Source: Gemmatimonadales bacterium (GTDB taxonomy: Bacteria; Gemmatimonadota; Glassbacteria; GWA2-58-10). From it: 60,922 nucleotides of DNA. How positions within the stretch are numbered: the first letter of the stretch is position 1; the number at the start of each line of letters is the position of its first letter. The DNA lies in the NCBI GenBank assembly GCA_024278175.1, contig JAJRTS010000038.1, positions 1 through 60,922 of the forward strand. Reading direction: 5' to 3'. Made by a program: the position numbers and the translations under genes. Under the pieces are notes generated by a model. The model made no database searches, was not told the origin of the DNA, and was given only the letters and a program-made list of their open reading frames with translations. Positions 1 through 60,922 of the stretch are shown piece after piece.

Positions 1-271
1 CAAGGGCTGAAATCTAAATCCGCACCCATCCACTGTCAAGCCTCGCAGTAATCTCGCCGCGCAAAAACCTGAAGATAAATGAAACATATCGGTACCAACG
101 ATGTATAACCATGCAGGTATCGCCCCGGAGCTATTCCCCCCCCTTAATGCACCTCTGCACCGGCAAGCTTTGACTTGACTTTGCTCTTTTCGTAAGCTAC
201 CTTGCTGCTGGCTGATAGTGCAAATTACACTCCTCGCAGCGCTTACTCGCAATTGATGTGATCACGGTGCC
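1..271. other. Non-coding leader upstream of the TonB receptor gene
   Basis: I see no open reading frame with gene-like composition here. The stretch is less GC-rich than the gene that follows. It probably holds the promoter of the outer-membrane operon (see 170-198). There is no convincing Shine-Dalgarno sequence just before the start at 272, and no riboswitch consensus that I recognise. Confidence 0.5.
170..198 (+). promoter_or_regulatory. Possible sigma-70-type promoter of the outer-membrane operon
   Basis: TTGACT at 170-175 and TAAGCT at 193-198 are separated by exactly 17 nt, about 70 nt before the receptor start. The -35 half is good and the -10 half is weak. Three better TTGACx-N17-TA promoters occur elsewhere in the window (21345-21373, 21423-21451, 53648-53676), which makes this spacing credible. 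Confidence 0.35.
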
Positions 272-3200
272 ATGACAGCAAATACGCCTGCCAGATTTCT
301 TGTCCGACTCCTCTTTTTAACCCTCTCCCTGCCTGTGGCGCTACTTGCCCAGACCGGGGCCAAGTTAGAGGGCACTGTCACCGACTCCGCCACCGGAAAA
401 CCCCTGGCCGGCGTACAGGTCCGTGTAGAGGGTACGCGGCTGGGCAATATCACCTCCGGCGACGGCTACTACTTTATCCTCAACGTCCCGGTGGGTGAGC
501 GGGCGGTCACATTCAGTTTTACCGGTTACCAGACAATCACTCTCAGTGGGGTCAGGCTGCTGGCCGGCCACACCGCCACCGCCGATGCCCGTCTCAGCGA
601 GGGCGTGTTCCAACTGGAGGGTATCGTGGTGCAGGCCGGCGAGGAGCCGCTGGTGCCCCGCGACAACGTCCAGACCGCTCAGCGTTTCGGCAGCGAGATT
701 GCCGGCCAGGCCCCGGTGGAAAACCTGGAACAGCTTATCAGCCTTCAGGCCGGCGTGGCCACCGACCCTTACGGCCAGTTCAATATCCGCGGCAGCCGTC
801 AGGGCAGGCAGGCGGTCTACATCGACGGGATCCTGGTGCGCAGCTTCAACGAGCGGCCCTACGAGGCCGACAACACCCCGCTGGCCCTGGCCACCAACGC
901 CATCGAGGAAGTTTCGGTTGTCACCGGTGGGTTCAGCGCCGAGTTCGGCCAGGCCGGAGGCGGGGTAATCAACGAGATCACCCGCGAGGGTGGCACGAAG
1001 CACCGCGGCAACGTGCGCCTTAGCTCCGACGGGTTTATGCCGCGCGGCTACGACTACGGCTACAACCGCCTGCAGACCAGTCTCGGCGGGCCGTTGCCGC
1101 AAGTGGAGGGCGCGGGTTTCTTCCTTTCCGGCGAGTTGTTCGGCCGCGCTGACCGCTCCCCCACATCAGGCGGGTTCCGCGGTTTCGACCAGCAGTATCT
1201 GGGCAAGGTCAATCAGGTGCTCACAACCCTGGGCCTCTACGACCCCAACAGCCCGGCCAGCAAGGCCGGCGGCGGCGCGGTCGACACCGACCGCTTCCGC
1301 GAGGGCGTCCAGATGCTGGACCGCCACTCGTTCAGCACCGTGCAGTGGGCCGATTTGAACAATGACGGGATCGGCGATGAGCGGCGCTGGATTTTCGGCG
1401 ATGAGTTTGATGGGAGCGACGACGTGAGCGGCACCGCGGACGACAAGCGCGAGGTCAACCGCGCCGGGGCCTATCTCAATCCCAATCCGGCGCGGCTGCC
1501 CGGCAACGGCGACGACCAGTACGCGTTCTCGGGCAAGCTGACCTGGTACCAGAACGACCGGCTCAAGTGGCTGGCAACGGCACAAACCAGCCGTAAGCAG
1601 CGCATGGCCTATATCCATTCCAATTTATTCAACAACCCCCTGCGCTCCAACCCGGGCGCCAGGATCACTACTTTCAACGCCACCGGTGGGTTCGACTGGA
1701 TAGTTGAGCAGAACGCCCTGCGCAATACGAATATCAAGCTGCGGGCCAATTTCTACCGCAACGAGCTCACTGTCGGCACCCAGACACTGGAATCCCTGCG
1801 GCGCGGCAGTCGGGGCGGGTTCTCTCTCGAGTCGATGCGGTTTATCGACGAGGGTCGCACGGCGTTCGATGATACCTACCGCAACCTGAGCAACAACGGC
1901 CTGCCCGGCGAGCAGCACGAGCCCTCCGGCACGAGCAGCACCCGCGAGAGCGGGCGCGGCCTCTGGCCCTCCGCCGTGCCCGGCTCCAACATCCCGTTCG
2001 CCACCAGCGTAACCCAGTTGCCCGAGGGACGCGGCGGCTACCAGGCCCAGTTTATCAACAGCGGCCTGCTTACCCGACTCGAGAACAGTTTCGAGGACCG
2101 TATTTCGGTCAAGGCCGACCTGGAAAGCCAGTTGGGCCGCGTGTTCCGGGTCAAGACCGGCGTGGATTTCAAGTCGTTTCACATCGTAGAGCGCGATTTC
2201 AGCGCCACCGGCGGCGTGTTCCAGGACTACTACGATACCCGGCCCGTGATGGCCGCGGCCTACGTGCAGAACATTGTCGATTTCGGCGACCTGGTGCTGG
2301 ACTACGGCCTCCGCGCCGACTACCTGGACTACAACGCCGACTTCCCGGCCGTTATCGGCGAGATGCGCCAGAGCGACCCCACGTTCCGGCCCAAAAGCCA
2401 GTTGTTCTTCAGCCCGCGCATGAGCGTGGCTCACCCGGTCACCGACCGCTCGCAGATTCGGCTCAGTTACGGGCATTTTTTCCAGGCCCCGGCGTTCAAG
2501 GACGTCTACGCCCACTCCAACCAGGATTTTCGTTTCGACCTGGGCGGCAACGCCAACAATATTTTCGGCAACCCGAACCTCGAGATGAGCCAGTCGGTGA
2601 TGTTCGAGGTCGGTTTCACCACCATCCTCTCGGAAACCATGCGGCTCGATTTCGTCGGCTACCAGAACGAGAGCAAGGGCGACCTGGCCGTGCGGCGGCT
2701 GACACCGTCCCAACTGCTGGAGCTCGGCGGAATCACTGATCGCCTCAGTACGCGCAGTAACGCGATCCTGAACGTCTACGCCAACCGCGACAGGATGAGC
2801 ACCAGGGGTGTGGAAATCTCGTTCGCCCGGCGGATGGACCAGGTCTGGGGCATCGATATTGCCTACACGCTCAGCTTTCCCCGCGCCACCAGCAGCGACC
2901 CCCAGGAGTACATCAACACGTTCGGCCGCCAGACCTTTTTCGATCCGGTCACCGGCCAGCGGGGGGTGCAGCCCCCCCCGCGGGTGCTCAGCCCTATCGA
3001 CTACGACCGCACCCACGAGCTTAACGTCCAGCTCAATTTTCGCGTGCCCGACGACCTGTTCCCCGAGCGCAGCAGGGCGGACGTGATCCTCGGCGGCCTT
3101 ACCGGCTACGCCACTTTCACGTTCAGCTCGGGCCAGCCGTACACCAGCCTGAACCAGAACGGATACCCGTCGAGCACCAACAATAATGAGCGCGGGCCAT

Positions 3201-3631
3201 CGTATAAAAATCTCAACCTGCGGCTCAACAAACGCCTGCCCATTCCTTATAAGCAGATGCGCTTCACCCTGTTCGGCGAGATTTACAACCTGCTGGGTTT
3301 CACCAACTATAATATCGACTATATCAACCCCACTACCGGTTCCCCGGACATGGACGCCTACCTGCTGACCGAGGCGTTCAACGACCAGCCGGACTTCAAC
3401 GACGCCAGCGGGGCCAGGGTGGACAGGATCTCGGTTGCCGATCAGATCGATCACCTGCCCGGCGATGACGCGCAGAACCTGGTCCGGATCCAGGATATCA
3501 ACGGCGACGGGTTTATTACCAAGAACGAAATCACGGCCCTCAAGCTGGCCAACATGATCGCCAGCTTGGACGACCCCAGGGCGTATCTTCGACCCTTTGA
3601 GTTGCGGCTGGGAATCAACGTGGATTTTTGA
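272..3631 (+). CDS. TonB-dependent outer-membrane receptor with regulatory-like N-domain and an EF-hand-like loop
   Basis: This 1119-residue protein starts with a signal peptide (about residues 1-27, ending LLAQ). A carboxypeptidase-D regulatory-like beta-sandwich follows (about 30-110; GTVTDSATGKPLAGVQV). Next come a TonB plug (about 125-245; FNIRGSR, YIDGILVRS, GFSAEFGQAGGGVINEITREG) and a long 22-strand-type barrel. Family knowledge says such receptors import large substrates across the outer membrane using TonB energy; the substrate cannot be read from sequence. An unusual insertion before the last strand carries a canonical EF-hand loop, DINGDGFITKNE, at residues 1075-1086, which suggests calcium binding. 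The stop codon overlaps the next start (TGATG, 3629-3633), so translation is coupled to the secreted partner gene. No clear ribosome binding site precedes the chosen ATG. Confidence 0.9.
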   Translation: MTANTPARFLVRLLFLTLSLPVALLAQTGAKLEGTVTDSATGKPLAGVQVRVEGTRLGNITSGDGYYFILNVPVGERAVTFSFTGYQTITLSGVRLLAGHTATADARLSEGVFQLEGIVVQAGEEPLVPRDNVQTAQRFGSEIAGQAPVENLEQLISLQAGVATDPYGQFNIRGSRQGRQAVYIDGILVRSFNERPYEADNTPLALATNAIEEVSVVTGGFSAEFGQAGGGVINEITREGGTKHRGNVRLSSDGFMPRGYDYGYNRLQTSLGGPLPQVEGAGFFLSGELFGRADRSPTSGGFRGFDQQYLGKVNQVLTTLGLYDPNSPASKAGGGAVDTDRFREGVQMLDRHSFSTVQWADLNNDGIGDERRWIFGDEFDGSDDVSGTADDKREVNRAGAYLNPNPARLPGNGDDQYAFSGKLTWYQNDRLKWLATAQTSRKQRMAYIHSNLFNNPLRSNPGARITTFNATGGFDWIVEQNALRNTNIKLRANFYRNELTVGTQTLESLRRGSRGGFSLESMRFIDEGRTAFDDTYRNLSNNGLPGEQHEPSGTSSTRESGRGLWPSAVPGSNIPFATSVTQLPEGRGGYQAQFINSGLLTRLENSFEDRISVKADLESQLGRVFRVKTGVDFKSFHIVERDFSATGGVFQDYYDTRPVMAAAYVQNIVDFGDLVLDYGLRADYLDYNADFPAVIGEMRQSDPTFRPKSQLFFSPRMSVAHPVTDRSQIRLSYGHFFQAPAFKDVYAHSNQDFRFDLGGNANNIFGNPNLEMSQSVMFEVGFTTILSETMRLDFVGYQNESKGDLAVRRLTPSQLLELGGITDRLSTRSNAILNVYANRDRMSTRGVEISFARRMDQVWGIDIAYTLSFPRATSSDPQEYINTFGRQTFFDPVTGQRGVQPPPRVLSPIDYDRTHELNVQLNFRVPDDLFPERSRADVILGGLTGYATFTFSSGQPYTSLNQNGYPSSTNNNERGPSYKNLNLRLNKRLPIPYKQMRFTLFGEIYNLLGFTNYNIDYINPTTGSPDMDAYLLTEAFNDQPDFNDASGARVDRISVADQIDHLPGDDAQNLVRIQDINGDGFITKNEITALKLANMIASLDDPRAYLRPFELRLGINVDF

Positions 3632-6600
3632 TGAGCAAACGACCCACATATAACTCTCTGCTCGCGGCGCTGCTGCTGGCTGTTTCGGCCCTTTCGGCCG
3701 CGTCCCCCGCCACCACCGGCAAGCAGAAGACTCCGTACCCGGGGCCGATGCTGGCCGCGTTCCGCACCCGGATCACCACCGGTAACCGGATCGAGTTCAA
3801 CATGGCCAACAACGGTTATCTGGCCGTGGACCCCAACCGCGGCAGTATCACCCCCGGCGGGTTCTGGCCCAGCGGCAGCGAGGACGCATACATTTTCGCG
3901 GCCGGGCTGCACGTGATGGGCATTATCGACTCGGACGGCGACGGGATCGCCAGCGATATAGTGGAAACCCAGCTCGTGTTCGACAGCGAGTGGCGCGAGG
4001 GCCGTCCCACCGACGACCCTGACGACCCGGCCAGCAGGCTCTACTTCTCCACCAGCCAGACCGATCTGGAAGAGTGGCCCGCGGAATTCATGGTGACTGA
4101 CTCCAACCAGGCCAGCCCCACTTATGGCCAGTTGGTGCCCGATGTACGCAGCGAACAGGACGTGGTGGGCATCTACACGGATATCGGCGGACCGGTCAAC
4201 ACTGCGGCCGGTGCGCTGAGACTGGGTGTCGAGGTCCGTCAGCACGTGATGTTCTACAGCCTGAGCGAGATGCAGGACATCATGTTTGTCTCCTGGGACA
4301 TCTATAACGCCAGCCGCTACGTGACAGATCCCGACGTGGTGCCCGGCTACGACATCCACGATGCCTACGTCAATATCAAGACCGATTTCGACATCGGCGC
4401 CAACGCGCTCGACGACCGCGCGGCGGTCAGCCCGGTGCGCAACATGTCGATCGCTTTCGACAGCGATTTCAGCGAGGCGGGTTTCAGCGGCCCGCCGGCG
4501 TTCATGGGGATCAGCTTTCTGGACGCGCCCACCGAGCACGACGGGATAGACAACCAAGACCCGCTGTTCCCCCAGGGCAACGGCCTGAGCGATGAAACGT
4601 TCGGCGAGGTACAGGCCGCCGGGATCAAGGACCCGCGCACCGGGATGTATTTCGAGTTCGACCCCGAGGTCATGGATGAAAGCGCCGAGAGGATGAGCCT
4701 GTTCACGGTCAACACCAACGGTGGTGAGCGCCCCGACCCGTTGGACGACGCCGAGGCGTACCGGATTCTCAAGGGAGACCCCGGCGAGGTGCTCACTCCC
4801 CGCTGGGACCCCTATGCCGATCTGATTATCGCCGATGTTGTCGGCGACCTGCGCCAGAACATCGTCAGCGGGCCGTTTGAGATGCCCAGCCTGGCTGGCT
4901 CCGGAGCTAAACATGTGGTGGCCGCGATCTATTTCGCCCGCCCCGCCAGCGCCAGCGTGGATATCAACAACCTCACCATCAACGGCGAGCTGCGGCCGCT
5001 GATCGACCTCTGGGCCGTGGCCCGCGAAGTCCATCGCAGCGGCTTTATCGTGCCCTCGCCCCCGCTCGCCCCCGCCATGCGGCTGATCCCCGGGGACAAG
5101 CAGGTGATTATCACCTGGAACGACCTGCCTGTCGAGGCCGCCGATCCCTACGCGCTCACCGCTGCCGCGGCCCAGCACGAGCCGGTTGAGCAGTTCCCGG
5201 CTCTCAGATACCGTGCGCGGGATTTCGAGGGCTTCCGGGTCTACCGCTCGCTGACCGGCAATCCGGACGATGCGCGCCTGATAGCCCAGTACGATCTGGA
5301 CAACCAGTACCAGAGCTACAAAATCACCCGCGCAGTGGCCACCAGCCAGGGCCGTCAGGACGTTGTGGAGGAAATCCCGTTGGGCACCAACACCGGGCTG
5401 GCCTTCAGCTTCACCGACCGCGGCGAGGATATCGGCGGGCTGGTCAACGGTGTGCCGATTTTCTACACCGTGGCCGCCTACGATTTCAATCCCACGCTGA
5501 TCGGCGACGAGTCCCTGGAAAGCTCGCTCAATTTCCGCGGCCAGAACGCCGACGGCAAGTTTTACCAACTGGTCATCCCCCGCAGCAACAGCACTTCGAT
5601 AGTAGCCGGTAGCGGCAACTGGCGGCAGATCGATTACGCGGGCAACACGGTCGAGAGTTCCCCGGTCCCGGCCTGGCGGCAGATCGCCACGGTGGAAGCG
5701 AACGCCTCTCGCGGTTACGTGGTGCAGTTCACCGACCCGATCCCGCCGGTAAGCGGTGCGTTTTCCGCCTCGCTGAGCCAAGTGGTGGTTATCGATCCGG
5801 AGAACGTCCCGAAGCTGGGCGGGTACCTGGTTGTCGATTCCACACTCCACACGGACAAGGACACGCGCAACCACAAGCATTTCGTCCATTTCGAGGACCC
5901 CCAGGGCAATGTCAGTACCAGCGGCACTGTCACGATTCCCTGGCACGACGTAGAGGGACTCTATCCCGGCAACGAGGTGGTTGACCAGCGGGTTCCGTTC
6001 AATTTCAGCGGCCCGCTGGTCGATGGCGGTCCGCTGTTCAACGGCTCCGCCTATTTCCGCAAGGGTGGGCTGGAGATGGCCAAGGTGGCCCCGCTTAAGG
6101 TCACGCTGGCGGGTGCGAGCGAGAATACATCATTTATTCGCGGAGAGGCCGGCAGTTACGAAGAAGTCGGCCTGCTGGTTTTCGAACAGTTCGAGGTCCA
6201 TCAGCCCTTTATCGCTCTTCAGCTCAACGGGCTTGTCTCGCGCAGACTCAACGTGGCGGGCCAGTTCGCTCCCGGCTCGATCTCGATCACCTGGCTGGCC
6301 GACGGGGCGGTGGATTTGTGGGACGTGGCCAACAACGTTCCCGTACGCTTCAACGAGCGGGTGGCCGACGGCTGGGGGTTCCTGCCGCTGGACGACTACC
6401 CCTACGAGCAGATCTACGAGGACCAGATTCTGACCCCCGACGACCTGCCCGTCGCGCGCCTGGTAAAGCGGGCCGTGTTTATCGACGACCCGCTCAATCC
6501 GGGCAGCGAGATGATGAGCCTCTACGTGCGCGGAGTGGAGCTGCAACTGCGCAAGATCATCCAAAGACCGGCCGCCGGTGATATCTGGACGCTCGACATG

Positions 6601-7038
6601 GATTTTCTCTCGTCAGTATATCAGACCGTGCGCTATACTTCGCCGTTCGCCGGGATGCGAGTGGCCCTGCAACTGGAACCGGCCGGCCGCAACACGGCGC
6701 CAAAGAGGCTGGAGCAAATCAGGGTAGTACCCAACCCGTATATCGCTTCGAGCCTGTTCGACACCGGCCCCAACCGCCGCACGGTGATGTTTACCCATCT
6801 GCCGCTGCGGGCGGAGATCAGGATTTATACGATCAGCGGCAACCTGGTCAACGTGCTCGAACACGGCCCGGGCAAGCAGGGCAGTATCGGCGCCGTGGGC
6901 GACCGCAACAGCGGGCAGTTCTCTTTCGACCTGACCACCCGTTTCGGTGACCAGATGGCCAGCGGAGTTTACTATTTCCACGTGCGCGATCTGGAAACGG
7001 GCGAGAAGCATCTGGGCAAGTTCAGTATCATTCAGTGA
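3631..7038 (+). CDS. Large secreted protein with type IX-like C-terminal sorting domain
   Basis: This 1135-residue protein has a signal peptide (about 1-24). It carries a calcium-type DSDGDG motif near residue 100, a fibronectin-III-like stretch in the middle (FRVYRSLTGNPDDARLI...VPIFYTVAAYDFNP), and a C-terminal domain of about 100 residues (VVPNPYIASSLF...RIYTISGNLV...SGVYYFHVRD...GKFSIIQ). That domain has the typical shape of the FlgD/type-A sorting domains that route proteins through type IX secretion in FCB bacteria. I do not recognise the large N-terminal part. The ATG at 3631 overlaps the receptor stop; a TTG one codon earlier is less likely. The protein is probably a surface partner of the upstream receptor, by analogy with receptor/lipoprotein pairs. 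Its stop codon is now supplied by an inserted mobile element (7036-7188). Confidence 0.75.
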   Translation: MSKRPTYNSLLAALLLAVSALSAASPATTGKQKTPYPGPMLAAFRTRITTGNRIEFNMANNGYLAVDPNRGSITPGGFWPSGSEDAYIFAAGLHVMGIIDSDGDGIASDIVETQLVFDSEWREGRPTDDPDDPASRLYFSTSQTDLEEWPAEFMVTDSNQASPTYGQLVPDVRSEQDVVGIYTDIGGPVNTAAGALRLGVEVRQHVMFYSLSEMQDIMFVSWDIYNASRYVTDPDVVPGYDIHDAYVNIKTDFDIGANALDDRAAVSPVRNMSIAFDSDFSEAGFSGPPAFMGISFLDAPTEHDGIDNQDPLFPQGNGLSDETFGEVQAAGIKDPRTGMYFEFDPEVMDESAERMSLFTVNTNGGERPDPLDDAEAYRILKGDPGEVLTPRWDPYADLIIADVVGDLRQNIVSGPFEMPSLAGSGAKHVVAAIYFARPASASVDINNLTINGELRPLIDLWAVAREVHRSGFIVPSPPLAPAMRLIPGDKQVIITWNDLPVEAADPYALTAAAAQHEPVEQFPALRYRARDFEGFRVYRSLTGNPDDARLIAQYDLDNQYQSYKITRAVATSQGRQDVVEEIPLGTNTGLAFSFTDRGEDIGGLVNGVPIFYTVAAYDFNPTLIGDESLESSLNFRGQNADGKFYQLVIPRSNSTSIVAGSGNWRQIDYAGNTVESSPVPAWRQIATVEANASRGYVVQFTDPIPPVSGAFSASLSQVVVIDPENVPKLGGYLVVDSTLHTDKDTRNHKHFVHFEDPQGNVSTSGTVTIPWHDVEGLYPGNEVVDQRVPFNFSGPLVDGGPLFNGSAYFRKGGLEMAKVAPLKVTLAGASENTSFIRGEAGSYEEVGLLVFEQFEVHQPFIALQLNGLVSRRLNVAGQFAPGSISITWLADGAVDLWDVANNVPVRFNERVADGWGFLPLDDYPYEQIYEDQILTPDDLPVARLVKRAVFIDDPLNPGSEMMSLYVRGVELQLRKIIQRPAAGDIWTLDMDFLSSVYQTVRYTSPFAGMRVALQLEPAGRNTAPKRLEQIRVVPNPYIASSLFDTGPNRRTVMFTHLPLRAEIRIYTISGNLVNVLEHGPGKQGSIGAVGDRNSGQFSFDLTTRFGDQMASGVYYFHVRDLETGEKHLGKFSIIQ

Positions 7039-7197
7039 TGGCTTTGTAAAATGTCCATCTACTTCGTTGCGTTAGATTATCTCGTCACTGCGGCGTACTG
7101 CAGGTACGCTTCGCTCCTCGAAATCTACGCGCCTCGGATATGAAGCTTTTTACTTTGCCATCTTAATAGTCGGACTTTTTACGACATCATCATTCAG
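7027..7197 (+). mobile_element. Family A MITE-like element, copy 1, with 9-bp target duplication
   Basis: The element spans 7036-7188 (153 bp) and is flanked by the exact 9-bp direct repeat ATCATTCAG at 7027-7035 and 7189-7197. Its ends are imperfect inverted repeats (left TGATGGCTTTGTAAAA, right end reading inward GATGTCGTAAAAAGTCC). It encodes nothing. An internal hairpin lies near 7103-7120 (GCGTAC...GTACGC). A second copy in reverse orientation lies at 23085-23256. The insertion is exactly at the end of the upstream gene: the left duplication encodes its last three residues, the element supplies TGA, and the ancestral TAG survives at 7198-7200. Confidence 0.85.
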
Positions 7198-7218
7198 TAG
7201 AAGCGGATTTTATTGCAG

Positions 7219-8340
7219 ATGACCCTCTGGAAAAAAAATAGCGCTGTTTGCCTGGCGGCCCTGCTGCTCTGGGTTGCTCCACTGGCAGGCGCCGGAGGCG
7301 TGGGAACTGGTTACAGTAACCCGGGAGCCGGACGCGTTGAGGGCCTGAGCGGCGTGGGTACCCGCGCGGCCGAGTTCCTGACCATCCCGGTGGGTCCGCG
7401 GGGCGTGGCGATGGGCGGTGCGTTCCGTGCGGTGGCCGACGATATCACCTCGATCTACTGGAACCCCGCCGGCCTGGGATTCCTCTCGCGCCCCGAGGTG
7501 TTACTGACAGTGATCGAGCGGCCCCTGGACATCCGCTACAGCTACGGAGCGGTGGCGGTGCCGGTCTGGGACCAGCGGATGGTGCTGGGCGCTTTTATTT
7601 CCGTGCTGGGCAGCGGCGACCAGGAAATCACGACCGAGACCCAGCCCGACGGCACCGGGGCGTTCTTCAGCGCCTACAGCCTGAGCGCGGGCGGCTCGCT
7701 GGCATATAATTTCTCCGACCGCTTCAGCGCCGGGATCACGGTCAAGAACGTCCACGAGGACATTAACGGGCTCACCCAGGACGCGATCGCGTTCGACATG
7801 GGTACCAACTACCACGACGAGTTGCTGGGCGTACCCGTGCGGCTGGCGTTCGCGGTGACCAACATGGGCACCAATCTCAGTTTCGGCGGGGACAAGCTGC
7901 GGGTGGACGTGGGTGCCGAGGATATTTATCCCGGCCAGGACGTGGGCCGTCTGCCCAGGAAAGCTTACAGGGAGACTTCTGCTTTCCCACTGCCCACCAG
8001 TTTTCACATCTCGGCCTCGGCGGCCTTGCTGCAACGGGAGCGCCATGGCCTGCTGGCGGCGGTGGAATTCGCGGAGAACAGCAACCTGCCGATCAGCGCA
8101 GGCCTGGGAGCGGAGTACAGTTACCGGATCAACGCCAAGAGCTCGGTCGCGCTAAGGGCCGGCTGGCGGATCCAGACCGACGAGGTCCTGGCCGGCGGCG
8201 ACGCCTCCATGCGCGGACTGAGCGCCGGCGGCGGATATTCCTACCGGCTCTACAAGGTAGCTATCCGCGCCGATTACGCCTGGCGCGACCTGGGTCTGCT
8301 GGGGGCCAACCACTCCTTCAGCCTGTCGTTCGGTTTATAG
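7219..8340 (+). CDS. PorV/PorQ-like outer-membrane barrel protein
   Basis: This 373-residue protein has a signal peptide (about 1-24). It is followed by the family signature GPRGVAMGGAFRAVADD plus YWNPAGLGFL around residues 55-90, then alternating beta-strand sequence to the end (SFSLSFGL). Family knowledge: PorV-type proteins are FadL-fold barrels, and some serve as outer-membrane shuttles for type IX secretion cargo. Its position next to a gene for a protein with a type IX-like C-terminal domain fits that role, but this is inference. The ATG at 7219 is preferred to a TTG at 7213. The stop TAG (8338-8340) is split by a family B mobile element, which restores it. Confidence 0.8.
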   Translation: MTLWKKNSAVCLAALLLWVAPLAGAGGVGTGYSNPGAGRVEGLSGVGTRAAEFLTIPVGPRGVAMGGAFRAVADDITSIYWNPAGLGFLSRPEVLLTVIERPLDIRYSYGAVAVPVWDQRMVLGAFISVLGSGDQEITTETQPDGTGAFFSAYSLSAGGSLAYNFSDRFSAGITVKNVHEDINGLTQDAIAFDMGTNYHDELLGVPVRLAFAVTNMGTNLSFGGDKLRVDVGAEDIYPGQDVGRLPRKAYRETSAFPLPTSFHISASAALLQRERHGLLAAVEFAENSNLPISAGLGAEYSYRINAKSSVALRAGWRIQTDEVLAGGDASMRGLSAGGGYSYRLYKVAIRADYAWRDLGLLGANHSFSLSFGL

Positions 8341-8566
8341 AGTGTTTCTCGAAACAATTTTTCGCTTGATTATCCTTCGAATGGGAGCTCCTTCCCTTGT
8401 AGGGGTGAGGCATGCCTCGCCCGCAAAGGATACCGCAGGCGCACAGCTTTGACGGGCGACACATGTGTCGCCCCTACGATGTTCTACGAACAACGGAAGT
8501 TTTGCCGTACCATGCTCAGAATTTTCTTTCCCTTGCAAAAAGACACTATTTTCGAGAAACACTATA
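8338..8566 (+). mobile_element. Family B MITE-like element, copy 1 (TA target)
   Basis: The element spans 8340-8564 (225 bp) between TA dinucleotides at 8338-8339 and 8565-8566. The inverted ends share the perfect 13-mer GTGTTTCTCGAAA (left 8342-8354). Inside are two palindromic arms, around 8401-8421 and 8453-8479, of the type GGGCGA...TCGCCC framed by GTAGGGG and CCCCTAC. It has no coding capacity. Copies lie at 47706-47935 and 60782-60922. TA flanks and short inverted ends are typical of IS630/Tc1-mariner mobilisation; no transposase is present, so that assignment is inference. The left TA belongs to the TAG stop of the upstream gene. Confidence 0.8.
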
Positions 8567-8657
8567 GTATGCCCCCCCCCCCCTGGCCATCCTTTGGTAA
8601 AGGGAGATCGAGGGGGATTTATAAGTGCTTATTGTACATTATTTGCAGGACACCCCG
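8567..8657. repeat. Poly-C tract and short inverted repeat
   Basis: A run of 12 C residues (8572-8583) is followed by CTGGCCATCCTTTGGTAAAGG and then AGATCGAGGGGG. The CTTT/AAAG and CCCCC/GGGGG parts can pair as a hairpin. The stretch lies between the family B element and the convergent end of the BON gene, so it may act as a terminator. It also resembles the G/C-tract intergenic repeats seen in many environmental bacterial genomes, from memory only. Confidence 0.4.
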
Positions 8658-9506
8658 CTAGTTATCATCCTTGCCCCGTACTTTGCTGATAATGTATTTC
8701 CCCACCGCTATTCCCAGGCCAAAGAAATTGAAAGGCTCGTAATTATCGGTTTCCGGGTTGACCACAATCGACTTGCGCTTCGGGATTGGCGCCAGTGAAT
8801 CTTTCCAGATTCGGGGGATATTTGCGTTCAGCGTGATGCTCAACTCGTGATCAATCCCCCGGGCATCGAGATACGAGTCGATCAGCCCCTGCACGGCCGG
8901 GTCATTCCAGGCAGATAACTGGTCGTTCTCCCCCGCTTCCAGATAGTTTTCCACAACCTCGATCCTGTTGATAATCGAATCCACGCCGGCCACCCTTTCG
9001 GCCGTTCTCCGCGCCTGTTCGCGCTCGAACCGGCTGTAGACAACTCCGCTGAGAATCGCGGTTTTCCCACTGAGAGCGACCGTAACAGTCCGGCCGGTCA
9101 GGTATGGATTCACGCTCAGGGCCGAATCGATCCCGCCTGCCGACAAAACCGTATCCTGCTCGAAGTCGAGCAGGTTGACCACTTTACGCACACCGATCCT
9201 GCCGCTAACGTATCTCTGTGCGGCCCGGCTGGCGCGAAGGCTTGGCACGCGCCCGTGCAGCACGATTTCTCCCTGGTCCGCCTCTACACGCAACTCAGTG
9301 GCTGAAATGGATTTATCCGCCGCCAGCTCATCGCGAATACTCCGGGCCAGGTAATTTCCCCCGGCCTTTTCGTTTTCGCTTTCCGGGTCGGCGAGGGCTG
9401 GACGGATATGCGGCATGGCCGCGACAGCCAGCGCCCAAATGAGGCAGGCTGCCAACCCGGACCTCGCCGGCATAAATCCGCTGAAACATCGCAAAAACGG
9501 TAACAT
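8658..9506 (-). CDS. Secreted protein with two BON domains
   Basis: The predicted 282-residue protein starts with a long signal peptide (to about residue 40, ending RPALA). Two BON domains follow. The first has IRDELAADKSISATELRVEADQGEIVLHGRV...AAQRYVSGRIGVRKVVNLL. The second has the same pattern with TVALSGKTAILSGVVYSRFERE...AERVAGVDSIINRIEVVE. Family knowledge: BON domains occur in periplasmic proteins such as OsmY and are thought to bind membranes or ligands. The start at 9506 was chosen because the reading frame upstream is not signal-peptide-like; an internal ATG 11 codons later is possible. The C-terminal part (about 80 residues) matches nothing I recognise. Confidence 0.75.
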   Translation of the reverse strand: MLPFLRCFSGFMPARSGLAACLIWALAVAAMPHIRPALADPESENEKAGGNYLARSIRDELAADKSISATELRVEADQGEIVLHGRVPSLRASRAAQRYVSGRIGVRKVVNLLDFEQDTVLSAGGIDSALSVNPYLTGRTVTVALSGKTAILSGVVYSRFEREQARRTAERVAGVDSIINRIEVVENYLEAGENDQLSAWNDPAVQGLIDSYLDARGIDHELSITLNANIPRIWKDSLAPIPKRKSIVVNPETDNYEPFNFFGLGIAVGKYIISKVRGKDDN

Positions 9507-9640
9507 GGAGACCTGCCGGAGGATTGAGGCAGCCACCGGCGGCTGCGAGCCGGTTATCTTTATTTTGTTCCGGAGCTGAAAAAGGCAAGGATTGTTCCAC
9601 CACCGGGCCGGTACCGGTATCTCCTCCGGGGTGGAACGCA

Positions 9641-9668
9641 AAAAACTGTTACCGCGGTGGCAACAGTT
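9641..9668. promoter_or_regulatory. Operator-like imperfect palindrome, site 1
   Basis: AAAAA is followed by ACTGTTACC-GCGGT-GGCAACAGT, an inverted repeat with TGTTRCC half-sites and a 5-nt centre. It lies between the unknown secreted gene and the BON gene. A near-identical arrangement, including the A-run, occurs at 25017-25045 after the sigma-54 activator gene. Two sites of the same shape suggest a shared regulator or a shared repeat. Confidence 0.4.
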
Positions 9669-9718
9669 TATGAACTGGAGTAACAATATGTGGGTAATTA
9701 ACAACTAATTATGGATAA

Positions 9719-10198
9719 TCAGAAATTGTAGAATATTCCGGTTTTGAGAATTTTGCGGCCTGTTCGATCATAGCTGCCGCCGATTGTCAGGTTATCGTAC
9801 CTGATACTGGCGAGGTCTTCCGAGTAAAGCAGAAAATCCAGTCCGGCGCATACAGTGTTGTAGAGCAACTCACCGCCGGGATAAGCGGTCACTATCATGA
9901 ACGTATCGGCGATTTTCTCATCAAGGGAACGCCTGTCCGGTTCGGGCGCAAGCGAGCGGATGATCGGAGAGCCGCCAAGCGGGAAGCTGAGGCAGTCGAG
10001 CGTGGTGAGGTTACCGCGATCGAAAAAACGGGTAGACCGCATTACACCGAACGCGCCCTGCTCATGAACGATCCGGATGCATTCTTTTCCGGAGATCCAC
10101 ACCGAGTCCTGAAGGTTACGGGCAAAGACCGAGGCAACGAACAACTGACACACGCACAGCAAACAAATCAGCTTCGGCAGTGCTCTATGCGCTCTCAT
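9719..10198 (-). CDS. Unknown secreted protein
   Basis: This is a 159-residue protein with an N-terminal signal peptide (about 1-27, hydrophobic core ICLLCVCQLFVASVFA). I recognise no family. The mature part contains two cysteines and ends in an aromatic residue (IFYNF), as short outer-membrane proteins often do, but it is too short for a classic porin. The start at 10198 has GGGAGA just upstream; an in-frame ATG five codons earlier is also possible. It lies between the tetrapyrrole genes and the BON protein on the same strand, with about 140 bp upstream that may carry its own promoter. Confidence 0.55.
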   Translation of the reverse strand: MRAHRALPKLICLLCVCQLFVASVFARNLQDSVWISGKECIRIVHEQGAFGVMRSTRFFDRGNLTTLDCLSFPLGGSPIIRSLAPEPDRRSLDEKIADTFMIVTAYPGGELLYNTVCAGLDFLLYSEDLASIRYDNLTIGGSYDRTGRKILKTGIFYNF

Positions 10199-10334
10199 CG
10201 TTCTCCCTTGCATCGGGTAGTGGGGGGAACCTGTCTGCCGGGAATTACCTGCAAATACTGTTCCTCATCTTCCGAAAACAACCGGGCTGTATAAGTATAT
10301 CCCATCAGTAGCCGGAATGTTAGGGGATTTTTAC

Positions 10335-11873
10335 TTATTTACCAAAAAAATAATCCTCCAATGCTGACGCCAGCGCCGGTATTGTATACTCATGTGGCAT
10401 CACATTTGTTTCAAGCCCATATGAGGACGCTTTTTGCGCGGTAATCGGACCGATAGCCGCGATTACCGTACCGCGCTCCGCCGCTTTCCTCACCGTTTCC
10501 TCACCTGCCATGTTCACGAAATTTTCAACCGTGGAGCTGCTGGCAAAAGTGACCACATCGATCTCGCCGGCTTCCAGTTGCGCCCGCACCTCGTCCAGGT
10601 TCTCCGGGGACTCGGTCCGGGTGCTGTAAACAGGCACGTCGTCCACAGTTGCCCCGGCCTCGCGAAGGCTCTCCGGCAGCACTTTGCGCGCGATTTCCGC
10701 CCTGGGCAGCAGTATCTTTTTCCCGCTCAGCTCATCGGCATCCTTCAGCGCCCGCACTACTTCCTCGGCAACATAAGTTTCCGGGACCACGTCCACACGC
10801 AGGCCCAGTTCCTTCAGCGCCAGGGCGGTGGCCGGGCCGATAGCACAGAGTTTTGCCCTGCCCAACCAACGCACATCCCCGCCCCGCGCGGCAAGGCGCT
10901 CCATAAAAACAGCCACTCCGTTTACGCTGGTAAACACGATCCAGTCGTAGCCGGCCAGCGCGCCGATAGCCTTATCCACCGCGGCCGGGTCGGGGCTTGG
11001 GCCGATTTTAATAGCCGGCAACTCGATAACCTCCGCGCCCAGTTCGCTGAGCAACGCGCTGAAATCGGAGGCCTGCTCGCGCGCCCTGGTGACAATCACT
11101 CTCCGGCCGAACAGGGGCCGGTCCTCGTACCAGCGCAGGTTGCTGCGAAGGGCCACCACCTGGCCGACAATGATAATCGAGGGCGGCTTGATCCCGGCGG
11201 CACTCACGGTCTGCTCAATATCGGCAAGCGTGCCGGTCACGGTTCTCTGCCTGCGGGTTGTGCCGCGATGGATCACCGCCACGGGCGTATCGGCGGCGCG
11301 TCCCCCCTCCACAAGCCGCGCGGAAATCAGGCCCAGGTTGCCCACGCCCATGTAGAACACCAGCGTGGCCCCGCTGGCCGCCAGCGCGCTCCAGTTGATT
11401 GCGCTCCCGTCCTTGCCCGGGTCCTCGTGGCCGGTGACGAAAGTGACCGCCACATTTATCCCGCGCTGGGTGACCGGGATTCCCGCAAAAGCCGGCACGG
11501 CCACACCGGCGGTCACTCCCGGCACGATCTCGAACGGTACTCCGGCGCTCCGGGCCTCCAGGGCTTCCTCGCCGCCACGTCCGAACACGAACGGATCACC
11601 GCCCTTGAGCCTGACCACCAGCCTGCCCTGGAGCGCTTTTTCCACTATCAATTTATTTATCTCATCCTGCGGCATGGTATGGCTGCCGGCCTTCTTTCCC
11701 ACATAGATCACCTCGCAGCCGGAGGGGACTTCCGCCAGCAGCTCACCGGGCGCCAGGTAGTCGTAAATCAGCACTTCCGCCGCCCTGAGCGCTTCCAGCC
11801 CCCGCACGGTAATCAGCTTGGGATCACCGGGCCCCGAGCCCACCAGGATTATTCTGCCTAACTGTTCCGCCAT
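10335..11873 (-). CDS. cobA-hemD: Fused uroporphyrinogen-III C-methyltransferase / uroporphyrinogen-III synthase
   Basis: This 512-residue protein is a two-enzyme fusion. Residues 1-245 are an S-adenosylmethionine-dependent uroporphyrinogen-III methyltransferase (VGSGPGDPKLIT at 11-22, RLKGGDPFVFGRGGEE at 88-103, TGHE near 147, YMGVGNL near 174). It makes precorrin-2 for siroheme or cobalamin. Residues about 255-505 are uroporphyrinogen-III synthase (FGRRVIVTRAREQASDF, VFTSVNGV, AIGPITAQKASSYGL), which closes hydroxymethylbilane into uroporphyrinogen III. The fusion is known in several bacterial groups. It is the last tetrapyrrole gene of the train and is separated from hemC by a heparinase-like gene. 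Confidence 0.93.
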   Translation of the reverse strand: MAEQLGRIILVGSGPGDPKLITVRGLEALRAAEVLIYDYLAPGELLAEVPSGCEVIYVGKKAGSHTMPQDEINKLIVEKALQGRLVVRLKGGDPFVFGRGGEEALEARSAGVPFEIVPGVTAGVAVPAFAGIPVTQRGINVAVTFVTGHEDPGKDGSAINWSALAASGATLVFYMGVGNLGLISARLVEGGRAADTPVAVIHRGTTRRQRTVTGTLADIEQTVSAAGIKPPSIIIVGQVVALRSNLRWYEDRPLFGRRVIVTRAREQASDFSALLSELGAEVIELPAIKIGPSPDPAAVDKAIGALAGYDWIVFTSVNGVAVFMERLAARGGDVRWLGRAKLCAIGPATALALKELGLRVDVVPETYVAEEVVRALKDADELSGKKILLPRAEIARKVLPESLREAGATVDDVPVYSTRTESPENLDEVRAQLEAGEIDVVTFASSSTVENFVNMAGEETVRKAAERGTVIAAIGPITAQKASSYGLETNVMPHEYTIPALASALEDYFFGK

Positions 11874-11902
11874 CGTCTCTCCACAATAATATTCAACCGC
11901 TC

Positions 11903-13747
11903 CTAGCGCGCGGTCAACGTCAGGTCCGCCACCGTAATCGATTCACCATCATCGCTTAACGTGTAGTCCGCCGCCAATGCGCCCCGCTTGAACAGCCACC
12001 AGATTATTTTACCGTTTTGGTCCGCGGGTATTGATTGTCCAATGGTTATCTGACCCCGCGTACCCGGCAGGCGTTTGATCTGTTGCCCATCAAGCGGGCG
12101 GCCCGCCGAGGTTACCCACAGCGATTCGCCCTCCAGCATTATCCGAACCGAGCCGTCCTGAAGCCAGAGGGCCCCGGCCGGGTTGGCCTGCCAGTGATAA
12201 TTGATTTCCCGCGCACTGCCCTCGAACTGAACGATATCAGCCACAACCACCAGGCTGTCGCCCGCCTGCCATACTTTTCGCACCACTTTGCTCACCCCGG
12301 CGGAGCTGTCGTAACCGACGCTAATATCCACCGCCATGCAGGGCAACCCATCGCGCTGTTCCACTTCCAGCCGCTTAACTTTATTAACTCTCTGCACACC
12401 CTCATCGCCGATCACCGGATAGTTGTGGGCAGTGGGACCCAGCGTAAATTTCCGCTCCAGACCGGGCACGTACTGCTGGTAGCCGGGGTCATCGATCAGC
12501 CAGTTGCCTCCCGCGCCGATCAGGATCGTACCATTGTCGTGCTGGATATGGCCCACCGAGGCCTCGCTAGCGGACATCACGACGGCCAGATCGCTGGCGT
12601 CCCAGCCGCTGCGGGTAGTCAGCGCGTAGAGACCCTCTACCGCACCGGCAGCCGGGGGGGCCTCGGCTGTTCCCGACAGGTCAACTCCGTCCAGCGCCGC
12701 CAGGGCATCGCTGCGCAGCCACTCCAGCGGGATTTTTTGCAGATACCAACTCTCACGCGAGTTCATACGGCCCAGCGCGGCCAGCTTGGCATGAGCCGAG
12801 GCGTGGAACGGCATCTCCCGCGGCTCCACGTCGTTTAGCGGCGCCACGTTCAGCAGGTTGCCCGGCGCGGCGATAATCCACGACTGCTCCAGCATCAGCG
12901 CCAGTTCAGCGTCGGCCAGCAGTTTAGCGCGGAAATCCTTTCGCGCCTCCGGCAGCCAGTCCGCGACAAAATCCAGGATGTAGCCGTCGTAGGCCACCGC
13001 CTCGGTATAGCCGGTGGCCCTGAGCTTAAGCTGAGCCATAATCAGCGCCTCGGCGTGACGTTCCAGCTTTTCGCGCAGCGGGTGGCCGCTGACCCGCGCC
13101 GCCATCGAACGGCCGATAATGGCGATCGTGGGGATATTGTTCAGCAGCCGTCCGCCGACGGCCAGCACTTTTTCGGCCGTGTCCAGCTCCAGACGACCGT
13201 CGCCCAGCCACTCCGGGTCCGAGTCGACAAACCGGCGCAGCCCCTGCTCTATCCTGCCCCTCAGTTTCTCCCCCAGCCAGTCCCAGTTCCGGTAGGCGGC
13301 CACCATCAGCCGCGCCGCGTGGGCTCCGGCCAGGTGGGGTCGCTCGCGGGCGTCGTAGCGCGGCCAACCGGCCAACGCCGCCAGGTCGCGCCGGACAAGC
13401 TCCCTGTAGCGCTCGTTGGCTGTCCATTGGGCCGCCCAGCCCAGACTGAACACGCGTTGCTCCAGATCCCACGTCATCCAGATTTCCCAGGGGTAGCCGG
13501 AGATACCGGTAACGTGGAAATCGGGATGGTGGATCTCGGTGACAGGCAAGGGGTAGGCCAGTTTGCGATGGATCCGGTAGAAACTGGCCACCAGCACCTC
13601 GTCATCCGCGAACTTTGCCGCGCGAGTCCCGACAAGCGCACGGACATCCCGGCAGGCCCGGTACGGTCTGTCAGCCGGAGGGCCGGGAGTGCCACAGGCC
13701 AGCAGCAGCGGAAACAGCAGAAAAGGCAAAAAGACAAGTTTTCTCAT
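11903..13747 (-). CDS. Heparinase II/III-like lipoprotein
   Basis: The 614-residue protein begins with a lipoprotein signal (MRKLVFLPFLLFPLLLAC, lipobox cysteine 18). An alpha-helical region covers the first half. The second half is the heparinase II/III beta-sandwich (VGHIQHDNGTILIGAGGNWLIDDPG, then GPTAHNYPVIGDEGVQ). The HxxHDNG and AHN motifs fit the metal/catalytic region of these polysaccharide lyases. Substrate cannot be read; acidic glycans are usual for the family. The start at 13747 was chosen because it gives a clean lipoprotein signal and lies 23 bp after hemC; an earlier GTG-type start would overlap hemC. Its place between hemC and cobA-hemD is odd and probably reflects insertion into an existing operon. 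Confidence 0.82.
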   Translation of the reverse strand: MRKLVFLPFLLFPLLLACGTPGPPADRPYRACRDVRALVGTRAAKFADDEVLVASFYRIHRKLAYPLPVTEIHHPDFHVTGISGYPWEIWMTWDLEQRVFSLGWAAQWTANERYRELVRRDLAALAGWPRYDARERPHLAGAHAARLMVAAYRNWDWLGEKLRGRIEQGLRRFVDSDPEWLGDGRLELDTAEKVLAVGGRLLNNIPTIAIIGRSMAARVSGHPLREKLERHAEALIMAQLKLRATGYTEAVAYDGYILDFVADWLPEARKDFRAKLLADAELALMLEQSWIIAAPGNLLNVAPLNDVEPREMPFHASAHAKLAALGRMNSRESWYLQKIPLEWLRSDALAALDGVDLSGTAEAPPAAGAVEGLYALTTRSGWDASDLAVVMSASEASVGHIQHDNGTILIGAGGNWLIDDPGYQQYVPGLERKFTLGPTAHNYPVIGDEGVQRVNKVKRLEVEQRDGLPCMAVDISVGYDSSAGVSKVVRKVWQAGDSLVVVADIVQFEGSAREINYHWQANPAGALWLQDGSVRIMLEGESLWVTSAGRPLDGQQIKRLPGTRGQITIGQSIPADQNGKIIWWLFKRGALAADYTLSDDGESITVADLTLTAR

Positions 13748-13770
13748 CGGCGCGCCGGGCTCCCTACAAC

Positions 13771-14700
13771 TCAATTTTCTCCGTAGATTTCATCCACAAT
13801 CGCCTGCGCCCCATCGGCCAGCAGACGCTCGGCCAGCTCCACACCCACCTCTGAGCCGGGTGCGCCGACTACTTGAGCGCGCATAATCCTGCCGCCACTC
13901 AGGTCGCTGACCATCCCGCGCAGCAGCAGGCTGCCGTCGTCGCGGCTGACCGCGTGCGCCCCGATAGGCACCTGGCACCCACCGCCCAGACGGCCCAGGA
14001 ACTGACGCTCGGCCATTACCTGATGACGGGTCTGTTCGTGGCCGAGAAAAGAAATCAGCTCAAGCGTACGCTCATCCCCCTGGCGACACTCCAGCGCCAG
14101 CGCTCCCTGCCCGGCGGCCGGGACAATCCGGGCCGGGTTCAGCAACTCGGTTATCTTCCCCTCCAGCCCCAGGCGCACAAGCCCGGCCTGGGCCAGCACG
14201 ATAGCATCGTATTGGCCTTCCTCCAGCTTGCGAATGCGCGTGTCGACATTGCCGCGCAGGTCCCTGAACTTAAGATCGGACCGCAGGTCCGCCAGTTGCA
14301 CCGTGCGGCGCAGGCTGCTGGTTCCCACCACCGCCCCGGCGGAGAGGTTATCCAGACCGGAGTGTTCACGGCAAAGCAGGGCGTCGGCCCCGAAACTGCG
14401 ACGGGTGATGACCCCGGCTTCAAGCCCGGCGGGTACCTCGGTGGGAAGGTCCTTCAAGCTGTGCACGGCCAGATCAACATCACGGCGCAGGATCGCGTCC
14501 TCGAGCTCCTTGGTGAACAGCCCCTTGCCGCCCACCTTGCTGAGTGAAACGTCGAGAATCTTATCGCCTCTGGTCTTGATCACCTGAATGCTTACCGTCA
14601 GGCCGCTGTGCTGCCCGCGGAGCCTGCCGGCGATATGATTGGCCTGCCAGAGGGCCAGTTTGCTGCCCCTTGAACCGATAACCAGCTTATTTTCCGCCAC
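13771..14700 (-). CDS. hemC: Hydroxymethylbilane synthase (porphobilinogen deaminase)
   Basis: This 309-residue cytosolic enzyme joins four porphobilinogen units into hydroxymethylbilane. Signatures are IGSRGSKLALWQA at the start, DLAVHSLKDLPT (76-87), GTSSLRR (126-132), PAAGQGALALECR (194-206) and the dipyrromethane-cofactor cysteine in LGGGCQVPIGAHA (C242). Length is normal for the family. The start overlaps the end of hemA by 14 bp, so the two are translationally coupled. Confidence 0.96.
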   Translation of the reverse strand: MAENKLVIGSRGSKLALWQANHIAGRLRGQHSGLTVSIQVIKTRGDKILDVSLSKVGGKGLFTKELEDAILRRDVDLAVHSLKDLPTEVPAGLEAGVITRRSFGADALLCREHSGLDNLSAGAVVGTSSLRRTVQLADLRSDLKFRDLRGNVDTRIRKLEEGQYDAIVLAQAGLVRLGLEGKITELLNPARIVPAAGQGALALECRQGDERTLELISFLGHEQTRHQVMAERQFLGRLGGGCQVPIGAHAVSRDDGSLLLRGMVSDLSGGRIMRAQVVGAPGSEVGVELAERLLADGAQAIVDEIYGEN

Positions 14701-15970
14701 CCGGTTCTCCCTCGTCGAGCATAAACAGAAACTTCAACAGCTCCACCGGCTCCATGCGGGCCAGCTTGCGCGGGTCTCCCTTGAGCCTGCTGGTGGGGCC
14801 GTGAAGGAATTTTTTCATCAGCGCCACTGTCAGGTGTTCCACCTGGGAGCGTTGCTCCTCGCTGAGCGCTCCCAGCTTGGCCATCACCTTGTCCACCTCG
14901 CCGGCGCGGATAGTGTTCATGTGCTCGTGGAGAGTCTTGATCAGCGGCACCACCGCCAGCGACTCGTACCAGTCCATGAACTGCACCAGCTCCCCGCCGA
15001 TTATATCCTCAACCAGGCCCACCTGGCTCTTGCGATCCTCCAGGTTGCGCTCCACCACCGCGGTCAGATCGTCGATATTATAGAGGAACACGTTGTCGTA
15101 CTCCGCCAGTTCAGGGTCGATATCGCGGGGAACGGCCAGATCGATCAGGAAGATCGGCTTGTTGCGGCGGCTCAGCGCCTCGCCCGCCCGCTGGCGCGTG
15201 AGCACGTAGCCCGGCGCGCTGGTGGAACTGATCAGGATATCGGCCTGCTCCAGGTAGGGGTGGAATTCCTCGAACTTTACCGCGGTACCGTGGTGGCGCA
15301 CTGCCAGATCCACCGCCTTGCGGTAGGTTCGGTTGGCCACCAGTACGGAATCCACACCGGTATTGATCAGCAGACTGAGCGTGAGTTCCGAGGTCTCGCC
15401 CGCACCCAGCACCAGCGCCTCCTTGCCGGAGAGTTCGCCGAATATCTTGCGCGCCAGGTCCACCGCCGCCGAGCTGACAGAGACTGTTCCGTTGCTGATA
15501 CTGGTTTCACCGCGGGCGCGCTTGCCGGTGTGCACCGCCTGCTGGAACAGGCGGCTGAGCACCCGTCCGGTGCTGCGCGCTTCTTGGGCCAGACGATAGG
15601 CTTCGCGCACCTGGCCCAGGATCTGGTCCTCGCCCAGAATCATCGAGTCCAGGCTCGCTGAGACCCGGAACAGGTGGTTGACAGCCTTGCGGTCGTGGTA
15701 GGCGTAAAAATTGACGTCGGCCAGATCGATTTGTGAGCCGAACTTATCGCCCAGCACGGTTTCGATTCCGCTCTTAAGCTGCCCCTGATGCCGGCCGTAG
15801 CCATAGACCTCGGTACGGTTGCAGGTGGACAGGACCACCAGCTCATCCAGGCCAGTCTGGCCGGCATAAGCGGACAAGCGCCCCTTAAGCTCCGGACCGC
15901 TGAACGCCAGCTTCTCCCGTAGCTCCAACGGAGCTACTCTGTGGTTCAGTCCTCCAACTGCGATAGGCAT
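14687..15970 (-). CDS. hemA: Glutamyl-tRNA reductase
   Basis: This 427-residue enzyme reduces glutamyl-tRNA to glutamate-1-semialdehyde, the first committed step of C5-pathway tetrapyrrole synthesis. It shows the N-terminal GLNHRVAPLELREK, the catalytic cysteine in LSTCNRTEVYGYG (C50), LGEDQILGQVREAY, a nucleotide-binding GAGETSEL and the C-terminal dimerisation helices. It overlaps the upstream precorrin-2 dehydrogenase gene by 25 bp and hemC by 14 bp. hemL and hemB, needed for the next steps, are not in this window. Confidence 0.96.
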   Translation of the reverse strand: MPIAVGGLNHRVAPLELREKLAFSGPELKGRLSAYAGQTGLDELVVLSTCNRTEVYGYGRHQGQLKSGIETVLGDKFGSQIDLADVNFYAYHDRKAVNHLFRVSASLDSMILGEDQILGQVREAYRLAQEARSTGRVLSRLFQQAVHTGKRARGETSISNGTVSVSSAAVDLARKIFGELSGKEALVLGAGETSELTLSLLINTGVDSVLVANRTYRKAVDLAVRHHGTAVKFEEFHPYLEQADILISSTSAPGYVLTRQRAGEALSRRNKPIFLIDLAVPRDIDPELAEYDNVFLYNIDDLTAVVERNLEDRKSQVGLVEDIIGGELVQFMDWYESLAVVPLIKTLHEHMNTIRAGEVDKVMAKLGALSEEQRSQVEHLTVALMKKFLHGPTSRLKGDPRKLARMEPVELLKFLFMLDEGEPGGGK

Positions 15971-16614
15971 CGTTCAGCCCGCTCCATGATTTCCTGTTCG
16001 ACCCGCTCCGGGTTGATGTTGTCGAAATAATCCAGGTCTATCATCGCCTCCCAGAACCGGCGGCGTTTTTCTTCAGCGGGTAACCGCTGCTTGAGACTTG
16101 CGCGCAGTTTTGCCAGCAGCCCGACAACCTTGCCGTACTGCGGCCCGAAACTCCGCTCCAGCCGTCGGCGCGCCTCACGGGCCAGCACCGGGCTGGCTCC
16201 GCCGGTGGAAACAGCCACCTGGAAATCTCCGCGCTTCATCACCGAGGGCACGATAAAGTTACACAGCTCGGGGACGTCGACTATATTGGCCAGGATCCCG
16301 GCCCGCTCGGCGGCCTCGAACACCCGGCGGTTGACCTCTGGGTTACCGGTTGCGCCGATCACCAGCAAGCAGCCCTCGATGTCGCCCGGCTCAAAGGCAC
16401 GCCGCTGCCATTGAACCAGCCCCCGGGCAGCAAGGCGCTCCACGGCCTCCACCGCCTCGGGACTGACCACTTTCACCCTGGCCCCCGCCTCCAGCAGACT
16501 CCGGGCCTTGCGCGCGGCAATTTTGCCCGCTCCCACCACCAGGCACAGCCTGCCGCGAAGATCGACAAAGACCGGATAGAACACCGCTTCGCTATCGTGC
16601 ACTTCTCCCGCCAC
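15946..16614 (-). CDS. Precorrin-2 dehydrogenase / siroheme synthase N-terminal domain protein
   Basis: This 222-residue protein matches the stand-alone Met8/SirC-type NAD-dependent precorrin-2 dehydrogenase. It has a Rossmann motif VVGAGKIAARKARSLLEAGA near residues 26-45, then LLVIGATGNPEVNRRV and DVPELCNFIVPSVMKRGDFQVAVSTGGASPVLAR. Together with the CobA half of the fusion it can make sirohydrochlorin from uroporphyrinogen III. The GTG start at 16614 is preceded by GGGGGAG at a 5-nt spacing; a second GTG five codons on is an alternative. It overlaps hemA by 25 bp. Confidence 0.9.
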   Translation of the reverse strand: MAGEVHDSEAVFYPVFVDLRGRLCLVVGAGKIAARKARSLLEAGARVKVVSPEAVEAVERLAARGLVQWQRRAFEPGDIEGCLLVIGATGNPEVNRRVFEAAERAGILANIVDVPELCNFIVPSVMKRGDFQVAVSTGGASPVLAREARRRLERSFGPQYGKVVGLLAKLRASLKQRLPAEEKRRRFWEAMIDLDYFDNINPERVEQEIMERAERCLSQLED

Positions 16615-16635
16615 CCTCGCTCCCCCTTGCCTGCC

Positions 16636-17463
16636 TCAGATATATGCATGAGTGCTGGAGAGCAGCACGGTCACCAGCAGAAAATTAATCAGAATCACCA
16701 GGAATCCCAGGATAACCAGCCACGCCGCGCGCCGTCCGCGACCACCATGGCGGCTGTGAAGATAGAACGCGAAGATCAGCCAGTTGGCGAACGTGACGAT
16801 TTCCTTGATATCGAATTGCAGCAAACTGCCCAGGCGCAGCATGGTCCAGACCATCCCGGTAAAAATCGAGATCGTCAGGGCCACGAACCCCACAGTGACA
16901 GCCATGTAAGTCATGTGGTCGAGCTGGTCCAGCGACGGCAGACGCTGGAACACGTTGCCCAGGTGCTTGCTTTTGATTTCCCGGTGCAGAATCAGATACA
17001 GCGCCGCGCCGGTAAACGCCACCGTAAACGCGCCGTAGCCGAAAAGAGCGATGGAGGCATGCAGGATAAACCAGGGATTGGCACTCAGCAGCGGATCGGT
17101 TACTTTCGCCAGCGCCGCGAACATACCGACAAGCGCGAACAGGGCGGCCAGCGGCATTATTATCATCCCGACACTGGTTGCGTCCTCGAAGCTGCGGCTG
17201 ATCCGCAGGAACATCACCGCCAGCACCCAGGAGGCGAATCCGAAGCCCTGGAAAACACCCATGAACGGGGCCTGGCGGAGGTAGAACACGCAGGCGGCCA
17301 GCCCTACAAAGTGCAGCAGGACGCCGAACCTGATCATCCATAGCCTCGCTCCGCGCGCATCGTTACCGGAACCCCTGGTAAGGAAATCCCTGAGATACGC
17401 CCCGGCAGCGGCTGCGTAAAACACGAATGCGACAATGTAGAACACGCGGATGACTATCAACAT
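16636..17463 (-). CDS. CcsA/HemX-type cytochrome assembly membrane protein
   Basis: The 275-residue integral membrane protein has about eight transmembrane helices and the family core NPWFILHASIALFGYGAFTVAF, with conserved histidine and tryptophan. Later come DQLDHMTYMAVTVGF and TGMVWTMLRLGS. Family members either handle heme for cytochrome c maturation (CcsA) or tune glutamyl-tRNA reductase (HemX). Its position directly upstream of the hem genes fits either role. ATG at 17463 is preferred because GGAG lies seven bases upstream; a GTG one codon earlier is possible. Confidence 0.82.
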   Translation of the reverse strand: MLIVIRVFYIVAFVFYAAAAGAYLRDFLTRGSGNDARGARLWMIRFGVLLHFVGLAACVFYLRQAPFMGVFQGFGFASWVLAVMFLRISRSFEDATSVGMIIMPLAALFALVGMFAALAKVTDPLLSANPWFILHASIALFGYGAFTVAFTGAALYLILHREIKSKHLGNVFQRLPSLDQLDHMTYMAVTVGFVALTISIFTGMVWTMLRLGSLLQFDIKEIVTFANWLIFAFYLHSRHGGRGRRAAWLVILGFLVILINFLLVTVLLSSTHAYI

Positions 17464-17525
17464 CACGGGTCTCCGGCTTCGTTGGTTGCTCCGGCGCTCA
17501 AACCCTTGTCATGGGTTCTTTCACC

Positions 17526-18875
17526 TCAGGCGCGGCGCTTGAGCGCGATTTTCCCCACCACCGAGCTCAGCGCGATCAGCCCGATCAAATTGGGCAGTGC
17601 CATGCACGCATTGGCGATAGTGCCGAGACTCCAGACCAGATCGAGCTTGATCACCGCGCCGATAAAGACAAACAGGATAAAAATATACCTGTAGAACGTT
17701 ACTATCCGCTGCCCCAGCAGGTACTGGATACACTGCTCACCGTAATACGACCAGCCCAGCAGGGTGCTGAAGCCAAACAACAGAGCGCTGAAAGTAACAA
17801 CCAGATGGCCGTGGGGTATCACCGACTCGAACGCCGCCGCGGCAAGGTCCGTGCTGGTCAGTCCCGAGGTCCATTCACCGCTGATCAGGATCACCAGCGC
17901 GGTCATGGTGCATACTATTATCGTGTCGATAAACACACCGTTCATCGCCAGAATCCCCTGCTTGTCGGGGTCCTCTTCCTTGGCCGCACCGTGGGCGATC
18001 GGGCTCGAGCCCAGGCCGGCCTCGTTCGAAAGCACTCCGCGGCTGACCCCGAACTGCATGGCGGCGATCACGCCGGCCCCGGCGAACCCGCCCACGGGAG
18101 CCATCGGCTGGAAAGCGCTCTTGCAGATCAGCAGCAACTGGGCCGGAATCTCCTGAAACTTGAACAGCAGGATCAGCAACGAGACGCCGATGAAGGAAAA
18201 GATCATGAACGGCACCAGTTTTTCCACCACCACGCCGATGCGTTTGATACCCTTGATCGTCACCAGTCCGGTCAGCGCCGCCAGGCCGATCCCGCTGACC
18301 CAGAACGGTACTCCGAAACTGCTGTTGAAACTGAGCGCGATCGAGTTGGACTGCATCATGCAGCCCGTGCTCATCAGACAGGCCGCCGTTCCCGTGCCGG
18401 CGAACACGGTGGCCAGGAACTTGCCGAACCTGGGGTTTTTCAATCCCTTTTCAATATAGTACATCGGCCCGCCCGCCATCGACCCGTCGGCGGCCACCGA
18501 GCGGAACTTGATCGCCAGCATCGCCTCGCCATAGATAGTGGCCATTCCCACCAGCGCGGTGATCCACATCCAGAAAATAGCGCCCGGTCCACCCAGGGCC
18601 AGCGCCGTGGCCACTCCGGCGATATTGCCCAGGCCCACCGTGGCGGCCAGGGCCGTGCTGAGCGCCTGCAACGGAGTGATGTCGCCGGCCTGGTCACGCT
18701 CCTGCTTTTCAAAAACGCCCTTGAAAATCATTTTCCACGCCGCACCCATCTTGCGGAACTGGATAAACCCGGTGCGAAACGAAAGCAGCACTCCCGTGCC
18801 CAGCAGGGTGATTACGAACCATTCGCTGTACACAAATTTTTCCAGGTCCAGCACGAACGCGGTCAATTTCTCCAT
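17526..18875 (-). CDS. Sodium:alanine/glycine symporter (AGCS family)
   Basis: This 449-residue membrane transporter is of typical AGCS length. Signatures include GTGVLLSFRTGFIQF at the N-terminus, TPLQALSTALAATVGLGNIAGVATALALGGPGAIFWMW, GGPMYYIEKGL and SNEAGLGSSPIAHGAAKE. Family knowledge: it imports alanine or glycine with sodium. It lies 34 bp downstream of a second sodium:amino-acid symporter gene on the same strand, so uptake of small amino acids seems grouped here. Glycine is not a precursor in the C5 heme route encoded downstream, so a metabolic link to heme is not implied. Confidence 0.93.
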   Translation of the reverse strand: MEKLTAFVLDLEKFVYSEWFVITLLGTGVLLSFRTGFIQFRKMGAAWKMIFKGVFEKQERDQAGDITPLQALSTALAATVGLGNIAGVATALALGGPGAIFWMWITALVGMATIYGEAMLAIKFRSVAADGSMAGGPMYYIEKGLKNPRFGKFLATVFAGTGTAACLMSTGCMMQSNSIALSFNSSFGVPFWVSGIGLAALTGLVTIKGIKRIGVVVEKLVPFMIFSFIGVSLLILLFKFQEIPAQLLLICKSAFQPMAPVGGFAGAGVIAAMQFGVSRGVLSNEAGLGSSPIAHGAAKEEDPDKQGILAMNGVFIDTIIVCTMTALVILISGEWTSGLTSTDLAAAAFESVIPHGHLVVTFSALLFGFSTLLGWSYYGEQCIQYLLGQRIVTFYRYIFILFVFIGAVIKLDLVWSLGTIANACMALPNLIGLIALSSVVGKIALKRRA

Positions 18876-18909
18876 CAGAGCACAATCTCCGGTAGGTGTG
18901 CTAGCCGTA

Positions 18910-20289
18910 TCAGGCGAACGCCGAGGGGTGCGTTAAAATGTAAAGGGCCAGAAACAGCATCACCAGTGGACAGACCCAGCGGATCAGAAAAGCCACCAGC
19001 TTGCGGACCGGCCCCACATATCCAGCGTGCGAAATTTCGGCCAGCAGATTTTTCGTGCCCCAGCGCCAGCCCACGAATATCGCCACCATCATCGCCCCGA
19101 ACGACATCGAGCACTGCCCGCTGATAAGGTCCATCAAATCCAGAAATCCCAGGGTACGCTCTCCCAGCGTGAGCATTGAACTCAGGCCGGGCACGGCTCC
19201 CATGCTCAGCGCGCTGAAAATTCCCATGCAGAAAGCGATAATCGCGCAGAACACCGTGGCCCGCTTGCGCGACCACCTGCGCTCATCGACAAAATAAGCC
19301 ACGGGGACCTCGAGCAGACTGATACTGCTGGTGAGCGCGGCCACGGCCAGCAGGACGAAAAAGCCGGTGCCGAACAGGGTCCCGAACGGGATTTCGCTGA
19401 ACAGCCGGGGCAGGACGATAAAGATCAGCTTGGCTCCGACCTCGGGCTCCACTCCGCTCATCGTGAACAGGGCCGGGAAAATCGCCAGACCGGCCAGGAT
19501 CGCGATCAGCGTATCGAGAATAGCCACCATCCCGGCGCTTCTGACGATATTTTCCTCACGGTTCATATAACTGCCGTAGGTAATCATCGTGCCCGCCCCC
19601 AGGCTCATCGAGAACACGGCCTGCCCCAGGGCGTTGACAAACGTGCCGAAACCCACCTTGCTCCAGTCGGCCCGGAAAAACTCGGCCAGGCCCACCTCGG
19701 CCCCCTCCAGAGTTACCGAGCGGATCACCAGCAGGATCAGGATCAGCAGCAGCAGGGGCATCAGGATCTTGCTCCAGCGTTCGATCCCCTGTTTCACCCC
19801 ACCCACCACAACGCCGACAGTGAGCAGCATGAACGCGAAATGCCAGAACAGGGCCCGCCCGGGGCTGGCGACCGTGGAGGAAAAGACCGCGGTTATCTCC
19901 TGTGCGCTCATGGTGTGGTTGAACGCACCGCCGGCGGTGGTGAAAATGTAGCTCAAAGTCCAGCCGGCCACTACGCTGTAGTAACTGATCACGCCCCAGG
20001 CGGTCAGCACTCCCAGCACTCCGACAAACTTCCACGGCGAGCCGGGAGCAAGTTTGCGGAACGCGCCGATGGGGTTACGCGCAGTGCTGCGGCCGATCGA
20101 AATCTCGCCGATCAGGATCACGAACCCGATCAGCAACACGAACACGATATAGATCTGCACGAATGCCGCACCGCCGTTCTGGTAGGCGACAGCGGGGAAG
20201 CGCCAGATGTTGCCCAGCCCGATCGCCGAGCCGCTGGCTGCCAGAATAAAGGCCAGGCGGCTGCCCCAACCGTCTCTCTGATGCGTCAT
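18910..20289 (-). CDS. Sodium-dependent neurotransmitter-type (NSS) amino-acid symporter
   Basis: The 459-residue transporter has about twelve membrane helices and the NSS hallmark near the start, WGSRLAFILAASGSAIGLGNIWRFPAVAYQNGG. Further conserved parts are GVISYYSVVAGWTLSY, ALGQAVFSMSLGAGTMITYGSYM and LTSSISLLEVPVAYFVDE. Bacterial members are usually sodium-coupled amino-acid importers of the LeuT type. The ATG at 20289 has GGGAG five bases upstream; a TTG four codons earlier would place the start over this site. Confidence 0.93.
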   Translation of the reverse strand: MTHQRDGWGSRLAFILAASGSAIGLGNIWRFPAVAYQNGGAAFVQIYIVFVLLIGFVILIGEISIGRSTARNPIGAFRKLAPGSPWKFVGVLGVLTAWGVISYYSVVAGWTLSYIFTTAGGAFNHTMSAQEITAVFSSTVASPGRALFWHFAFMLLTVGVVVGGVKQGIERWSKILMPLLLLILILLVIRSVTLEGAEVGLAEFFRADWSKVGFGTFVNALGQAVFSMSLGAGTMITYGSYMNREENIVRSAGMVAILDTLIAILAGLAIFPALFTMSGVEPEVGAKLIFIVLPRLFSEIPFGTLFGTGFFVLLAVAALTSSISLLEVPVAYFVDERRWSRKRATVFCAIIAFCMGIFSALSMGAVPGLSSMLTLGERTLGFLDLMDLISGQCSMSFGAMMVAIFVGWRWGTKNLLAEISHAGYVGPVRKLVAFLIRWVCPLVMLFLALYILTHPSAFA

Positions 20290-20307
20290 CGGCACTCCCA
20301 AGCAAAA

Positions 20308-20347
20308 GAAGGAGTAAAAGGACCTGCCGGGTTCCTTTCACTCCTTC
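20308..20347 (-). terminator. Strong hairpin between ssb and the NSS symporter gene
   Basis: On the minus strand GAAGGAGTGAAAGGAACC pairs with GGTCCTTTTACTCCTTC around the loop CGGCA, giving about 17 bp with one bulge and one G-T pair. TTTTGCTT follows. It lies 70 nt after the ssb stop and just before the symporter ribosome binding site. It is likely a rho-independent terminator or attenuator that trims read-through from ssb. Confidence 0.65.
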
Positions 20348-20417
20348 TTGCATAGCGTTGGCTAACCGCGTTCATTCAGTCGAAACCGCCGATAAATATC
20401 TCGTTTGCCCGTTGTTT

Positions 20418-20882
20418 TCAGAACGGAAGATCGTCGTCATCCTCCGCCTGCGCCGGCGGTTGGTAGTCCTGATCGCTCGATCCGTCGCCCGGCTGCTGCC
20501 CGCCCTGGTACGATCCGGTCTCTGCCGCACCACCGCCTCCGCCTCCGCGGCTGCCAAGGATCACCATCTCGTCGGCGACCACTTCGGTCATGTACCGTTT
20601 CTGCCCGCTCTGGTCCTCCCAACTGCGGGTCTGCAGCTTACCCTCGATGTAAACCTGGGTTCCCTTGCGAAGGTACTCGTGGCAGATTTCCGCCAGCCGC
20701 CGCCAGGCCACAACCCGGTGCCACTCGGTGCGTTCCTCGCGTGCGCCTTCCTTGTTGACCCAGTTCTCGTTGGTGGCCACCGTGAAATTAACCACCGGAA
20801 TGTTGCTGGCCGTGTGGCGCAACTCGGGATCTCCACCCAGGTTGCCGATCAGGATGACCTTGTTTACACTTCTGCTCGCCAT
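20418..20882 (-). CDS. ssb: Single-stranded DNA-binding protein
   Basis: This 154-residue protein has an OB-fold (about residues 1-105: [74 protein letters not shown]). A flexible Gly/Gln-rich tail follows, ending in the acidic partner-binding tip DDDDLPF. It coats single-stranded DNA and recruits repair and replication proteins. The ATG at 20882 is preceded by GGAGGAG; longer in-frame starts upstream would add an unconserved leader. Confidence 0.97.
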
Positions 20883-20967
20883 TGCTCCTCCGTTGTCCGC
20901 CCGGCAACCGGCAAAAAGCTGAATCCGGACGGTAATTAGGTACGGTTCACTTTGGAGGGTTACCGGG

Positions 20968-21183
20968 CTAATCTTTCCGGCCGGGCTTAATTTCTTCGAA
21001 CTTGGCGTCTTCGATATCAAACGCCCCGATATTGTAGTCTTCACCACGGCGCACCGCCTGCTTCCCTCTACGGCGGCGCTGGATGGTTTTGAACGCCTGG
21101 AAGTACGCAACTCCCTTGCGCAACAGGATCGTGACGATCTTGTATACCAGGTAAATTAAAATCAGTTTAAGCAGAATTTGCAT
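20968..21183 (-). CDS. Small membrane-anchored protein of unknown function
   Basis: This 71-residue protein has a single N-terminal transmembrane helix (about residues 2-22, [18 protein letters not shown]) and a basic segment ([12 protein letters not shown], about 39-50). A polar tail ending in EEIKPGRKD follows. The layout resembles small membrane proteins found near ssb in some FCB genomes, but I cannot name a family. A good promoter lies upstream (21345-21373), so it is the first gene of the minus-strand train. The Shine-Dalgarno site is weak. Confidence 0.6.
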
Positions 21184-21230
21184 AAATATCCGACCTCAAC
21201 AAAATTCCCTCACCCCTGCCTCTACACCCG

Positions 21231-21307
21231 CCGGCCTTCAGCCGCCGCAACACCCACCGGCCCTCAAGCGCTGCCGCCCGCTGGCCTTCAGCCGCTGCAA
21301 CACCCGG
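21231..21307. repeat. Three imperfect tandem repeats of about 25 bp in a 5' untranslated region
   Basis: The unit CYGGCCYTCAGCCGCYGCAACACCC appears at 21231-21256 and 21281-21305, with a more divergent copy at 21257-21280. The array lies between the promoter at 21345-21373 and the first gene of the minus-strand train, so it would be transcribed in the leader. It has no coding role that I can see. Confidence 0.6.
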
Positions 21308-21344
21308 AAAGTCAGGACATACGGCCACTTGGCTCAATTGGTAT

Positions 21345-21373
21345 ATTCTATAAACATTCCACATCAAAGTCAA
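21345..21373 (-). promoter_or_regulatory. Sigma-70-type promoter of the small-gene/ssb train
   Basis: On the minus strand TTGACT (21373-21368) and TAGAAT (21350-21345) are 17 nt apart. This is five of six matches in each hexamer. The first gene starts 160 nt downstream, so the transcript has a leader containing the tandem repeats. Confidence 0.65.
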
Positions 21374-21422
21374 ACAATAATTTGCCCACCGGTGGCCGCC
21401 CTGGCGCCGAATCGTCGATTGT

Positions 21423-21451
21423 TTGACACGGCCGCTATCTAAATATAGATT
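21423..21451 (+). promoter_or_regulatory. Sigma-70-type promoter of the Wzi-like gene
   Basis: A perfect TTGACA (21423-21428) is followed after 17 nt by TAGATT (21446-21451). It diverges from the promoter at 21345-21373. Its position rules out starts for the downstream gene before about 21458. Confidence 0.6.
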
Positions 21452-21539
21452 AATAGCTTGTCGTGACATGACTTATCCGCCGCCAGCGCCCGGCCGGCTC
21501 CTTTGCACGCTAACGATGACGATTATCCCGGACCGCCCG

Positions 21540-23093
21540 ATGATATTCAGAGCCTTGAGTCTACTGTGCCTGTTGGCGGCCGCCGCTTTGGGCTCCGGCC
21601 AACCGGACCGCAGCCGATATTTCCCCCTCGGCCATCCGGCGTACGATTACATTGCCAGGCTCCATGAATGCGGGCTGCTGCTGAAGCTGAACCCCGCGCT
21701 GCGACCCTATACACGCGCCCAGGTCAACGAGGTGGTCAGGTGGGAACAGCAGCGGAGCCACGGCGAGGTGATCTCCGGCTGGCTGGACTGGCTGCAACGG
21801 GAGTGCGCCAGGGAACTGGACGTACTTTCCGACACGGTGCGCGTAAATGTTACAGCCCGTTTTGAACTAACCGAAGCTCTGCGCAACGTCCGCCCGGACC
21901 GTGAAGATTTCCTGGCGGGTATCGGGTTCGGCGGAGCGATGGGGCGGGTGGTGTTCGACGCCAGATTTGCTCATGCCCGGCAATTGATGACTACTTCCGG
22001 CGATGCCGACCACCGCGACCCACGGGTAATCGCACCCGACGAGGAGGGGTTGATCCGGCCGATGGAGGGTTATGTCAAGGTCGACTTCCCCGTGTTCGGC
22101 GGCAGAAGCGGGGCGGAGATCCTGCTCGGACGCATCGGGCGCAACTGGTCCCCGGCCGGCGCCAGCAGCCTTGTGCTGGGCCGGAGCGCCCTGAGTTTCG
22201 ATCAGTTAGCCCTGCAGTTTCGCTCTTCTCATCTCGTTTTCACCTCGCTGGTAGCCGCCCTGGACCCGGTGGATTACTACCCCGCCGGTTCTTCGTCAAC
22301 CGTGCGGGCCAGACGTTTTTTTTCCGCCCACCGGCTGGACTACCGCGTCTGGGACAACTTGCGGATCGGCCTGACGGAGACGACAGTATATGGCGGCGCA
22401 AACAGAGTGTGGGACCTGGCGCTGATGAATCCTCTTACCAGTTACCGGCTGCTGGCAACGCAGGACTCGGAGCGCTGGAACAACAACTCGTTTGTCGCCG
22501 GCGACTTTAGCCTCAGTCTCGGGGGGGTGGTCAATCTGCGCGGCCAGATGCTGTTCGACGACTTCCTGCTGGAAGATGAAATTCAGAACCGCTGGGCGCT
22601 TAATCTTGGCGCGGATATCTTCCGCCTGCCGCTGCCGGGTCTTAATTCGATGCGGCTTGAATATGAGCGTGTGTCCAGCTTCGCTTACAACACGTTCCAA
22701 CCCTGGGAACGCTATCTGATCTCAGGGCGCCCCCTGGGTGCGGAACAGGGCAACGACTACCGGCGGGGCTCCGCCTCGCTGACCCACTATTTCTCGCCGG
22801 GACTGGATATTTCCGGCCGGCTGGGATACACTCAGCGTGGGGCGTTGCGAATTTCCTCGCCCGCAGTCGGCCTGCTCAAATCCGCCGGCTTGCCGTTCCC
22901 GTCCAAACCGGTTGAAACAACAGTGGAAGCTGTGCTATCATTACGCTGGCAGGTACGGGACTGGTGCAGCGTCAAGGCCAGTGGCGGCCTGCTGGACCAG
23001 AGCACGCTGAACAACGTGACCGGCAGCGACCGGAGCCGGGGTTATGCGACGATTGAACTATCCCTGTACAGGGATTTGCTGATGAAATTCTGA
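21540..23093 (+). CDS. Wzi-like outer-membrane barrel protein (capsule assembly family)
   Basis: The predicted 517-residue protein has a signal peptide (MIFRALSLLCLLAAAALGSG). It then follows the pattern of capsule-assembly Wzi-type barrels: an N-terminal HPAYDYIARLHECGLL-LNPALRPYTRAQV helix segment, then beta strands with GRIGRNWSPAG, a placement common for this family (G-R-x-x-x-x-W-G/S-P), and a long series of amphipathic strands to the C-terminal LMKF. Function, if true to family, is surface attachment or export of polysaccharide. The start at 21540 gives the best signal peptide; an in-frame ATG at 21516 is also downstream of the promoter. The last codons AAA TTC TGA form the target duplication of a family A element. 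Confidence 0.65.
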   Translation: MIFRALSLLCLLAAAALGSGQPDRSRYFPLGHPAYDYIARLHECGLLLKLNPALRPYTRAQVNEVVRWEQQRSHGEVISGWLDWLQRECARELDVLSDTVRVNVTARFELTEALRNVRPDREDFLAGIGFGGAMGRVVFDARFAHARQLMTTSGDADHRDPRVIAPDEEGLIRPMEGYVKVDFPVFGGRSGAEILLGRIGRNWSPAGASSLVLGRSALSFDQLALQFRSSHLVFTSLVAALDPVDYYPAGSSSTVRARRFFSAHRLDYRVWDNLRIGLTETTVYGGANRVWDLALMNPLTSYRLLATQDSERWNNNSFVAGDFSLSLGGVVNLRGQMLFDDFLLEDEIQNRWALNLGADIFRLPLPGLNSMRLEYERVSSFAYNTFQPWERYLISGRPLGAEQGNDYRRGSASLTHYFSPGLDISGRLGYTQRGALRISSPAVGLLKSAGLPFPSKPVETTVEAVLSLRWQVRDWCSVKASGGLLDQSTLNNVTGSDRSRGYATIELSLYRDLLMKF

Positions 23094-23256
23094 TGATGCC
23101 GTAAGAAGTCCGATTTGCCAATGGCAAAGAAAAAAACTTCATCTGCGAGGCGCATGGATGCACGAGGACTGCAGCGTACTTACGCCTGCGCTGCAGTGAC
23201 GAGATAATCTAATGCAACGAAGTAGATGGACTTTTGACGAAGCCATCAAATTCTGA
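23085..23256 (-). mobile_element. Family A MITE-like element, copy 2, with 9-bp target duplication
   Basis: The element spans 23094-23247 (154 bp), in reverse orientation relative to the copy at 7036-7188. It is bounded by the exact 9-bp direct repeat AAATTCTGA at 23085-23093 and 23248-23256. Shared blocks with copy 1 include GTCCATCTACTTCGTTGC and TTAGATTATCTCGTCACTGC. A perfect 9-bp internal stem (ACTGCAGCG/CGCTGCAGT) lies near 23170-23198. The left duplication contains the stop codon of the upstream gene, so that gene is untouched. Confidence 0.87.
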
Positions 23257-23316
23257 ACAGGTAACGCGGCCCGCCCCCTTTGAGGGAGGACCGCCAACGC
23301 GGGAAATGACGAGAAT

Positions 23317-24957
23317 ATGATTCCCAGGCAACCAGGCGGAACGCAATCCGGCGGTCAGGACCAGTTACGCAAGGAAATGAACCGCCTTCGCAATGAAAAA
23401 CGCGAGGTGGAGATCAAGTTCGAGATCAGCAAGCTGCTTTACGCCGAGCTGGATTACAGCCGTCTGCTGAACCTGATTATCGACAAGATCATGGACATCC
23501 TGCGCGCCGAACGCGGATTTATCGTTACCGGCGAACCCGATGATTTCCAGGTCAAGGTGGCGCGCAACATCGAGGGCGACGAGCTCAGCGAGGACGGGCG
23601 CACTGTCAGCCGTACAGTGGTGCATAAAGTGCTCTCCAGCGGGGAACCGTCGTTTATCACCGACGCGCAGCAGGAGGGTGCGGATTCGAGCCGCAGTATC
23701 GTGGACCTGGGCCTGCGCTCGATCCTGTGCGTGCCGCTGCTGATCTCCGCTGAGCCCTACGGGGCGATCTATGTGGAGAACCGCTCGATGGCCAACTGCT
23801 TCATGGAGAAAGACCTGGCGCTGCTCCAGGACCTGGCCGAACTCTCGGCGTCGAGTATCCGCAACGCACTCAATTTTCTGGAGCTGTCCCGCTCATCGGG
23901 GGGCAGCGCCACCAGCCTGGGCGAGGACCTGCGGCGCGACTACGATTTCAGCATGATTATCGGCAAGAGCCGCAAGATGGTGGAGGTGATGGATATGGCC
24001 GCGCGGGTGGCCCCCACCGACGCCACCGTGCTGATCACGGGCGACAGCGGCACTGGCAAGGAACTGATCGCCCGCGCGATTTACCTCAACAGTACGCGCA
24101 AGGACAAGCCGTTCCTGACTATCAACTGCGGCGCCCTGCCCTCCGGTCTGCTGGAGAGCGAGTTGTTCGGCCACGTCAAGGGCTCGTTCACCGGGGCCTA
24201 CGCCAGCAAGATCGGCCGTTTCGAGGCGGCCAGCGGCGGGACGATTTTCCTGGACGAGATCGGCGAGATGCCGCCCGAGCTACAGGTTAAACTTCTGCGG
24301 GTGTTGCAGTTCGGCGAGTTCGAAAAGGTGGGCAGCTATCGCCTGCAGCGGGTGGATGTACGCATTATCGCCGCCACCAACAAGGACCTGCGCGCGATGG
24401 TGGACCGGGGCGCGTTCCGCGAGGATCTCTATTACCGGATCAAGATTATCGAGGTCCACTTCCCGCCCCTTCGCGACCGGCCCGACGATATCCCGCTGCT
24501 GATAGAGCATTTCATCAAAATGCACGCCGAGAAGCTGGGCAAGCCGGTGGAGAGCGTGGACCCTCAACTGATGCGGCTGCTCCAGCGCTACACCTACCCC
24601 GGCAATATTCGCGAACTGGAGGGTATTATTCAGCGGGCGATGATCCTGTCCGAGACAGACCACCTTTCGGCCACTGACCTCCCACCGGAAGTACTGGACT
24701 CCAACCAGGTCACCACCGTGGCCGATCAGGCGGGAAGTTGCCGAGTGATCCCGGTGGCGCGTAACAACGAAGAGCTCAAGGAAGCCAAGGAAGAGGCCAC
24801 CGCCAGAGCCGCCGCGGAAGTGGAAAAAGCGTTTCTGGAAGCAGCCCTGGAGGAAAGCGGCGGTGTTATCACCAAAGCCGCGCAAAAAACCGGCATGAAC
24901 CGCAGCCTGTTCCAGCGACTGGTAAAAAAACATAATATTCAGCCCAAAAAGAAATAG
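23317..24957 (+). CDS. GAF-domain sigma-54-dependent transcriptional activator
   Basis: This 546-residue protein has an N-terminal coiled stretch (about 15-40), a GAF sensor (about 45-190) and a sigma-54 AAA+ core (about 212-440). The core has Walker A GDSGTGKE (242-249), the sigma-contact loop as GSFTGA (289-294) and Walker [13 protein letters not shown] (307-318). A C-terminal Fis-type helix-turn-helix follows (about 510-541; [19 protein letters not shown]). It activates RNA polymerase carrying sigma-54 in response to a ligand of the GAF domain. The loop is GSFTGA rather than the commoner GAFTGA, a known variant. The target genes are unknown; the colinear surface gene set downstream is a candidate, but I find no convincing -24/-12 promoter there. 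Confidence 0.9.
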
Positions 24958-25278
24958 AACCGATCCGGGACTGGACAAGCAACCTTACCTTTCCCCGTTA
25001 CGGGCGGCGGACAGGGAAAAAACTGTTGCCACGTCGGTAACAATGTGGCTTGATGCGCACCTTGGCATTTTACAAGCACCCGGAGCGCCGTCTCCGATTC
25101 GTCATTATTCAGGCCGCTGATACATAGAACTCCGTTAAGTGCAAATCAAACAAGCGAATAGACCGGCGGCCGGGTTCCATTGCGCAGCTCTGGCACGGAA
25201 ATTGATCCATAGTCGTTCCGTCAGAAGTGCATTTACGTCGGTGTTGAGTTTCAGATCCACTATTGCCGGACAATCGCT
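24958..25278. other. 321-bp non-coding gap with an operator-like palindrome (site 2)
   Basis: No gene is apparent. At 25017-25045 AAAAAACTGTTGCC-ACGTC-GGTAACAATG repeats the arrangement found at 9641-9668 (A-run, TGTTRCC, 5-nt centre, GGYAACA). A weak -24/-12-like match, TGGCAC-N5-TTGAT, lies at 25191-25206 but lacks the -12 GC. The gap separates the sigma-54 activator from the FG-GAP gene and probably holds that gene's promoter. Confidence 0.4.
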
Positions 25279-28200
25279 GTGCGCCCGTTGTTTAAAACCC
25301 TGGTTGCCGCCGCGGCCGCCCTGCTCTGCGGCTCTCTCTCTTTCGCAGGCCCGTTGGGTTATTTCCCCCAACCTGCGCCGGATGGAATCGTTGGCGGCTG
25401 GACCTACCCGTCCGGTGCGCCCTCGCATTTCGGCCAGGGGGTGTTGAGTGCTGATAGCGCCCTCTACACTCTGACATCAGACGGCGGCCGTTTTGCCATT
25501 ACTCCCCTGAATACATACAGGCAGGTTATTCGGGTGTTTCCCGCCGATATAGACGGGGACGGATTCGGCGACCTGATTGTATCGTTCGTCAAATCCGGTG
25601 GCGTAAGACTGCTGATTGGCAATGCGGACGGCGACTCGTTCAATGTGAGTCTCCCCCCGCTGTTTTCGCCTGTGCTGGCAGCCACCGCGGTCCGTTTTGA
25701 CAGCGACAGTCTTGTGGACCTGGTGTTTGCCGACAGTACACGAATTACGGTGATGACAAGGGACGAGCCGGGCCCTGGCGGCGGCTACGAATACACGCTT
25801 TTCAAGGAAATCCCGGTCGTACAACCCGGAGCCGGCCATCCGCTGGCCTCGCTGGAGTTGTTGTCCGGAGACTATAACGGGGACTCTCGCACGGACCTGG
25901 TTTTCAACGGAGTGCTATATATCAATCAGGGCAAAGGCAGGATACTTTCCAGGGAACTGCCCGTGCCGCCCGGCGTAAAAGTACGGCTGCTCAATCTCTC
26001 GGTAGATTTCGACGGGGACAACAAGCAGGAGTTGCTCTGGTCCTCCGCCGCCTCCGCGGCTCTACCTTGCGCGGTAACAGTGGCCGACTACGACGCCAAT
26101 CTCATCTTCCGCACCGCAACAGTGTTGCAACCGGGCCTGTACGACATTACCAAGGTTTTCCGCTTCGACTCCGATGGTGACGGGCGGCTGGAACTGGGCC
26201 TCTACTCCGCCATCGATGCCCGGGCGGTGGCGTACCGGAGCACCGCCGTCGGCAGCCTGGACGCGACTTCAGCAAGTGAGCTGTTTTCGGCAGTCCCCCC
26301 CAAGGGACTTTTTATCGGTCCCCTGCCGGCCGATTCAAACGGCGAGACGCCCTGGCTGTTCCATAACGCTGTTTCTGATTCAATTTACGCCGGTTATATC
26401 CGCCGCCCCTACAGCGACGCCACCGCCGCGGTGGGTCTGGCCGACACCCTGGCAGGTCAGGCCGTGGCCGTGGGAGACTACAATGGTGACAACCTGCCGG
26501 ACATCTATGTGGTCAATTACACGGGCGACAACGCGCTCTATCGCGGCCAGCCCGATGGCACTTTCAGCCAGGTTGCGCTGGAAGCGGGAGTGGCCCAGGG
26601 CAACGACGGGATCAGTTGCGCGTGGGGCGATTTCAACAATGACGGGTTCCAGGACCTTATTGTCGCCGGGCTCTGGCTGCCGGACAAGCTGTTCTTCAAC
26701 CGCGGCGACGGGACTTTTGCCGACAGCTCCAGTATGCTGCGCTACAGCAGGGACCGCCAGCGGGCCACCAGCGTGAGCTGGGGCGATGTGAACCGTGACG
26801 GCTGGCTGGACCTGCTGTTGACCAATTACGACGGGGCCAACTGGCTGCTGACCAACCACGGTGGGCGCTATTTCGATAACAGCGGCCCGGACCTGGGTCC
26901 CACCGACGGCTTCAACCGGACCGAAAACGCGACGATTATCGACGTGGACCGCGACGGCTGGCTGGATATCGTGCTGCTCAACGACGGCGGCCCCGCCCGC
27001 TTGCTGCAGGGCAAGTCCGGCGGGCAGTTTGACGACGCCACGGCCCTCAGCGGGTTGAATCCGGAGAGCGATTTCCCCCGCTTAGGCCAGAGCCAGAGCT
27101 GGGGTGATTTCAACGGCGACGGCTACCCCGACCTGTTTATCACGCGTGCGGCGGACAAGGCCATGATGTTCCTCAATAACGGCCCGGGCGCCTCGCAGCG
27201 TTTCCAGCTCGTCTATTCGGGTAACGCCGGCGGTGGCCAGTACGCACGGATCGCCTCTGCCATCGAGGACCTCGATGGCGATGGCCGCACGGACCTGCTG
27301 ATTACGCGCACCTCGCAGTTCGGCTCCAATTCGGAAATCCCCCGCGATCAGGTTTTCCTGGGCGATGCCAGGGGTTACCCGCTAATCGATTCAGACGCCG
27401 ACGCCAGCGCCAACCTGGCCGGCGAGGCCCTGATCGAACCGCTGCGCTTCCCGCGCGAGACAAGCCTGCCGGTGGCGGGAGATTTCGACCGCGACGGGGA
27501 TATCGACGTACTCTATGTCAACTACCTGCCGGACAACGCCTCCGACCGGTTCATCAGTTCCGCTCTGCCGCTGATTTACATGCGCAACAACTCCGGGCGC
27601 GCCAACACGATTACGGTTATCCTCAAGCGCACCGACAATCGCAATCTGCCCGGCACCTCGGTCCGGCTGTTCCACAGCGGCCGCTCCTATTGTAAAACCG
27701 TCTCCGGCGGCGGCGGCAGAATCCAGAGCGGTCCGTTTCTTACTTTCAGCATGGGCGATGCTGCCGCCGCCGACAGTATGAACGTGCGCTGGCCGGACGG
27801 TGTGGAGCAGACTCTCCCCGGCCCGTTGTATCCCGGTGAACTGGAACTGATCGTTGATTTCACGCCACCCTCGATGGCACTGCTCAGCGCCCCTGAAGGC
27901 GAAGTCCGGGACGAGTTGTCAACACTGGTTACGGCATCGCCTTTCCCGTTGAGCGGAACGATCAGGGTAGAGGACAACGGCGGTCTTTCCAAGGTATCGA
28001 TGATTGTGATCCACCCCGCCACCGGCATTTCCAACACTCCGCTTTCGGCGAGCAAGACCGATGATGTATACACGTTTTCCCTCTCTACTCCGGCCCCCGG
28101 AGACAGCCTGAAGTATTTTTTTACCGCCTTCGACACCTACGGCAACTTATCACGCTTGCCCTCCGACCCATCGCTGTATTACACTCTTATCGCCAGCCAG

Positions 28201-28389
28201 GGAGTATTTGTCGGCGATATCAACGGCGACGGTAAAATTAATTCAACCGATATCCCCTCTCTGATGAAGATTTTGGAAAAGGTGAAGACGGGCGAACCCA
28301 TTACCGATACTCAGCGGAAAAGTTCTGATATTAACCGTGATGGGGAAGTTAACATTTTCGATTTATTGGCGTTGCTGAAACTATTCTGA
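25279..28389 (+). CDS. FG-GAP/VCBS repeat surface protein with ASPIC-UnbV-like and dockerin domains
   Basis: The 1036-residue secreted protein has a signal peptide (about 1-24). Many FG-GAP/VCBS beta-propeller repeats follow through to about residue 790 (for example GDYNGDNLPDIYVVNYTGDN, GDFNNDGFQDLIVAG, GDVNRDGWLDLLLTNYDGAN), each with a calcium-type DxNxDG loop. An ASPIC/UnbV-like segment comes next (GTSVRLFHSGRSYCKTVSGG... VRWPDGVEQTL), then an Ig-like region. A type I dockerin closes the protein (about 975-1036; GDINGDGKINSTDI and SDINRDGEVNIFDLLALLKLF). Family knowledge: such proteins are calcium-stabilised surface adhesion or binding modules. The start is GTG; no strong ribosome site is seen. 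The dockerin core IFDLLxLLK matches that of the M6 protease at 44802-47564. Confidence 0.82.
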   Translation: MRPLFKTLVAAAAALLCGSLSFAGPLGYFPQPAPDGIVGGWTYPSGAPSHFGQGVLSADSALYTLTSDGGRFAITPLNTYRQVIRVFPADIDGDGFGDLIVSFVKSGGVRLLIGNADGDSFNVSLPPLFSPVLAATAVRFDSDSLVDLVFADSTRITVMTRDEPGPGGGYEYTLFKEIPVVQPGAGHPLASLELLSGDYNGDSRTDLVFNGVLYINQGKGRILSRELPVPPGVKVRLLNLSVDFDGDNKQELLWSSAASAALPCAVTVADYDANLIFRTATVLQPGLYDITKVFRFDSDGDGRLELGLYSAIDARAVAYRSTAVGSLDATSASELFSAVPPKGLFIGPLPADSNGETPWLFHNAVSDSIYAGYIRRPYSDATAAVGLADTLAGQAVAVGDYNGDNLPDIYVVNYTGDNALYRGQPDGTFSQVALEAGVAQGNDGISCAWGDFNNDGFQDLIVAGLWLPDKLFFNRGDGTFADSSSMLRYSRDRQRATSVSWGDVNRDGWLDLLLTNYDGANWLLTNHGGRYFDNSGPDLGPTDGFNRTENATIIDVDRDGWLDIVLLNDGGPARLLQGKSGGQFDDATALSGLNPESDFPRLGQSQSWGDFNGDGYPDLFITRAADKAMMFLNNGPGASQRFQLVYSGNAGGGQYARIASAIEDLDGDGRTDLLITRTSQFGSNSEIPRDQVFLGDARGYPLIDSDADASANLAGEALIEPLRFPRETSLPVAGDFDRDGDIDVLYVNYLPDNASDRFISSALPLIYMRNNSGRANTITVILKRTDNRNLPGTSVRLFHSGRSYCKTVSGGGGRIQSGPFLTFSMGDAAAADSMNVRWPDGVEQTLPGPLYPGELELIVDFTPPSMALLSAPEGEVRDELSTLVTASPFPLSGTIRVEDNGGLSKVSMIVIHPATGISNTPLSASKTDDVYTFSLSTPAPGDSLKYFFTAFDTYGNLSRLPSDPSLYYTLIASQGVFVGDINGDGKINSTDIPSLMKILEKVKTGEPITDTQRKSSDINRDGEVNIFDLLALLKLF

Positions 28390-28398
28390 CCCGACCCA

Positions 28399-28980
28399 AT
28401 GCACAATCATCCCGTACTTAAATATCTGGCATTCGTGCTCGTTGTGTTGCTCTCTGCCTGCGAACAGGCCGAGCGGAACTCCTCTGAGCACCTTGTGTTC
28501 AAGGTCAACGCCGTTGAAGCAAGCGCCAGTACTCCCGGTTTCGAAACTTTCAGATCGAGCGGCAATTTCCGGATCATTTCCCCCGGCGAGACTTTCCTGC
28601 CACCCGACTCCAGCGAGCCATCGGCCGCAGCCCCTTACACTCCCACTAGGTTGTCAATCACTTTTAAGCCACAGGGCGACCTGGTACCCTCGTTGCTGCT
28701 GCCCCTAGGCTACCGGGCCACCACAAGGATCGAATTCGAAGATGGAAGCTCGATCTCGGTAAATCATACCAACGTGGCCGACTCCCTGTACGTGGCCCCG
28801 GGGGATTCACTGGGAGACACACTATACGTAGCTATCCGCGGCGAGGGCCTGGTCAGCGGTGGCGATGCGGTTTTCAACAACGCCACCGGACTGTTTTTCG
28901 AGCAAAGCACCTACCGGATAGTCAATGGGGCGTTGATCACAAACATCAGTTGCAGTTACCAGTTGATGATCGATTTTTAA
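28399..28980 (+). CDS. Unknown lipoprotein
   Basis: This 193-residue protein has a lipoprotein signal ending LLSAC (cysteine 21). The mature part is rich in Ser, Pro and beta-forming residues, without a family I recognise. It starts 9 bp after the dockerin gene, so it is probably co-transcribed. It may be an anchor or accessory for the FG-GAP protein; that is inference from position only. Confidence 0.65.
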   Translation: MHNHPVLKYLAFVLVVLLSACEQAERNSSEHLVFKVNAVEASASTPGFETFRSSGNFRIISPGETFLPPDSSEPSAAAPYTPTRLSITFKPQGDLVPSLLLPLGYRATTRIEFEDGSSISVNHTNVADSLYVAPGDSLGDTLYVAIRGEGLVSGGDAVFNNATGLFFEQSTYRIVNGALITNISCSYQLMIDF

Positions 28981-29079
28981 CCCCCGGCGAGAGATAATCA
29001 TTGCGTACCCGCCGCACAGCCCTTAATTTCCCCCTTGTAATCTCACTAAACATCTATTTTTCAGACAATTAACAACATT

Positions 29080-30447
29080 ATGCGCCAAGAACACCACATT
29101 GTTGTTTCGCGGATGGTTATCGCGTTTTTCACGCTGTTGCTCAGCGTGATTCTCCCGGCGCCGGACACTCTGCTGGCCCAGAGTTTCGGGCGCAAGAACG
29201 ACCGCAACACTTTTATCCGCAATGTCCAGTTCAATTTCAATATCCCCAGCGCGCGCGCCGTGGGCCTGGGAGGAGCGTTTGTCGCTATCGCCGATGACGC
29301 CACCGCCGGGATGGCCAACCCCGCCGGCCTGACAATCCTGACCAAGCCGGAAATATCCTCCCATTTCAAGGTCAGCCGCTTCACCCACGAGGAGAACGCG
29401 GGCACTGCCGGGGAGAACGACAAGCGACGGAAATTCCGCAACGACGTGGGCAGCCAGAGCTATCTCTCGCTGGTTTATCCTTCCGGTGATTTCTCGTTCT
29501 CGCTCTACCGCCAGGAACTGATCAACTTCGAGAGCAGTTTTACCGCGCAGGGGTTCGGCAACGTTTTCGCCAATCCGGACCTCGACCCGCAGCAGTTCAT
29601 GTTCGGCAATGACACCCGCAGCGATATTCAGGTAAACAACTGGGGTGCGGCGATGGCCTATAAGCCCAACAGGTACGTATCGGTCGGCATCTCCAGCATA
29701 GTTTCCACTCTGGAGTTCAGCTTTTACGAAAACCTGTTCCAGGAATCCGTCGACCTGAGGCGAGAGAAAGTTTTCAGCGTCAGTTCCAAAAGCAACGACA
29801 CCCGCTACAGTGTCAACCTGGGCGTAAAAGTGGAGCCTGTCAGTTACCTGACCCTGGGCGCGGTTTTCCGCAGCGGCCCGCGGTTCAGGATAACCAACAC
29901 AATCGAGGACATCGACCGCAGCGCCAAAATCCCGATAGTCCAGGCCAACCAGAATCTGGTGTTCAAGGTCCCCGACGTCTACAGCGTGGGGATAGCCCTA
30001 CGGCCCCGCAACAACCTGACCATCACGCTCGACGTGGTGCGCGTGGAGTACCACGACATTATCGCCGCGCTCGACCGCAACCTGAGCGAGGACGATGTGG
30101 CGGTGAGCATCAAGCAGTTCCCCTACTCGGCTTTTGTCGACGGCGACGGGATAGAGGACCTGGTGCTCGATAACGCCACTGAAATCCATTTCGGCGCGGA
30201 ATACTACTTTCTGTTCGGGCAATGGCTGCTGCCGGTACGGGCAGGTTTTTACACCGATCCCGCTCACGTTGTCTACACTACCGTGGATGACGAGGCGCTG
30301 CGCAGGCTGTTTCCCAGGGCCAAAGATGAAATCCACGGCACTTTCGGTTTCGGGTTCGTTTTGCAGAACAAGATCCAGCTCGACGCCGCGGTCAATCTGT
30401 CCTCGAGTGTGGTCGAGGGCCTGCTTTCGGCGGTATTCAGGTTCTAA
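29080..30447 (+). CDS. FadL/PorV-like outer-membrane barrel
   Basis: The 455-residue protein has a signal peptide (about 1-34, ending LLAQ). It shows the FadL/PorV hatch signature ARAVGLGGAFVAIADDATAGMANPAGLTIL (about residues 51-80). Long amphipathic strands follow to the C-terminal aromatic end SAVFRF. FadL-fold proteins carry hydrophobic compounds across the outer membrane, and PorV-type members assist type IX secretion. This copy is longer than the one at 7219-8340 and shares the same signature. It lies 85 bp before the TPR/ATPase gene on the same strand. Confidence 0.82.
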   Translation: MRQEHHIVVSRMVIAFFTLLLSVILPAPDTLLAQSFGRKNDRNTFIRNVQFNFNIPSARAVGLGGAFVAIADDATAGMANPAGLTILTKPEISSHFKVSRFTHEENAGTAGENDKRRKFRNDVGSQSYLSLVYPSGDFSFSLYRQELINFESSFTAQGFGNVFANPDLDPQQFMFGNDTRSDIQVNNWGAAMAYKPNRYVSVGISSIVSTLEFSFYENLFQESVDLRREKVFSVSSKSNDTRYSVNLGVKVEPVSYLTLGAVFRSGPRFRITNTIEDIDRSAKIPIVQANQNLVFKVPDVYSVGIALRPRNNLTITLDVVRVEYHDIIAALDRNLSEDDVAVSIKQFPYSAFVDGDGIEDLVLDNATEIHFGAEYYFLFGQWLLPVRAGFYTDPAHVVYTTVDDEALRRLFPRAKDEIHGTFGFGFVLQNKIQLDAAVNLSSSVVEGLLSAVFRF

Positions 30448-30532
30448 CGTGTTCTAAATTATAATAGTATGGGCATTGAGATCGTCTGGGGCCGCTCCTG
30501 CTTATGCCCGGCCGAAAATTGGTAGAGTGAAA

Positions 30533-33241
30533 ATGCGCACCATCAAAAAAACACTGTTGCTCATCGCACTGGCGACCCTTGTGCCGCAAGCCGGCCTGCT
30601 CTCGCAGTCGGTCACCTGGTACTCCGCCTACGAGAGCGCCCTTAAGGATATTGCCGCCGGCCGCTGGGAGCAAAGTGTCAAAAACCTTAGCCAGGCCCTG
30701 GAACTCAAGCCGGAGCCGGAGCTTAACGCCCGGACCTACGGCGTCTGGCGCAGCGACTATTTCCCCTACTACAACATGGGTCTGGCCCATTTCAACATGG
30801 GTGACTACCGCCGTGCTCTGGAGTTTTTTGACCGCTCTCTACAGGCCGGTGCTATCAAGCGCCAGCCCGAATTGCTCGAGCAACTCTCCAGCTACCGCCA
30901 GACCGCTGCCGCCCGTAACGAGGGCGCCGGACCGGAAAGCGAGATGGCGCGCAGAATCGAGGAAGAGCTCAACCGCGGCCTTCAACTGGAACGGCTGGGT
31001 GAGTTGGAAGAAGCTCTGGTCAAGTTCGAGAGCGTACTGACGCTGGATCCGGGTAACGCGCTGGCCACCGAGCATATGAGCGATATCCGCTCGACGCTTG
31101 CCCGTCAGGACTCGTTACGCACCCTGGAGCGCCGGCTGAACGAACTGCTGGCCGAGGGCAACAGATTATTGCAACAGGGAAACCTGCCCCAGGCCAGGGA
31201 GAGTTTCGCCGCCGCGGCCGTTATCTCCTCAAATACCCGCGCCGCCACGCTACGGGACAGTGTGGACGGCTTGCTGGCCGGAATGGCGGAGCAGAGCTTG
31301 CGCCGCGGCAGGCTGGTGGATGAGCTTATCGAGCAGGGCAAGCAGGCAAGCTCTGCCGGCAAGCACGATGATGCTCGCAGGAGCTTCGGCCGGGCGCTCA
31401 ACATCGACCCCTCGAACGCTGTGGCTTCCAGGTTGATGGCCCGGGCTGACAGCCTGCTGGCCGAGCGCCGGAAAACTGAAATGCGAGCCGAAATACTTGC
31501 CCGGGCGCGCCGCCTGGTGGAAAACGACTCCCTGCTGGCCGCCCGCGACCTGCTTGTACGCGCCCGCGAACTGGGCCGGGACTCCGCCGTGGACAGCCTG
31601 TACGGTAATATCGAGAACCGTATTACCGAAAACGAACGCCGCTTCCGCCTTCGCGACCTCCCTCAACTCGTTCTCGCCGGGCAAAGCGAAACGGAGATCA
31701 ATGTCAGCCGCGCTGAATACGCTGTCTCCGGTAACGCCATGGACAACGACGGGATCGTGCGGATCGTGCTCGAACTCAACGGCGGCTCCAGCGAGATTTA
31801 CCGCCACCAGGGCACGGGAGAGCCGCCGGTACAGCGGGATTTCGAGCAGGTCGTCGAGTTGAGCCCCGGCGCCAACCGGCTCAAGCTTACCGTGTTCGAC
31901 GGGCGCGGCAACAAGGCGTCCACCGAAAAGCTGCTGGTTTACACTCCCCCGCTCTGGAAGCTGCCGTTGGTGCGCTACCTGCTGGTGCTGAGTATCCTGC
32001 TCGTGGCCGCGGGCTATTATTACCTCCGGCGCAACACGTTCCACCTGCTGCTTAACAAACTGCGGCGGCGGCCGTTTACGCTGATCTCTCCCAACCCGTT
32101 TATTGTCGGCAACCCGATCCGCAGCCGGGAAATGTTTTTCGGGCGGGAGGATGATTTCCGTTTCGTCAAGAACAAGGTGGACAACGAAAAATACGGCTCG
32201 CTGATCGTCCTGTTCGGCGAGAGACGCACGGGCAAAACCAGCGTGCTCTACCAGATACTCGGCGGACGGCTGGGCCCCAGATACCTGCCCGTGTTCCTGG
32301 ACATGCAGGCGATGGCGATCAACAACGACAATGAATTCCTTGGCCGGATGGCCGAAATCACGGCCGATCGGTTGGGGGCGCGCCTGGCAGAGGTGGACCT
32401 CTCGGTGTTCGATGACCGTTCACGCAACCCCTACCCCCTGTTCGAGAAATTTATCGACAGGGCGCTCGAAGAGATCGGCGAGGACAGGCTGCTGTTCCTG
32501 GTGGACGAGTACGAGTTGATCGAGGACAAGGTGGCCGACGGTAAGATCCGCAAGGAAATCTTCCACTTCCTCAGCGGCCTGGTGGAGCACAAAACCGGCC
32601 TGTTCCTGATATTCGCCGGCAACCATCGTCTCCAGGACCGCCGCCACAGTTTCTGGGAGCCCCTGCTCCAGCGCTGCGACTATCGCAATATCAGCTACCT
32701 GACACCCAACGACACCCGCCGGCTGATCCAGGAACCGGTGCGCGGCAAGGTGTTCTTTTTCGGCACCACGGTGCGTGACATCATGCGCCTGACCGCCGGC
32801 CAGCCGTTTTATACCCAGCTCGTCTGCCGCAACATGGTGGAGCTGCTTAACGCCGAGCGGCGCAATTACTTCTACGAGGCGGATATCGCCGAGGTTGTCC
32901 GCGAAATTATCGACAACCCGCCACCGCAGTTGATCTATTTCTGGGCCGGGATGGAGGCAGTGGAAAAACTTGTCCTGAGCACCGTGGCCGAGGCCGCGCG
33001 CGGCGTCAACAGCTTCCCCGATCTGGGCGAGATGAAAAATGCGCTGAAAAAATTCTCGGTAACGCTGCCGGAAAGCGACCTTAAAGAGGTTTGCGAACAG
33101 ATGACCGCCAGCGAGGTGCTGGAACGCGGCCCTAGGGAAAGCTACCGTTTCCGCATGGACCTCTACAGGCTCTGGATCCGGGAGGAGCATAACCTGTACA
33201 ATATCGCCCGGGAATTCGACCGGGAAACGATCGCCCGTTAA
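30533..33241 (+). CDS. TPR / Ig-like / transmembrane / STAND-type ATPase protein
   Basis: This 902-residue protein has an unusual layout. Residues 1-24 are a signal peptide or anchor. Residues about 30-365 are TPR helices with coiled character (YYNMGLAHFNMGDYRRALEFFDRSL; ALVKFESVLTLDPGNALA; ARRSFGRALNIDPSNAVA). Residues about 378-470 are an Ig/cadherin-like beta domain. A single transmembrane helix covers about 478-497. Residues about 515-902 are an AAA/STAND ATPase with FFGRED (535-540), Walker A GERRTGKT (562-569), Walker B LLFLVDE (653-659) and a winged-helix-like tail. Predicted topology: sensor in the periplasm, ATPase in the cytosol. The start at 30533 has GGTAGAG upstream and avoids a non-signal leader. 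I do not know a described family with this full order. Confidence 0.75.
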   Translation: MRTIKKTLLLIALATLVPQAGLLSQSVTWYSAYESALKDIAAGRWEQSVKNLSQALELKPEPELNARTYGVWRSDYFPYYNMGLAHFNMGDYRRALEFFDRSLQAGAIKRQPELLEQLSSYRQTAAARNEGAGPESEMARRIEEELNRGLQLERLGELEEALVKFESVLTLDPGNALATEHMSDIRSTLARQDSLRTLERRLNELLAEGNRLLQQGNLPQARESFAAAAVISSNTRAATLRDSVDGLLAGMAEQSLRRGRLVDELIEQGKQASSAGKHDDARRSFGRALNIDPSNAVASRLMARADSLLAERRKTEMRAEILARARRLVENDSLLAARDLLVRARELGRDSAVDSLYGNIENRITENERRFRLRDLPQLVLAGQSETEINVSRAEYAVSGNAMDNDGIVRIVLELNGGSSEIYRHQGTGEPPVQRDFEQVVELSPGANRLKLTVFDGRGNKASTEKLLVYTPPLWKLPLVRYLLVLSILLVAAGYYYLRRNTFHLLLNKLRRRPFTLISPNPFIVGNPIRSREMFFGREDDFRFVKNKVDNEKYGSLIVLFGERRTGKTSVLYQILGGRLGPRYLPVFLDMQAMAINNDNEFLGRMAEITADRLGARLAEVDLSVFDDRSRNPYPLFEKFIDRALEEIGEDRLLFLVDEYELIEDKVADGKIRKEIFHFLSGLVEHKTGLFLIFAGNHRLQDRRHSFWEPLLQRCDYRNISYLTPNDTRRLIQEPVRGKVFFFGTTVRDIMRLTAGQPFYTQLVCRNMVELLNAERRNYFYEADIAEVVREIIDNPPPQLIYFWAGMEAVEKLVLSTVAEAARGVNSFPDLGEMKNALKKFSVTLPESDLKEVCEQMTASEVLERGPRESYRFRMDLYRLWIREEHNLYNIAREFDRETIAR

Positions 33242-33264
33242 CCGTACCCATACAGGAGGTTTTG

Positions 33265-33993
33265 ATGAATAATCCCTTACGGCTGGCTGTCGCGCTGCTG
33301 CTGGCCGCGGCATTGGCCGCTCCGCTTTGCGCCCGGCCGGCTCTGAACGTAATCGTGTTCGCCGACGGCTACCATTACGGCCCGGCCGGCCATGAGCTGG
33401 CCCGCTCACTTAACGACAGCACGGGTTCCCCGGCTGTAAGGGCCGATTTCGCCAATACGGAAAATATCCTGGCCCCCGGTGCGCTAGGTCGCTACGACGT
33501 GCTGGTGCTGTTCAACCACAACGATATCACCCGCACCCACGAGAAAAGAATTACCGATTTCGTCCGCGAAGGCGGCGGCTTGGTTGCCCTGCACCACGTA
33601 ATCAACAAGGCCAACGGCAACCCCGAGCTGACCCGGCTGGTGGGCGGGTTCTACAACGTGGACGACGGGATGATCGGCCACCGGGATTTCAATATCGTCC
33701 GGATAGAGGGCGCAGAGCACCCGATCCTGGAAGGCGTCCCGGAGAAATTCAGGGTCCGCGACGACCAGGACTTCCGCATCCGGTTTTACCCCGGCCAGCA
33801 GATCCAGCGTCTGCTCAGTTGCGATATCGACGATAACGGCGAGCAGAACGACTGCGGCTGGACCCGCACCGAGGGCGCGGGACGCGTGGTGTTTCTCAGT
33901 CCCGGCGACCCGGTGGACCTCAATCCTTTTGTCAACAACGTGCCGCTGCACAAGCTGATTGTTAACTCGATCCGCTGGGCTGCCGGCAACTGA
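33265..33993 (+). CDS. Secreted ThuA-like (class I glutamine amidotransferase fold) protein
   Basis: The 242-residue protein has a signal peptide (about 1-24) and then a ThuA domain: LNVIVFADGYHYGPAGHELARSL, YDVLVLFNHND, ITDFVREGGGLVALHHVINK, GAEHPILEGVPEKFRVRDDQDF and GAGRVVFLSPGD. ThuA proteins are linked to sugar metabolism (trehalose utilisation) but the reaction is not settled. There is no catalytic Cys-His-Glu triad of the amidotransferase kind. The ATG at 33265 has a perfect AGGAGG at 33254-33259. It is placed 23 bp after one STAND ATPase gene and 21 bp before another, so it is very likely co-expressed with both. Confidence 0.8.
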   Translation: MNNPLRLAVALLLAAALAAPLCARPALNVIVFADGYHYGPAGHELARSLNDSTGSPAVRADFANTENILAPGALGRYDVLVLFNHNDITRTHEKRITDFVREGGGLVALHHVINKANGNPELTRLVGGFYNVDDGMIGHRDFNIVRIEGAEHPILEGVPEKFRVRDDQDFRIRFYPGQQIQRLLSCDIDDNGEQNDCGWTRTEGAGRVVFLSPGDPVDLNPFVNNVPLHKLIVNSIRWAAGN

Positions 33994-34014
33994 CACCCGC
34001 CCCAGGGATAAAAT

Positions 34015-36054
34015 ATGCTTTGCCCCGAATGTAACGCCGAAAATCCCAACAGTAACTGGTACTGCGATAATTGCGGATCCAATCTCCGTGAAACCGAGCC
34101 TGCCCGGCCGCAACGTCAATCCGCGCCGGAAGGGCCGGCTGATGCCGGGACTGCCACATCAACCACGTTTGCCGGACGCTACCGGGGCCTGGAAAAAATC
34201 GGCGACGGGGCGATGGCCACTGTCTACCGGGCGATGGATACGGAGCTGGACGAGGTGGTGGCGCTCAAGGTGCTTAAAAGCGATTTTGCCGGCGACGAGG
34301 ACCATATCGCCCGTTTCAAGCGCGAGATCGCCCTGGCCCGCTCGATCACTCATCCCAACGTCTACCGGATCTACGATATCGGGGCCAGCGGCAAGGTGCA
34401 GTTTATCAGCATGGAGTATATCGACGGGACCGAGCTCAAGAAGCTGATCACCTCCGGCGCCAGACCCTCGATTGAGGAGGGCCTGGAAATCCTTCGGCAA
34501 ATCTGCCTGGCGCTGCGGCAGGCGCACCTCAAGGGCATCATCCATCGAGATCTGAAACCCCACAACATCATGGTGGAAAACGGCACCGGCCGTTGCGTGG
34601 TGATGGATTTCGGGATCGCTATCGGCGAGCATTCCAGTTCGATCACCCAGGCCGGCGCGTTTGTCGGCACGCCCGAGTACATCTCTCCCGAACAGGCCGG
34701 CAGCCGGGCACTGGACCACACAACGGATATCTATTCGCTGGGCGTTATCATGTACGAACTGTTCACCGGCAGGCTCCCGTTCGGCCCCGGCCGCCCGCTG
34801 GCGGTGGCCATGCAGCATATCAACGAAACTCCCGTGGCGCCGTCGCGGCACAATCCCGAGATCGGCCGCGCCCTGGAGCGAATCGTGCTCAAGGCGATGC
34901 ACAAGGACCCGCTGAGGCGCTACCGCGATGTGAGCGCCCTGCTGGAGGATATCGAATCCCTGCTCCGCGGCGATAAGGACGAGCAGGACGAGACCCGGGG
35001 CGTTCCCGCCACCCACGTAAACCCCTACCTGAACCGCAACATGATCCGTGACAAGAAGCTTTTCCACGGCCGGCGCAAGGAAGTGGCGACAATATTTTCG
35101 CGGATCGGCGCGGCGCGGCCGCAGTCGGTTTCGATTGTCGGCGAGCGGCGGATCGGCAAGAGCAGCCTGCTTTACTTTATCAAAGATCCCGGCAACCGCT
35201 TAAGTTATCTCGACGAATCCACCGGCTACATTTTCCTCTTCATGGACTTCCAGGAGAAACGGCGCGGGACTGCCGACGAGTTTTTCGAATCCCTGTTCGA
35301 CCTGCTCCGCCAGGAGGCCTGCGACAAGCTGGGTGAGTTGCCGGAACCCGGTTACGACGGATTCAAGCAAGTCTGTGAGCGGATCGACGCGGAGGGGATG
35401 AAGCTGATCATGTTGTTCGACGAGTTCGAGGCCATCACCAAGAATCGAAATTTCGAGCCGGAGTTTTTCGCATTCCTGCGCTCGCTGGCCAACAACTATA
35501 ACGTGGCCTATGTAACCAGCTCGGTAAAAAACCTTCAGGAGATGTGCCACAACCGCGAGATCAGCGACTCGCCGTTCTTCAACATTTTCTCCAACCTCAA
35601 CCTCGGCCCGTTCAACCTTCAGGAGGCCCGCAAATTCGTCGCCGAACCCAGCAGGGAATGCGGGATTCCGCTGGAGGAGAATTTAGAGACGATTGTGGAG
35701 CTGGGAGGACATTTCCAGTTCTACATGGCGATCGCCTGCTCGATCCTGTTCGATTTCGATTTCGCCCGGGCGGATTCCCGCAAGACAGTGCTGGAAAATG
35801 TGGAAGAACAGTTCCTGGAGGAAGCGGGTATGCACTTTCAGTTCATTATCGAGAGCCTGGGACCGGACGAACTCAGGGTCTGCCACAAGCTCATCGAGGG
35901 AGTGCCGCTCGATTCGATTGACCGTTTCGTGGTAAAAACCCTGCTCCGCCGCGGATACCTTATCCCCGGCGACAGCGACCGCGAGTACAGGCTGTTTTCC
36001 CGCACCCTGGAGCGGATGATCGAAGAACAGAGTCAGAAACGGGAAACGTCTTAA
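34015..36054 (+). CDS. Zinc-ribbon Ser/Thr kinase fused to a STAND-type ATPase
   Basis: This 679-residue protein has three parts. Residues 1-25 are a zinc ribbon (C3, C6, C17, C20). Residues about 55-318 are a complete Hanks-type kinase: glycine loop IGDGAMATVYRA (62-73), lysine 85, HRDLKPHN (177-184), DFG (198-200) and GTPEYISPEQ (218-227). Residues about 335-679 are an ATPase with FHGRRKE (350-356), Walker A GERRIGKS (376-383) and Walker B IMLFDE (465-470). A helical and winged-helix tail follows. There is no transmembrane helix, so it is cytosolic. The ATPase half resembles that of the protein at 30533-33241 in order and motifs. It probably integrates a signal through nucleotide-driven assembly and phosphorylation; substrates are unknown. 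Confidence 0.85.
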   Translation: MLCPECNAENPNSNWYCDNCGSNLRETEPARPQRQSAPEGPADAGTATSTTFAGRYRGLEKIGDGAMATVYRAMDTELDEVVALKVLKSDFAGDEDHIARFKREIALARSITHPNVYRIYDIGASGKVQFISMEYIDGTELKKLITSGARPSIEEGLEILRQICLALRQAHLKGIIHRDLKPHNIMVENGTGRCVVMDFGIAIGEHSSSITQAGAFVGTPEYISPEQAGSRALDHTTDIYSLGVIMYELFTGRLPFGPGRPLAVAMQHINETPVAPSRHNPEIGRALERIVLKAMHKDPLRRYRDVSALLEDIESLLRGDKDEQDETRGVPATHVNPYLNRNMIRDKKLFHGRRKEVATIFSRIGAARPQSVSIVGERRIGKSSLLYFIKDPGNRLSYLDESTGYIFLFMDFQEKRRGTADEFFESLFDLLRQEACDKLGELPEPGYDGFKQVCERIDAEGMKLIMLFDEFEAITKNRNFEPEFFAFLRSLANNYNVAYVTSSVKNLQEMCHNREISDSPFFNIFSNLNLGPFNLQEARKFVAEPSRECGIPLEENLETIVELGGHFQFYMAIACSILFDFDFARADSRKTVLENVEEQFLEEAGMHFQFIIESLGPDELRVCHKLIEGVPLDSIDRFVVKTLLRRGYLIPGDSDREYRLFSRTLERMIEEQSQKRETS

Positions 36055-36313
36055 CGTGCGCCTTTAAGCACTACCGCTAATTACTTATGAAGCATTGAGT
36101 TGAGGCTGATCCTTTTATCGCTCAAATGATGGCGCCCTGACACCCGGGGCCCGGCTTGATAAAACTGGCACGGCTGCGGGGGACCGTGGCCGCGCCGGGT
36201 GTACCGCCCGTTGAGATTTTTTGCTGTTTTACTCAATGATTGAGTATTATTATTAAAGTTTGTTAAAACCTAGTAAGTCTTGATCCACCGCCAACGAAGC
36301 GGGCAGGACCGCC
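36055..36313. other. 259-bp gap with nested inverted repeats upstream of cdaA
   Basis: CACCCGG (36141-36147) can pair with CCGGGTG (36195-36201), enclosing GGCACGG...CCGTGGCC, and an outer GGCG/CGCC pair is possible. A 17-nt palindrome TACTCAA-TGA-TTGAGTA lies at 36230-36246. The first could be the terminator of the kinase gene set (an ATTTTTT run follows at about 36215) or a structured leader of cdaA; the second looks like an operator. It does not match the ydaO c-di-AMP riboswitch pattern that I know. Confidence 0.4.
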
Positions 36314-37075
36314 ATGCCGGAGATACTGGAAAACCTTGGCAGCACACTGACTTCTGTTGTCGACATCCTGCTGGTCGCCACTTTTATTTATTATATCCTC
36401 TATCCGCTCAAAGGCACCCGTAGCGCCAGGATCGCTATCGGGATAGTTTTCCTGATCCTGCTCTATTATATCTCCGACCGCTTCCAGCTCCAGACCATGG
36501 CCTGGCTGCTACAGAACTTCATGGGTTATATCGTGCTGGTGGTGATAGTGATCTTCCAGGCCGATATCCGCAAGGCGCTGGCCACGTTCGGCCGCAACCC
36601 GTTTTTCGACTTTTTCCATATCGGCAAGCAGGATATCGACTACCTGGTGGAGCTGCAACGGGCAGTCAACCTGATGGCCCAGCGTAATATCGGCGCGCTG
36701 ATCGTGATCGAGCGCGAACTGGAGCTGAAAAACCTGGTGGACAGCGGCTCGCGGCTCGACTCCGAGGTGCGCAGCGAGCTGCTGCTTTCGCTGTTTAACA
36801 CCCACGGCCCTCTGCACGACGGAGCGGTGATTATCTCCGCCGGACGGATAGCCAACGCGGGGGCGATCCTACCGCTCACGAGCCGCACGGACATCAGCAA
36901 GGAGTACGGCACCCGTCACCGGGCGGCCCTGGGTCTGAGCGAGGAAAGCGATGCCGTGGTGATCGTGGTCAGCGAGGAGCGGGGTACTGTGTCGCTGGCG
37001 CTGGAGGGACAGATGAGCCAGTTGGACACGGCCCTTGAACTGGAACGACGACTTGCACCGTTGTTGAAGTACTGA
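36314..37075 (+). CDS. cdaA: Diadenylate cyclase, CdaA type
   Basis: This 253-residue membrane enzyme makes cyclic di-AMP from two ATP. Three N-terminal transmembrane helices (about 12-30, 38-53, 66-82) precede the DAC domain (about 100-250). Catalytic motifs are LHDGAVII (DGA 169-171) and GTRHRAALG (RHR 201-203). Length and layout match CdaA. The gene is followed by a CdaR-type YbbR protein, the usual regulator partner, with a 15-bp gap. Confidence 0.95.
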   Translation: MPEILENLGSTLTSVVDILLVATFIYYILYPLKGTRSARIAIGIVFLILLYYISDRFQLQTMAWLLQNFMGYIVLVVIVIFQADIRKALATFGRNPFFDFFHIGKQDIDYLVELQRAVNLMAQRNIGALIVIERELELKNLVDSGSRLDSEVRSELLLSLFNTHGPLHDGAVIISAGRIANAGAILPLTSRTDISKEYGTRHRAALGLSEESDAVVIVVSEERGTVSLALEGQMSQLDTALELERRLAPLLKY

Positions 37076-37090
37076 GCCTTTGGGGCAGAG

Positions 37091-38047
37091 ATGAACCTGA
37101 CCAGAAACCTGTCGCTGAAACTGATAAGCCTGTTGATCGCGGTGTTCCTCTGGTTCACCGTAACCAGCAAGGAATACCGTTACGGCGATTTCAACATTCC
37201 TCTGGAACTGCACGGGCTGCCGGACAACCTGGTTGTCACCGGCACCATGTTCGACAAGCAGGAAGTGAACAACGTTACAGTCCGGGTCCGCGCCAGCGAG
37301 ACGCTGATTCGCTCCCTGGGCGAGCGCTCGATGTTCCTGAGGGTCGATCTTACCGGTATGGGCGTGGGCAGCCACCCGGTGCAGCTTGGCGACAAGATGG
37401 TGATGGGCCGTCCGCCGGGGGCGGAAATCACCGAGATATTTCCCCGCGTGATCAAAATAGCAATCGAGCAACTGTTGACCCGCCCCAATGTGGTGGTCAG
37501 CGCTGAAATCCTGGGCAAGCCGGCGGAAAACTACGATATCACCTCCATCCGCAGCGATCCGCCGATTGTAAGAGTAAGCGGGCCCAAAAGCGTGGTGGAG
37601 CATATCGACAAGATCAGAACCCAGCAGGTTAATATCGACGGGATGCGGGCCACCATACTCGACCGTCTGGTCCATCTGGTGCCTCCCCACCCCGTGGCAG
37701 ATGTTTTTCCGGAAACCGTGAACCTGCGGATCAGGATCGAGGAAAAAAGCATCTCGCGCAAGTTCGAGCGCATGGAAATGCAGATCAGGGGAGCACAGTT
37801 CCAGACCAGGATCAACCCCGTGCAACTGGACGTGTGGGTCCAGGGACCGATTTCACAGATCAGGAGGCTGGAGCGCAATAACCTGACCGCTTTCGTCCAG
37901 CTTGACGGCAACGAGCCAAAGGGGCAGAATATCCGGTTGGAGCCGATGGTGCAAGTTACCCCCCCGGACAGCTTTCCGGCCGTAAGGCTCGAACGTTTTT
38001 CGCAGAGCTACGTGGATGTGATGGTCACCTCGAAGAGACTCGAATGA
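37091..38047 (+). CDS. cdaR: YbbR-domain protein, CdaR-like regulator of CdaA
   Basis: The 318-residue protein has one N-terminal transmembrane helix (about 9-25, LKLISLLIAVFLWFTV). YbbR repeats follow (for example FNIPLELHGLPDNLVVTG, VRVSGPKSVVEHIDKI, VRLERFSQSYVDVMV). Members of this family sit outside the membrane and modulate CdaA. Usual members have three or four repeats; this length fits about three. The end overlaps the next gene by four bases (ATGA), showing translational coupling. Confidence 0.88.
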   Translation: MNLTRNLSLKLISLLIAVFLWFTVTSKEYRYGDFNIPLELHGLPDNLVVTGTMFDKQEVNNVTVRVRASETLIRSLGERSMFLRVDLTGMGVGSHPVQLGDKMVMGRPPGAEITEIFPRVIKIAIEQLLTRPNVVVSAEILGKPAENYDITSIRSDPPIVRVSGPKSVVEHIDKIRTQQVNIDGMRATILDRLVHLVPPHPVADVFPETVNLRIRIEEKSISRKFERMEMQIRGAQFQTRINPVQLDVWVQGPISQIRRLERNNLTAFVQLDGNEPKGQNIRLEPMVQVTPPDSFPAVRLERFSQSYVDVMVTSKRLE

Positions 38048-38724
38048 GGTTTTCTTACCGTTCCGATTCAGCCAAAACACTTCGCTCCCACGGCGTACGC
38101 CTACGCCCGTCGGCTATTCTGTTCTGCTCCCTGGCGCTGGGCTACTCGGCCCTGCTGTTCCTTATCGCCAACTACCTGCCCATCCTGACCAATCGCGCGG
38201 CGGAGATACTCACCTGGGTGGTCTACTCGCGGATCATCAGGGGAATTGTCACTTTCATGGCGGCCGTGCTGGTGTATATCGTTTTTATCCGCTGGCCAAA
38301 CGTTGCGCACAAAAAGCTGTTTCTGCTCCAGTTGCTGCCGTTTATCGGCAGCACCGCCTGGTTTCTCGGCCAGTTGGGCGATAGCGTCAACGAATATATC
38401 CACTATCCGCAGTATGCCACCTGCATGCTGCTCTGGTTTGCGGCGTTAAGCCGCCTGGCGGAAAAAAATCCACCGGGAGCGAGTGTCTTTTCCCGCCTGC
38501 TCGTCCGGCCCGGGCCACTGGTCATGGCGCTTACGATCAGCGCGCTGCTGGGACTGGCAGAGGAGGGGTTCCAATATCTGGCCCCGCGCCGGGCGTTCGA
38601 TTTTCAGGATATAGCGCTGAACCTGATGGGAGTCTGGCTGGGTGGGATGATTGTCTGGGTTGTCCGGGAAAACGCTTCCGGCCAAAATGGCCGCGAGTCG
38701 CCAGCCGGGCTGAGAGGAAACTAA
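38044..38724 (+). CDS. VanZ-like membrane protein
   Basis: The 226-residue protein has about five transmembrane helices and the VanZ-type signature near the end: LLGLAEEGFQYLAPRRAFDFQDIALNLMGVWLGG (about residues 173-206). VanZ proteins are linked to glycopeptide tolerance in some bacteria, but most members are of unknown function. It is coupled to cdaR by a 4-bp overlap, so a role near the envelope or cell-wall stress response is plausible but unproven. Confidence 0.8.
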   Translation: MRFSYRSDSAKTLRSHGVRLRPSAILFCSLALGYSALLFLIANYLPILTNRAAEILTWVVYSRIIRGIVTFMAAVLVYIVFIRWPNVAHKKLFLLQLLPFIGSTAWFLGQLGDSVNEYIHYPQYATCMLLWFAALSRLAEKNPPGASVFSRLLVRPGPLVMALTISALLGLAEEGFQYLAPRRAFDFQDIALNLMGVWLGGMIVWVVRENASGQNGRESPAGLRGN

Positions 38725-38800
38725 GTTAAATGTCCCCCTGCGCGGATACAGTCGCACGGGAACGGCAATCGCTTTATTATCTATAAAACCGGGAGCACAA

Positions 38801-40840
38801 ATGAAAATTCTGACCGTATTGCTGGCGCTTTTTCTGCTGAGTTTTAACCTGGGTGCCGCGGAGGAACAAACTATCGACGCCGAATTGAAATTCATCAACC
38901 TCCCCACTTTCCGCACCGGCGAGAGCGGCCCGCTGTGGGGCCGCGTGGTGCTCACTTTCAATTCGGAAAAACTGGAGCCGCTCAAGGCCAGGGTCTCGCT
39001 CAAAGTCGATAAAGAAGGCGACTGGCAGGTGGGCCAGTGGCAAGACGCCTGGCCGGGCAAAGCCGCTTCCCTGCCGCTCGCTATCAAACTCGATACTCCC
39101 GGCGAGGGGAACAGCGTTCTCACATCCCTGCTGCGCGTGGAACTGGGCGAGCGGGTTGTCATCACCCAGGCTACCGATCTGTTTATTCGTGAGCACGGGA
39201 TGTTTTTCCGCAGCTACCGCAGCGAGTTGGACGACGCTGTTTATCCCTACGCGCTCTACCTTCCCCAGGGCTACGACGCACCGGGACGGGCCTGGCCGCT
39301 GGTGGTCAGTCTGCACGGCGCATATTCCAACTACGCCAATAACCTCAAGCGCCTGTTCGGGATCGGCAACCAGCCCGGCGAACCTGATGAGCTGGCCTAC
39401 CGCTCCTTCCCCACCATGCCCGTGCTGCCGCCGGTGGCCGGGATAGTCGTCTGCCCCTCCGGACGCGGCACGATGGGCTACCACGGGCCGGGGGCGCGCG
39501 ATGTGCTCGACGTGCTCGAAGCGGTTCGCCGGGAGTACGCTGTGGACCCGGAGCGCATTTCGATCACCGGACTGTCGATGGGCGGTGAAGGGACCTGGGA
39601 AATCGCCCTTCGTCATCCGGGACTGTTCAGCGCGGCCGCACCTGTCTGCGCACCGGCCGACAAAAGCACCTCAGGCTTCTATGCCAACGTGCTCAGTCCC
39701 CAGACGGACAAGTTTCCGTTCGTGAACAGGAGCTTCGCCCGCAACCAGATCGTCAACTTGGCGCGCAACGCCAACGGCTTTCCGGTACACATCTACCACG
39801 GCACCGATGATCCGGTGGTACCGATCCAGCACTCCTACACGATGGTGAAAGCCCTGGCCGAACACGGAATCGAGACCCCGCTGTCAACTTTCGACAATGT
39901 GGGCCACGACGCCTGGGACCCGACCTACGTTAACGGCGAGACCCTGCGCAGCCTGATGGGCGCCCGGCGCGATTATCCGGCCAAAAAGATCGAGTTCACC
40001 ACCTGCCGTTACCAGGATGCCCGTTGTCAGTGGCTGGAAATTTCCCGCTTCAACATCTACGGCGACTACGCGCTGATCGAGGCGGCCTGGGACCCCGGGA
40101 AGAAACAAATCCTGCTGGAGCGCACGGACAACGTGGCCACGCTGAAGCTGTTCCCCGGGGTGCTTAAAATGCAGGCCGGCGAGAAGCTGACGGTTAAAAT
40201 CTCCGGCGGCAACAGCGTGCGCTTCACCGTGCGGACAACCGGCCCGATAGTGCTTTCGATTGTCAACGGCAAAATTCACCGGGGCGGCGCGGGCGGGAAG
40301 GGTATCAAGCGCAAGGGAGTGGAGGGACCGCTCTGGGAGGCCCTCTCGGACCGCGTTCTGCTGGTTTTCGGTACCGGACCCGGCGGCGAGGAAAGCCTTC
40401 GCCAGGCCTTGCGCTTTGTGGACTGGGGCGATCTGCCCGACACGCACTTCATCCTCCGGCCGGACTCGGCGGTGAGCGAGGCCGACATCCGCGCCAGCCA
40501 CCTGGTGCTCTTCGGCGATGAGCGCTCCAACACCCTGATCGCGCGAATCAACGACAGAACCCCGGTGCAATTCCAGGGCGATAAGGTGGTAGCGGGCAAG
40601 AGCAGCTATCCGCGCAATGAGGTCTCGTTTAAATGCGTGTTCCCCAACCCGCTGGCCCCTGGGCGGCTGGTGCTGCTCAATTACGCCGAAGAATGGGACT
40701 ACAGCAAGCTCTGGACATTCCGGAGCGTGTTCAAGATGCTGCCCGACTACATGATCTACCGCAGGGGCGGCCAGCAGCCGTTCTCCACCGAAATGTTGAG
40801 CGCCGGCTTTTTCAGCGAACACTGGAGCTGGCAGGACTGA
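38801..40840 (+). CDS. Secreted alpha/beta-hydrolase (esterase/peptidase-like)
   Basis: The 679-residue protein has a signal peptide (about 1-20). An N-terminal beta domain follows, then an alpha/beta-hydrolase fold (about 145-370): WPLVVSLHGAYSNYANN (oxyanion HG), nucleophile elbow GLSMGGEG (serine 259), acid in YHGTDDPVVP and histidine in NVGHDAWD. The C-terminal 280 residues form a beta-rich region typical of prolyl-oligopeptidase-like or carbohydrate-esterase-like secreted proteins. Substrate is unknown; polysaccharide ester or peptide are both possible. It begins 76 bp after the VanZ-like gene and ends 4 bp before the permease gene. Confidence 0.8.
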   Translation: MKILTVLLALFLLSFNLGAAEEQTIDAELKFINLPTFRTGESGPLWGRVVLTFNSEKLEPLKARVSLKVDKEGDWQVGQWQDAWPGKAASLPLAIKLDTPGEGNSVLTSLLRVELGERVVITQATDLFIREHGMFFRSYRSELDDAVYPYALYLPQGYDAPGRAWPLVVSLHGAYSNYANNLKRLFGIGNQPGEPDELAYRSFPTMPVLPPVAGIVVCPSGRGTMGYHGPGARDVLDVLEAVRREYAVDPERISITGLSMGGEGTWEIALRHPGLFSAAAPVCAPADKSTSGFYANVLSPQTDKFPFVNRSFARNQIVNLARNANGFPVHIYHGTDDPVVPIQHSYTMVKALAEHGIETPLSTFDNVGHDAWDPTYVNGETLRSLMGARRDYPAKKIEFTTCRYQDARCQWLEISRFNIYGDYALIEAAWDPGKKQILLERTDNVATLKLFPGVLKMQAGEKLTVKISGGNSVRFTVRTTGPIVLSIVNGKIHRGGAGGKGIKRKGVEGPLWEALSDRVLLVFGTGPGGEESLRQALRFVDWGDLPDTHFILRPDSAVSEADIRASHLVLFGDERSNTLIARINDRTPVQFQGDKVVAGKSSYPRNEVSFKCVFPNPLAPGRLVLLNYAEEWDYSKLWTFRSVFKMLPDYMIYRRGGQQPFSTEMLSAGFFSEHWSWQD

Positions 40841-40844
40841 AGCC

Positions 40845-42533
40845 ATGAGCGGCTTGGGAGTACTGTTTTATCCCAAATACCGCACGGCGATGGCAACCTG
40901 GCGCAAAACCTCGCCGGGCAAGGCGCTGCCGCTGGCGGTGGTCACCCTGTTGTTCTGGGGGCTGACTTACAGCCTGTTCCACCGGATGCTGGTCTATTTC
41001 CGTTCCACGGAGGATATCGGCACGCTGCTGACTGTCAAGCTGGTGTCGATGACGCTGATCAGTTTCCTGCTGATCCTGGTTGTCAGCAACCTGATTTGCG
41101 CGTTCAACACATTCTTTTTCAGCGAGGACCTTTACCTGCTCGTTTCCAGCCCGGTCTCGCTGCACCGGATATTCCTGGCGCGCTTTATCGAGACGATGGT
41201 GCATGCGAGCTGGATGGTGCTGCTGATGGCCGTGCCGATATTCGCGGCCCTGGGCCGGGTATTCGATGCCGGCTGGGAGTTCTATGCGGGCTCCATCCTG
41301 ACAGTAATACCATTGGCGATGATCCCCACGGCCGCCGGGGTGATTATCGCCATGCTGCTGGTCAACGTGTTTGTCGCGCGCCGCACGCGGGACATACTTT
41401 CTTTTCTTTCGATCGCCGTACTGGGCGGGATGCTGATCGCACTGCGCCTGCTCAACCCGGAAAAAGCGCTGATCCGTCACGAGATGGACAGCGTGGTCTC
41501 TTTTTTTAGCCTGCTCAGAAGCCCGGACAGTCCGCTTTCTCCGCATTTCTGGGCCGGCCGGGTGCTGCTTGACCTGTTGGGCCTGGGCAAGAGCGACGGC
41601 CTGTTTTTCGCTCTCCTGCTGGCCTCCGCCGCCCTTGGGCTTATGAGCATCGGCTACTACGTTACCCTGCTCTGCTACCGTCGCGGTTTCAGCCGCGCCC
41701 AGGAGGCAGTCACCGGCAGGATCATCGGCCGCGGCTGGATCGACCGGCTGCTCTCGATCTACCTTCGCCCCCTGCACGCTCAGGCGCGAGAGCTGGTGAT
41801 CAAGGACCTCAAAGCGTTCGCCCGCGACAAGAGCCAGTGGAGCCAGTTGTTCCTGCTCGGCGGAATGATAGCGGTTTACCTCTATAACTTTTCCGTTTTG
41901 CCGTTGGAACACAGCCCCGTTCCCCGCTACTTCCTGCAGGTGGTGCTCAGTTTCCTCAATCTGGGGCTGGCCGGTTTCGTGATCGCCAGTATCGCCACCC
42001 GTTTCGTATTTCCGGGAGTCAGCCTTGAGGGAAACAGTTTCTGGCTGCTCAAAAGCGCTCCCGTTTCGCTGACGCGGTTTCTCTGGGCCAAAATGTTCGT
42101 ATTGACTGTCCCACTTGTGGCGCTGGGCCAGTTCCTGGTATTTGTCAGCAGCCGGATCCTCGGTTCGGACAACGGGATCACCGCCGTGGCCTGTGTCGTA
42201 GTGCTTACCCTCACTCTGGCGATTGTTGCTCTGGGGACCGGCATGGGCGCGATTTATCCCCGTTTCGAGGTGGAAAACCCCGCCCAGATCAGTACCGGAA
42301 TCGGCGGTGTGCTGTATATGATCGCATCGCTGGCGATAATCGGCACGACTATCGGCCTGCTGGTGCGACCGGTCCATCACCTGCTGATGGCCTCAATCCA
42401 TCAGACCGCCCTGACCGCCGGCCAGTGGGGCGAAGTGATCGGTTTCTGCACGCTGATCGCCGGTTTTCACGCCCTGGTGCTCAAACTGAGCATGGATTGT
42501 GGTGTGCGGGCCCTGAGCAGACTGGAAATTTGA
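40845..42533 (+). CDS. ABC-2-type exporter permease
   Basis: This 562-residue integral membrane protein has about twelve hydrophobic segments in two sets of six. It fits the putative ABC exporter permease family (long, internally duplicated), with FFSEDLYLLVSSPVSLHRIFLARF and, in the second half, GNSFWLLKSAPVSLTRFLWAKM. The two similar SSPVSL/SAPVSL cores show the duplication. No ATPase partner gene lies beside it; the 4-bp gap to the esterase gene suggests they are co-expressed. The substrate is unknown. Confidence 0.72.
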   Translation: MSGLGVLFYPKYRTAMATWRKTSPGKALPLAVVTLLFWGLTYSLFHRMLVYFRSTEDIGTLLTVKLVSMTLISFLLILVVSNLICAFNTFFFSEDLYLLVSSPVSLHRIFLARFIETMVHASWMVLLMAVPIFAALGRVFDAGWEFYAGSILTVIPLAMIPTAAGVIIAMLLVNVFVARRTRDILSFLSIAVLGGMLIALRLLNPEKALIRHEMDSVVSFFSLLRSPDSPLSPHFWAGRVLLDLLGLGKSDGLFFALLLASAALGLMSIGYYVTLLCYRRGFSRAQEAVTGRIIGRGWIDRLLSIYLRPLHAQARELVIKDLKAFARDKSQWSQLFLLGGMIAVYLYNFSVLPLEHSPVPRYFLQVVLSFLNLGLAGFVIASIATRFVFPGVSLEGNSFWLLKSAPVSLTRFLWAKMFVLTVPLVALGQFLVFVSSRILGSDNGITAVACVVVLTLTLAIVALGTGMGAIYPRFEVENPAQISTGIGGVLYMIASLAIIGTTIGLLVRPVHHLLMASIHQTALTAGQWGEVIGFCTLIAGFHALVLKLSMDCGVRALSRLEI

Positions 42534-42574
42534 ACTTCCCCCGGTCGCCTGCTTCATGGGATTACGGGCAACAC

Positions 42575-42655
42575 CCGGGGCGGGCGGCGCCTGTGCGGCC
42601 GCACAGGCGCGCCTGCGGCGCGTGCGGACTTCCGTCCGCGCGCCGCCCGCCCCGG
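42575..42655. repeat. 81-nt perfect cloverleaf inverted-repeat element
   Basis: A 16-bp outer stem (42575-42590 with 42640-42655, CCGGGGCGGGCGGCGC and its exact complement) encloses three hairpins with almost no spacer. They are 42591-42606 (CTGTGCGG/CCGCACAG), 42608-42622 (CGCGCC/TGC/GGCGCG) and 42624-42639 (GCGGAC/TTCC/GTCCGC). Every stem is perfect. It lies between the permease gene and the UroD-like gene, with no coding capacity. It could be an extruding cruciform, a strong bidirectional terminator or a mobile repeat. No flanking target duplication was found. Confidence 0.85.
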
Positions 42656-42715
42656 CGGACTGTCCTCCATAACGAAGACTAAAACTAGATTTACCGGCCC
42701 AAAAAGGAGACACGA

Positions 42716-43870
42716 ATGACAGAGATGCAGAATATGCTGGCCGTGCTTGGCGGTGAGCGCCCGGAGCGGTTTCCCTATACGCCGATGGGCCACTGGAACC
42801 GTCGCGCCGTGCGCAAGCTGCTGCCGGACAACTGCTACCACGACCATCTCTACTGCCTGCCGGAGAGCAGTTGGGGCTCCGATGAGCGTACCGATGCCAG
42901 CCGGGAGGCGGCTGTCAACTATGCCCGCTTCATGGGTGTGAGCACACTGGGCGTGGGCAAGGGCGGGGCCATGCCGTTCGGCCATGGTGGTCCGGCGGAG
43001 ATAATCGGTGAGCTGGAAAGCCGGAGTGAGGATGGGTGCGAGATCTACCGCTTCGAGGGTGGCGGCAGGCGGCTGGTGCGTTATGATCCCTATTCGGTGC
43101 AATACGGGTATACGTTCCCGATCCGTACGCACGATGATCTCGATGCGCTCGAATTGCCCGATCCCCACGACCCCTCGCGCTGGGTCGATATCGAGGGCGA
43201 TGTGGCCGCGTTCGAGGTGGCGGGTGTGATGCCGGCGGCCAAGATCATGGGCTTTTTCAGCGGTGTGCATAACAATTTTTACGATTTCGAGCCGCTGCTG
43301 CTTAACTTTTTCGACAACCCGGAATTTGTTCATCGCCTGACTGACACTCTGGCCGCTTGGAGTCTGGCCTGCGTAGAGGAGGTCCTGGCGCACGGAGTTA
43401 AGCTGATCGAGGTCTGCGATGATCTGGGCACGCCGGAGGGGATGCTGATCAGCCCGGAGCAGTTCGATACGTTCTACCTTCCCCACTACCGCAGACTGTG
43501 CGAACTCTGCCACAGCCGCGGTGCCTGGGTGCATATGCACAGCCACGGCAACATCCTGCCGATCATGTCGAGGCTGGTCGAGGCGGGTGTGGATATTATC
43601 AACCCGTTCGACCCCCACGAGGTGCCCGCGCCGGGCGAGCTGGTGGAGCGCTACGGCGACAAGGTGGTGCTCTGCGGGTTTATTCCCAGCGACTACTACC
43701 TTCTCGAGCATGACCAGGATATCGAGGCGCTGTTCGCCCGTGCGGCCGCTTTGGGCCGGGGCTGCGGGCGCGGGTTCGTGATGATGGAACACGGGTTCCC
43801 CGAGGATCTCAGCGCTCGGCGGTTCCGGCTGATCCTGGAGCTGGTGGAAAAGTACCGCCGCCTGGACTGA
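42716..43870 (+). CDS. UroD-family protein (methyltransferase/decarboxylase superfamily)
   Basis: The 384-residue protein has the UroD/MtaA-type TIM-barrel pattern: MLAVLGGERPERFPYTPMGHWNRR at the start, EVLAHGVKLIEVCDDLGTPEGMLISPEQFDTFYLPHYRRL, WVHMHSHGNILPIMSRLVEAGVDIINPF and GFIPSDYYLL. It lacks the RQAGR motif at the N-terminus that marks true uroporphyrinogen decarboxylase (hemE). It is better called a UroD-like protein, as in cobalamin-dependent methyltransferase systems. The ATG at 42716 has AAGGAG at a good distance. Confidence 0.78.
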   Translation: MTEMQNMLAVLGGERPERFPYTPMGHWNRRAVRKLLPDNCYHDHLYCLPESSWGSDERTDASREAAVNYARFMGVSTLGVGKGGAMPFGHGGPAEIIGELESRSEDGCEIYRFEGGGRRLVRYDPYSVQYGYTFPIRTHDDLDALELPDPHDPSRWVDIEGDVAAFEVAGVMPAAKIMGFFSGVHNNFYDFEPLLLNFFDNPEFVHRLTDTLAAWSLACVEEVLAHGVKLIEVCDDLGTPEGMLISPEQFDTFYLPHYRRLCELCHSRGAWVHMHSHGNILPIMSRLVEAGVDIINPFDPHEVPAPGELVERYGDKVVLCGFIPSDYYLLEHDQDIEALFARAAALGRGCGRGFVMMEHGFPEDLSARRFRLILELVEKYRRLD

Positions 43871-43922
43871 ATGGGGGTGGAGGCAACCATTCAGGTGGAC
43901 ACTTCCGCTGGAGGCTGACAAC

Positions 43923-44687
43923 GTGAAACGCAAAGAGTTTATCACCACGGCCGCCTCACCGATAGATGCAGCCGGGGCGGAAAGCGCGGACAGGGTGCAT
44001 ATCGTCAGCCTCGGTTTCGATGACGGGTTCCGCAAATCGTGCGAGAAAGTGGCTGAAATCCACGAGCGGTTTGGCCTGAGCGCCTGCTTTAACATCGTGG
44101 CCTCGGCCTCCGATCCGGATACCGGGTTCTCCGATCCCTACGCGTCCAAACACCCGATAGGCGGCTGGGAACTCTGGAACGAGCTGGCCGACCGCGGCCA
44201 CGAGATCATGCCCCACGGCTGGAGGCACGCGCACCTGGGCGAGATGCCGCTTGCCGAGGCCCGGGGCCTGATAATACGCTGCCTTGACCGGTTCAGCGAA
44301 AGGCTGCGTGGGTTCGAGCCGCAAAAAAGCGTCTTCAGCTTCCCCTACAACCAGAGCACGCCGGAGCTGGAGGCCTGGCTGCCGGAGGTGGTAATGGGCT
44401 TCCGCACGGGGGGCGGCGGGATCAATCCCCTGCCCACGGCGGACACGCTGAAAATCACCACCGAGGGCTACGGGCCCGACGACTGCGGGGAGCATCTGGA
44501 GCGCCGCCTGGACGAGCTGCTGGCCGGGCCGTCGGGCTGGCTCGTGTATACCATGCATGGGCTGGACGACGAGGGCTGGGGACCGATCCGGGCCGATCAT
44601 CTGGAGAGTCTGCTGTCGCGATTGGTAAAAGAGCCGACAGTGCGCGTGGTACCGATGGGAAGGGCTATTATCAAGAATAAGGGATAA
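43923..44687 (+). CDS. Polysaccharide deacetylase (NodB) family protein
   Basis: This 254-residue protein has the NodB fold: SLGFDDGFRKS (metal and catalytic Asp pair in FDDG), MPHGWRHAHL (metal histidines), FPYNQST at the position of the usual RxPY segment, and VYTMHGLDDEGWG near the end. There is no signal peptide, so it is probably cytosolic and may act on a small N- or O-acetyl or amide substrate rather than a polymer. The GTG start has GGAGG eight bases upstream. It follows the UroD-like gene by 52 bp. Confidence 0.82.
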   Translation: MKRKEFITTAASPIDAAGAESADRVHIVSLGFDDGFRKSCEKVAEIHERFGLSACFNIVASASDPDTGFSDPYASKHPIGGWELWNELADRGHEIMPHGWRHAHLGEMPLAEARGLIIRCLDRFSERLRGFEPQKSVFSFPYNQSTPELEAWLPEVVMGFRTGGGGINPLPTADTLKITTEGYGPDDCGEHLERRLDELLAGPSGWLVYTMHGLDDEGWGPIRADHLESLLSRLVKEPTVRVVPMGRAIIKNKG

Positions 44688-44736
44688 CGCTCTTAGTTTT
44701 GGTGCAGTTGTGATGTTTTTATTTAAGGTTATGCAC

Positions 44737-44764
44737 GTAGGGGCGACGCATGCGTCGCCCCTAC
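44737..44764. terminator. 28-bp perfect palindrome between convergent genes
   Basis: GTAGGGGCGACGCA is followed immediately by its exact complement. It sits between the ends of the deacetylase gene and the M6 protease gene, which face each other, so it is a good bidirectional terminator. The sequence matches the GTAGGGGCGA...TCGCCCCTAC arms inside family B elements but lacks their ends. Confidence 0.7.
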
Positions 44765-44801
44765 ATTTTCTATCAAAAATGTTCTTCTCAAGCAAAATTC
44801 C

Positions 44802-47564
44802 TCAATCCCTCCCCATCATTTTCAGCAATTCCAGCAGATCGAAAATATCCACTTTTCCGTTGCCGTCCACGTCGCCGGCACCCGGCTCGCCCTGGCCGCC
44901 CAGGCGTTTGAGCAGCTCCAGCAGGTCGAAAATGCTCACCCGCCAGTCGCCATCCAGGTCGCCGGGCTTGTTGAGCGCCACCGTGACCGTGTAAGAATCC
45001 TGCGGCGCTCCGGCGGGCAGGGTGTAGACCTCTTCGCCACCACCGCTGACGACAAAGTAGTAGAGGATCGTGCTGTTCAGCGGCTGGGCGGGCAGGCTGC
45101 CCACCCAGCGGCCATCCACCAGCACGCAATCCACCCCGCCGCTGATCTTATCGCCGTCCAGGGTGTAAACGAATCTCACCTGCGGGTCGCTTATCACTGG
45201 GTTCAGCTCCACCCACAGCTCGTAGCCGCCGACTGTGTCCGTGAACGTCTCATCGCCGATCGAGTTCTTGAACACCGCCAAGGTGGCCGCTGTGCCGCTC
45301 AGCGCAACTGTCAGGCTGGTGTCCGCACCGGTAACTGTCACGGTCCCGGCGTAACTGCCATCAGCCGTGGGCGCGAAAGCGACAGAAACCTGCTGGCTGT
45401 CGCCGGGGGCCACGCTGGCCGAGGACAGCGAAACGCTGAATTCGGCTGATCCGCTTACCGAGATCGAGGCGCTCAGCCCGGCGTCACCGTTGTTGTAGAG
45501 TGAGAACTCCCGGCTGGCCGTGGAGCCGGTGCCCACCGTGCCGAAGTCAATCTCCGCTGCCGAGAGCGCCGGCAGGGGCGCGGCCAGCGGATTGAACGTG
45601 CGCACCCGGGCGCGGATATTGATATCCCCCCCGCCATCGGTGGTGCTGATATTGTCGAAGAAATACTCACCGCTCGACGAGGTGTAGCTCCGGCCCGCAG
45701 GCTCCCCGGAGCGGTCGTAGGAGACGGAATAGGCCTGGTTGTAGATCAGCAGGCTGACAAAGAAGTCCTGGCCCTGCCGGAGTTCGACAGCCTCCGGCAA
45801 GATCACGGTCTGCCAGCCGCTGGTGGCAGAGCTGCTGTCAAACGAGGCTAGCAGCCCGGAGGGCGTCCAGCTGCCGAACCCCGAAGTCAGCGAGGAGTAA
45901 ATTTTCACCTTGTAAGTGGTCTCGTCAGCCCGGAAGCCGATATCCAGGGCCTCCAGAGAGCCGGAGTCCCCGGCGGTGAACAGCACTCCCGCCCAGTAGT
46001 CGCTGGGTTCTGTTAACCCCCAGCCCCAGCCGGAGATCCCTTGCTCATCGTAGACCAGACTGTAGCCCTGCTCGACAGCCGGACGGAACCAGGCGCTCAT
46101 GGTGGTATCGGAACCGCTGATATTCTCAATCGTCACACCGGTGGGGTCTCCGACATAGTCCCGGCTGGAGGGGATGCTGTTGGCGTTGAACGTAAAGTTA
46201 GACGCGGTTCCCGGCCACGGGTCGCCGGCGTCTCCCCCGTTTTCGCTGTTATCGAGATCGAACAACCCGTCCGCTTCTTCCAGGTCCACCAGCTTGTGGG
46301 TCTCATCATCGTTGTTGGCCCCGCTGCTGAACCCCGCCTCACCATACCAGCGGTTCTCGTCCACATGGTAAATCATCAGGCCCGCACCTGCCAGGTACTG
46401 GTCGAACCCAACCTGCTGGCGGTTCTCTACCAGGAAATATCCACTCAGCCGATGGTCGTCGGCCCAGAGCCTGAGCACATCCCCGGCCGCTTCCGCCGGG
46501 GTGATGGAGTACTGCCCCTCCTGCTCGATAGTCCGCGGGGTCACCCAGCCCATGATCAGCTTGCACCAGGCGGACATGTGCGTGGGGGTAGCCCAATGCT
46601 GCCCATCGCCGCCATAATTGCCGCCGGCCATCAGGCACCAGTTGCCCAACCCTTGCGAGTCGTTGAAATCAGGCCCCTCGCTGTCGTCCGTGCGGTCGTA
46701 GAGGTCGGGCAGGCCCAGCACGTGGCCGAACTCGTGGGCAAAAATGCCGATCGGCTGGATTTCGCTCACCCCTCCGCTGCGGCCGTAGACTTCCGGGGCA
46801 ATCGCCCAGGCGTTGACCTTGATAAACCCGCCGTTGGCCGAGAAATCGTTGGTGGTGAACTCGTTGTCGCCCAGGGTGGAGGACACCGGCCAGAGGTTAC
46901 TCGAGTCGCCGTAGGTACTCTGGTTGGGACCCAGGCCGGGGTAGACCACATAGACCCCGTCCACGTAGCCGTCGTCGTCGCCTGAGTTCGGTTGCCCATC
47001 GGGGCCGTCGTTATCGAACAGGGCAAAATCGACGCTGTCATCGGCAGCGGCCACCACGTCACGCACGAAACCGTCGCTGTTAGTGGGGAAATCGGAACCC
47101 TGTCCGTTGTCGCCGCCGTTATAGTAGGACTGTGTGTTGTCCAGATCGAACCAGCCGTAAACTTTGCCGGTAAGTTGAAACTGACCGTAGGAGACCTCAT
47201 CATAGTAATCCGAGAGCGACCCTGTTGGATTCTCGCCAAAGAGCAGTTCCCTGAAATCGGTTGTGTCGTAGGTTGTCGTGGCGTTTTTGTAGCGGCCCAG
47301 CAGCACGGGGAGAGTGAATTGCGCCTGGTCAAGCGCGGCCAGCGTGGTGCGCCCGGCGGCAATCTGCTCGCGGGTAGCCCTGCGCCGGGCAACCCTTTTC
47401 ACCCAGCCGGGGTCGCCGTAGCGGACGCTGTCACGGCCGGAGAGCACATCGCTCCAGAACCCGGCCGGGAATTTACCGCTCTCTGGTGGAGTGGTGGCCA
47501 GCAAGGGAGCCTGTGAAAGCAATATCATCATAATCATTGCCGTTCCAACAAGCGTCTTAGTCAT
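44802..47564 (-). CDS. Secreted M6-family metalloprotease with dockerin
   Basis: The 920-residue secreted protein has a signal peptide (about 1-23). An immune-inhibitor-A-like M6 catalytic domain follows (about 80-420) with the zinc motif HEFGHVLGLPD (277-287). After that come a jelly-roll-like region, an Ig/ASH-like domain (about 635-745; FGTVGTGSTASREFSLYNNGD) and a C-terminal type I dockerin with two calcium loops (DLDGDWRVSIFDLLELLKRLG and DVDGNGKVDIFDLLELLKMMG). M6 enzymes degrade extracellular proteins. AAGGA lies before the ATG. The dockerin needs a cohesin partner, none of which is present here. Confidence 0.88.
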   Translation of the reverse strand: MTKTLVGTAMIMMILLSQAPLLATTPPESGKFPAGFWSDVLSGRDSVRYGDPGWVKRVARRRATREQIAAGRTTLAALDQAQFTLPVLLGRYKNATTTYDTTDFRELLFGENPTGSLSDYYDEVSYGQFQLTGKVYGWFDLDNTQSYYNGGDNGQGSDFPTNSDGFVRDVVAAADDSVDFALFDNDGPDGQPNSGDDDGYVDGVYVVYPGLGPNQSTYGDSSNLWPVSSTLGDNEFTTNDFSANGGFIKVNAWAIAPEVYGRSGGVSEIQPIGIFAHEFGHVLGLPDLYDRTDDSEGPDFNDSQGLGNWCLMAGGNYGGDGQHWATPTHMSAWCKLIMGWVTPRTIEQEGQYSITPAEAAGDVLRLWADDHRLSGYFLVENRQQVGFDQYLAGAGLMIYHVDENRWYGEAGFSSGANNDDETHKLVDLEEADGLFDLDNSENGGDAGDPWPGTASNFTFNANSIPSSRDYVGDPTGVTIENISGSDTTMSAWFRPAVEQGYSLVYDEQGISGWGWGLTEPSDYWAGVLFTAGDSGSLEALDIGFRADETTYKVKIYSSLTSGFGSWTPSGLLASFDSSSATSGWQTVILPEAVELRQGQDFFVSLLIYNQAYSVSYDRSGEPAGRSYTSSSGEYFFDNISTTDGGGDINIRARVRTFNPLAAPLPALSAAEIDFGTVGTGSTASREFSLYNNGDAGLSASISVSGSAEFSVSLSSASVAPGDSQQVSVAFAPTADGSYAGTVTVTGADTSLTVALSGTAATLAVFKNSIGDETFTDTVGGYELWVELNPVISDPQVRFVYTLDGDKISGGVDCVLVDGRWVGSLPAQPLNSTILYYFVVSGGGEEVYTLPAGAPQDSYTVTVALNKPGDLDGDWRVSIFDLLELLKRLGGQGEPGAGDVDGNGKVDIFDLLELLKMMGRD

Positions 47565-47705
47565 TCAAAAATCCTTTTCCCTGGGTGGGTGCCGCCCGCT
47601 CAGTCGAATTTTCTTAACCACTCAGCCAAAATGCCGCGCAAGCTGGTTGATATGTTCTTCAAAAATCTTCAAAAACAGCCCGCCAGCCTGACGGCATGCC
47701 GTATA
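47565..47705. other. Non-coding stretch upstream of the M6 protease gene
   Basis: There is no coding signal. This is the 5' region of the minus-strand protease gene and should hold its promoter. A -10-like TAAGAA lies about 40 nt before the start on the minus strand, with no clear -35 at 17 nt. Confidence 0.35.
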
Positions 47706-47935
47706 TAGAGTAGTTCTCTAAACAATTGTCCGCTTGATTCTCCTTCGAAGGGCCGTTCCTTCCCTCGTAGGGGCGAGGCAGGCCTCGCCCGCAAAGCATA
47801 TAGCAGGTGCACAGGTTGACGGGCGAACACGAGGTTCGCCCCTACAATATTCTACGGACAACGGAAGTTTTCCCGTACCATTCTCAGGATTTTCTTTCCT
47901 TATGCAAAAAGACAAAACTTTCGAAAAACACTATA
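47706..47935 (+). mobile_element. Family B MITE-like element, copy 2
   Basis: The element spans 47708-47933 (226 bp) between TA at 47706-47707 and TA at 47934-47935. Ends are GAGTAGTTCTC and GAAAAACACTA. It aligns along its length with 8340-8564, including the CCGCTTGATT and CGGAAGTTTT blocks. Its internal arms GGGGCGAGGC...GCCTCGCCC and GGGCGAACAC...GTTCGCCCC differ in sequence from copy 1 but keep pairing. It lies 31 bp past the proA stop codon. Confidence 0.82.
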
Positions 47936-47963
47936 ATCTGTGGAATAGTGCAAAACTACATAA

Positions 47964-49223
47964 TTATTCCCGTAGCTGCCCCTCGCCTGTTACGACCCAC
48001 TTGTAGATGGTCAACTCTTCCAGACCCATCGGGCCGCGGGCGTGGAGCTTATCCGTGGATATCCCGATCTCCGCTCCCAGGCCGTACTGGGCCCCGTCGC
48101 TGAAACGCGTGCTGGTGTTGACCATCACCGAGCTGGAGTCCACCCGGCAGACGAAATTTTTTGCAGTGTTTGCATTGCCGGTAACGATGGCGTCGGTGTG
48201 ACGGGAGCCGTATTTTTCGATATGCTCCACCGCCTGGTCCAGCCCGTCCACCACCCGCACGTTCAGGATCAGGTCAAGGTACTCGGTGCTCCAGTCTTCA
48301 TCCGTGGCGGGCTTCGCACTCTCCAGCAACCGGCAGGTCCGCTCACAGCCGCGAATCTCCACACCGGCATCCTCCAGGCGCTTGCCAATCGAGGGCAGGA
48401 ACTCCCCGGCCACCGCGCCGCTCACCAGCAGGGTCTCCATGGCGTTGCACACACCGGGGCGCTGCAACTTGGCGTTGAGCGCTATTTCGGTCGCCATTGC
48501 AAGATCGGCCGCCGCGTCCACGTACACGTGGCAGATGCCATCATAGTGCTTGATGACCGGGATCGTACTGTTCTCCACCACCCGGCGGATCAGCGTCTTG
48601 CCGCCGCGGGGGATAATCAGGTCGATATACTTCTCGGCGGTCAGCATCTCTCCCACGGCCTCGCGGTCAATTGTAGGCACGAGCTGCACCGTGGCCGAGG
48701 GCAGCCCGGCGCCGGCCACGGCCGCGCTCATGGCGCGGGCCAGGGCCAGATTGCTGTTGATCGCCTCGCTGCCGCCGCGAAGGATCACCGCGTTGCCGCT
48801 CTTAAGCGTCAGCGCTCCGGCATCGACAGTGACGTTGGGACGGGACTCGTAGATAATCCCGATCACACCGATCGGGACCCGCATCCGGCAGATTTTCAGG
48901 CCGTTTGGCCGCTCGCGCGCGTCAAACGTGCCGCCCACCGGGTCGGGAAGCCGGATCACCTCGCGCACCCCGGCGATCATCGAGTCAATCCGCGCATCGG
49001 TCAGGGCCAGACGGTCCAGCATCGCCCCGCTCAGGCCCCGCTCCCGCCCGGCGGCCAGATCCTTTTCGTTTTCCTGCTGGATCTTTTGACGATCATTCTC
49101 CAGCGCCACGGCCACCGCCTCCAGCGCCCTGTCCTTCTCCGCGGTGGCGGCAAAAGCCAGCCGCGCGGCCGCCGCACGGCCATCACGGCCCATCCGCTGT
49201 ATCAATTGCCTGATCTCGCTCAT
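47964..49223 (-). CDS. proA: Glutamate-5-semialdehyde dehydrogenase (gamma-glutamyl phosphate reductase)
   Basis: This 419-residue enzyme is the second step of proline synthesis. Signatures are RMRVPIGVIGIIYESRPNVTVDAG, LKSGNAVILRGGSEAINSN, IPVIKHYDGICHVYVD, the catalytic cysteine in RPGVCNAMETLLV and FSDGAQYGLGAEIGISTDKLHARGPMGLEELT. GGGAGG lies just before the ATG. It follows proB by 52 bp on the same strand. Confidence 0.97.
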   Translation of the reverse strand: MSEIRQLIQRMGRDGRAAAARLAFAATAEKDRALEAVAVALENDRQKIQQENEKDLAAGRERGLSGAMLDRLALTDARIDSMIAGVREVIRLPDPVGGTFDARERPNGLKICRMRVPIGVIGIIYESRPNVTVDAGALTLKSGNAVILRGGSEAINSNLALARAMSAAVAGAGLPSATVQLVPTIDREAVGEMLTAEKYIDLIIPRGGKTLIRRVVENSTIPVIKHYDGICHVYVDAAADLAMATEIALNAKLQRPGVCNAMETLLVSGAVAGEFLPSIGKRLEDAGVEIRGCERTCRLLESAKPATDEDWSTEYLDLILNVRVVDGLDQAVEHIEKYGSRHTDAIVTGNANTAKNFVCRVDSSSVMVNTSTRFSDGAQYGLGAEIGISTDKLHARGPMGLEELTIYKWVVTGEGQLRE

Positions 49224-49275
49224 TTATCCTCCCGAATATTATCTCGATAAAACTTACTATCTTCAGTCCGCAAAA

Positions 49276-50427
49276 TCATTCCGCCTTGCCGTTGGACTCA
49301 AGCAGGGCCAGGTTATCCTTGTGGATCACTTCCTCCGGGCCATCGCGGCCCAGCACCTGCTCGATCCGCGAGGAGTGCAGGCCCTTGATCCGGGCCAGGT
49401 CCCCGGCGCTGTAGGAGGTAACTCCCCGCGCGAACGGCTCCTTTTCGCCGGTGACCGCCAGATCCACGACATCGCCCGGCTCGAACGAGCCCTCGATATC
49501 CACCAGCCCGCTGGATAGCAGGCTTTTGCCATTATCGGTCAACGCCCTGTACGCCCCCTTGTCCACCGTCAGCCTGCCGTGGGAGCGGCTGGTGAACGCG
49601 ATCCAGCGCTTGCGGCGACCCAGTTCCTCGGAGGTGGGCACGAACAGGGTGCCCACATCGCGGCCGCCAACGATCCCCGGCAGATCGGAGTCAATGCCCC
49701 GGGCGATCACGCACCAGATCCCGGCCCGGGCAGCCAGCGAGGCCGCCTCGATCTTGCCGCGCATCCCGCCGATCGAGACCCCGCTGGACTTACCCCTGGC
49801 CCTGCGGGTAAGCTCGCTGGTAATTTCCTCTACCAGCGGGATCCGCCGCGCGCCCGGGTCCTTGTCCGGGTTGGCCGTATAGAGGCCATCGGTGGTGGTC
49901 AGCAGCAGCAGCAGATCAGCATCGATTACACCGGCCACCTGCACGCTGAGCGCATCGTTGTCGCCGTACTTGAGCTCACGGACCGCCACGCTGTCGTTCT
50001 CGTTGACCACGGGCACCACCCCCATTCTCAGCAGGCTGTCGAACGTGTTCTGCAGGTTCACATAGCGATAGCGGCTCTGCAGGTCGTCAGCCGTGACCAG
50101 CACCTGCCCCACCCTCCGGCCGTGGCCGGCGAACGCGTGTTCCCACATCTTCATCAACTGCACCTGCCCCACCGCGGCCACGGCCTGACGGTCCGGGATC
50201 AGCCGGGGGTAGCTCTCCACGCCCAACCGGCCCATCCCGGCCCCCACCGCCCCGCTGGAGACCAGCACCGTTTCGATCCCGCTCTTTTGCAGTTCGATAA
50301 CCTGGCCGGCAAGTCGGTCGATCCGCTCACGGTCAATCTGGTTGTCGCTGCCGGTCAGCACTCGTGTGCCGATCTTGACCACCACCCGCTCGATACCTTC
50401 GATTTTCCTGCGCACTTTGTTTGTCAT
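49276..50427 (-). CDS. proB: Glutamate 5-kinase with PUA domain
   Basis: The 383-residue kinase phosphorylates glutamate in the first step of proline synthesis. The amino-acid-kinase part (about 1-265) shows VVVKIGTRVLTG, VSSGAVGAGMG, VPVVNENDSVAVRELKYGDNDALS and LLTTTDGLYTANPD. A C-terminal PUA domain (about 285-370; GRLTVDKGAYRALTDNGKSLLSSGLVDIEG) is normal for bacterial ProB. It is upstream of proA in the same order as in many operons. Confidence 0.96.
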   Translation of the reverse strand: MTNKVRRKIEGIERVVVKIGTRVLTGSDNQIDRERIDRLAGQVIELQKSGIETVLVSSGAVGAGMGRLGVESYPRLIPDRQAVAAVGQVQLMKMWEHAFAGHGRRVGQVLVTADDLQSRYRYVNLQNTFDSLLRMGVVPVVNENDSVAVRELKYGDNDALSVQVAGVIDADLLLLLTTTDGLYTANPDKDPGARRIPLVEEITSELTRRARGKSSGVSIGGMRGKIEAASLAARAGIWCVIARGIDSDLPGIVGGRDVGTLFVPTSEELGRRKRWIAFTSRSHGRLTVDKGAYRALTDNGKSLLSSGLVDIEGSFEPGDVVDLAVTGEKEPFARGVTSYSAGDLARIKGLHSSRIEQVLGRDGPEEVIHKDNLALLESNGKAE

Positions 50428-50473
50428 CGGAATGCTCTCAAAACATGTTTCCAGAAAAAATCAGTTTGGTGTG

Positions 50474-51511
50474 TCAACCTGCGTCCAGACAATAAATCCG
50501 GCCGTTTTCAGCGCCTACATAAATTCTTCCATCGCAGAGCGCCGGGCTTGAGATGATGGCGCTGCCGATTTGATAACGCCACTGGAGGCGGCCGGTGCCG
50601 AGCTCCAAGCCGTAAAGATAACCGTCGGTGGAACCGCACACCACGGTTTTTCCGGCAATCACGGGACTGGAATAGATAGCGTCGTTGGTGCGGTAACTCC
50701 ACAACTGGCGGCCGGTTTCGCTCTCCAGAGCATAACAGCGTCCATCGTGCGAACAAACCACCAGTACCTTGCCGGCCAGCGCGGGAGTGGAGCGCACGGG
50801 CCCCTCTGTGCGAAACTGCCACGCCGGCTTCCCCCCGCCCAGTTCCAGCGCGTAAAGATGCTGGTCGTCCGAGCCGGTGTATACCATTTCTCCCCCGCAC
50901 GCCGGCGAGCAGTTGAGCGGCCCCTGGGCCTTGAACCTCCAGAGAGGCTCTCCGCCTTCGGAGCTTACCGCGTGAAAGTACCCGTCGGCGCAGCCGGCGA
51001 ATATCGAGTTACCGGCCAGGGCCGCGGCATAGCGGATCTCGCCTCCGCACTCCAGTTGCCAGGCCGGGGAGCCGTCCTTGCGACCGAGCGCATACAACTT
51101 CCCGTCCGAGGAGCCGATAACCACCAACTCCCCGGCTTCCAGGGGTGTGGCGAACACCGGCCCCAGGGTCTGGAAAGTCCAGATAACGCTGCCGTCATTG
51201 GCATCTATCGCCCGCAAACAGCCATCGCGACTGGAACCGGCGAATACTGTCCCGTCCGCCGCCGACACCGAGAGGTTGCCCTCGTCACCGGTCCGGCACT
51301 CCCAGCGATACTCGCCGCTACGGCTGTCGAGCGCATAGATATTCCCATCGCGTGAGCCGCAAATACACAACCCGGCTACAATCACCGGGCTGGCGTAGAA
51401 AATACTGTCCCCGGTTTCCAGTAACCAGACAATCCGCCGCGGCTGTCCCGGCTGCTCCTGCACATATCCGGAACGCGCCGGGTCATGGTGAAACATCGGC
51501 CAGTCGGACAC
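50474..51511 (-). CDS. PQQ-type beta-propeller repeat protein
   Basis: This 345-residue protein is made of eight or so PQQ-like repeats from near the start to the end (SPVIVAGLCICGSRDGNIYALDSRSGEYRW, with variants). It belongs to the BamB/PQQ-propeller group. No signal peptide is seen with the GTG start at 51511. That start is well supported because AGGAG lies eight bases upstream and the protein then begins MSDWPMFHHDPARSG, a typical first blade. A longer GTG start at 51562 would overlap this site. It lies between an unknown gene and proB on the same strand; any link to proline is not evident. Confidence 0.8.
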   Translation of the reverse strand: MSDWPMFHHDPARSGYVQEQPGQPRRIVWLLETGDSIFYASPVIVAGLCICGSRDGNIYALDSRSGEYRWECRTGDEGNLSVSAADGTVFAGSSRDGCLRAIDANDGSVIWTFQTLGPVFATPLEAGELVVIGSSDGKLYALGRKDGSPAWQLECGGEIRYAAALAGNSIFAGCADGYFHAVSSEGGEPLWRFKAQGPLNCSPACGGEMVYTGSDDQHLYALELGGGKPAWQFRTEGPVRSTPALAGKVLVVCSHDGRCYALESETGRQLWSYRTNDAIYSSPVIAGKTVVCGSTDGYLYGLELGTGRLQWRYQIGSAIISSPALCDGRIYVGAENGRIYCLDAG

Positions 51512-51583
51512 TGCGAGCACTCCTGCCTTGTCGATTCGTAATAGATCCGGCGCGGGGAACACCGACCGTGTCGGTGGTTGGGC

Positions 51584-52117
51584 TCAGGGACCGAACTTGT
51601 GGAAACTGCGGAAGTCCTGGCCCATCACCTCGGAAACATACTTAAGCACCGATACCGGCCAGACAAACTCGCTCGGAGCCACGATCAGCGCATTATTCTC
51701 CGCTCTCAGCTCGCGGGAGCGATGGCTGGTGATCCGCTCGAACAGGTTTTTCATCATGTCCACGGACTCGGCCATGTTGCGGCCGATATGCTGGCGCTCC
51801 ACCCCCGGCCCATCGAGCTTGAGATAAGCGCTGCGGAACACAACCGCCAGGTCGCGCAACTGGGGCGGTATCTGGTCCTCGTCTCCGTAAAACTCTCTCA
51901 GGCTGATCGACGCGTGGTCGTCGGCGGCAATAGTCAGTCGCGGCGAAATGCGCACCGCTCCGTCCCAACGGAGCGTATGCTTACCATCCTCCGCGCTGGG
52001 GGCCAGAACGAGGTAATTCAGCAGTGTCTCATCGCTGTGCTGCAGCTTGCTACCCACCTGAATTATGATCTCGGTTTCGCTGAAAACTTTCCGGATCAGT
52101 TCCTGGCCCAGTTCCAT
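51584..52117 (-). CDS. Unknown cytosolic protein
   Basis: The 177-residue protein has no signal peptide, membrane helix or motif I recognise. It has normal coding composition, a GGGAG just before the ATG and the same direction as the propeller gene, about 72 bp away from that gene's chosen start. I cannot suggest a function. Confidence 0.6.
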   Translation of the reverse strand: MELGQELIRKVFSETEIIIQVGSKLQHSDETLLNYLVLAPSAEDGKHTLRWDGAVRISPRLTIAADDHASISLREFYGDEDQIPPQLRDLAVVFRSAYLKLDGPGVERQHIGRNMAESVDMMKNLFERITSHRSRELRAENNALIVAPSEFVWPVSVLKYVSEVMGQDFRSFHKFGP

Positions 52118-52697
52118 CGACTCCCTCTCTACCCCGTCATATTATCGCGGCGCCGGTACAACAGCGCAAAACACCAGATAACCCGAACTGTAACATTAAT
52201 ACACAGACCGCTTTATTGCAAGCCGCGCCGGGACTTGGCCGGTTTTCCCCACTCCCGGTTCTTAGCCCGGATTATTCACGAAGCCTGATTTATTAGCAGA
52301 AGCAAGAAAGCAGTGGTGCCGCTGTACTGTCGTACCGCAATCCACTGATGACGCAGCTAATCGGACAAATCAGGCGAGCCGAAGGTAAAATATCGCCGAC
52401 TTGTTTTCTTTGGCAAAAAAACCGTCTTCGCAGGCCAAAGCAATTTTGTGTTAACTTACTTCATTGCCAAAAGTTATAATGAACTACCCCGCGGCCAGCC
52501 GCGAGGAATTCTTTCGATTAAACAGCACGCCGGAAATAAAGCCGAGCATCGCAGCCGCCGCCTGGAAGATGGAGACTTTAACTCTCCCCAGCAAGAACAG
52601 TAAAAAAACTGGTACGCTAATTGCAAATATCGCCGGCATCGTTACCAGGCCCGGGCCCCGGATGCCCGGCCCCTGAGCAATTGAACCAGTGGGTCCG
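52118..52697. other. 580-bp gap containing a nested inverted-repeat structure
   Basis: No clear gene. At 52284-52374 four nested stems can form: CCTGATTT/AAATCAGG (52284-52291 with 52367-52374), ATTAGC/GCTAAT (52292-52297 with 52356-52361), CAGTGG/CCACTG (52311-52316 with 52342-52347) and GTAC/GTAC (52324-52327 with 52332-52335). TAGCCCGGATTATTCACGAAG just before it resembles ends of common genome repeats, from memory. It could be a small RNA or a worn mobile repeat. The rest shows no feature I can name. Confidence 0.4.
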
Positions 52698-53594
52698 ATG
52701 GCACTCCCTGTTTTTTTCCGTATCGCCAAGCATTTTTTGCCGCTGCTGCCGCTGCTGGCACTGTGCTGCGCGGATGAATCCGGCCGGCCCGGCTTGCTCG
52801 GTCCACCGCTGGAGAATAACTCGTCCGGCCAGCGGATTGACTTTTCGCCTGATTCCGACGTGCGGCTCGATATCCTGCTCCAGGTCAAGCAGGGCCAGCA
52901 GCCGACGATGCTCTCCTCGCCGACCCTGCTGGCGGCTGCCAAAGACAGCTCGGGTTCCGACAGTCTGCACCTTTATATCGATGTCGAAATAACCAACGCC
53001 GGCGGAGATATGGTGTTCACCCCAACCCAGGCCAGTGACATCGAACTGCAGGCCCGGGTCGATTTTGTGGATATTCCCTACCGCAAGAATTTCTCTTACG
53101 GTAAGCTCAAGCTGGTGATCGGCTGGACCGACGGCGGCCTTCAGGCCAGCGAGATAGAAGAGTGGGAGTTCAGCACCGACAGCTCACTCATTTTCAGCAT
53201 GCCGCTCACCCGCGCCGACAGTTTCCGTGTGGCCGACAATGTGGCTGTCTACGGAGTGGAGCTGGCCGAAAACCGTTTTATCCACGCCACGCGCATTGAG
53301 AAACTGGGAGAGAGTGTGCCCACTGACTCACCGGCGCTGGTCGGTTACGTCCAGCGCCTGGACCTGGACAGCGGCAGATTGTACGTTTCCGGCGCCACGG
53401 TGGTACTCTCGGACTCGACCGTAATTCTCGACAGCGACAGTATCCAGATTGCGCTCAACGATCTTCAGGACGGCTCCAACGAGATGACGATTACCGGTCT
53501 CGCCTGGGGATTTTCGGACTTTATCGGCATGACGGCCAACGGCTGGGAATTCCGCCGTTTTAACGTCTATGTCGCCAGGCCGCTCAAACAGTAA
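52698..53594 (+). CDS. Unknown lipoprotein
   Basis: This 298-residue protein has a short signal ending LLALCC (cysteines at 20 and 21), consistent with lipidation. The mature part is acidic and rich in beta-forming sequence. I recognise no domain. The ATG at 52698 is chosen; a GTG three codons earlier is possible. No obvious ribosome binding site is seen. It stands alone between the gap and the acidic small gene. Confidence 0.6.
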   Translation: MALPVFFRIAKHFLPLLPLLALCCADESGRPGLLGPPLENNSSGQRIDFSPDSDVRLDILLQVKQGQQPTMLSSPTLLAAAKDSSGSDSLHLYIDVEITNAGGDMVFTPTQASDIELQARVDFVDIPYRKNFSYGKLKLVIGWTDGGLQASEIEEWEFSTDSSLIFSMPLTRADSFRVADNVAVYGVELAENRFIHATRIEKLGESVPTDSPALVGYVQRLDLDSGRLYVSGATVVLSDSTVILDSDSIQIALNDLQDGSNEMTITGLAWGFSDFIGMTANGWEFRRFNVYVARPLKQ

Positions 53595-53647
53595 TACCCA
53601 GCCTCCGTTACCCGCTGCATAATGCCCGAAAAAACTGCTCTCAAGCC

Positions 53648-53676
53648 TTGACAGCATATCTTTTTTTTAATAAGAT
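53648..53676 (+). promoter_or_regulatory. Sigma-70-type promoter of the acidic small gene
   Basis: A perfect TTGACA (53648-53653) and TAAGAT (53671-53676) are 17 nt apart, about 105 nt before the acidic gene. A run of eight T residues lies in the spacer. Confidence 0.65.
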
Positions 53677-53781
53677 AAGTCGAATTTTCCCGGCGCAACG
53701 GGCTAATAGCACCTATCTCTATTAACCGCAAGCCTTTACAGTAAATAAACCTGGCATTACAGGTTATTCGCAGGAGGCTCT

Positions 53782-53982
53782 ATGAGTTTGCACTCATATG
53801 ATGACCAGGCGTTGGACGACGGTTACGATGATTTTGAGGACGAGGACGAAGAATTGGACGCCGATCTGTTCGACGACGAGGACGACGAGTTGGATTTCGA
53901 TGACGAGGAAGAGGATGAGCTGGACAACGATTCATATTTCGGTTCCATGGGTGACGAATACGACTACGATGATTTCGACTGA
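53782..53982 (+). CDS. Ultra-acidic 66-residue protein
   Basis: By my count 36 of 66 residues are Asp or Glu, with no Lys or Arg and one His. The sequence is built of short acidic runs separated by Leu, Phe or Tyr (for example DDEDDELDFDDEEEDELD). There is no signal peptide. It has a strong AGGAGG four bases before the ATG and its own promoter (53648-53676), so it is probably a real, highly expressed protein. Such composition is known in DNA-mimic, metal-buffering or chaperone-like proteins, but there is no family match I can claim. It would be easy to miss in annotation because of its size. Confidence 0.65.
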   Translation: MSLHSYDDQALDDGYDDFEDEDEELDADLFDDEDDELDFDDEEEDELDNDSYFGSMGDEYDYDDFD

Positions 53983-54378
53983 GCGGTCCTCCCACCGGCC
54001 GTGGTCTTCTCTTTCAGCGCTCGTTTACACCCATCCATCGCTATCGTGCAATCCACGGCCATACACCGGCCTCGCAATCGCTTACAAGGGGGGTTTACCT
54101 TGACACATCCCCCGGAAAAACTTAATTTTCCGACACCATAAATCGTTGCTGAAAAAAAACGGCCGTAAAGCTACCGATCCCTGGCTTGTCCAGCGCCGGA
54201 ATCCAGGGCGGGTGCATCACACGCTCTGTGCAGCGGACCGGCCTGCCAGAGTTATATTCCAGCATGACACGGGCAACCAGGATAAAAACGACTCTGTTAT
54301 GCAGCGCCGTAAGCTGGCCGGCAAGTTTGGGCAGCGTTTTTTTTGCCGTTAAGCTATTAGTGGGACAATGGAGACAGG
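53983..54378. other. 396-bp gap with a possible structured leader of the lysine operon
   Basis: TTGACA (54100-54105) and TAATTT (54123-54128), 17 nt apart, could be the promoter of the lysA operon, leaving a leader of about 240 nt. Within it CCCTGG can pair with CCAGGG (near 54179-54207) and CAGAGT with ACTCTG (near 54246-54295). An eight-T run lies at about 54335. I do not see the lysine riboswitch consensus. The leader may be an attenuator of another kind. Confidence 0.4.
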
Positions 54379-55623
54379 ATGGATAATTACCAGTACAACG
54401 ACGGCGAACTTTACTGCGAGCAGACGCCTCTGGCCGAGATAGCCGAAAAGGTCGGCACTCCCTGCTACGTCTATAGCAAGCGCTCGCTTGTCGATTCTTT
54501 CGACAGCTACGACAGCGCTTTTTCCCCGGTCGAGCGCATGATCTGTTTCGCGCTCAAAAGCTGCGCCAACCTTTCGGTTATCCGTCTGCTGGCCGAGCGT
54601 GGAGCGGGCGCGGATATTGTCAGCCGGGGCGAACTGTTCCGCGCCCTGAAGGCCGGGGTGCCCGGCGAGCGCATTATCTACAGTGGTGTCGGCAAAACAC
54701 GGCGGGAAATCGCCTACGCGCTGGAAAGCGAAATCTACTGTTTCAACGTGGAGAGCATACCGGAGCTGGACCTGATCGACCGCGTGGCCGGCGAGATGAA
54801 CCTGACCGCGCCGGTAAGTCTGCGGATCAACCCGGACGTGGAAAGCGGCACCCACGAGTACACCACCACCGGAAAAAAGGAAACCAAGTTCGGCATCCCC
54901 TACGATCAGGCGCTGGATTGCTACCGCAAAACAGCCTCTTACCAGCACCTGCGCGTGATGGGAATCGACACCCATATCGGCTCGCAGATTGTCAGTACCG
55001 GGCCGTTCGTGGCCGCCTACGAAAAAATCGCGCGGCTGTTCCGTGAACTGGTGGACGACGGCTTCGATCTCGAATTCTGCGACCTCGGCGGCGGGCTGGG
55101 GATCAGCTACAACGACGAAGTCCCCCCCACCGCCCGGCAGTTCGCCGAGGCGGTGCTGCCGGTGGCCGGGCCGCTGGGCTGCCGAATCGTGATCGAACCC
55201 GGCCGCTCGATCAGCGGAAACGCGGGCGTATTGCTCACCCGTGTTGTACATTATAAGCAAACCGAGGTTAAAAACTTCGCGGTGGTCGACGCCGGGATGA
55301 ACGACATTATCCGTCCCAGCCTCTACGGGGCCTATCATCGGATAGAGCATGTGGCGCGCCCCGATAGCCGCGACCAGGTCACGCTCGACGTCGTCGGGCC
55401 GATCTGCGAAAGCGGCGACTGGATCGCCAGGGAGCGGACAATGCCGCGAGTGAACGCGGGCGATCTGCTCTGCGTCTACAGTGCCGGGGCCTACAGCGCC
55501 ACGATGGCATCCAACTACAACGGCCGCCCGCGCGGGGCCGAGGTGCTGGTGGACGGCAGCGACTGGCAGGTGATCCGCAAAGCGGAAACCCTGGACGACC
55601 TGATCCGCGGCGAACAGTTATAA
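54379..55623 (+). CDS. lysA: Diaminopimelate decarboxylase
   Basis: The 414-residue PLP enzyme makes lysine from meso-diaminopimelate. It shows the PLP lysine in CFALKSCANLSVIRLLAERGAG, the GIDTHIGSQI strand, DLGGGLGISY, VIEPGRSISGNAGVLL and the CESGDWIARER motif that binds substrate from the other subunit. GGAGACAGG lies before the ATG. It is the first gene of the lysine/DAP set. Confidence 0.96.
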   Translation: MDNYQYNDGELYCEQTPLAEIAEKVGTPCYVYSKRSLVDSFDSYDSAFSPVERMICFALKSCANLSVIRLLAERGAGADIVSRGELFRALKAGVPGERIIYSGVGKTRREIAYALESEIYCFNVESIPELDLIDRVAGEMNLTAPVSLRINPDVESGTHEYTTTGKKETKFGIPYDQALDCYRKTASYQHLRVMGIDTHIGSQIVSTGPFVAAYEKIARLFRELVDDGFDLEFCDLGGGLGISYNDEVPPTARQFAEAVLPVAGPLGCRIVIEPGRSISGNAGVLLTRVVHYKQTEVKNFAVVDAGMNDIIRPSLYGAYHRIEHVARPDSRDQVTLDVVGPICESGDWIARERTMPRVNAGDLLCVYSAGAYSATMASNYNGRPRGAEVLVDGSDWQVIRKAETLDDLIRGEQL

Positions 55624-55633
55624 GGAGCATTCA

Positions 55634-56482
<849 letters not shown>

Positions 56483-56509
56483 ACGCAAGCGAACGGGAGC
56501 TTACAATCA

Positions 56510-57745
56510 ATGGCTGGTGAAATAGTGCAGCAATTATTCGCCAAGAGGATCGGCGGCGTCAATTTCGGCAAAGACGACACGGTCTACAAGTTCGAGAAAA
56601 TCAAGCGGGCCAAGCGCGCCGCAATGCAGGAACATCCGGGTCTAGAGCTGATCGACCTGGGCGTGGGCGAGCCGGACGGCATGACCCCGCCGGCGATTGT
56701 GGAGCAACTGGCGCGCGAAGCCGCCCGTTACGAGAACCGCGGCTACACCGACAACGGGATCGACGAGTTCCGCGAGGCCGTGGCCTGGCACATGGAGCAC
56801 GTCTACGGCGTGGCCGGGCTGGACCCCGCCAGCCAGATCAACCACAGTATCGGCAGCAAAAGCGCGCTGGCGCTGCTGCCCGCCGCCCTGGTGGACCCCG
56901 GGGACCTGGTGCTGATGACCGTGCCCGGCTACCCGGTGTTCGGCACCCACAGCGCCTGGTACGGGGCCGAGGTGCATAACCTGCCCTTGCGCGATGATAA
57001 CGATTTTCTGCCCGACCTGGACTCGCTCGATGAGCAGACCGCCCGCCGGGCCAAGGTGCTGGTGATCAACTATCCCAACAACCCCACCGGCAAGGCGGCC
57101 ACTGCTGAATTTTTCCGCAAGGTGGTTAGCTGGGCGCACAAGTACCAGGTGGCGATTGTCCAGGACGCGGCCTACGCGGCGCTGGTCTATGGGCGCAAGC
57201 CGCTGAGCATTCTCTCCACCGAGGGCGCGCTGGACGTGGCGATCGAGCTGCACTCGCTGAGCAAGAGCTACAACATGACCGGCTGGCGGATCGGCTGGGT
57301 CTGCGGCAACCGGGGGCTGGTCAAGGCGTTCGCCGAGGTGAAGGACCATTCGGACAGCGGCCAGTTCGCCGCGATCCAGAAAGCCGCCGCCGTGGGCCTG
57401 CGCAACCCGCAGCTCACTGAACAAATAGCCCGCAAGTACGAGCGCAAGCTCAAGCTGCTCTGCCGGGTTTTCAGCAAAATGGGATTCGAGACCCGGATGC
57501 CCGATGGAACGTTTTATCTGTTCATGAAAAGCCCCGTGGGAATCGAGGGCGGCCGGAAATTTGCCAGCGCGGAGGAGTGCTCGCAGTGGCTGATCCGCGA
57601 GCACCTGATCAGCACCGTGCCCGAGGACACGGCCGGAGCCTACCTTCGCGCCGGAGCGACTTTTATCGCCAGGGACGAGGAGGATGAGAAACGGATAGCC
57701 GACGAGATCGGCCGCCGTCTCAGCGGCAGTAAATTCGTCTTCTGA
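56510..57745 (+). CDS. dapL: LL-diaminopimelate aminotransferase
   Basis: The 411-residue class I/II aminotransferase converts tetrahydrodipicolinate directly to LL-diaminopimelate, bypassing dapC, dapD and dapE. Features are LIDLGVGEPDGMTPPAIVE, NRGYTDNGIDEFREAVAWHME, VINYPNNPTGKAA and the PLP lysine in LSKSYNMTGWRIGWVCGN. Its place between dapF and dapA is strong support for DapL over a general aminotransferase. It is one of the markers for the aminotransferase variant of lysine synthesis. Confidence 0.92.
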   Translation: MAGEIVQQLFAKRIGGVNFGKDDTVYKFEKIKRAKRAAMQEHPGLELIDLGVGEPDGMTPPAIVEQLAREAARYENRGYTDNGIDEFREAVAWHMEHVYGVAGLDPASQINHSIGSKSALALLPAALVDPGDLVLMTVPGYPVFGTHSAWYGAEVHNLPLRDDNDFLPDLDSLDEQTARRAKVLVINYPNNPTGKAATAEFFRKVVSWAHKYQVAIVQDAAYAALVYGRKPLSILSTEGALDVAIELHSLSKSYNMTGWRIGWVCGNRGLVKAFAEVKDHSDSGQFAAIQKAAAVGLRNPQLTEQIARKYERKLKLLCRVFSKMGFETRMPDGTFYLFMKSPVGIEGGRKFASAEECSQWLIREHLISTVPEDTAGAYLRAGATFIARDEEDEKRIADEIGRRLSGSKFVF

Positions 57746-57809
57746 GTGTCCGTTAGTTTCTCTAACCTGAATCGATATTTTTCAAGCTTGCCAATTCCAA
57801 GGAGGAACC

Positions 57810-58676
57810 ATGTTTTCCGGCTCCATAGTCGCTCTTATTACGCCTTTCCGCGATGGACAGATCGACGAGAAGGCGCTGGCCGGGCTGGTGGATTTCCATG
57901 TTGAAAACGGAACGAGCGCCGTGCTCCCCTGCGGGACCACCGGCGAGTCCGCCACCATGAGCCACGAGGAACACCTGCGGGTAATCCGGATAGTTGTTGA
58001 GGCAGCGGCCGGCAGAGTGCCGGTGATTGCCGGCACGGGCAGCAACAGCACCGCCGAGGCGATCCATCTTACCACCGAGGCCGCCCGGCTGGGAGTCGCG
58101 GGAGCGCTGCTGGTCTGTCCCTACTACAACAAGCCCACCCAGCAGGGCCTGTACCTTCACTACCGCAAGATCGCCGAGCAGGTCGATATCCCGCAGATAG
58201 TGTATAACGTGCCGGGCCGCACGGCCCGCAATATCGAGCCCGAGACGATCGCCCGGCTGGCCGAGCTGCAAAACGTGGTGGCGGTCAAGGAGGCGTCGGG
58301 CAGCCTGGATCAGGCCAGCCAGATCGCCAGGCTCTGCGACCTCACGATTCTCTCCGGCGACGATTCGCTGACTCTGCCGCTGATGAGCGTGGGCGCCAGG
58401 GGTGTGATCAGCGTGGCGGCCAACGTGGCTCCCTCGCGCACGGCGGCCCTGTGCCGCGCCTGGCTTGGCGGCGACACCGCCGAAGCGCTGAAAATCCATC
58501 TGGAACTGCTGCCGCTGTTCAAGGCTTTGTTCGTGGAAACCAACCCGATCCCGGTCAAGGCGGCTGTGGCGGCCACGGGTAAAGTGGCCGAGGAGTACCG
58601 CCTGCCGCTCTGCCCTCTTGCCGACGAGAGCCGCGCAAAGCTGATGGCTGTCCTAAATGAAATGGGCCTTGTCTGA
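57810..58676 (+). CDS. dapA: 4-hydroxy-tetrahydrodipicolinate synthase
   Basis: The 288-residue enzyme condenses pyruvate with aspartate semialdehyde. It shows GTTGESATMSHEEH, PVIAGTGSNSTAEAI, YYNKPTQQGLYLHY, IVYNVPGRTA and the Schiff-base lysine in VVAVKEASG. AAGGAGG lies before the ATG. The length is normal. Confidence 0.97.
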   Translation: MFSGSIVALITPFRDGQIDEKALAGLVDFHVENGTSAVLPCGTTGESATMSHEEHLRVIRIVVEAAAGRVPVIAGTGSNSTAEAIHLTTEAARLGVAGALLVCPYYNKPTQQGLYLHYRKIAEQVDIPQIVYNVPGRTARNIEPETIARLAELQNVVAVKEASGSLDQASQIARLCDLTILSGDDSLTLPLMSVGARGVISVAANVAPSRTAALCRAWLGGDTAEALKIHLELLPLFKALFVETNPIPVKAAVAATGKVAEEYRLPLCPLADESRAKLMAVLNEMGLV

Positions 58677-58711
58677 AGGCGCTGAGCCGGGAAGCGGAAA
58701 GGATTTGCGTT

Positions 58712-59515
58712 ATGATAGAGATCACTCTGGTGGGCGCTTGCGGCCGGATGGGCAAGCGGATTGCCGTGGCCATTGACGGCAGCGACGATACGAAAATCTG
58801 CGGAGCCGTGGAGTACGCCGGCCACCAGGAACTGGGCCGGGATATCGGCGAGGCGGCCGGACTGAGCGCCGCGGGAGTAACCGTAACCGACCAACTGGCC
58901 GAAGCGATAAAAAACGCGGGCGTGGTGATCGATTTCGCCCTGCCCGACTCGGTGGTGCGCAGCGCCGGGCTATGCCTGGAGAAAAAAATTCCGCTGGTCA
59001 CTGGAGTCACCGGCCTGAACGCCGATCAGGTGGGCGTGCTTGAAAAAGCCGCGGCGGAAATAGCAGTGGTCTGGGCGCCGAACATGAGTGTGGGAGTCAA
59101 CCTGATGTTCAAGGTGGCCGGTGAGGTGGCCCGCGTGCTCGGCGATGACTACGACGTGGAGATTCTGGAAACCCACCACCGCTTCAAACGCGATGCGCCC
59201 AGCGGCACGGCCAAACGCCTGGCCGAGGTGATAGCCGAGGCCCTGGGCCGCAAGATGGACGAGGTGGGTTGCTGGGGCCGCAAGGGGATCACCGGCGAGC
59301 GCGACCGCAGGGAAATAGCGGTGCACAGCATTCGCTCCGGTGACGTTGTCGGTGAGCACACTGCCGTGTTCGGCACATTGGGTGAGCGGTTCGAGATCAC
59401 CCACCGCGCCCACAGCCGTGACACGTTCGCCCGGGGAGCGGTAGTGGCGGCGCGGTTCGCCGCCCGGGCCGATCCGGGCTTATACGATATGCAGGACGTG
59501 CTGGGACTCAGGTAA
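58712..59515 (+). CDS. dapB: 4-hydroxy-tetrahydrodipicolinate reductase
   Basis: The 267-residue enzyme reduces the DapA product. It shows a nucleotide motif LVGACGRMGKRIA, VVIDFALPDSV, LVTGVTGLN, WAPNMSVGVNLMF and the substrate motif HHRFKRDAPSGTAKRL. It follows dapA by 35 bp. Confidence 0.97.
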   Translation: MIEITLVGACGRMGKRIAVAIDGSDDTKICGAVEYAGHQELGRDIGEAAGLSAAGVTVTDQLAEAIKNAGVVIDFALPDSVVRSAGLCLEKKIPLVTGVTGLNADQVGVLEKAAAEIAVVWAPNMSVGVNLMFKVAGEVARVLGDDYDVEILETHHRFKRDAPSGTAKRLAEVIAEALGRKMDEVGCWGRKGITGERDRREIAVHSIRSGDVVGEHTAVFGTLGERFEITHRAHSRDTFARGAVVAARFAARADPGLYDMQDVLGLR

Positions 59516-59583
59516 CCGCAATCATGCGATATTAACTGAAAAATCCGTTAACTCCATTTCCAGCATTTATTAAGGAGGAATAG

Positions 59584-60777
59584 ATGGCCGTATCACAGTG
59601 CATTTCCAGGATAGAACCCTCGATCACCCTGGCTATCACCGCCAAGGCCAAGGCGATGAAGGCCGAGGGGATCGACGTGGTGAGCCTCAGCGCCGGAGAA
59701 CCGGATTTCGATACGCCGGACAATATCAAGCAGGCCGCGATCAGGGCGATTGACGAGGGGATGACCAAGTACACCCCGGCAGTCGGTACGCCCGCGCTGC
59801 GCAAGGCGGTTGTCGAGAAATTCAGGAACGATAACGGCCTCGATTACGCCGTGGAGCAGGTAATTGTCAACTGCGGGGCCAAGCATTCGGTGTTCCTGGC
59901 CGTGATGGCGCTGGTCGATCCGGGCGACGAGGTGCTTATCCCCACGCCCTACTGGGTCAGTTATCCGGAGATGACCAAGGCCGCCGGCGGAACTCCGAAG
60001 ATTATCGAGACTACCGCGCAGAACGAATACAAGCTGACTGCCGGCCAGCTGGAAAGCGCGATTACGCCCAGGTCGAAGCTGCTGATCCTCAACAGCCCCT
60101 CGAACCCCAGCGGGATGGTCTATACCCGCGAGGAATTGCAGGCGCTGGCAGGGGTGATCAAGAAGAGCGGGATCTACGTGATCAGCGACGAGATCTACGA
60201 GAAGATTCTCTACGACGGGGCCGAGCACGTCTCGATTGCCACGCTGGACGCCGACGTGTTCGAGCGCACGATCACAATTAACGGCGCCAGTAAGTGCTAT
60301 TCAATGACCGGCTGGCGGATCGGCTACGCCGCCGGGCCGCTGGATGTGATCAAGGGTATGGGCAAACTGCAGAGCCAGGAAACGTCCAACCCCACCAGTA
60401 TTGCCCAGGCAGCCGCGCTGGAGGCCCTGCAGGGCCCGCAGGACAGCGTGGCGATGATGGTGCGGGCTTTCAACGAGCGCAGGAAATACCTGGTGGGCCG
60501 GCTCAACGCTATCGGGGGTGTGAGCTGTATCATGCCCAAGGGCGCGTTCTACGCCTTCCCCGATTTCAGCGCCTATCACGGCCGCAGCGTCGGCGGGAAG
60601 ACAATCGAGGGCAGCGTGGACCTGTGCGGCTACCTGCTGGAGCAGAGTCACGTTGCCGTGGTTCCCGGTGCGGGATTCGGCTCCGACGCCAACCAGCGCC
60701 TGAGCTACGCCACCTCGATGGAGATGCTGGAAAAAGCCCTGGACAGGATCGAGGAAGGTCTTCAGGAGCTGAGTTAA
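59584..60777 (+). CDS. Class I aspartate aminotransferase
   Basis: This 397-residue PLP enzyme has LSAGEPDFDTPDNIKQAA, KYTPAVGTPALRKAV, TPYWVSYPEM, LNSPSNPSGMVYTREEL, YVISDEIYEKILYDG and the PLP lysine in INGASKCYSMTGWRIGYAAG, as in type Ib aspartate aminotransferases. It makes aspartate, the precursor of this pathway, from oxaloacetate and glutamate. AAGGAGG lies before the ATG. It follows dapB by 68 bp, so it may be part of the same operon. Confidence 0.9.
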   Translation: MAVSQCISRIEPSITLAITAKAKAMKAEGIDVVSLSAGEPDFDTPDNIKQAAIRAIDEGMTKYTPAVGTPALRKAVVEKFRNDNGLDYAVEQVIVNCGAKHSVFLAVMALVDPGDEVLIPTPYWVSYPEMTKAAGGTPKIIETTAQNEYKLTAGQLESAITPRSKLLILNSPSNPSGMVYTREELQALAGVIKKSGIYVISDEIYEKILYDGAEHVSIATLDADVFERTITINGASKCYSMTGWRIGYAAGPLDVIKGMGKLQSQETSNPTSIAQAAALEALQGPQDSVAMMVRAFNERRKYLVGRLNAIGGVSCIMPKGAFYAFPDFSAYHGRSVGGKTIEGSVDLCGYLLEQSHVAVVPGAGFGSDANQRLSYATSMEMLEKALDRIEEGLQELS

Positions 60778-60781
60778 TAGT

Positions 60782-60922
60782 TAGAGCGTTTCTCGAAAGA
60801 AATGTCCGCTTGATTTTCCTTCGAAGAGCCGTTCCTTGCCTTGTAGGGGCGAACCTTGTGTTCGCCCGTAAAGAATATAGCAGGTGCACAGATTGACGGG
60901 CGAACACAAGGTTCGCCCCTAC
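60782..60922 (+). mobile_element. Family B MITE-like element, copy 3, cut by the window end
   Basis: TA at 60782-60783 is followed by GAGCGTTTCTCGAAA (from 60784), then the family sequence CCGCTTGATT, and arms GGGGCGAACC...GTTCGCCC and GGGCGAACAC...GTTCGCCCC. At least 139 bp are present; the right end lies outside the window. It starts six bases after the aminotransferase stop codon. Confidence 0.78.

Follow-up and report, generated by a model that had tools for sequence, protein, structure and literature searches.

The putative receptor gene and its neighbours

The window, by which we mean the whole 60,922-nucleotide stretch analyzed, comes from a 4.18-Mb genome in 113 contigs. On its forward strand, an ATG at 30533 and a stop codon at 33241 delimit a CDS (30533..33241) that reads as a single 902-aa protein, termed the TPR-TM-STAND receptor herein. 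An alternative TTG start at 30476, ahead of a good signal peptide, would give a longer ORF. Measured against a 70%-identical orthologue from a congener, the ATPase had a dN/dS (NG86) of ~0.07 and the TPR region one of ~0.38. This purifying selection, together with the open frame and the orthologues, indicates that the ORF is truly coding.

The gene run is headed by the gene for an FG-GAP/UnbV-ASPIC protein (25279-28389) whose C-terminal domain is dockerin-like. Upstream of the receptor, on the forward strand, are a small lipoprotein gene with an LSAC lipobox (28399..28980) and, after it, a gene for an outer-membrane FadL/PorV-like barrel (29080..30447; PF03349, E = 9e-13). About 20 bases downstream of the receptor lies a gene for an exported ThuA-family protein with a signal-peptide-like N-terminus (33265..33993, forward strand; PF06283, E = 8.4e-17), and 21 bases further on, 774 bases downstream of the receptor gene, starts a gene encoding a zinc ribbon, a Ser/Thr kinase and an nSTAND2 domain (34015..36054, forward strand; PF00069, E = 1.6e-47; PF20702, E = 3.3e-48). 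Genes for CdaA, YbbR and VanZ follow 259 bases past the kinase gene. Promoter and terminator scans gave chance-level matches only. The nSTAND2 domain of the kinase is the sole one in the genome and has an intact P-loop (GERRIGKSS); it is homologous to the receptor STAND (hhalign P 97.5, E = 6.5e-12), the two having NP..xNxIRx4FxGR and GERRxGK in common.

The order barrel-receptor-ThuA-kinase was kept in all six genomes of the window's family (contigs break within the receptor gene in two), and the lipoprotein gene adjoins the barrel in those where the region is visible. Colinearity spans the whole compared stretch with the congener and, for other genera, most of their short contigs. Because gene order is conserved well beyond the gene run, the adjacency of receptor and kinase provides moderate evidence only for a connection between them.

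Domain architecture and predicted topology of the putative receptor

The preliminary description had read the protein as a signal peptide, TPR helices, an Ig-like domain, one membrane helix, a P-loop ATPase and a winged-helix-like tail. This architecture is well supported: the order was recovered from TPR matches in Pfam, a membrane helix in the hydropathy profile, AlphaFold2 strands forming a predicted beta-sandwich, and the Walker motifs.

Topology and signal peptide were judged from hydropathy, charge and orthologue conservation. The N-terminus has a charged n-region and then a hydrophobic core, and the predicted signal peptide (30533..30604, forward strand, as are all receptor features below) would be cleaved before Q25. 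A small residue (S/A/G/T) precedes the conserved Q in all orthologues (LLS/QS, LRA/QS, LHG/QD, AYT/QE and LAA/QD, the slash marking the putative cut), whereas the first 25 residues otherwise show 12-28% identity. Hydropathy revealed only one internal membrane helix, at residues 477-495 (31961..32017), matched by an AlphaFold2 helix at 478-495. A strongly basic stretch, YYYLRRNTFHLLLNKLRRR, comes directly after it; this positive-inside charge predicts a cytosolic C-terminus. Within the limits of sequence evidence, the proposed export of the TPR region held up, on the conserved cleavage-like site and the positive-inside helix. That the TPR region is instead cytosolic, the N-terminal hydrophobic stretch not being a functional signal peptide, is scarcely credible: TPR proteins are frequently cytosolic and the signal-peptide core of the window protein falls below a simple hydropathy cut-off, but the conserved cleavage-like context, the strong positive charge past the second hydrophobic helix, the lack of any cysteine in the 450-residue N-terminal part and the signal-peptide-bearing propeller ectodomain carried by a homologous TM-STAND unit (see below) all speak against it.

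The predicted periplasmic arm begins with a TPR/helical region at residues 28-380 (30614..31672), with Pfam TPRs at ~41-305 (PF07719, E = 2.7e-22) and a conserved block, KPxPELNARTYGVW, near its N-terminus. Autocorrelation of the window protein was best at a lag of 60 residues, a value reached by 2 of 500 shuffles, and lags of 60, 61 and 121 lead likewise in the orthologues. Each 60-residue unit consists of a TPR hairpin plus ~26 extra helical residues, a super-repeat that suggests a long rod. The full-length AlphaFold2 model, built from a shallow three-row alignment (the window protein, L027 and L028), had a mean pLDDT of 63 and displayed alternating short and long helices over residues 28-380 (helix pLDDT mostly 70-92), with the ATPase half poorly modelled; Foldseek with this model returned generic TPR structures only. 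The Ig-like domain of the preliminary description (residues 388-470; 31694..31942) survives as a predicted beta-sandwich of seven model strands, but without a Pfam match above the cut-off, its orthologues giving weak Big_7/Glucodextran_B matches.

Past the membrane helix, a juxtamembrane motif, RRRPFxxIxPNPFIVGNPIRSREMFFGRE (32027..32143), leads into a STAND-type P-loop ATPase at residues 536-765 (32138..32827). Pfam matches at residues 535-758 were both below the cut-off (AAA_22, 26.7 bits against 27; ATPase_2, 25.6 against 33.2), and the orthologue L014 exceeds that for ATPase_2 with 35.3. Walker A is GERRTGKTS (residues 562-570; 32216..32242) and Walker B is LLFLVDEYE (residues 653-661; 32489..32515), with D and E invariant. 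Loss of the ATPase site in homologues had been named beforehand as the finding that would count against the proposal, and the site was intact in all five readable members (the window protein and four orthologues), as GERR[AT]GKTS and [LI]LxLxDEYELIE; in the sixth family genome the gene is present as fragments only.

A helical, winged-helix-like tail at residues 766-902 (32828..33238), ending YRFRMDLYRLWIREEHNL, was delimited by alignment and by a profile match to the tail of the propeller receptor described below. In a model of residues 500-902, for which kinase STANDs were added to the alignment (mean pLDDT 56.8), the Rossmann core reached block means of 70-90 mid-domain and the tail was weak. 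Foldseek matched this model to Orc1/Cdc6, the archaeal ATPase 2qen and a maltose-system STAND complex (E from 1e-5 to 3e-4, TM ~0.4). On the strength of the core, the weak tail and these matches, membership of the STAND/ORC class is likely and a winged helix plausible; the earlier assignment of the tail keeps a plausible helix order, but at low model confidence (pLDDT under 60). Cdc6/Orc1, the archaeal ATPase_2 protein (2qen) and MalT resemble the receptor in their P-loop core, Walker B DE, GxP-type motif (RLTAGQPFYTQL) and helical tail, but they are cytosolic, and no solved match combines a membrane helix with an exported TPR arm. Profile searches of solved structures gave nothing useful for the receptor.

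STAND ATPases are known as cytosolic switches in immunity, cell death and transcription. The receptor did not match PF20702 (nSTAND2), and no catalytic output domain follows its STAND module. With histidine-kinase receptors it has in common the overall plan of a periplasmic sensor, a membrane helix and a cytosolic output; however, HisKA and HATPase were absent in Pfam and NCBIfam scans, and in place of a histidine-kinase domain there are an ATPase switch and a separate Ser/Thr kinase. A histidine kinase was accordingly rejected for lack of supporting domains.

Distribution and relatives

Profiles of the TM-STAND and TPR-Ig halves were searched against 395 sampled genomes of the phylum. A family-wide domain search of this kind had been suggested in advance, and the TPR-TM-STAND combination was found in all six genomes of the window's family (Candidatus Glassbacteria) but in none of the 389 others. 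Each of the six carries one copy of the receptor gene, conserved vertically and in colinear order. A search beyond the phylum covered close relatives and found two Glassbacteria loci; among named relatives, two metagenome-assembled Candidatus Glassbacteria, MFIX01000188.1 (53%) and JAFGTO010000324.1 (51%), come nearest. Compared with the three full orthologues, the ATPase is 91/79/72% and the juxtamembrane segment 91/83/71% identical; the TPR region reaches 55/34/34% and the Ig-like domain 51/36/37%, a pattern that fits a sensor diverging while the switch stays fixed. Because dN/dS shows the same contrast, we consider the switch strongly constrained and the sensor to be drifting faster.

The TM-STAND unit recurs in a second receptor of the same genome, encoded on a different contig (L056 6081-10877; G000:C74, ~105080-109876). 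This 1598-aa protein consists of a signal peptide, a Reg_prop propeller, a membrane helix, a STAND module, GAF and SpoIIE, and its gene is followed by GAF-PAS-cyclase and then STAS genes. It resembles the TPR receptor in having an exported sensor, one membrane helix, the juxtamembrane motif and a homologous STAND; the TM-juxtamembrane-STAND units align over 362 columns (hhalign E = 3.5e-22) with an invariant signature, R-x-R-x-F...PNPF...P...E...GR, and the juxtamembrane motif is also partly present in the kinase. It differs in its propeller sensor, its own GAF and SpoIIE output, its cyclase/STAS neighbours and its Walker A, in which the lysine is replaced by M, M, V, L and S in the five propeller receptors read. 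Judged by these residues the propeller-receptor unit is a pseudo-STAND with an eroded Walker A, which suggests that in this branch the TM-STAND unit works without the usual ATP binding. By hhalign, the receptor STAND is nearer to the propeller-receptor STAND than to the kinase STAND. Both receptor types occur in five of the six family genomes, the sixth (84% complete) showing the TPR type alone. Since the unit recurs in this way it can be regarded as a re-used transmembrane relay, for which the propeller receptor, beside cyclase and STAS genes, provides a clear transmembrane signalling context.

Outside the family, each half had one relative in the phylum. For the sensor half this was an exported TPR-Ig-caspase (Peptidase_C14) protein in genome G083 (L049 1-2079, reverse strand), which has a homologous N-terminal TPR block, xARTYGxRxxxYFPxxYLG, and an Ig domain but, in the part seen, a caspase-like domain in place of TM-STAND. 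For the ATPase half it was a soluble protein of genome G151 that joins a STAND to a type I specificity-like part, and one plasmid match, Acinetobacter NZ_MH220285.1, encodes a type I methylase-specificity-STAND fusion. These fusions (L067 2310-7836; L035 2-3720), the closest soluble ATPase relatives found, each directly precede a second STAND-type gene, and the second genes are 32% identical to one another. Like the receptor they have NPxIVGNPI..MxFGRE, an RRTGKTS-like Walker A and paired STAND genes; unlike it they are cytosolic, fused to DNA methylase/specificity parts and set in a restriction-modification context.

The preliminary description had not recognized the architecture as a described family, and no description was found in the open-licence literature searched. 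Every part of the receptor is of a known kind; the combination is undescribed in the papers searched. Membrane-linked STAND systems do have precedent, because a NACHT/lectin protein has been predicted to be periplasmic (PMC10907252).

A proposed signalling role and its alternatives

We propose, at about even confidence, that this protein is a type I receptor and that it controls, through its STAND switch, the STAND kinase encoded nearby. The receptor would be a type I single-pass inner-membrane protein whose exported TPR/Ig arm binds or senses something periplasmic, possibly the barrel, lipoprotein or ThuA protein encoded next to it. The signal would cross through the one membrane helix and the highly conserved juxtamembrane segment to the STAND ATPase in the cytosol, where a change of nucleotide state would in turn alter how the ATPase assembles. 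The receptor would then most likely act on the zinc-ribbon/Ser-Thr kinase/nSTAND2 protein through STAND-STAND contacts, the kinase being gathered or activated at the membrane. We infer the receptor-kinase link, as we do the ligand, assembly, kinase contact and output. The pairing is supported by the kinase being a neighbour in six genomes, by the homology of the two STANDs and by the recurrence of paired STAND genes; against it, the receptor is not an nSTAND2 protein, its STAND lies nearer to that of the propeller receptor, the ATPase is weakly modelled and the intervening ThuA gene is unaccounted for. A signalling role draws its strongest support from two features absent from the preliminary description, the propeller receptor and the STAND kinase, which also suggest a partner.

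Two-gene nSTAND2 operons (PF20702) are predicted to form hetero-multimers with one partner eroded, and in the mobile nSTAND2 conflict systems the eroded STAND carries a fused effector, for instance GT4 or HEPN (PMC8195603). The Glassbacteria run likewise has two STAND genes, the second an nSTAND2 kinase, but its receptor is not nSTAND2, both P-loops are intact, a ThuA gene lies between, there is no GT4/HEPN effector, and the run is not mobile, being colinear in six genomes of a single family. By analogy, then, receptor and STAND kinase in one run would fit the nSTAND2 pairing pattern without its other defining features. At clearly lower confidence, TM-STAND may be an exchangeable transmembrane module that takes either TPR-Ig or propeller sensors, with the kinase and the phosphatase, whose related STANDs are active in one and eroded in the other, entering hetero-assemblies beneath the membrane that set the phosphorylation of shared targets.

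An alternative partner for the intact STAND of the TPR receptor is the eroded STAND of the propeller-SpoIIE receptor, which would make an active/inactive pair with its output in the phosphatase-STAS branch. We think this unlikely. The two TM-STAND units match each other more closely than either matches the kinase STAND, the loss of the Walker A lysine in five propeller receptors resembles nSTAND2 active/inactive pairs (PMC8195603), and both types coexist in five of six genomes; yet the two genes lie on different contigs, the 84%-complete sixth genome has the TPR type alone, and the propeller receptor comes with a sensor and an output of its own.

The constant presence of the FadL/PorV-like barrel gene next to the receptor (6/6 genomes), with the lipoprotein gene where visible, would also suit an energized envelope tether, in which the long-helix TPR rod reaches the outer-membrane barrel and ATP turnover powers or positions export or assembly. 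Periplasmic TPRs are indeed frequent in secretion machinery. STAND ATPases, however, are switches rather than motors, TM-STAND otherwise occurs in a plainly signalling setting, where its ATP site is eroded, and a kinase gene lies within the run, so that we hold a tether to be quite improbable.

We also weighed an NLR-like, membrane-anchored defence receptor that senses phage or envelope damage and triggers cell death, a reading that appears very improbable. Conflict systems often contain STAND ATPases with TPRs (PMC7159879, PMC8195603), and the soluble relatives that came closest carry type I restriction-modification parts as fusions. But PADLOC had no family for the receptor, the ThuA protein or the barrel (the kinase matched PADLOC models over its kinase domain only), the receptor has no toxic effector domain, phage records gave no match to it, and its single-copy, vertical, colinear inheritance in six genomes is unlike that of mobile defence islands. 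Defence-island and phage origins were rejected for want of supporting domains and of PADLOC or phage matches. One viral-contig match (L066) was discarded as a weak chance match; it sits at the very end of a phage contig, which also carries DNA polymerase and RecA-like genes.

If the type I receptor reading is right, envelope signals in this family would be carried inside by an ATPase and not by a histidine kinase. An exchangeable TM-STAND module, if true, would add a further class of transmembrane signalling to those of histidine kinases and receptor Ser/Thr kinases, and the occurrence of active and eroded TM-STAND units in one genome allows the contribution of ATP binding to be probed by a natural comparison.

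Follow-up and report, generated by a model that had tools for sequence, protein, structure and literature searches.

REP elements are reported to protect the 3′ ends of mRNAs from exonucleases and to separate the expression of one gene from that of the next. In Escherichia coli, REP and BIME sequences are bound by nucleoid, topoisomerase or repair proteins. A second process that bears on palindromes is replication template switching. Between inverted repeats it reportedly homogenizes the arms and inverts the spacer (PMC8604942), and it is said to create and maintain hairpins (PMC8794818). Our survey of open-licence papers found no account of palindromic repeats in Glassbacteria, nor of a cloverleaf repeat or MITE such as the one described below.

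Structure and setting of the window element

The window is the whole stretch of DNA that was analysed, 60,922 nucleotides in length. The original prediction placed in a short intergenic gap an 81-nt cloverleaf, whose outer stem closes three adjacent hairpins, and this structure is real. It occupies exactly positions 42575–42655, is 88% G+C and leaves bases unpaired only in the three hairpin loops. The 35 pairs are divided by DNA parameters into an outer stem of 16 and hairpins of 6, 7 and 6, and by RNA parameters into an outer stem of 14 and hairpins of 8, 5 and 8. The two energy models partition the shared GCGC bases at the junction differently. The predicted outer stem of 16 bp stands in the DNA fold; the predicted hairpins of 8, 6 and 6 bp mix the DNA and RNA partitions of these junction bases. 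None of 200 dinucleotide shuffles folds as well as the element (z −5.05 for DNA, −6.59 for RNA).

The element as a whole, to which no strand is assigned, is delimited by the DNA and RNA folds and by a covariance model match at 42572–42658 (E 3.1e-8 with model R1 and 1.7e-4 with model R2, both introduced below). Its parts are given here on the forward strand. The 5′ arm of the outer stem spans 42575–42588 (14 nt in the RNA partition, 16 nt in the DNA partition) and the 3′ arm 42642–42655; both rest on the folds and on covariation in the family, where the stem is helix 1. Hairpin 1 (42589–42608) consists of GCCTGTGC, the loop GGCC and GCACAGGC, and its sequence is conserved family-wide. Hairpin 2 (42609–42621; GCGCC, loop TGC, GGCGC) is taken from the RNA fold and is variable, differing from the sister-species ortholog by one C-G to T-A double change. 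Hairpin 3 (42622–42641) consists of GTGCGGAC, the loop TTCC and GTCCGCGC, and its GCGC-type arm is again conserved throughout the family. Hairpins 1 and 3 are each supported by the RNA fold, the alignment and covariation.

The surrounding gap is 182 nt long and lies between co-directional genes, both on the forward strand and both identified by Pfam matches. The upstream gene (40845–42533) encodes a permease-type protein (PF16949, ABC_tran_2), and the downstream gene (42716–43870) a URO-D family protein (PF01208). The element begins 41 nt after the ABC_tran_2 stop and ends 60 nt before the URO-D start. No T run follows it on the 3′ side, where the sequence is CGGACTGTCCTCC. A scan of the window with Rfam returned no family at gathering score, and three loci with copies, scanned permissively, yielded sub-threshold matches only. 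URO-D family genes, presumably MtaA-like, adjoin three separate cloverleaf sites: window 42716–43870 and L038 1320–2333, both by Pfam, and G000:C2 near 16200 (the site matching G1_C22), by reading of the sequence by eye. They lie upstream of the element at some sites and downstream at others. Elsewhere in the window, at 44737–44764 and 60843–60922, palindromes of the form GTAGGGGCGA...TCGCCCCTAC belong to another dispersed palindrome family.

Distribution, age and constraint of the family

Six genomes of the family, G000 to G005, were compared. G000 is the window's own genome and G001 that of the sister species; G002 is Candidatus Glassbacteria bacterium RIFCSPLOWO2_12_FULL_58_11, and G005 represents a third genus. 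A DNA search of G000 (4.18 Mb, 113 contigs) located further places with the same three-hairpin fold and other hairpin sequences. Model R1, a covariance model built from five of these own-genome copies, finds the fold at eight places there. Model R2, built from 34 copies, finds 8, 12, 25, 0, 0 and 13 places in G000, G001, G002, G003, G004 and G005, a total of 58 copies of the same fold in four of the six genomes (E up to 0.1, with matches on both strands counted once). In a scan of 298 genomes of the phylum only these four match and the other 294 lack a copy, under stricter filters at which weak matches may be lost. A scan of species genomes, whose listing may omit the window's own and near genomes, places the three-hairpin fold with its CGCCGCC partner only in MFIX01 records (G002) among the 80 matches examined of 95. 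The cloverleaf is a dispersed intergenic element specific to one Glassbacteria family.

Two G001 copies lie about 2 kb apart in inverted orientation (L087 2433–2521, forward strand, and 4485–4587, reverse strand), separated by ordinary chromosomal DNA for which G000 has a homolog. A palindrome on contig C50 (L040 2261–2331; G000:C50:70760–70830) has a similar three-hairpin fold, is matched by neither model and was left out of the family counts. It lies within a reading frame that we take to be BatD-like; the G001 counterpart, which lacks the palindrome, has a linker of much the same length.

Covariation was assessed in alignment A2, which was built without reference to structure and holds 34 of the 58 copies, omitting the 13 from G005 and 11 found later. 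In the outer stem and hairpins 1 and 3, 95.5% of 875 cells are paired. Double-change cells number 51, against 15.5 ± 2.8 after shuffling (0 of 500 shuffles as high) and 4–11 with partners slid. The copies covary as a structured RNA family does, beyond both shuffled and slid controls. Hairpin 2 is too variable in length for the alignment, and a stem is present there in nearly all copies; its per-copy shuffle test reaches significance in some and not in others, owing to the shortness and high G+C of the segment. Recognizable motifs recur in hairpin 1 (GCCTGnGC/GCnCAGGC) and hairpin 3 (GCGCnCAT/ATGCGC), and these give the cloverleaf a direction. Read in the sense of transcription, mismatches are divided 10:8 between G·U and A·C, in an uninformative strand test for which orientation was assigned by hand in 19 of the 34 copies and several mismatches are probably alignment slips. 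An additional outer helix in the G002 copies is unsupported: its length is 4.08 with flanks of the same copy and 4.06 with swapped flanks.

The age of the element can be read from its surroundings. With the elements masked, seven of the eight own copies have flanks that can be matched to those of G001 copies, and the long flank matches show 77–86% nucleotide identity between the two species. At these seven orthologous sites the stems are identical at 345 of 349 positions (98.9%), with 4 of 174 pairs altered on one side and none on both. Hairpin 2 is identical at 107 of 128 positions, the loops at 41 of 70 columns (59%) and the 20-nt flanks at 178 of 313 (57%, against about 45% for unrelated flanks). 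Stem identity between non-orthologous G000 and G001 copies is 84.6%. Gene conversion among copies was rejected as a source of stem conservation, since every ortholog pair has a stem variant of its own. Frozen stems with diverged loops and flanks imply that the origin is not recent and that the stems are under constraint. The perfection of the stems had been attributed in the original prediction to recent origin or to active maintenance. The first does not hold, as seven of the eight own copies are older than the split from the sister species; the 98.9% stem identity and the strong covariation bear out the second.

Recent transposition within the window's genus is likewise rejected for seven of the eight copies. 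The exception is C106, which lies in a region of low GC3. Its flanks are unmatched in G001, its element shares 95% identity with a G001 copy, and it may have inserted later. Loss seems to occur as well: only a 14-nt arm-like remnant is left at the G000 site matching G1_C22, and the gap matching G1_C62 is unalignable and holds no remnant. No clean empty sites were found. At two of the seven orthologous sites (L038, C32/G1_C44; L021, C74/G1_C27) synteny ends at the element and a different gene lies beyond it in each species. The neighbour shared at C74/G1_C27 is the gene start downstream, not the stop upstream.

Placed in a common flank frame, five of the seven orthologous elements point in the same direction and two are inverted (C47/G1_C10 and C7/G1_C81). 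The inverted pairs have their interior in the order hairpin 3-2-1 against 1-2-3, and homology seems to extend over the feet of the outer arms and the bases next to them on the outside. The simplest reading is a flip of the interior within the arms that enclose it; the alternative would be that two elements inserted independently at one position. Since a perfect hairpin stem has one and the same sequence on either strand, no stem is altered by a flip. Every G005 copy with flank has a single orientation relative to the MITE ends described below, which implies that flipping is slow. The earlier suggestion of a recombinase site gains from the flipped interiors in two of seven pairs, but template switching explains the flips without a recombinase.

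Carriage by a probable miniature transposable element

Copies in G005 form the core of a 203–215 bp unit that is bounded by terminal inverted repeats (TIRs) and set in unrelated DNA. One end of the unit carries TTAGCCCGGATTATTCATGAA and the other a near complement of TTAGCCCGGATTATTCATGAA. Both TIRs are present within 4 mismatches in the stretch examined around 6 of the 13 G005 copies. Six G005 units were inspected for a CTAA-like 4-bp target duplication: it is exactly CTAA in two, has one mismatch in three and is absent in one. Both TIRs together occur at none of 44 copies in G000, G001 and G002, and the flanks of copies in these genomes hold no repeated word beyond a few copies. By its anatomy, then, the putative MITE is confined to G005. 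We lean to the view that elsewhere the cloverleaf has outlived its MITE, rather than that a MITE captured the cloverleaf.

Sequences related to the TIR occur in other settings. Persicobacter plasmids have a 20-nt end in common with it, beside which the cognate transposase was not identified. Viral contig scans for the TIR gave no matches in one and 15 in another, for which the immediate context was viewed. Within the window, the segment 52263–52400 starts with TTAGCCCGGATTATTCACGAA, one base off the TIR of the G005 unit, and resembles a TIR-bounded repeat of about 250 bp without a cloverleaf elsewhere in the same genome (L011, about 2288–2540).

Candidate functions and known systems

The relation of the element to genes was analysed, with its flanks, for 57 of the 58 copies (G002:C75 was left out), using simple GC-frame gene calls. 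Co-directional gaps hold 24 copies, convergent gaps 8 and divergent gaps 8; 2 lie inside a called frame, and for 15 one side is missing at a contig end. Of the 24 copies in co-directional gaps, 23 lie closer to the stop codon upstream (p 3e-6; 19 of 20 when orthologs are counted once), and the median distance from that stop is 46 nt. The element points in the same direction as the gene in 14 cases and in the opposite direction in 10. The genes adjoining the own copies tested are diverse (nine proteins).

Our tentative choice of explanation, which may well prove wrong, is a MITE-borne, REP-like structural element that would have been co-opted at gene 3′ ends as a hairpin knot indifferent to orientation and would act as RNA. 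Its job probably depends only on the folded shape. The following course is proposed. (i) The cloverleaf would have spread within a MITE, as its core or its cargo, and a TIR-recognizing transposase would have mobilized that MITE in trans. (ii) In the window's genus the TIRs and mobility would then have been lost, and the folded knot kept because it was useful. (iii) The most likely step in its action would be transcription just past the stop codon, yielding a stable roadblock at the 3′ end. (iv) This roadblock would keep 3′ to 5′ exonucleases off the upstream mRNA and uncouple its expression from that of the next gene. (v) Replication template switching would help to keep the arms perfect and would cause the flips. 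All arms are perfect inverted repeats, both strands therefore have identical stems, and the knot is the same whichever way the element points; the 14:10 orientation and the inversions at two of seven sites fit such a strand-symmetric structure. Several observations count against a 3′ knot made of RNA. No mRNA 3′ end is expected at the 8 of 57 copies in divergent gaps, and 2 lie within a called frame. At two orthologous sites one neighbouring gene has been replaced and the element retained. The bias towards stop codons could merely reflect selection against insertions near promoters, the 10:8 balance of G·U and A·C gives no sign of selection on an RNA strand, and the stem sequence is conserved beyond pairing, which a pure roadblock does not need.

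The divergent copies, the replaced neighbours and the conservation of stem sequence fit a site acting at the level of DNA equally well or better. Here the duplex or cruciform would be bound by a nucleoid, topoisomerase or repair protein, and the 8–25 copies per genome would serve as chromosome-organizing sites. Such a role, unlikely on balance though quite conceivable, would account for a constraint that is independent of orientation and neighbouring genes and extends to divergent gaps, for stems conserved in sequence and not just in pairing, and for the lack of an RNA-strand signal in the 10:8 ratio. The strong stop-side bias in 23 of 24 co-directional gaps speaks against it, and we know of no partner protein.

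Mutation bias alone, in which template switching homogenizes the arms and flips the spacer and the element has no function, is improbable. Homogenized arms and inverted spacers (PMC8604942) and the creation and maintenance of hairpins (PMC8794818) are reported outcomes of template switching, and the inverted interiors at two of seven sites agree with them. Template switching alone lets the arms drift together, yet no pair of 174 has changed on both sides and 4 have on one; 29 of 70 loop columns differ while the stems stay, so this reading is disfavoured. We give as little credence to a bidirectional terminator without a U tract. Very stable hairpins just past stop codons and convergent gaps among the sites would suit one, and a strong terminator had been proposed for the window copy. 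That copy is followed by no T run, several copies lie between divergent genes, and three hairpins in a closed stem exceed the needs of an intrinsic terminator.

It is very improbable that the cloverleaf is a REP-like selfish repeat moved by a Y1/RAYT transposase. A REP-type repeat handled by a dedicated nuclease had also been suggested for this locus, together with a search for a REP-associated tyrosine transposase, and the first half of the suggestion stands: the element is a dispersed palindromic repeat that prefers the 3′ side of genes, in 23 of 24 co-directional gaps. Of the Y1_Tnp genes, which are present in four of the six family genomes, two (from G001 and G002) have the NCBIfam RAYT model as their best match, at scores under its cut-off. 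The nuclease half is not borne out. None of 13 Y1 (RAYT-like) loci has a cloverleaf copy in the flanks retrieved, and the presence of Y1 genes does not follow that of the cloverleaf: 13 copies but no Y1 match are found in G005 (a genome 88% complete), and Y1 matches but no copy in G004. The GT(A/G)G head of REP elements is absent, with 4 of 114 element ends having it within 12 nt against 4 in the control. Y1 enzymes are not known to make target duplications or TIR-bounded units; the TIRs and possible 4-bp duplication of the G005 unit largely refute this route of mobilization. The cloverleaf resembles REP in its distribution but lacks two tested REP/RAYT features. A chance palindrome or assembly artefact, the verdict foreseen for a single isolated copy, is rejected as having next to no probability: it has very high G+C and nothing else in its favour, against 0 of 200 shuffles and copies on many contigs in four genomes, one of them publicly named.

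A broader formulation, speculative but worth entertaining, embraces both the mRNA 3′-end knot and the chromosome site. The cloverleaf would be a strand-symmetric element that holds almost all of its information in perfect stems, identical on either strand, so that its interior could flip between the outer arms with the fold intact. It would have been carried by a MITE through Glassbacteria and then frozen as a host function, either of these two, that is read by shape and duplex sequence, independently of orientation and neighbours. Perfect multi-hairpin repeats are easily written off as REP debris or recent insertions. Orthologous frozen stems, free loops and inverted interiors separate selection on structure from mutation bias, and cloverleaf orthologs offer a natural test of how mobile palindromes turn into host parts.

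Like REP/BIME sequences and their RAYTs (PMC2817692, PMC8266576), the cloverleaf copies are dispersed intergenic palindromes lying mostly 3′ of genes, with compensatory changes; palindromicity is also kept at orthologous positions in both (PMC2817692). The REP of that description is a single short imperfect hairpin with more than 100 copies, whereas the cloverleaf is a closed three-hairpin structure of about 81–110 nt with 8–25 copies per genome. It also departs from REP/BIME as portrayed there in having no GT(A/G)G head or adjoining RAYT, in forming a TIR-bounded unit in one genus and in its inverted interiors at two orthologous sites. With the bacterial MITEs that have RNA-like folds (Correia/NEMIS, ERIC, RUP and CIR, as outlined in PMC2229807) it has in common a non-autonomous, non-coding and dispersed character, and the G005 unit is alike in its length of about 210 bp, its TIRs and its possible 4-bp target duplication. 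It differs from them in that the TIRs are missing around the G000, G001 and G002 copies, the conserved part is internal rather than terminal, and the core is very G+C-rich. The mobile GC clusters of yeast mitochondrial DNA (PMC4478555) are likewise short, mobile, GC-rich intergenic palindromes but are organellar. Hairpins maintained by template switching (PMC8604942, PMC8794818) have homogenized arms and spacer inversion in common with the cloverleaf; in the cloverleaf the sequence of the arms has, in addition, stayed fixed from one species to the other.
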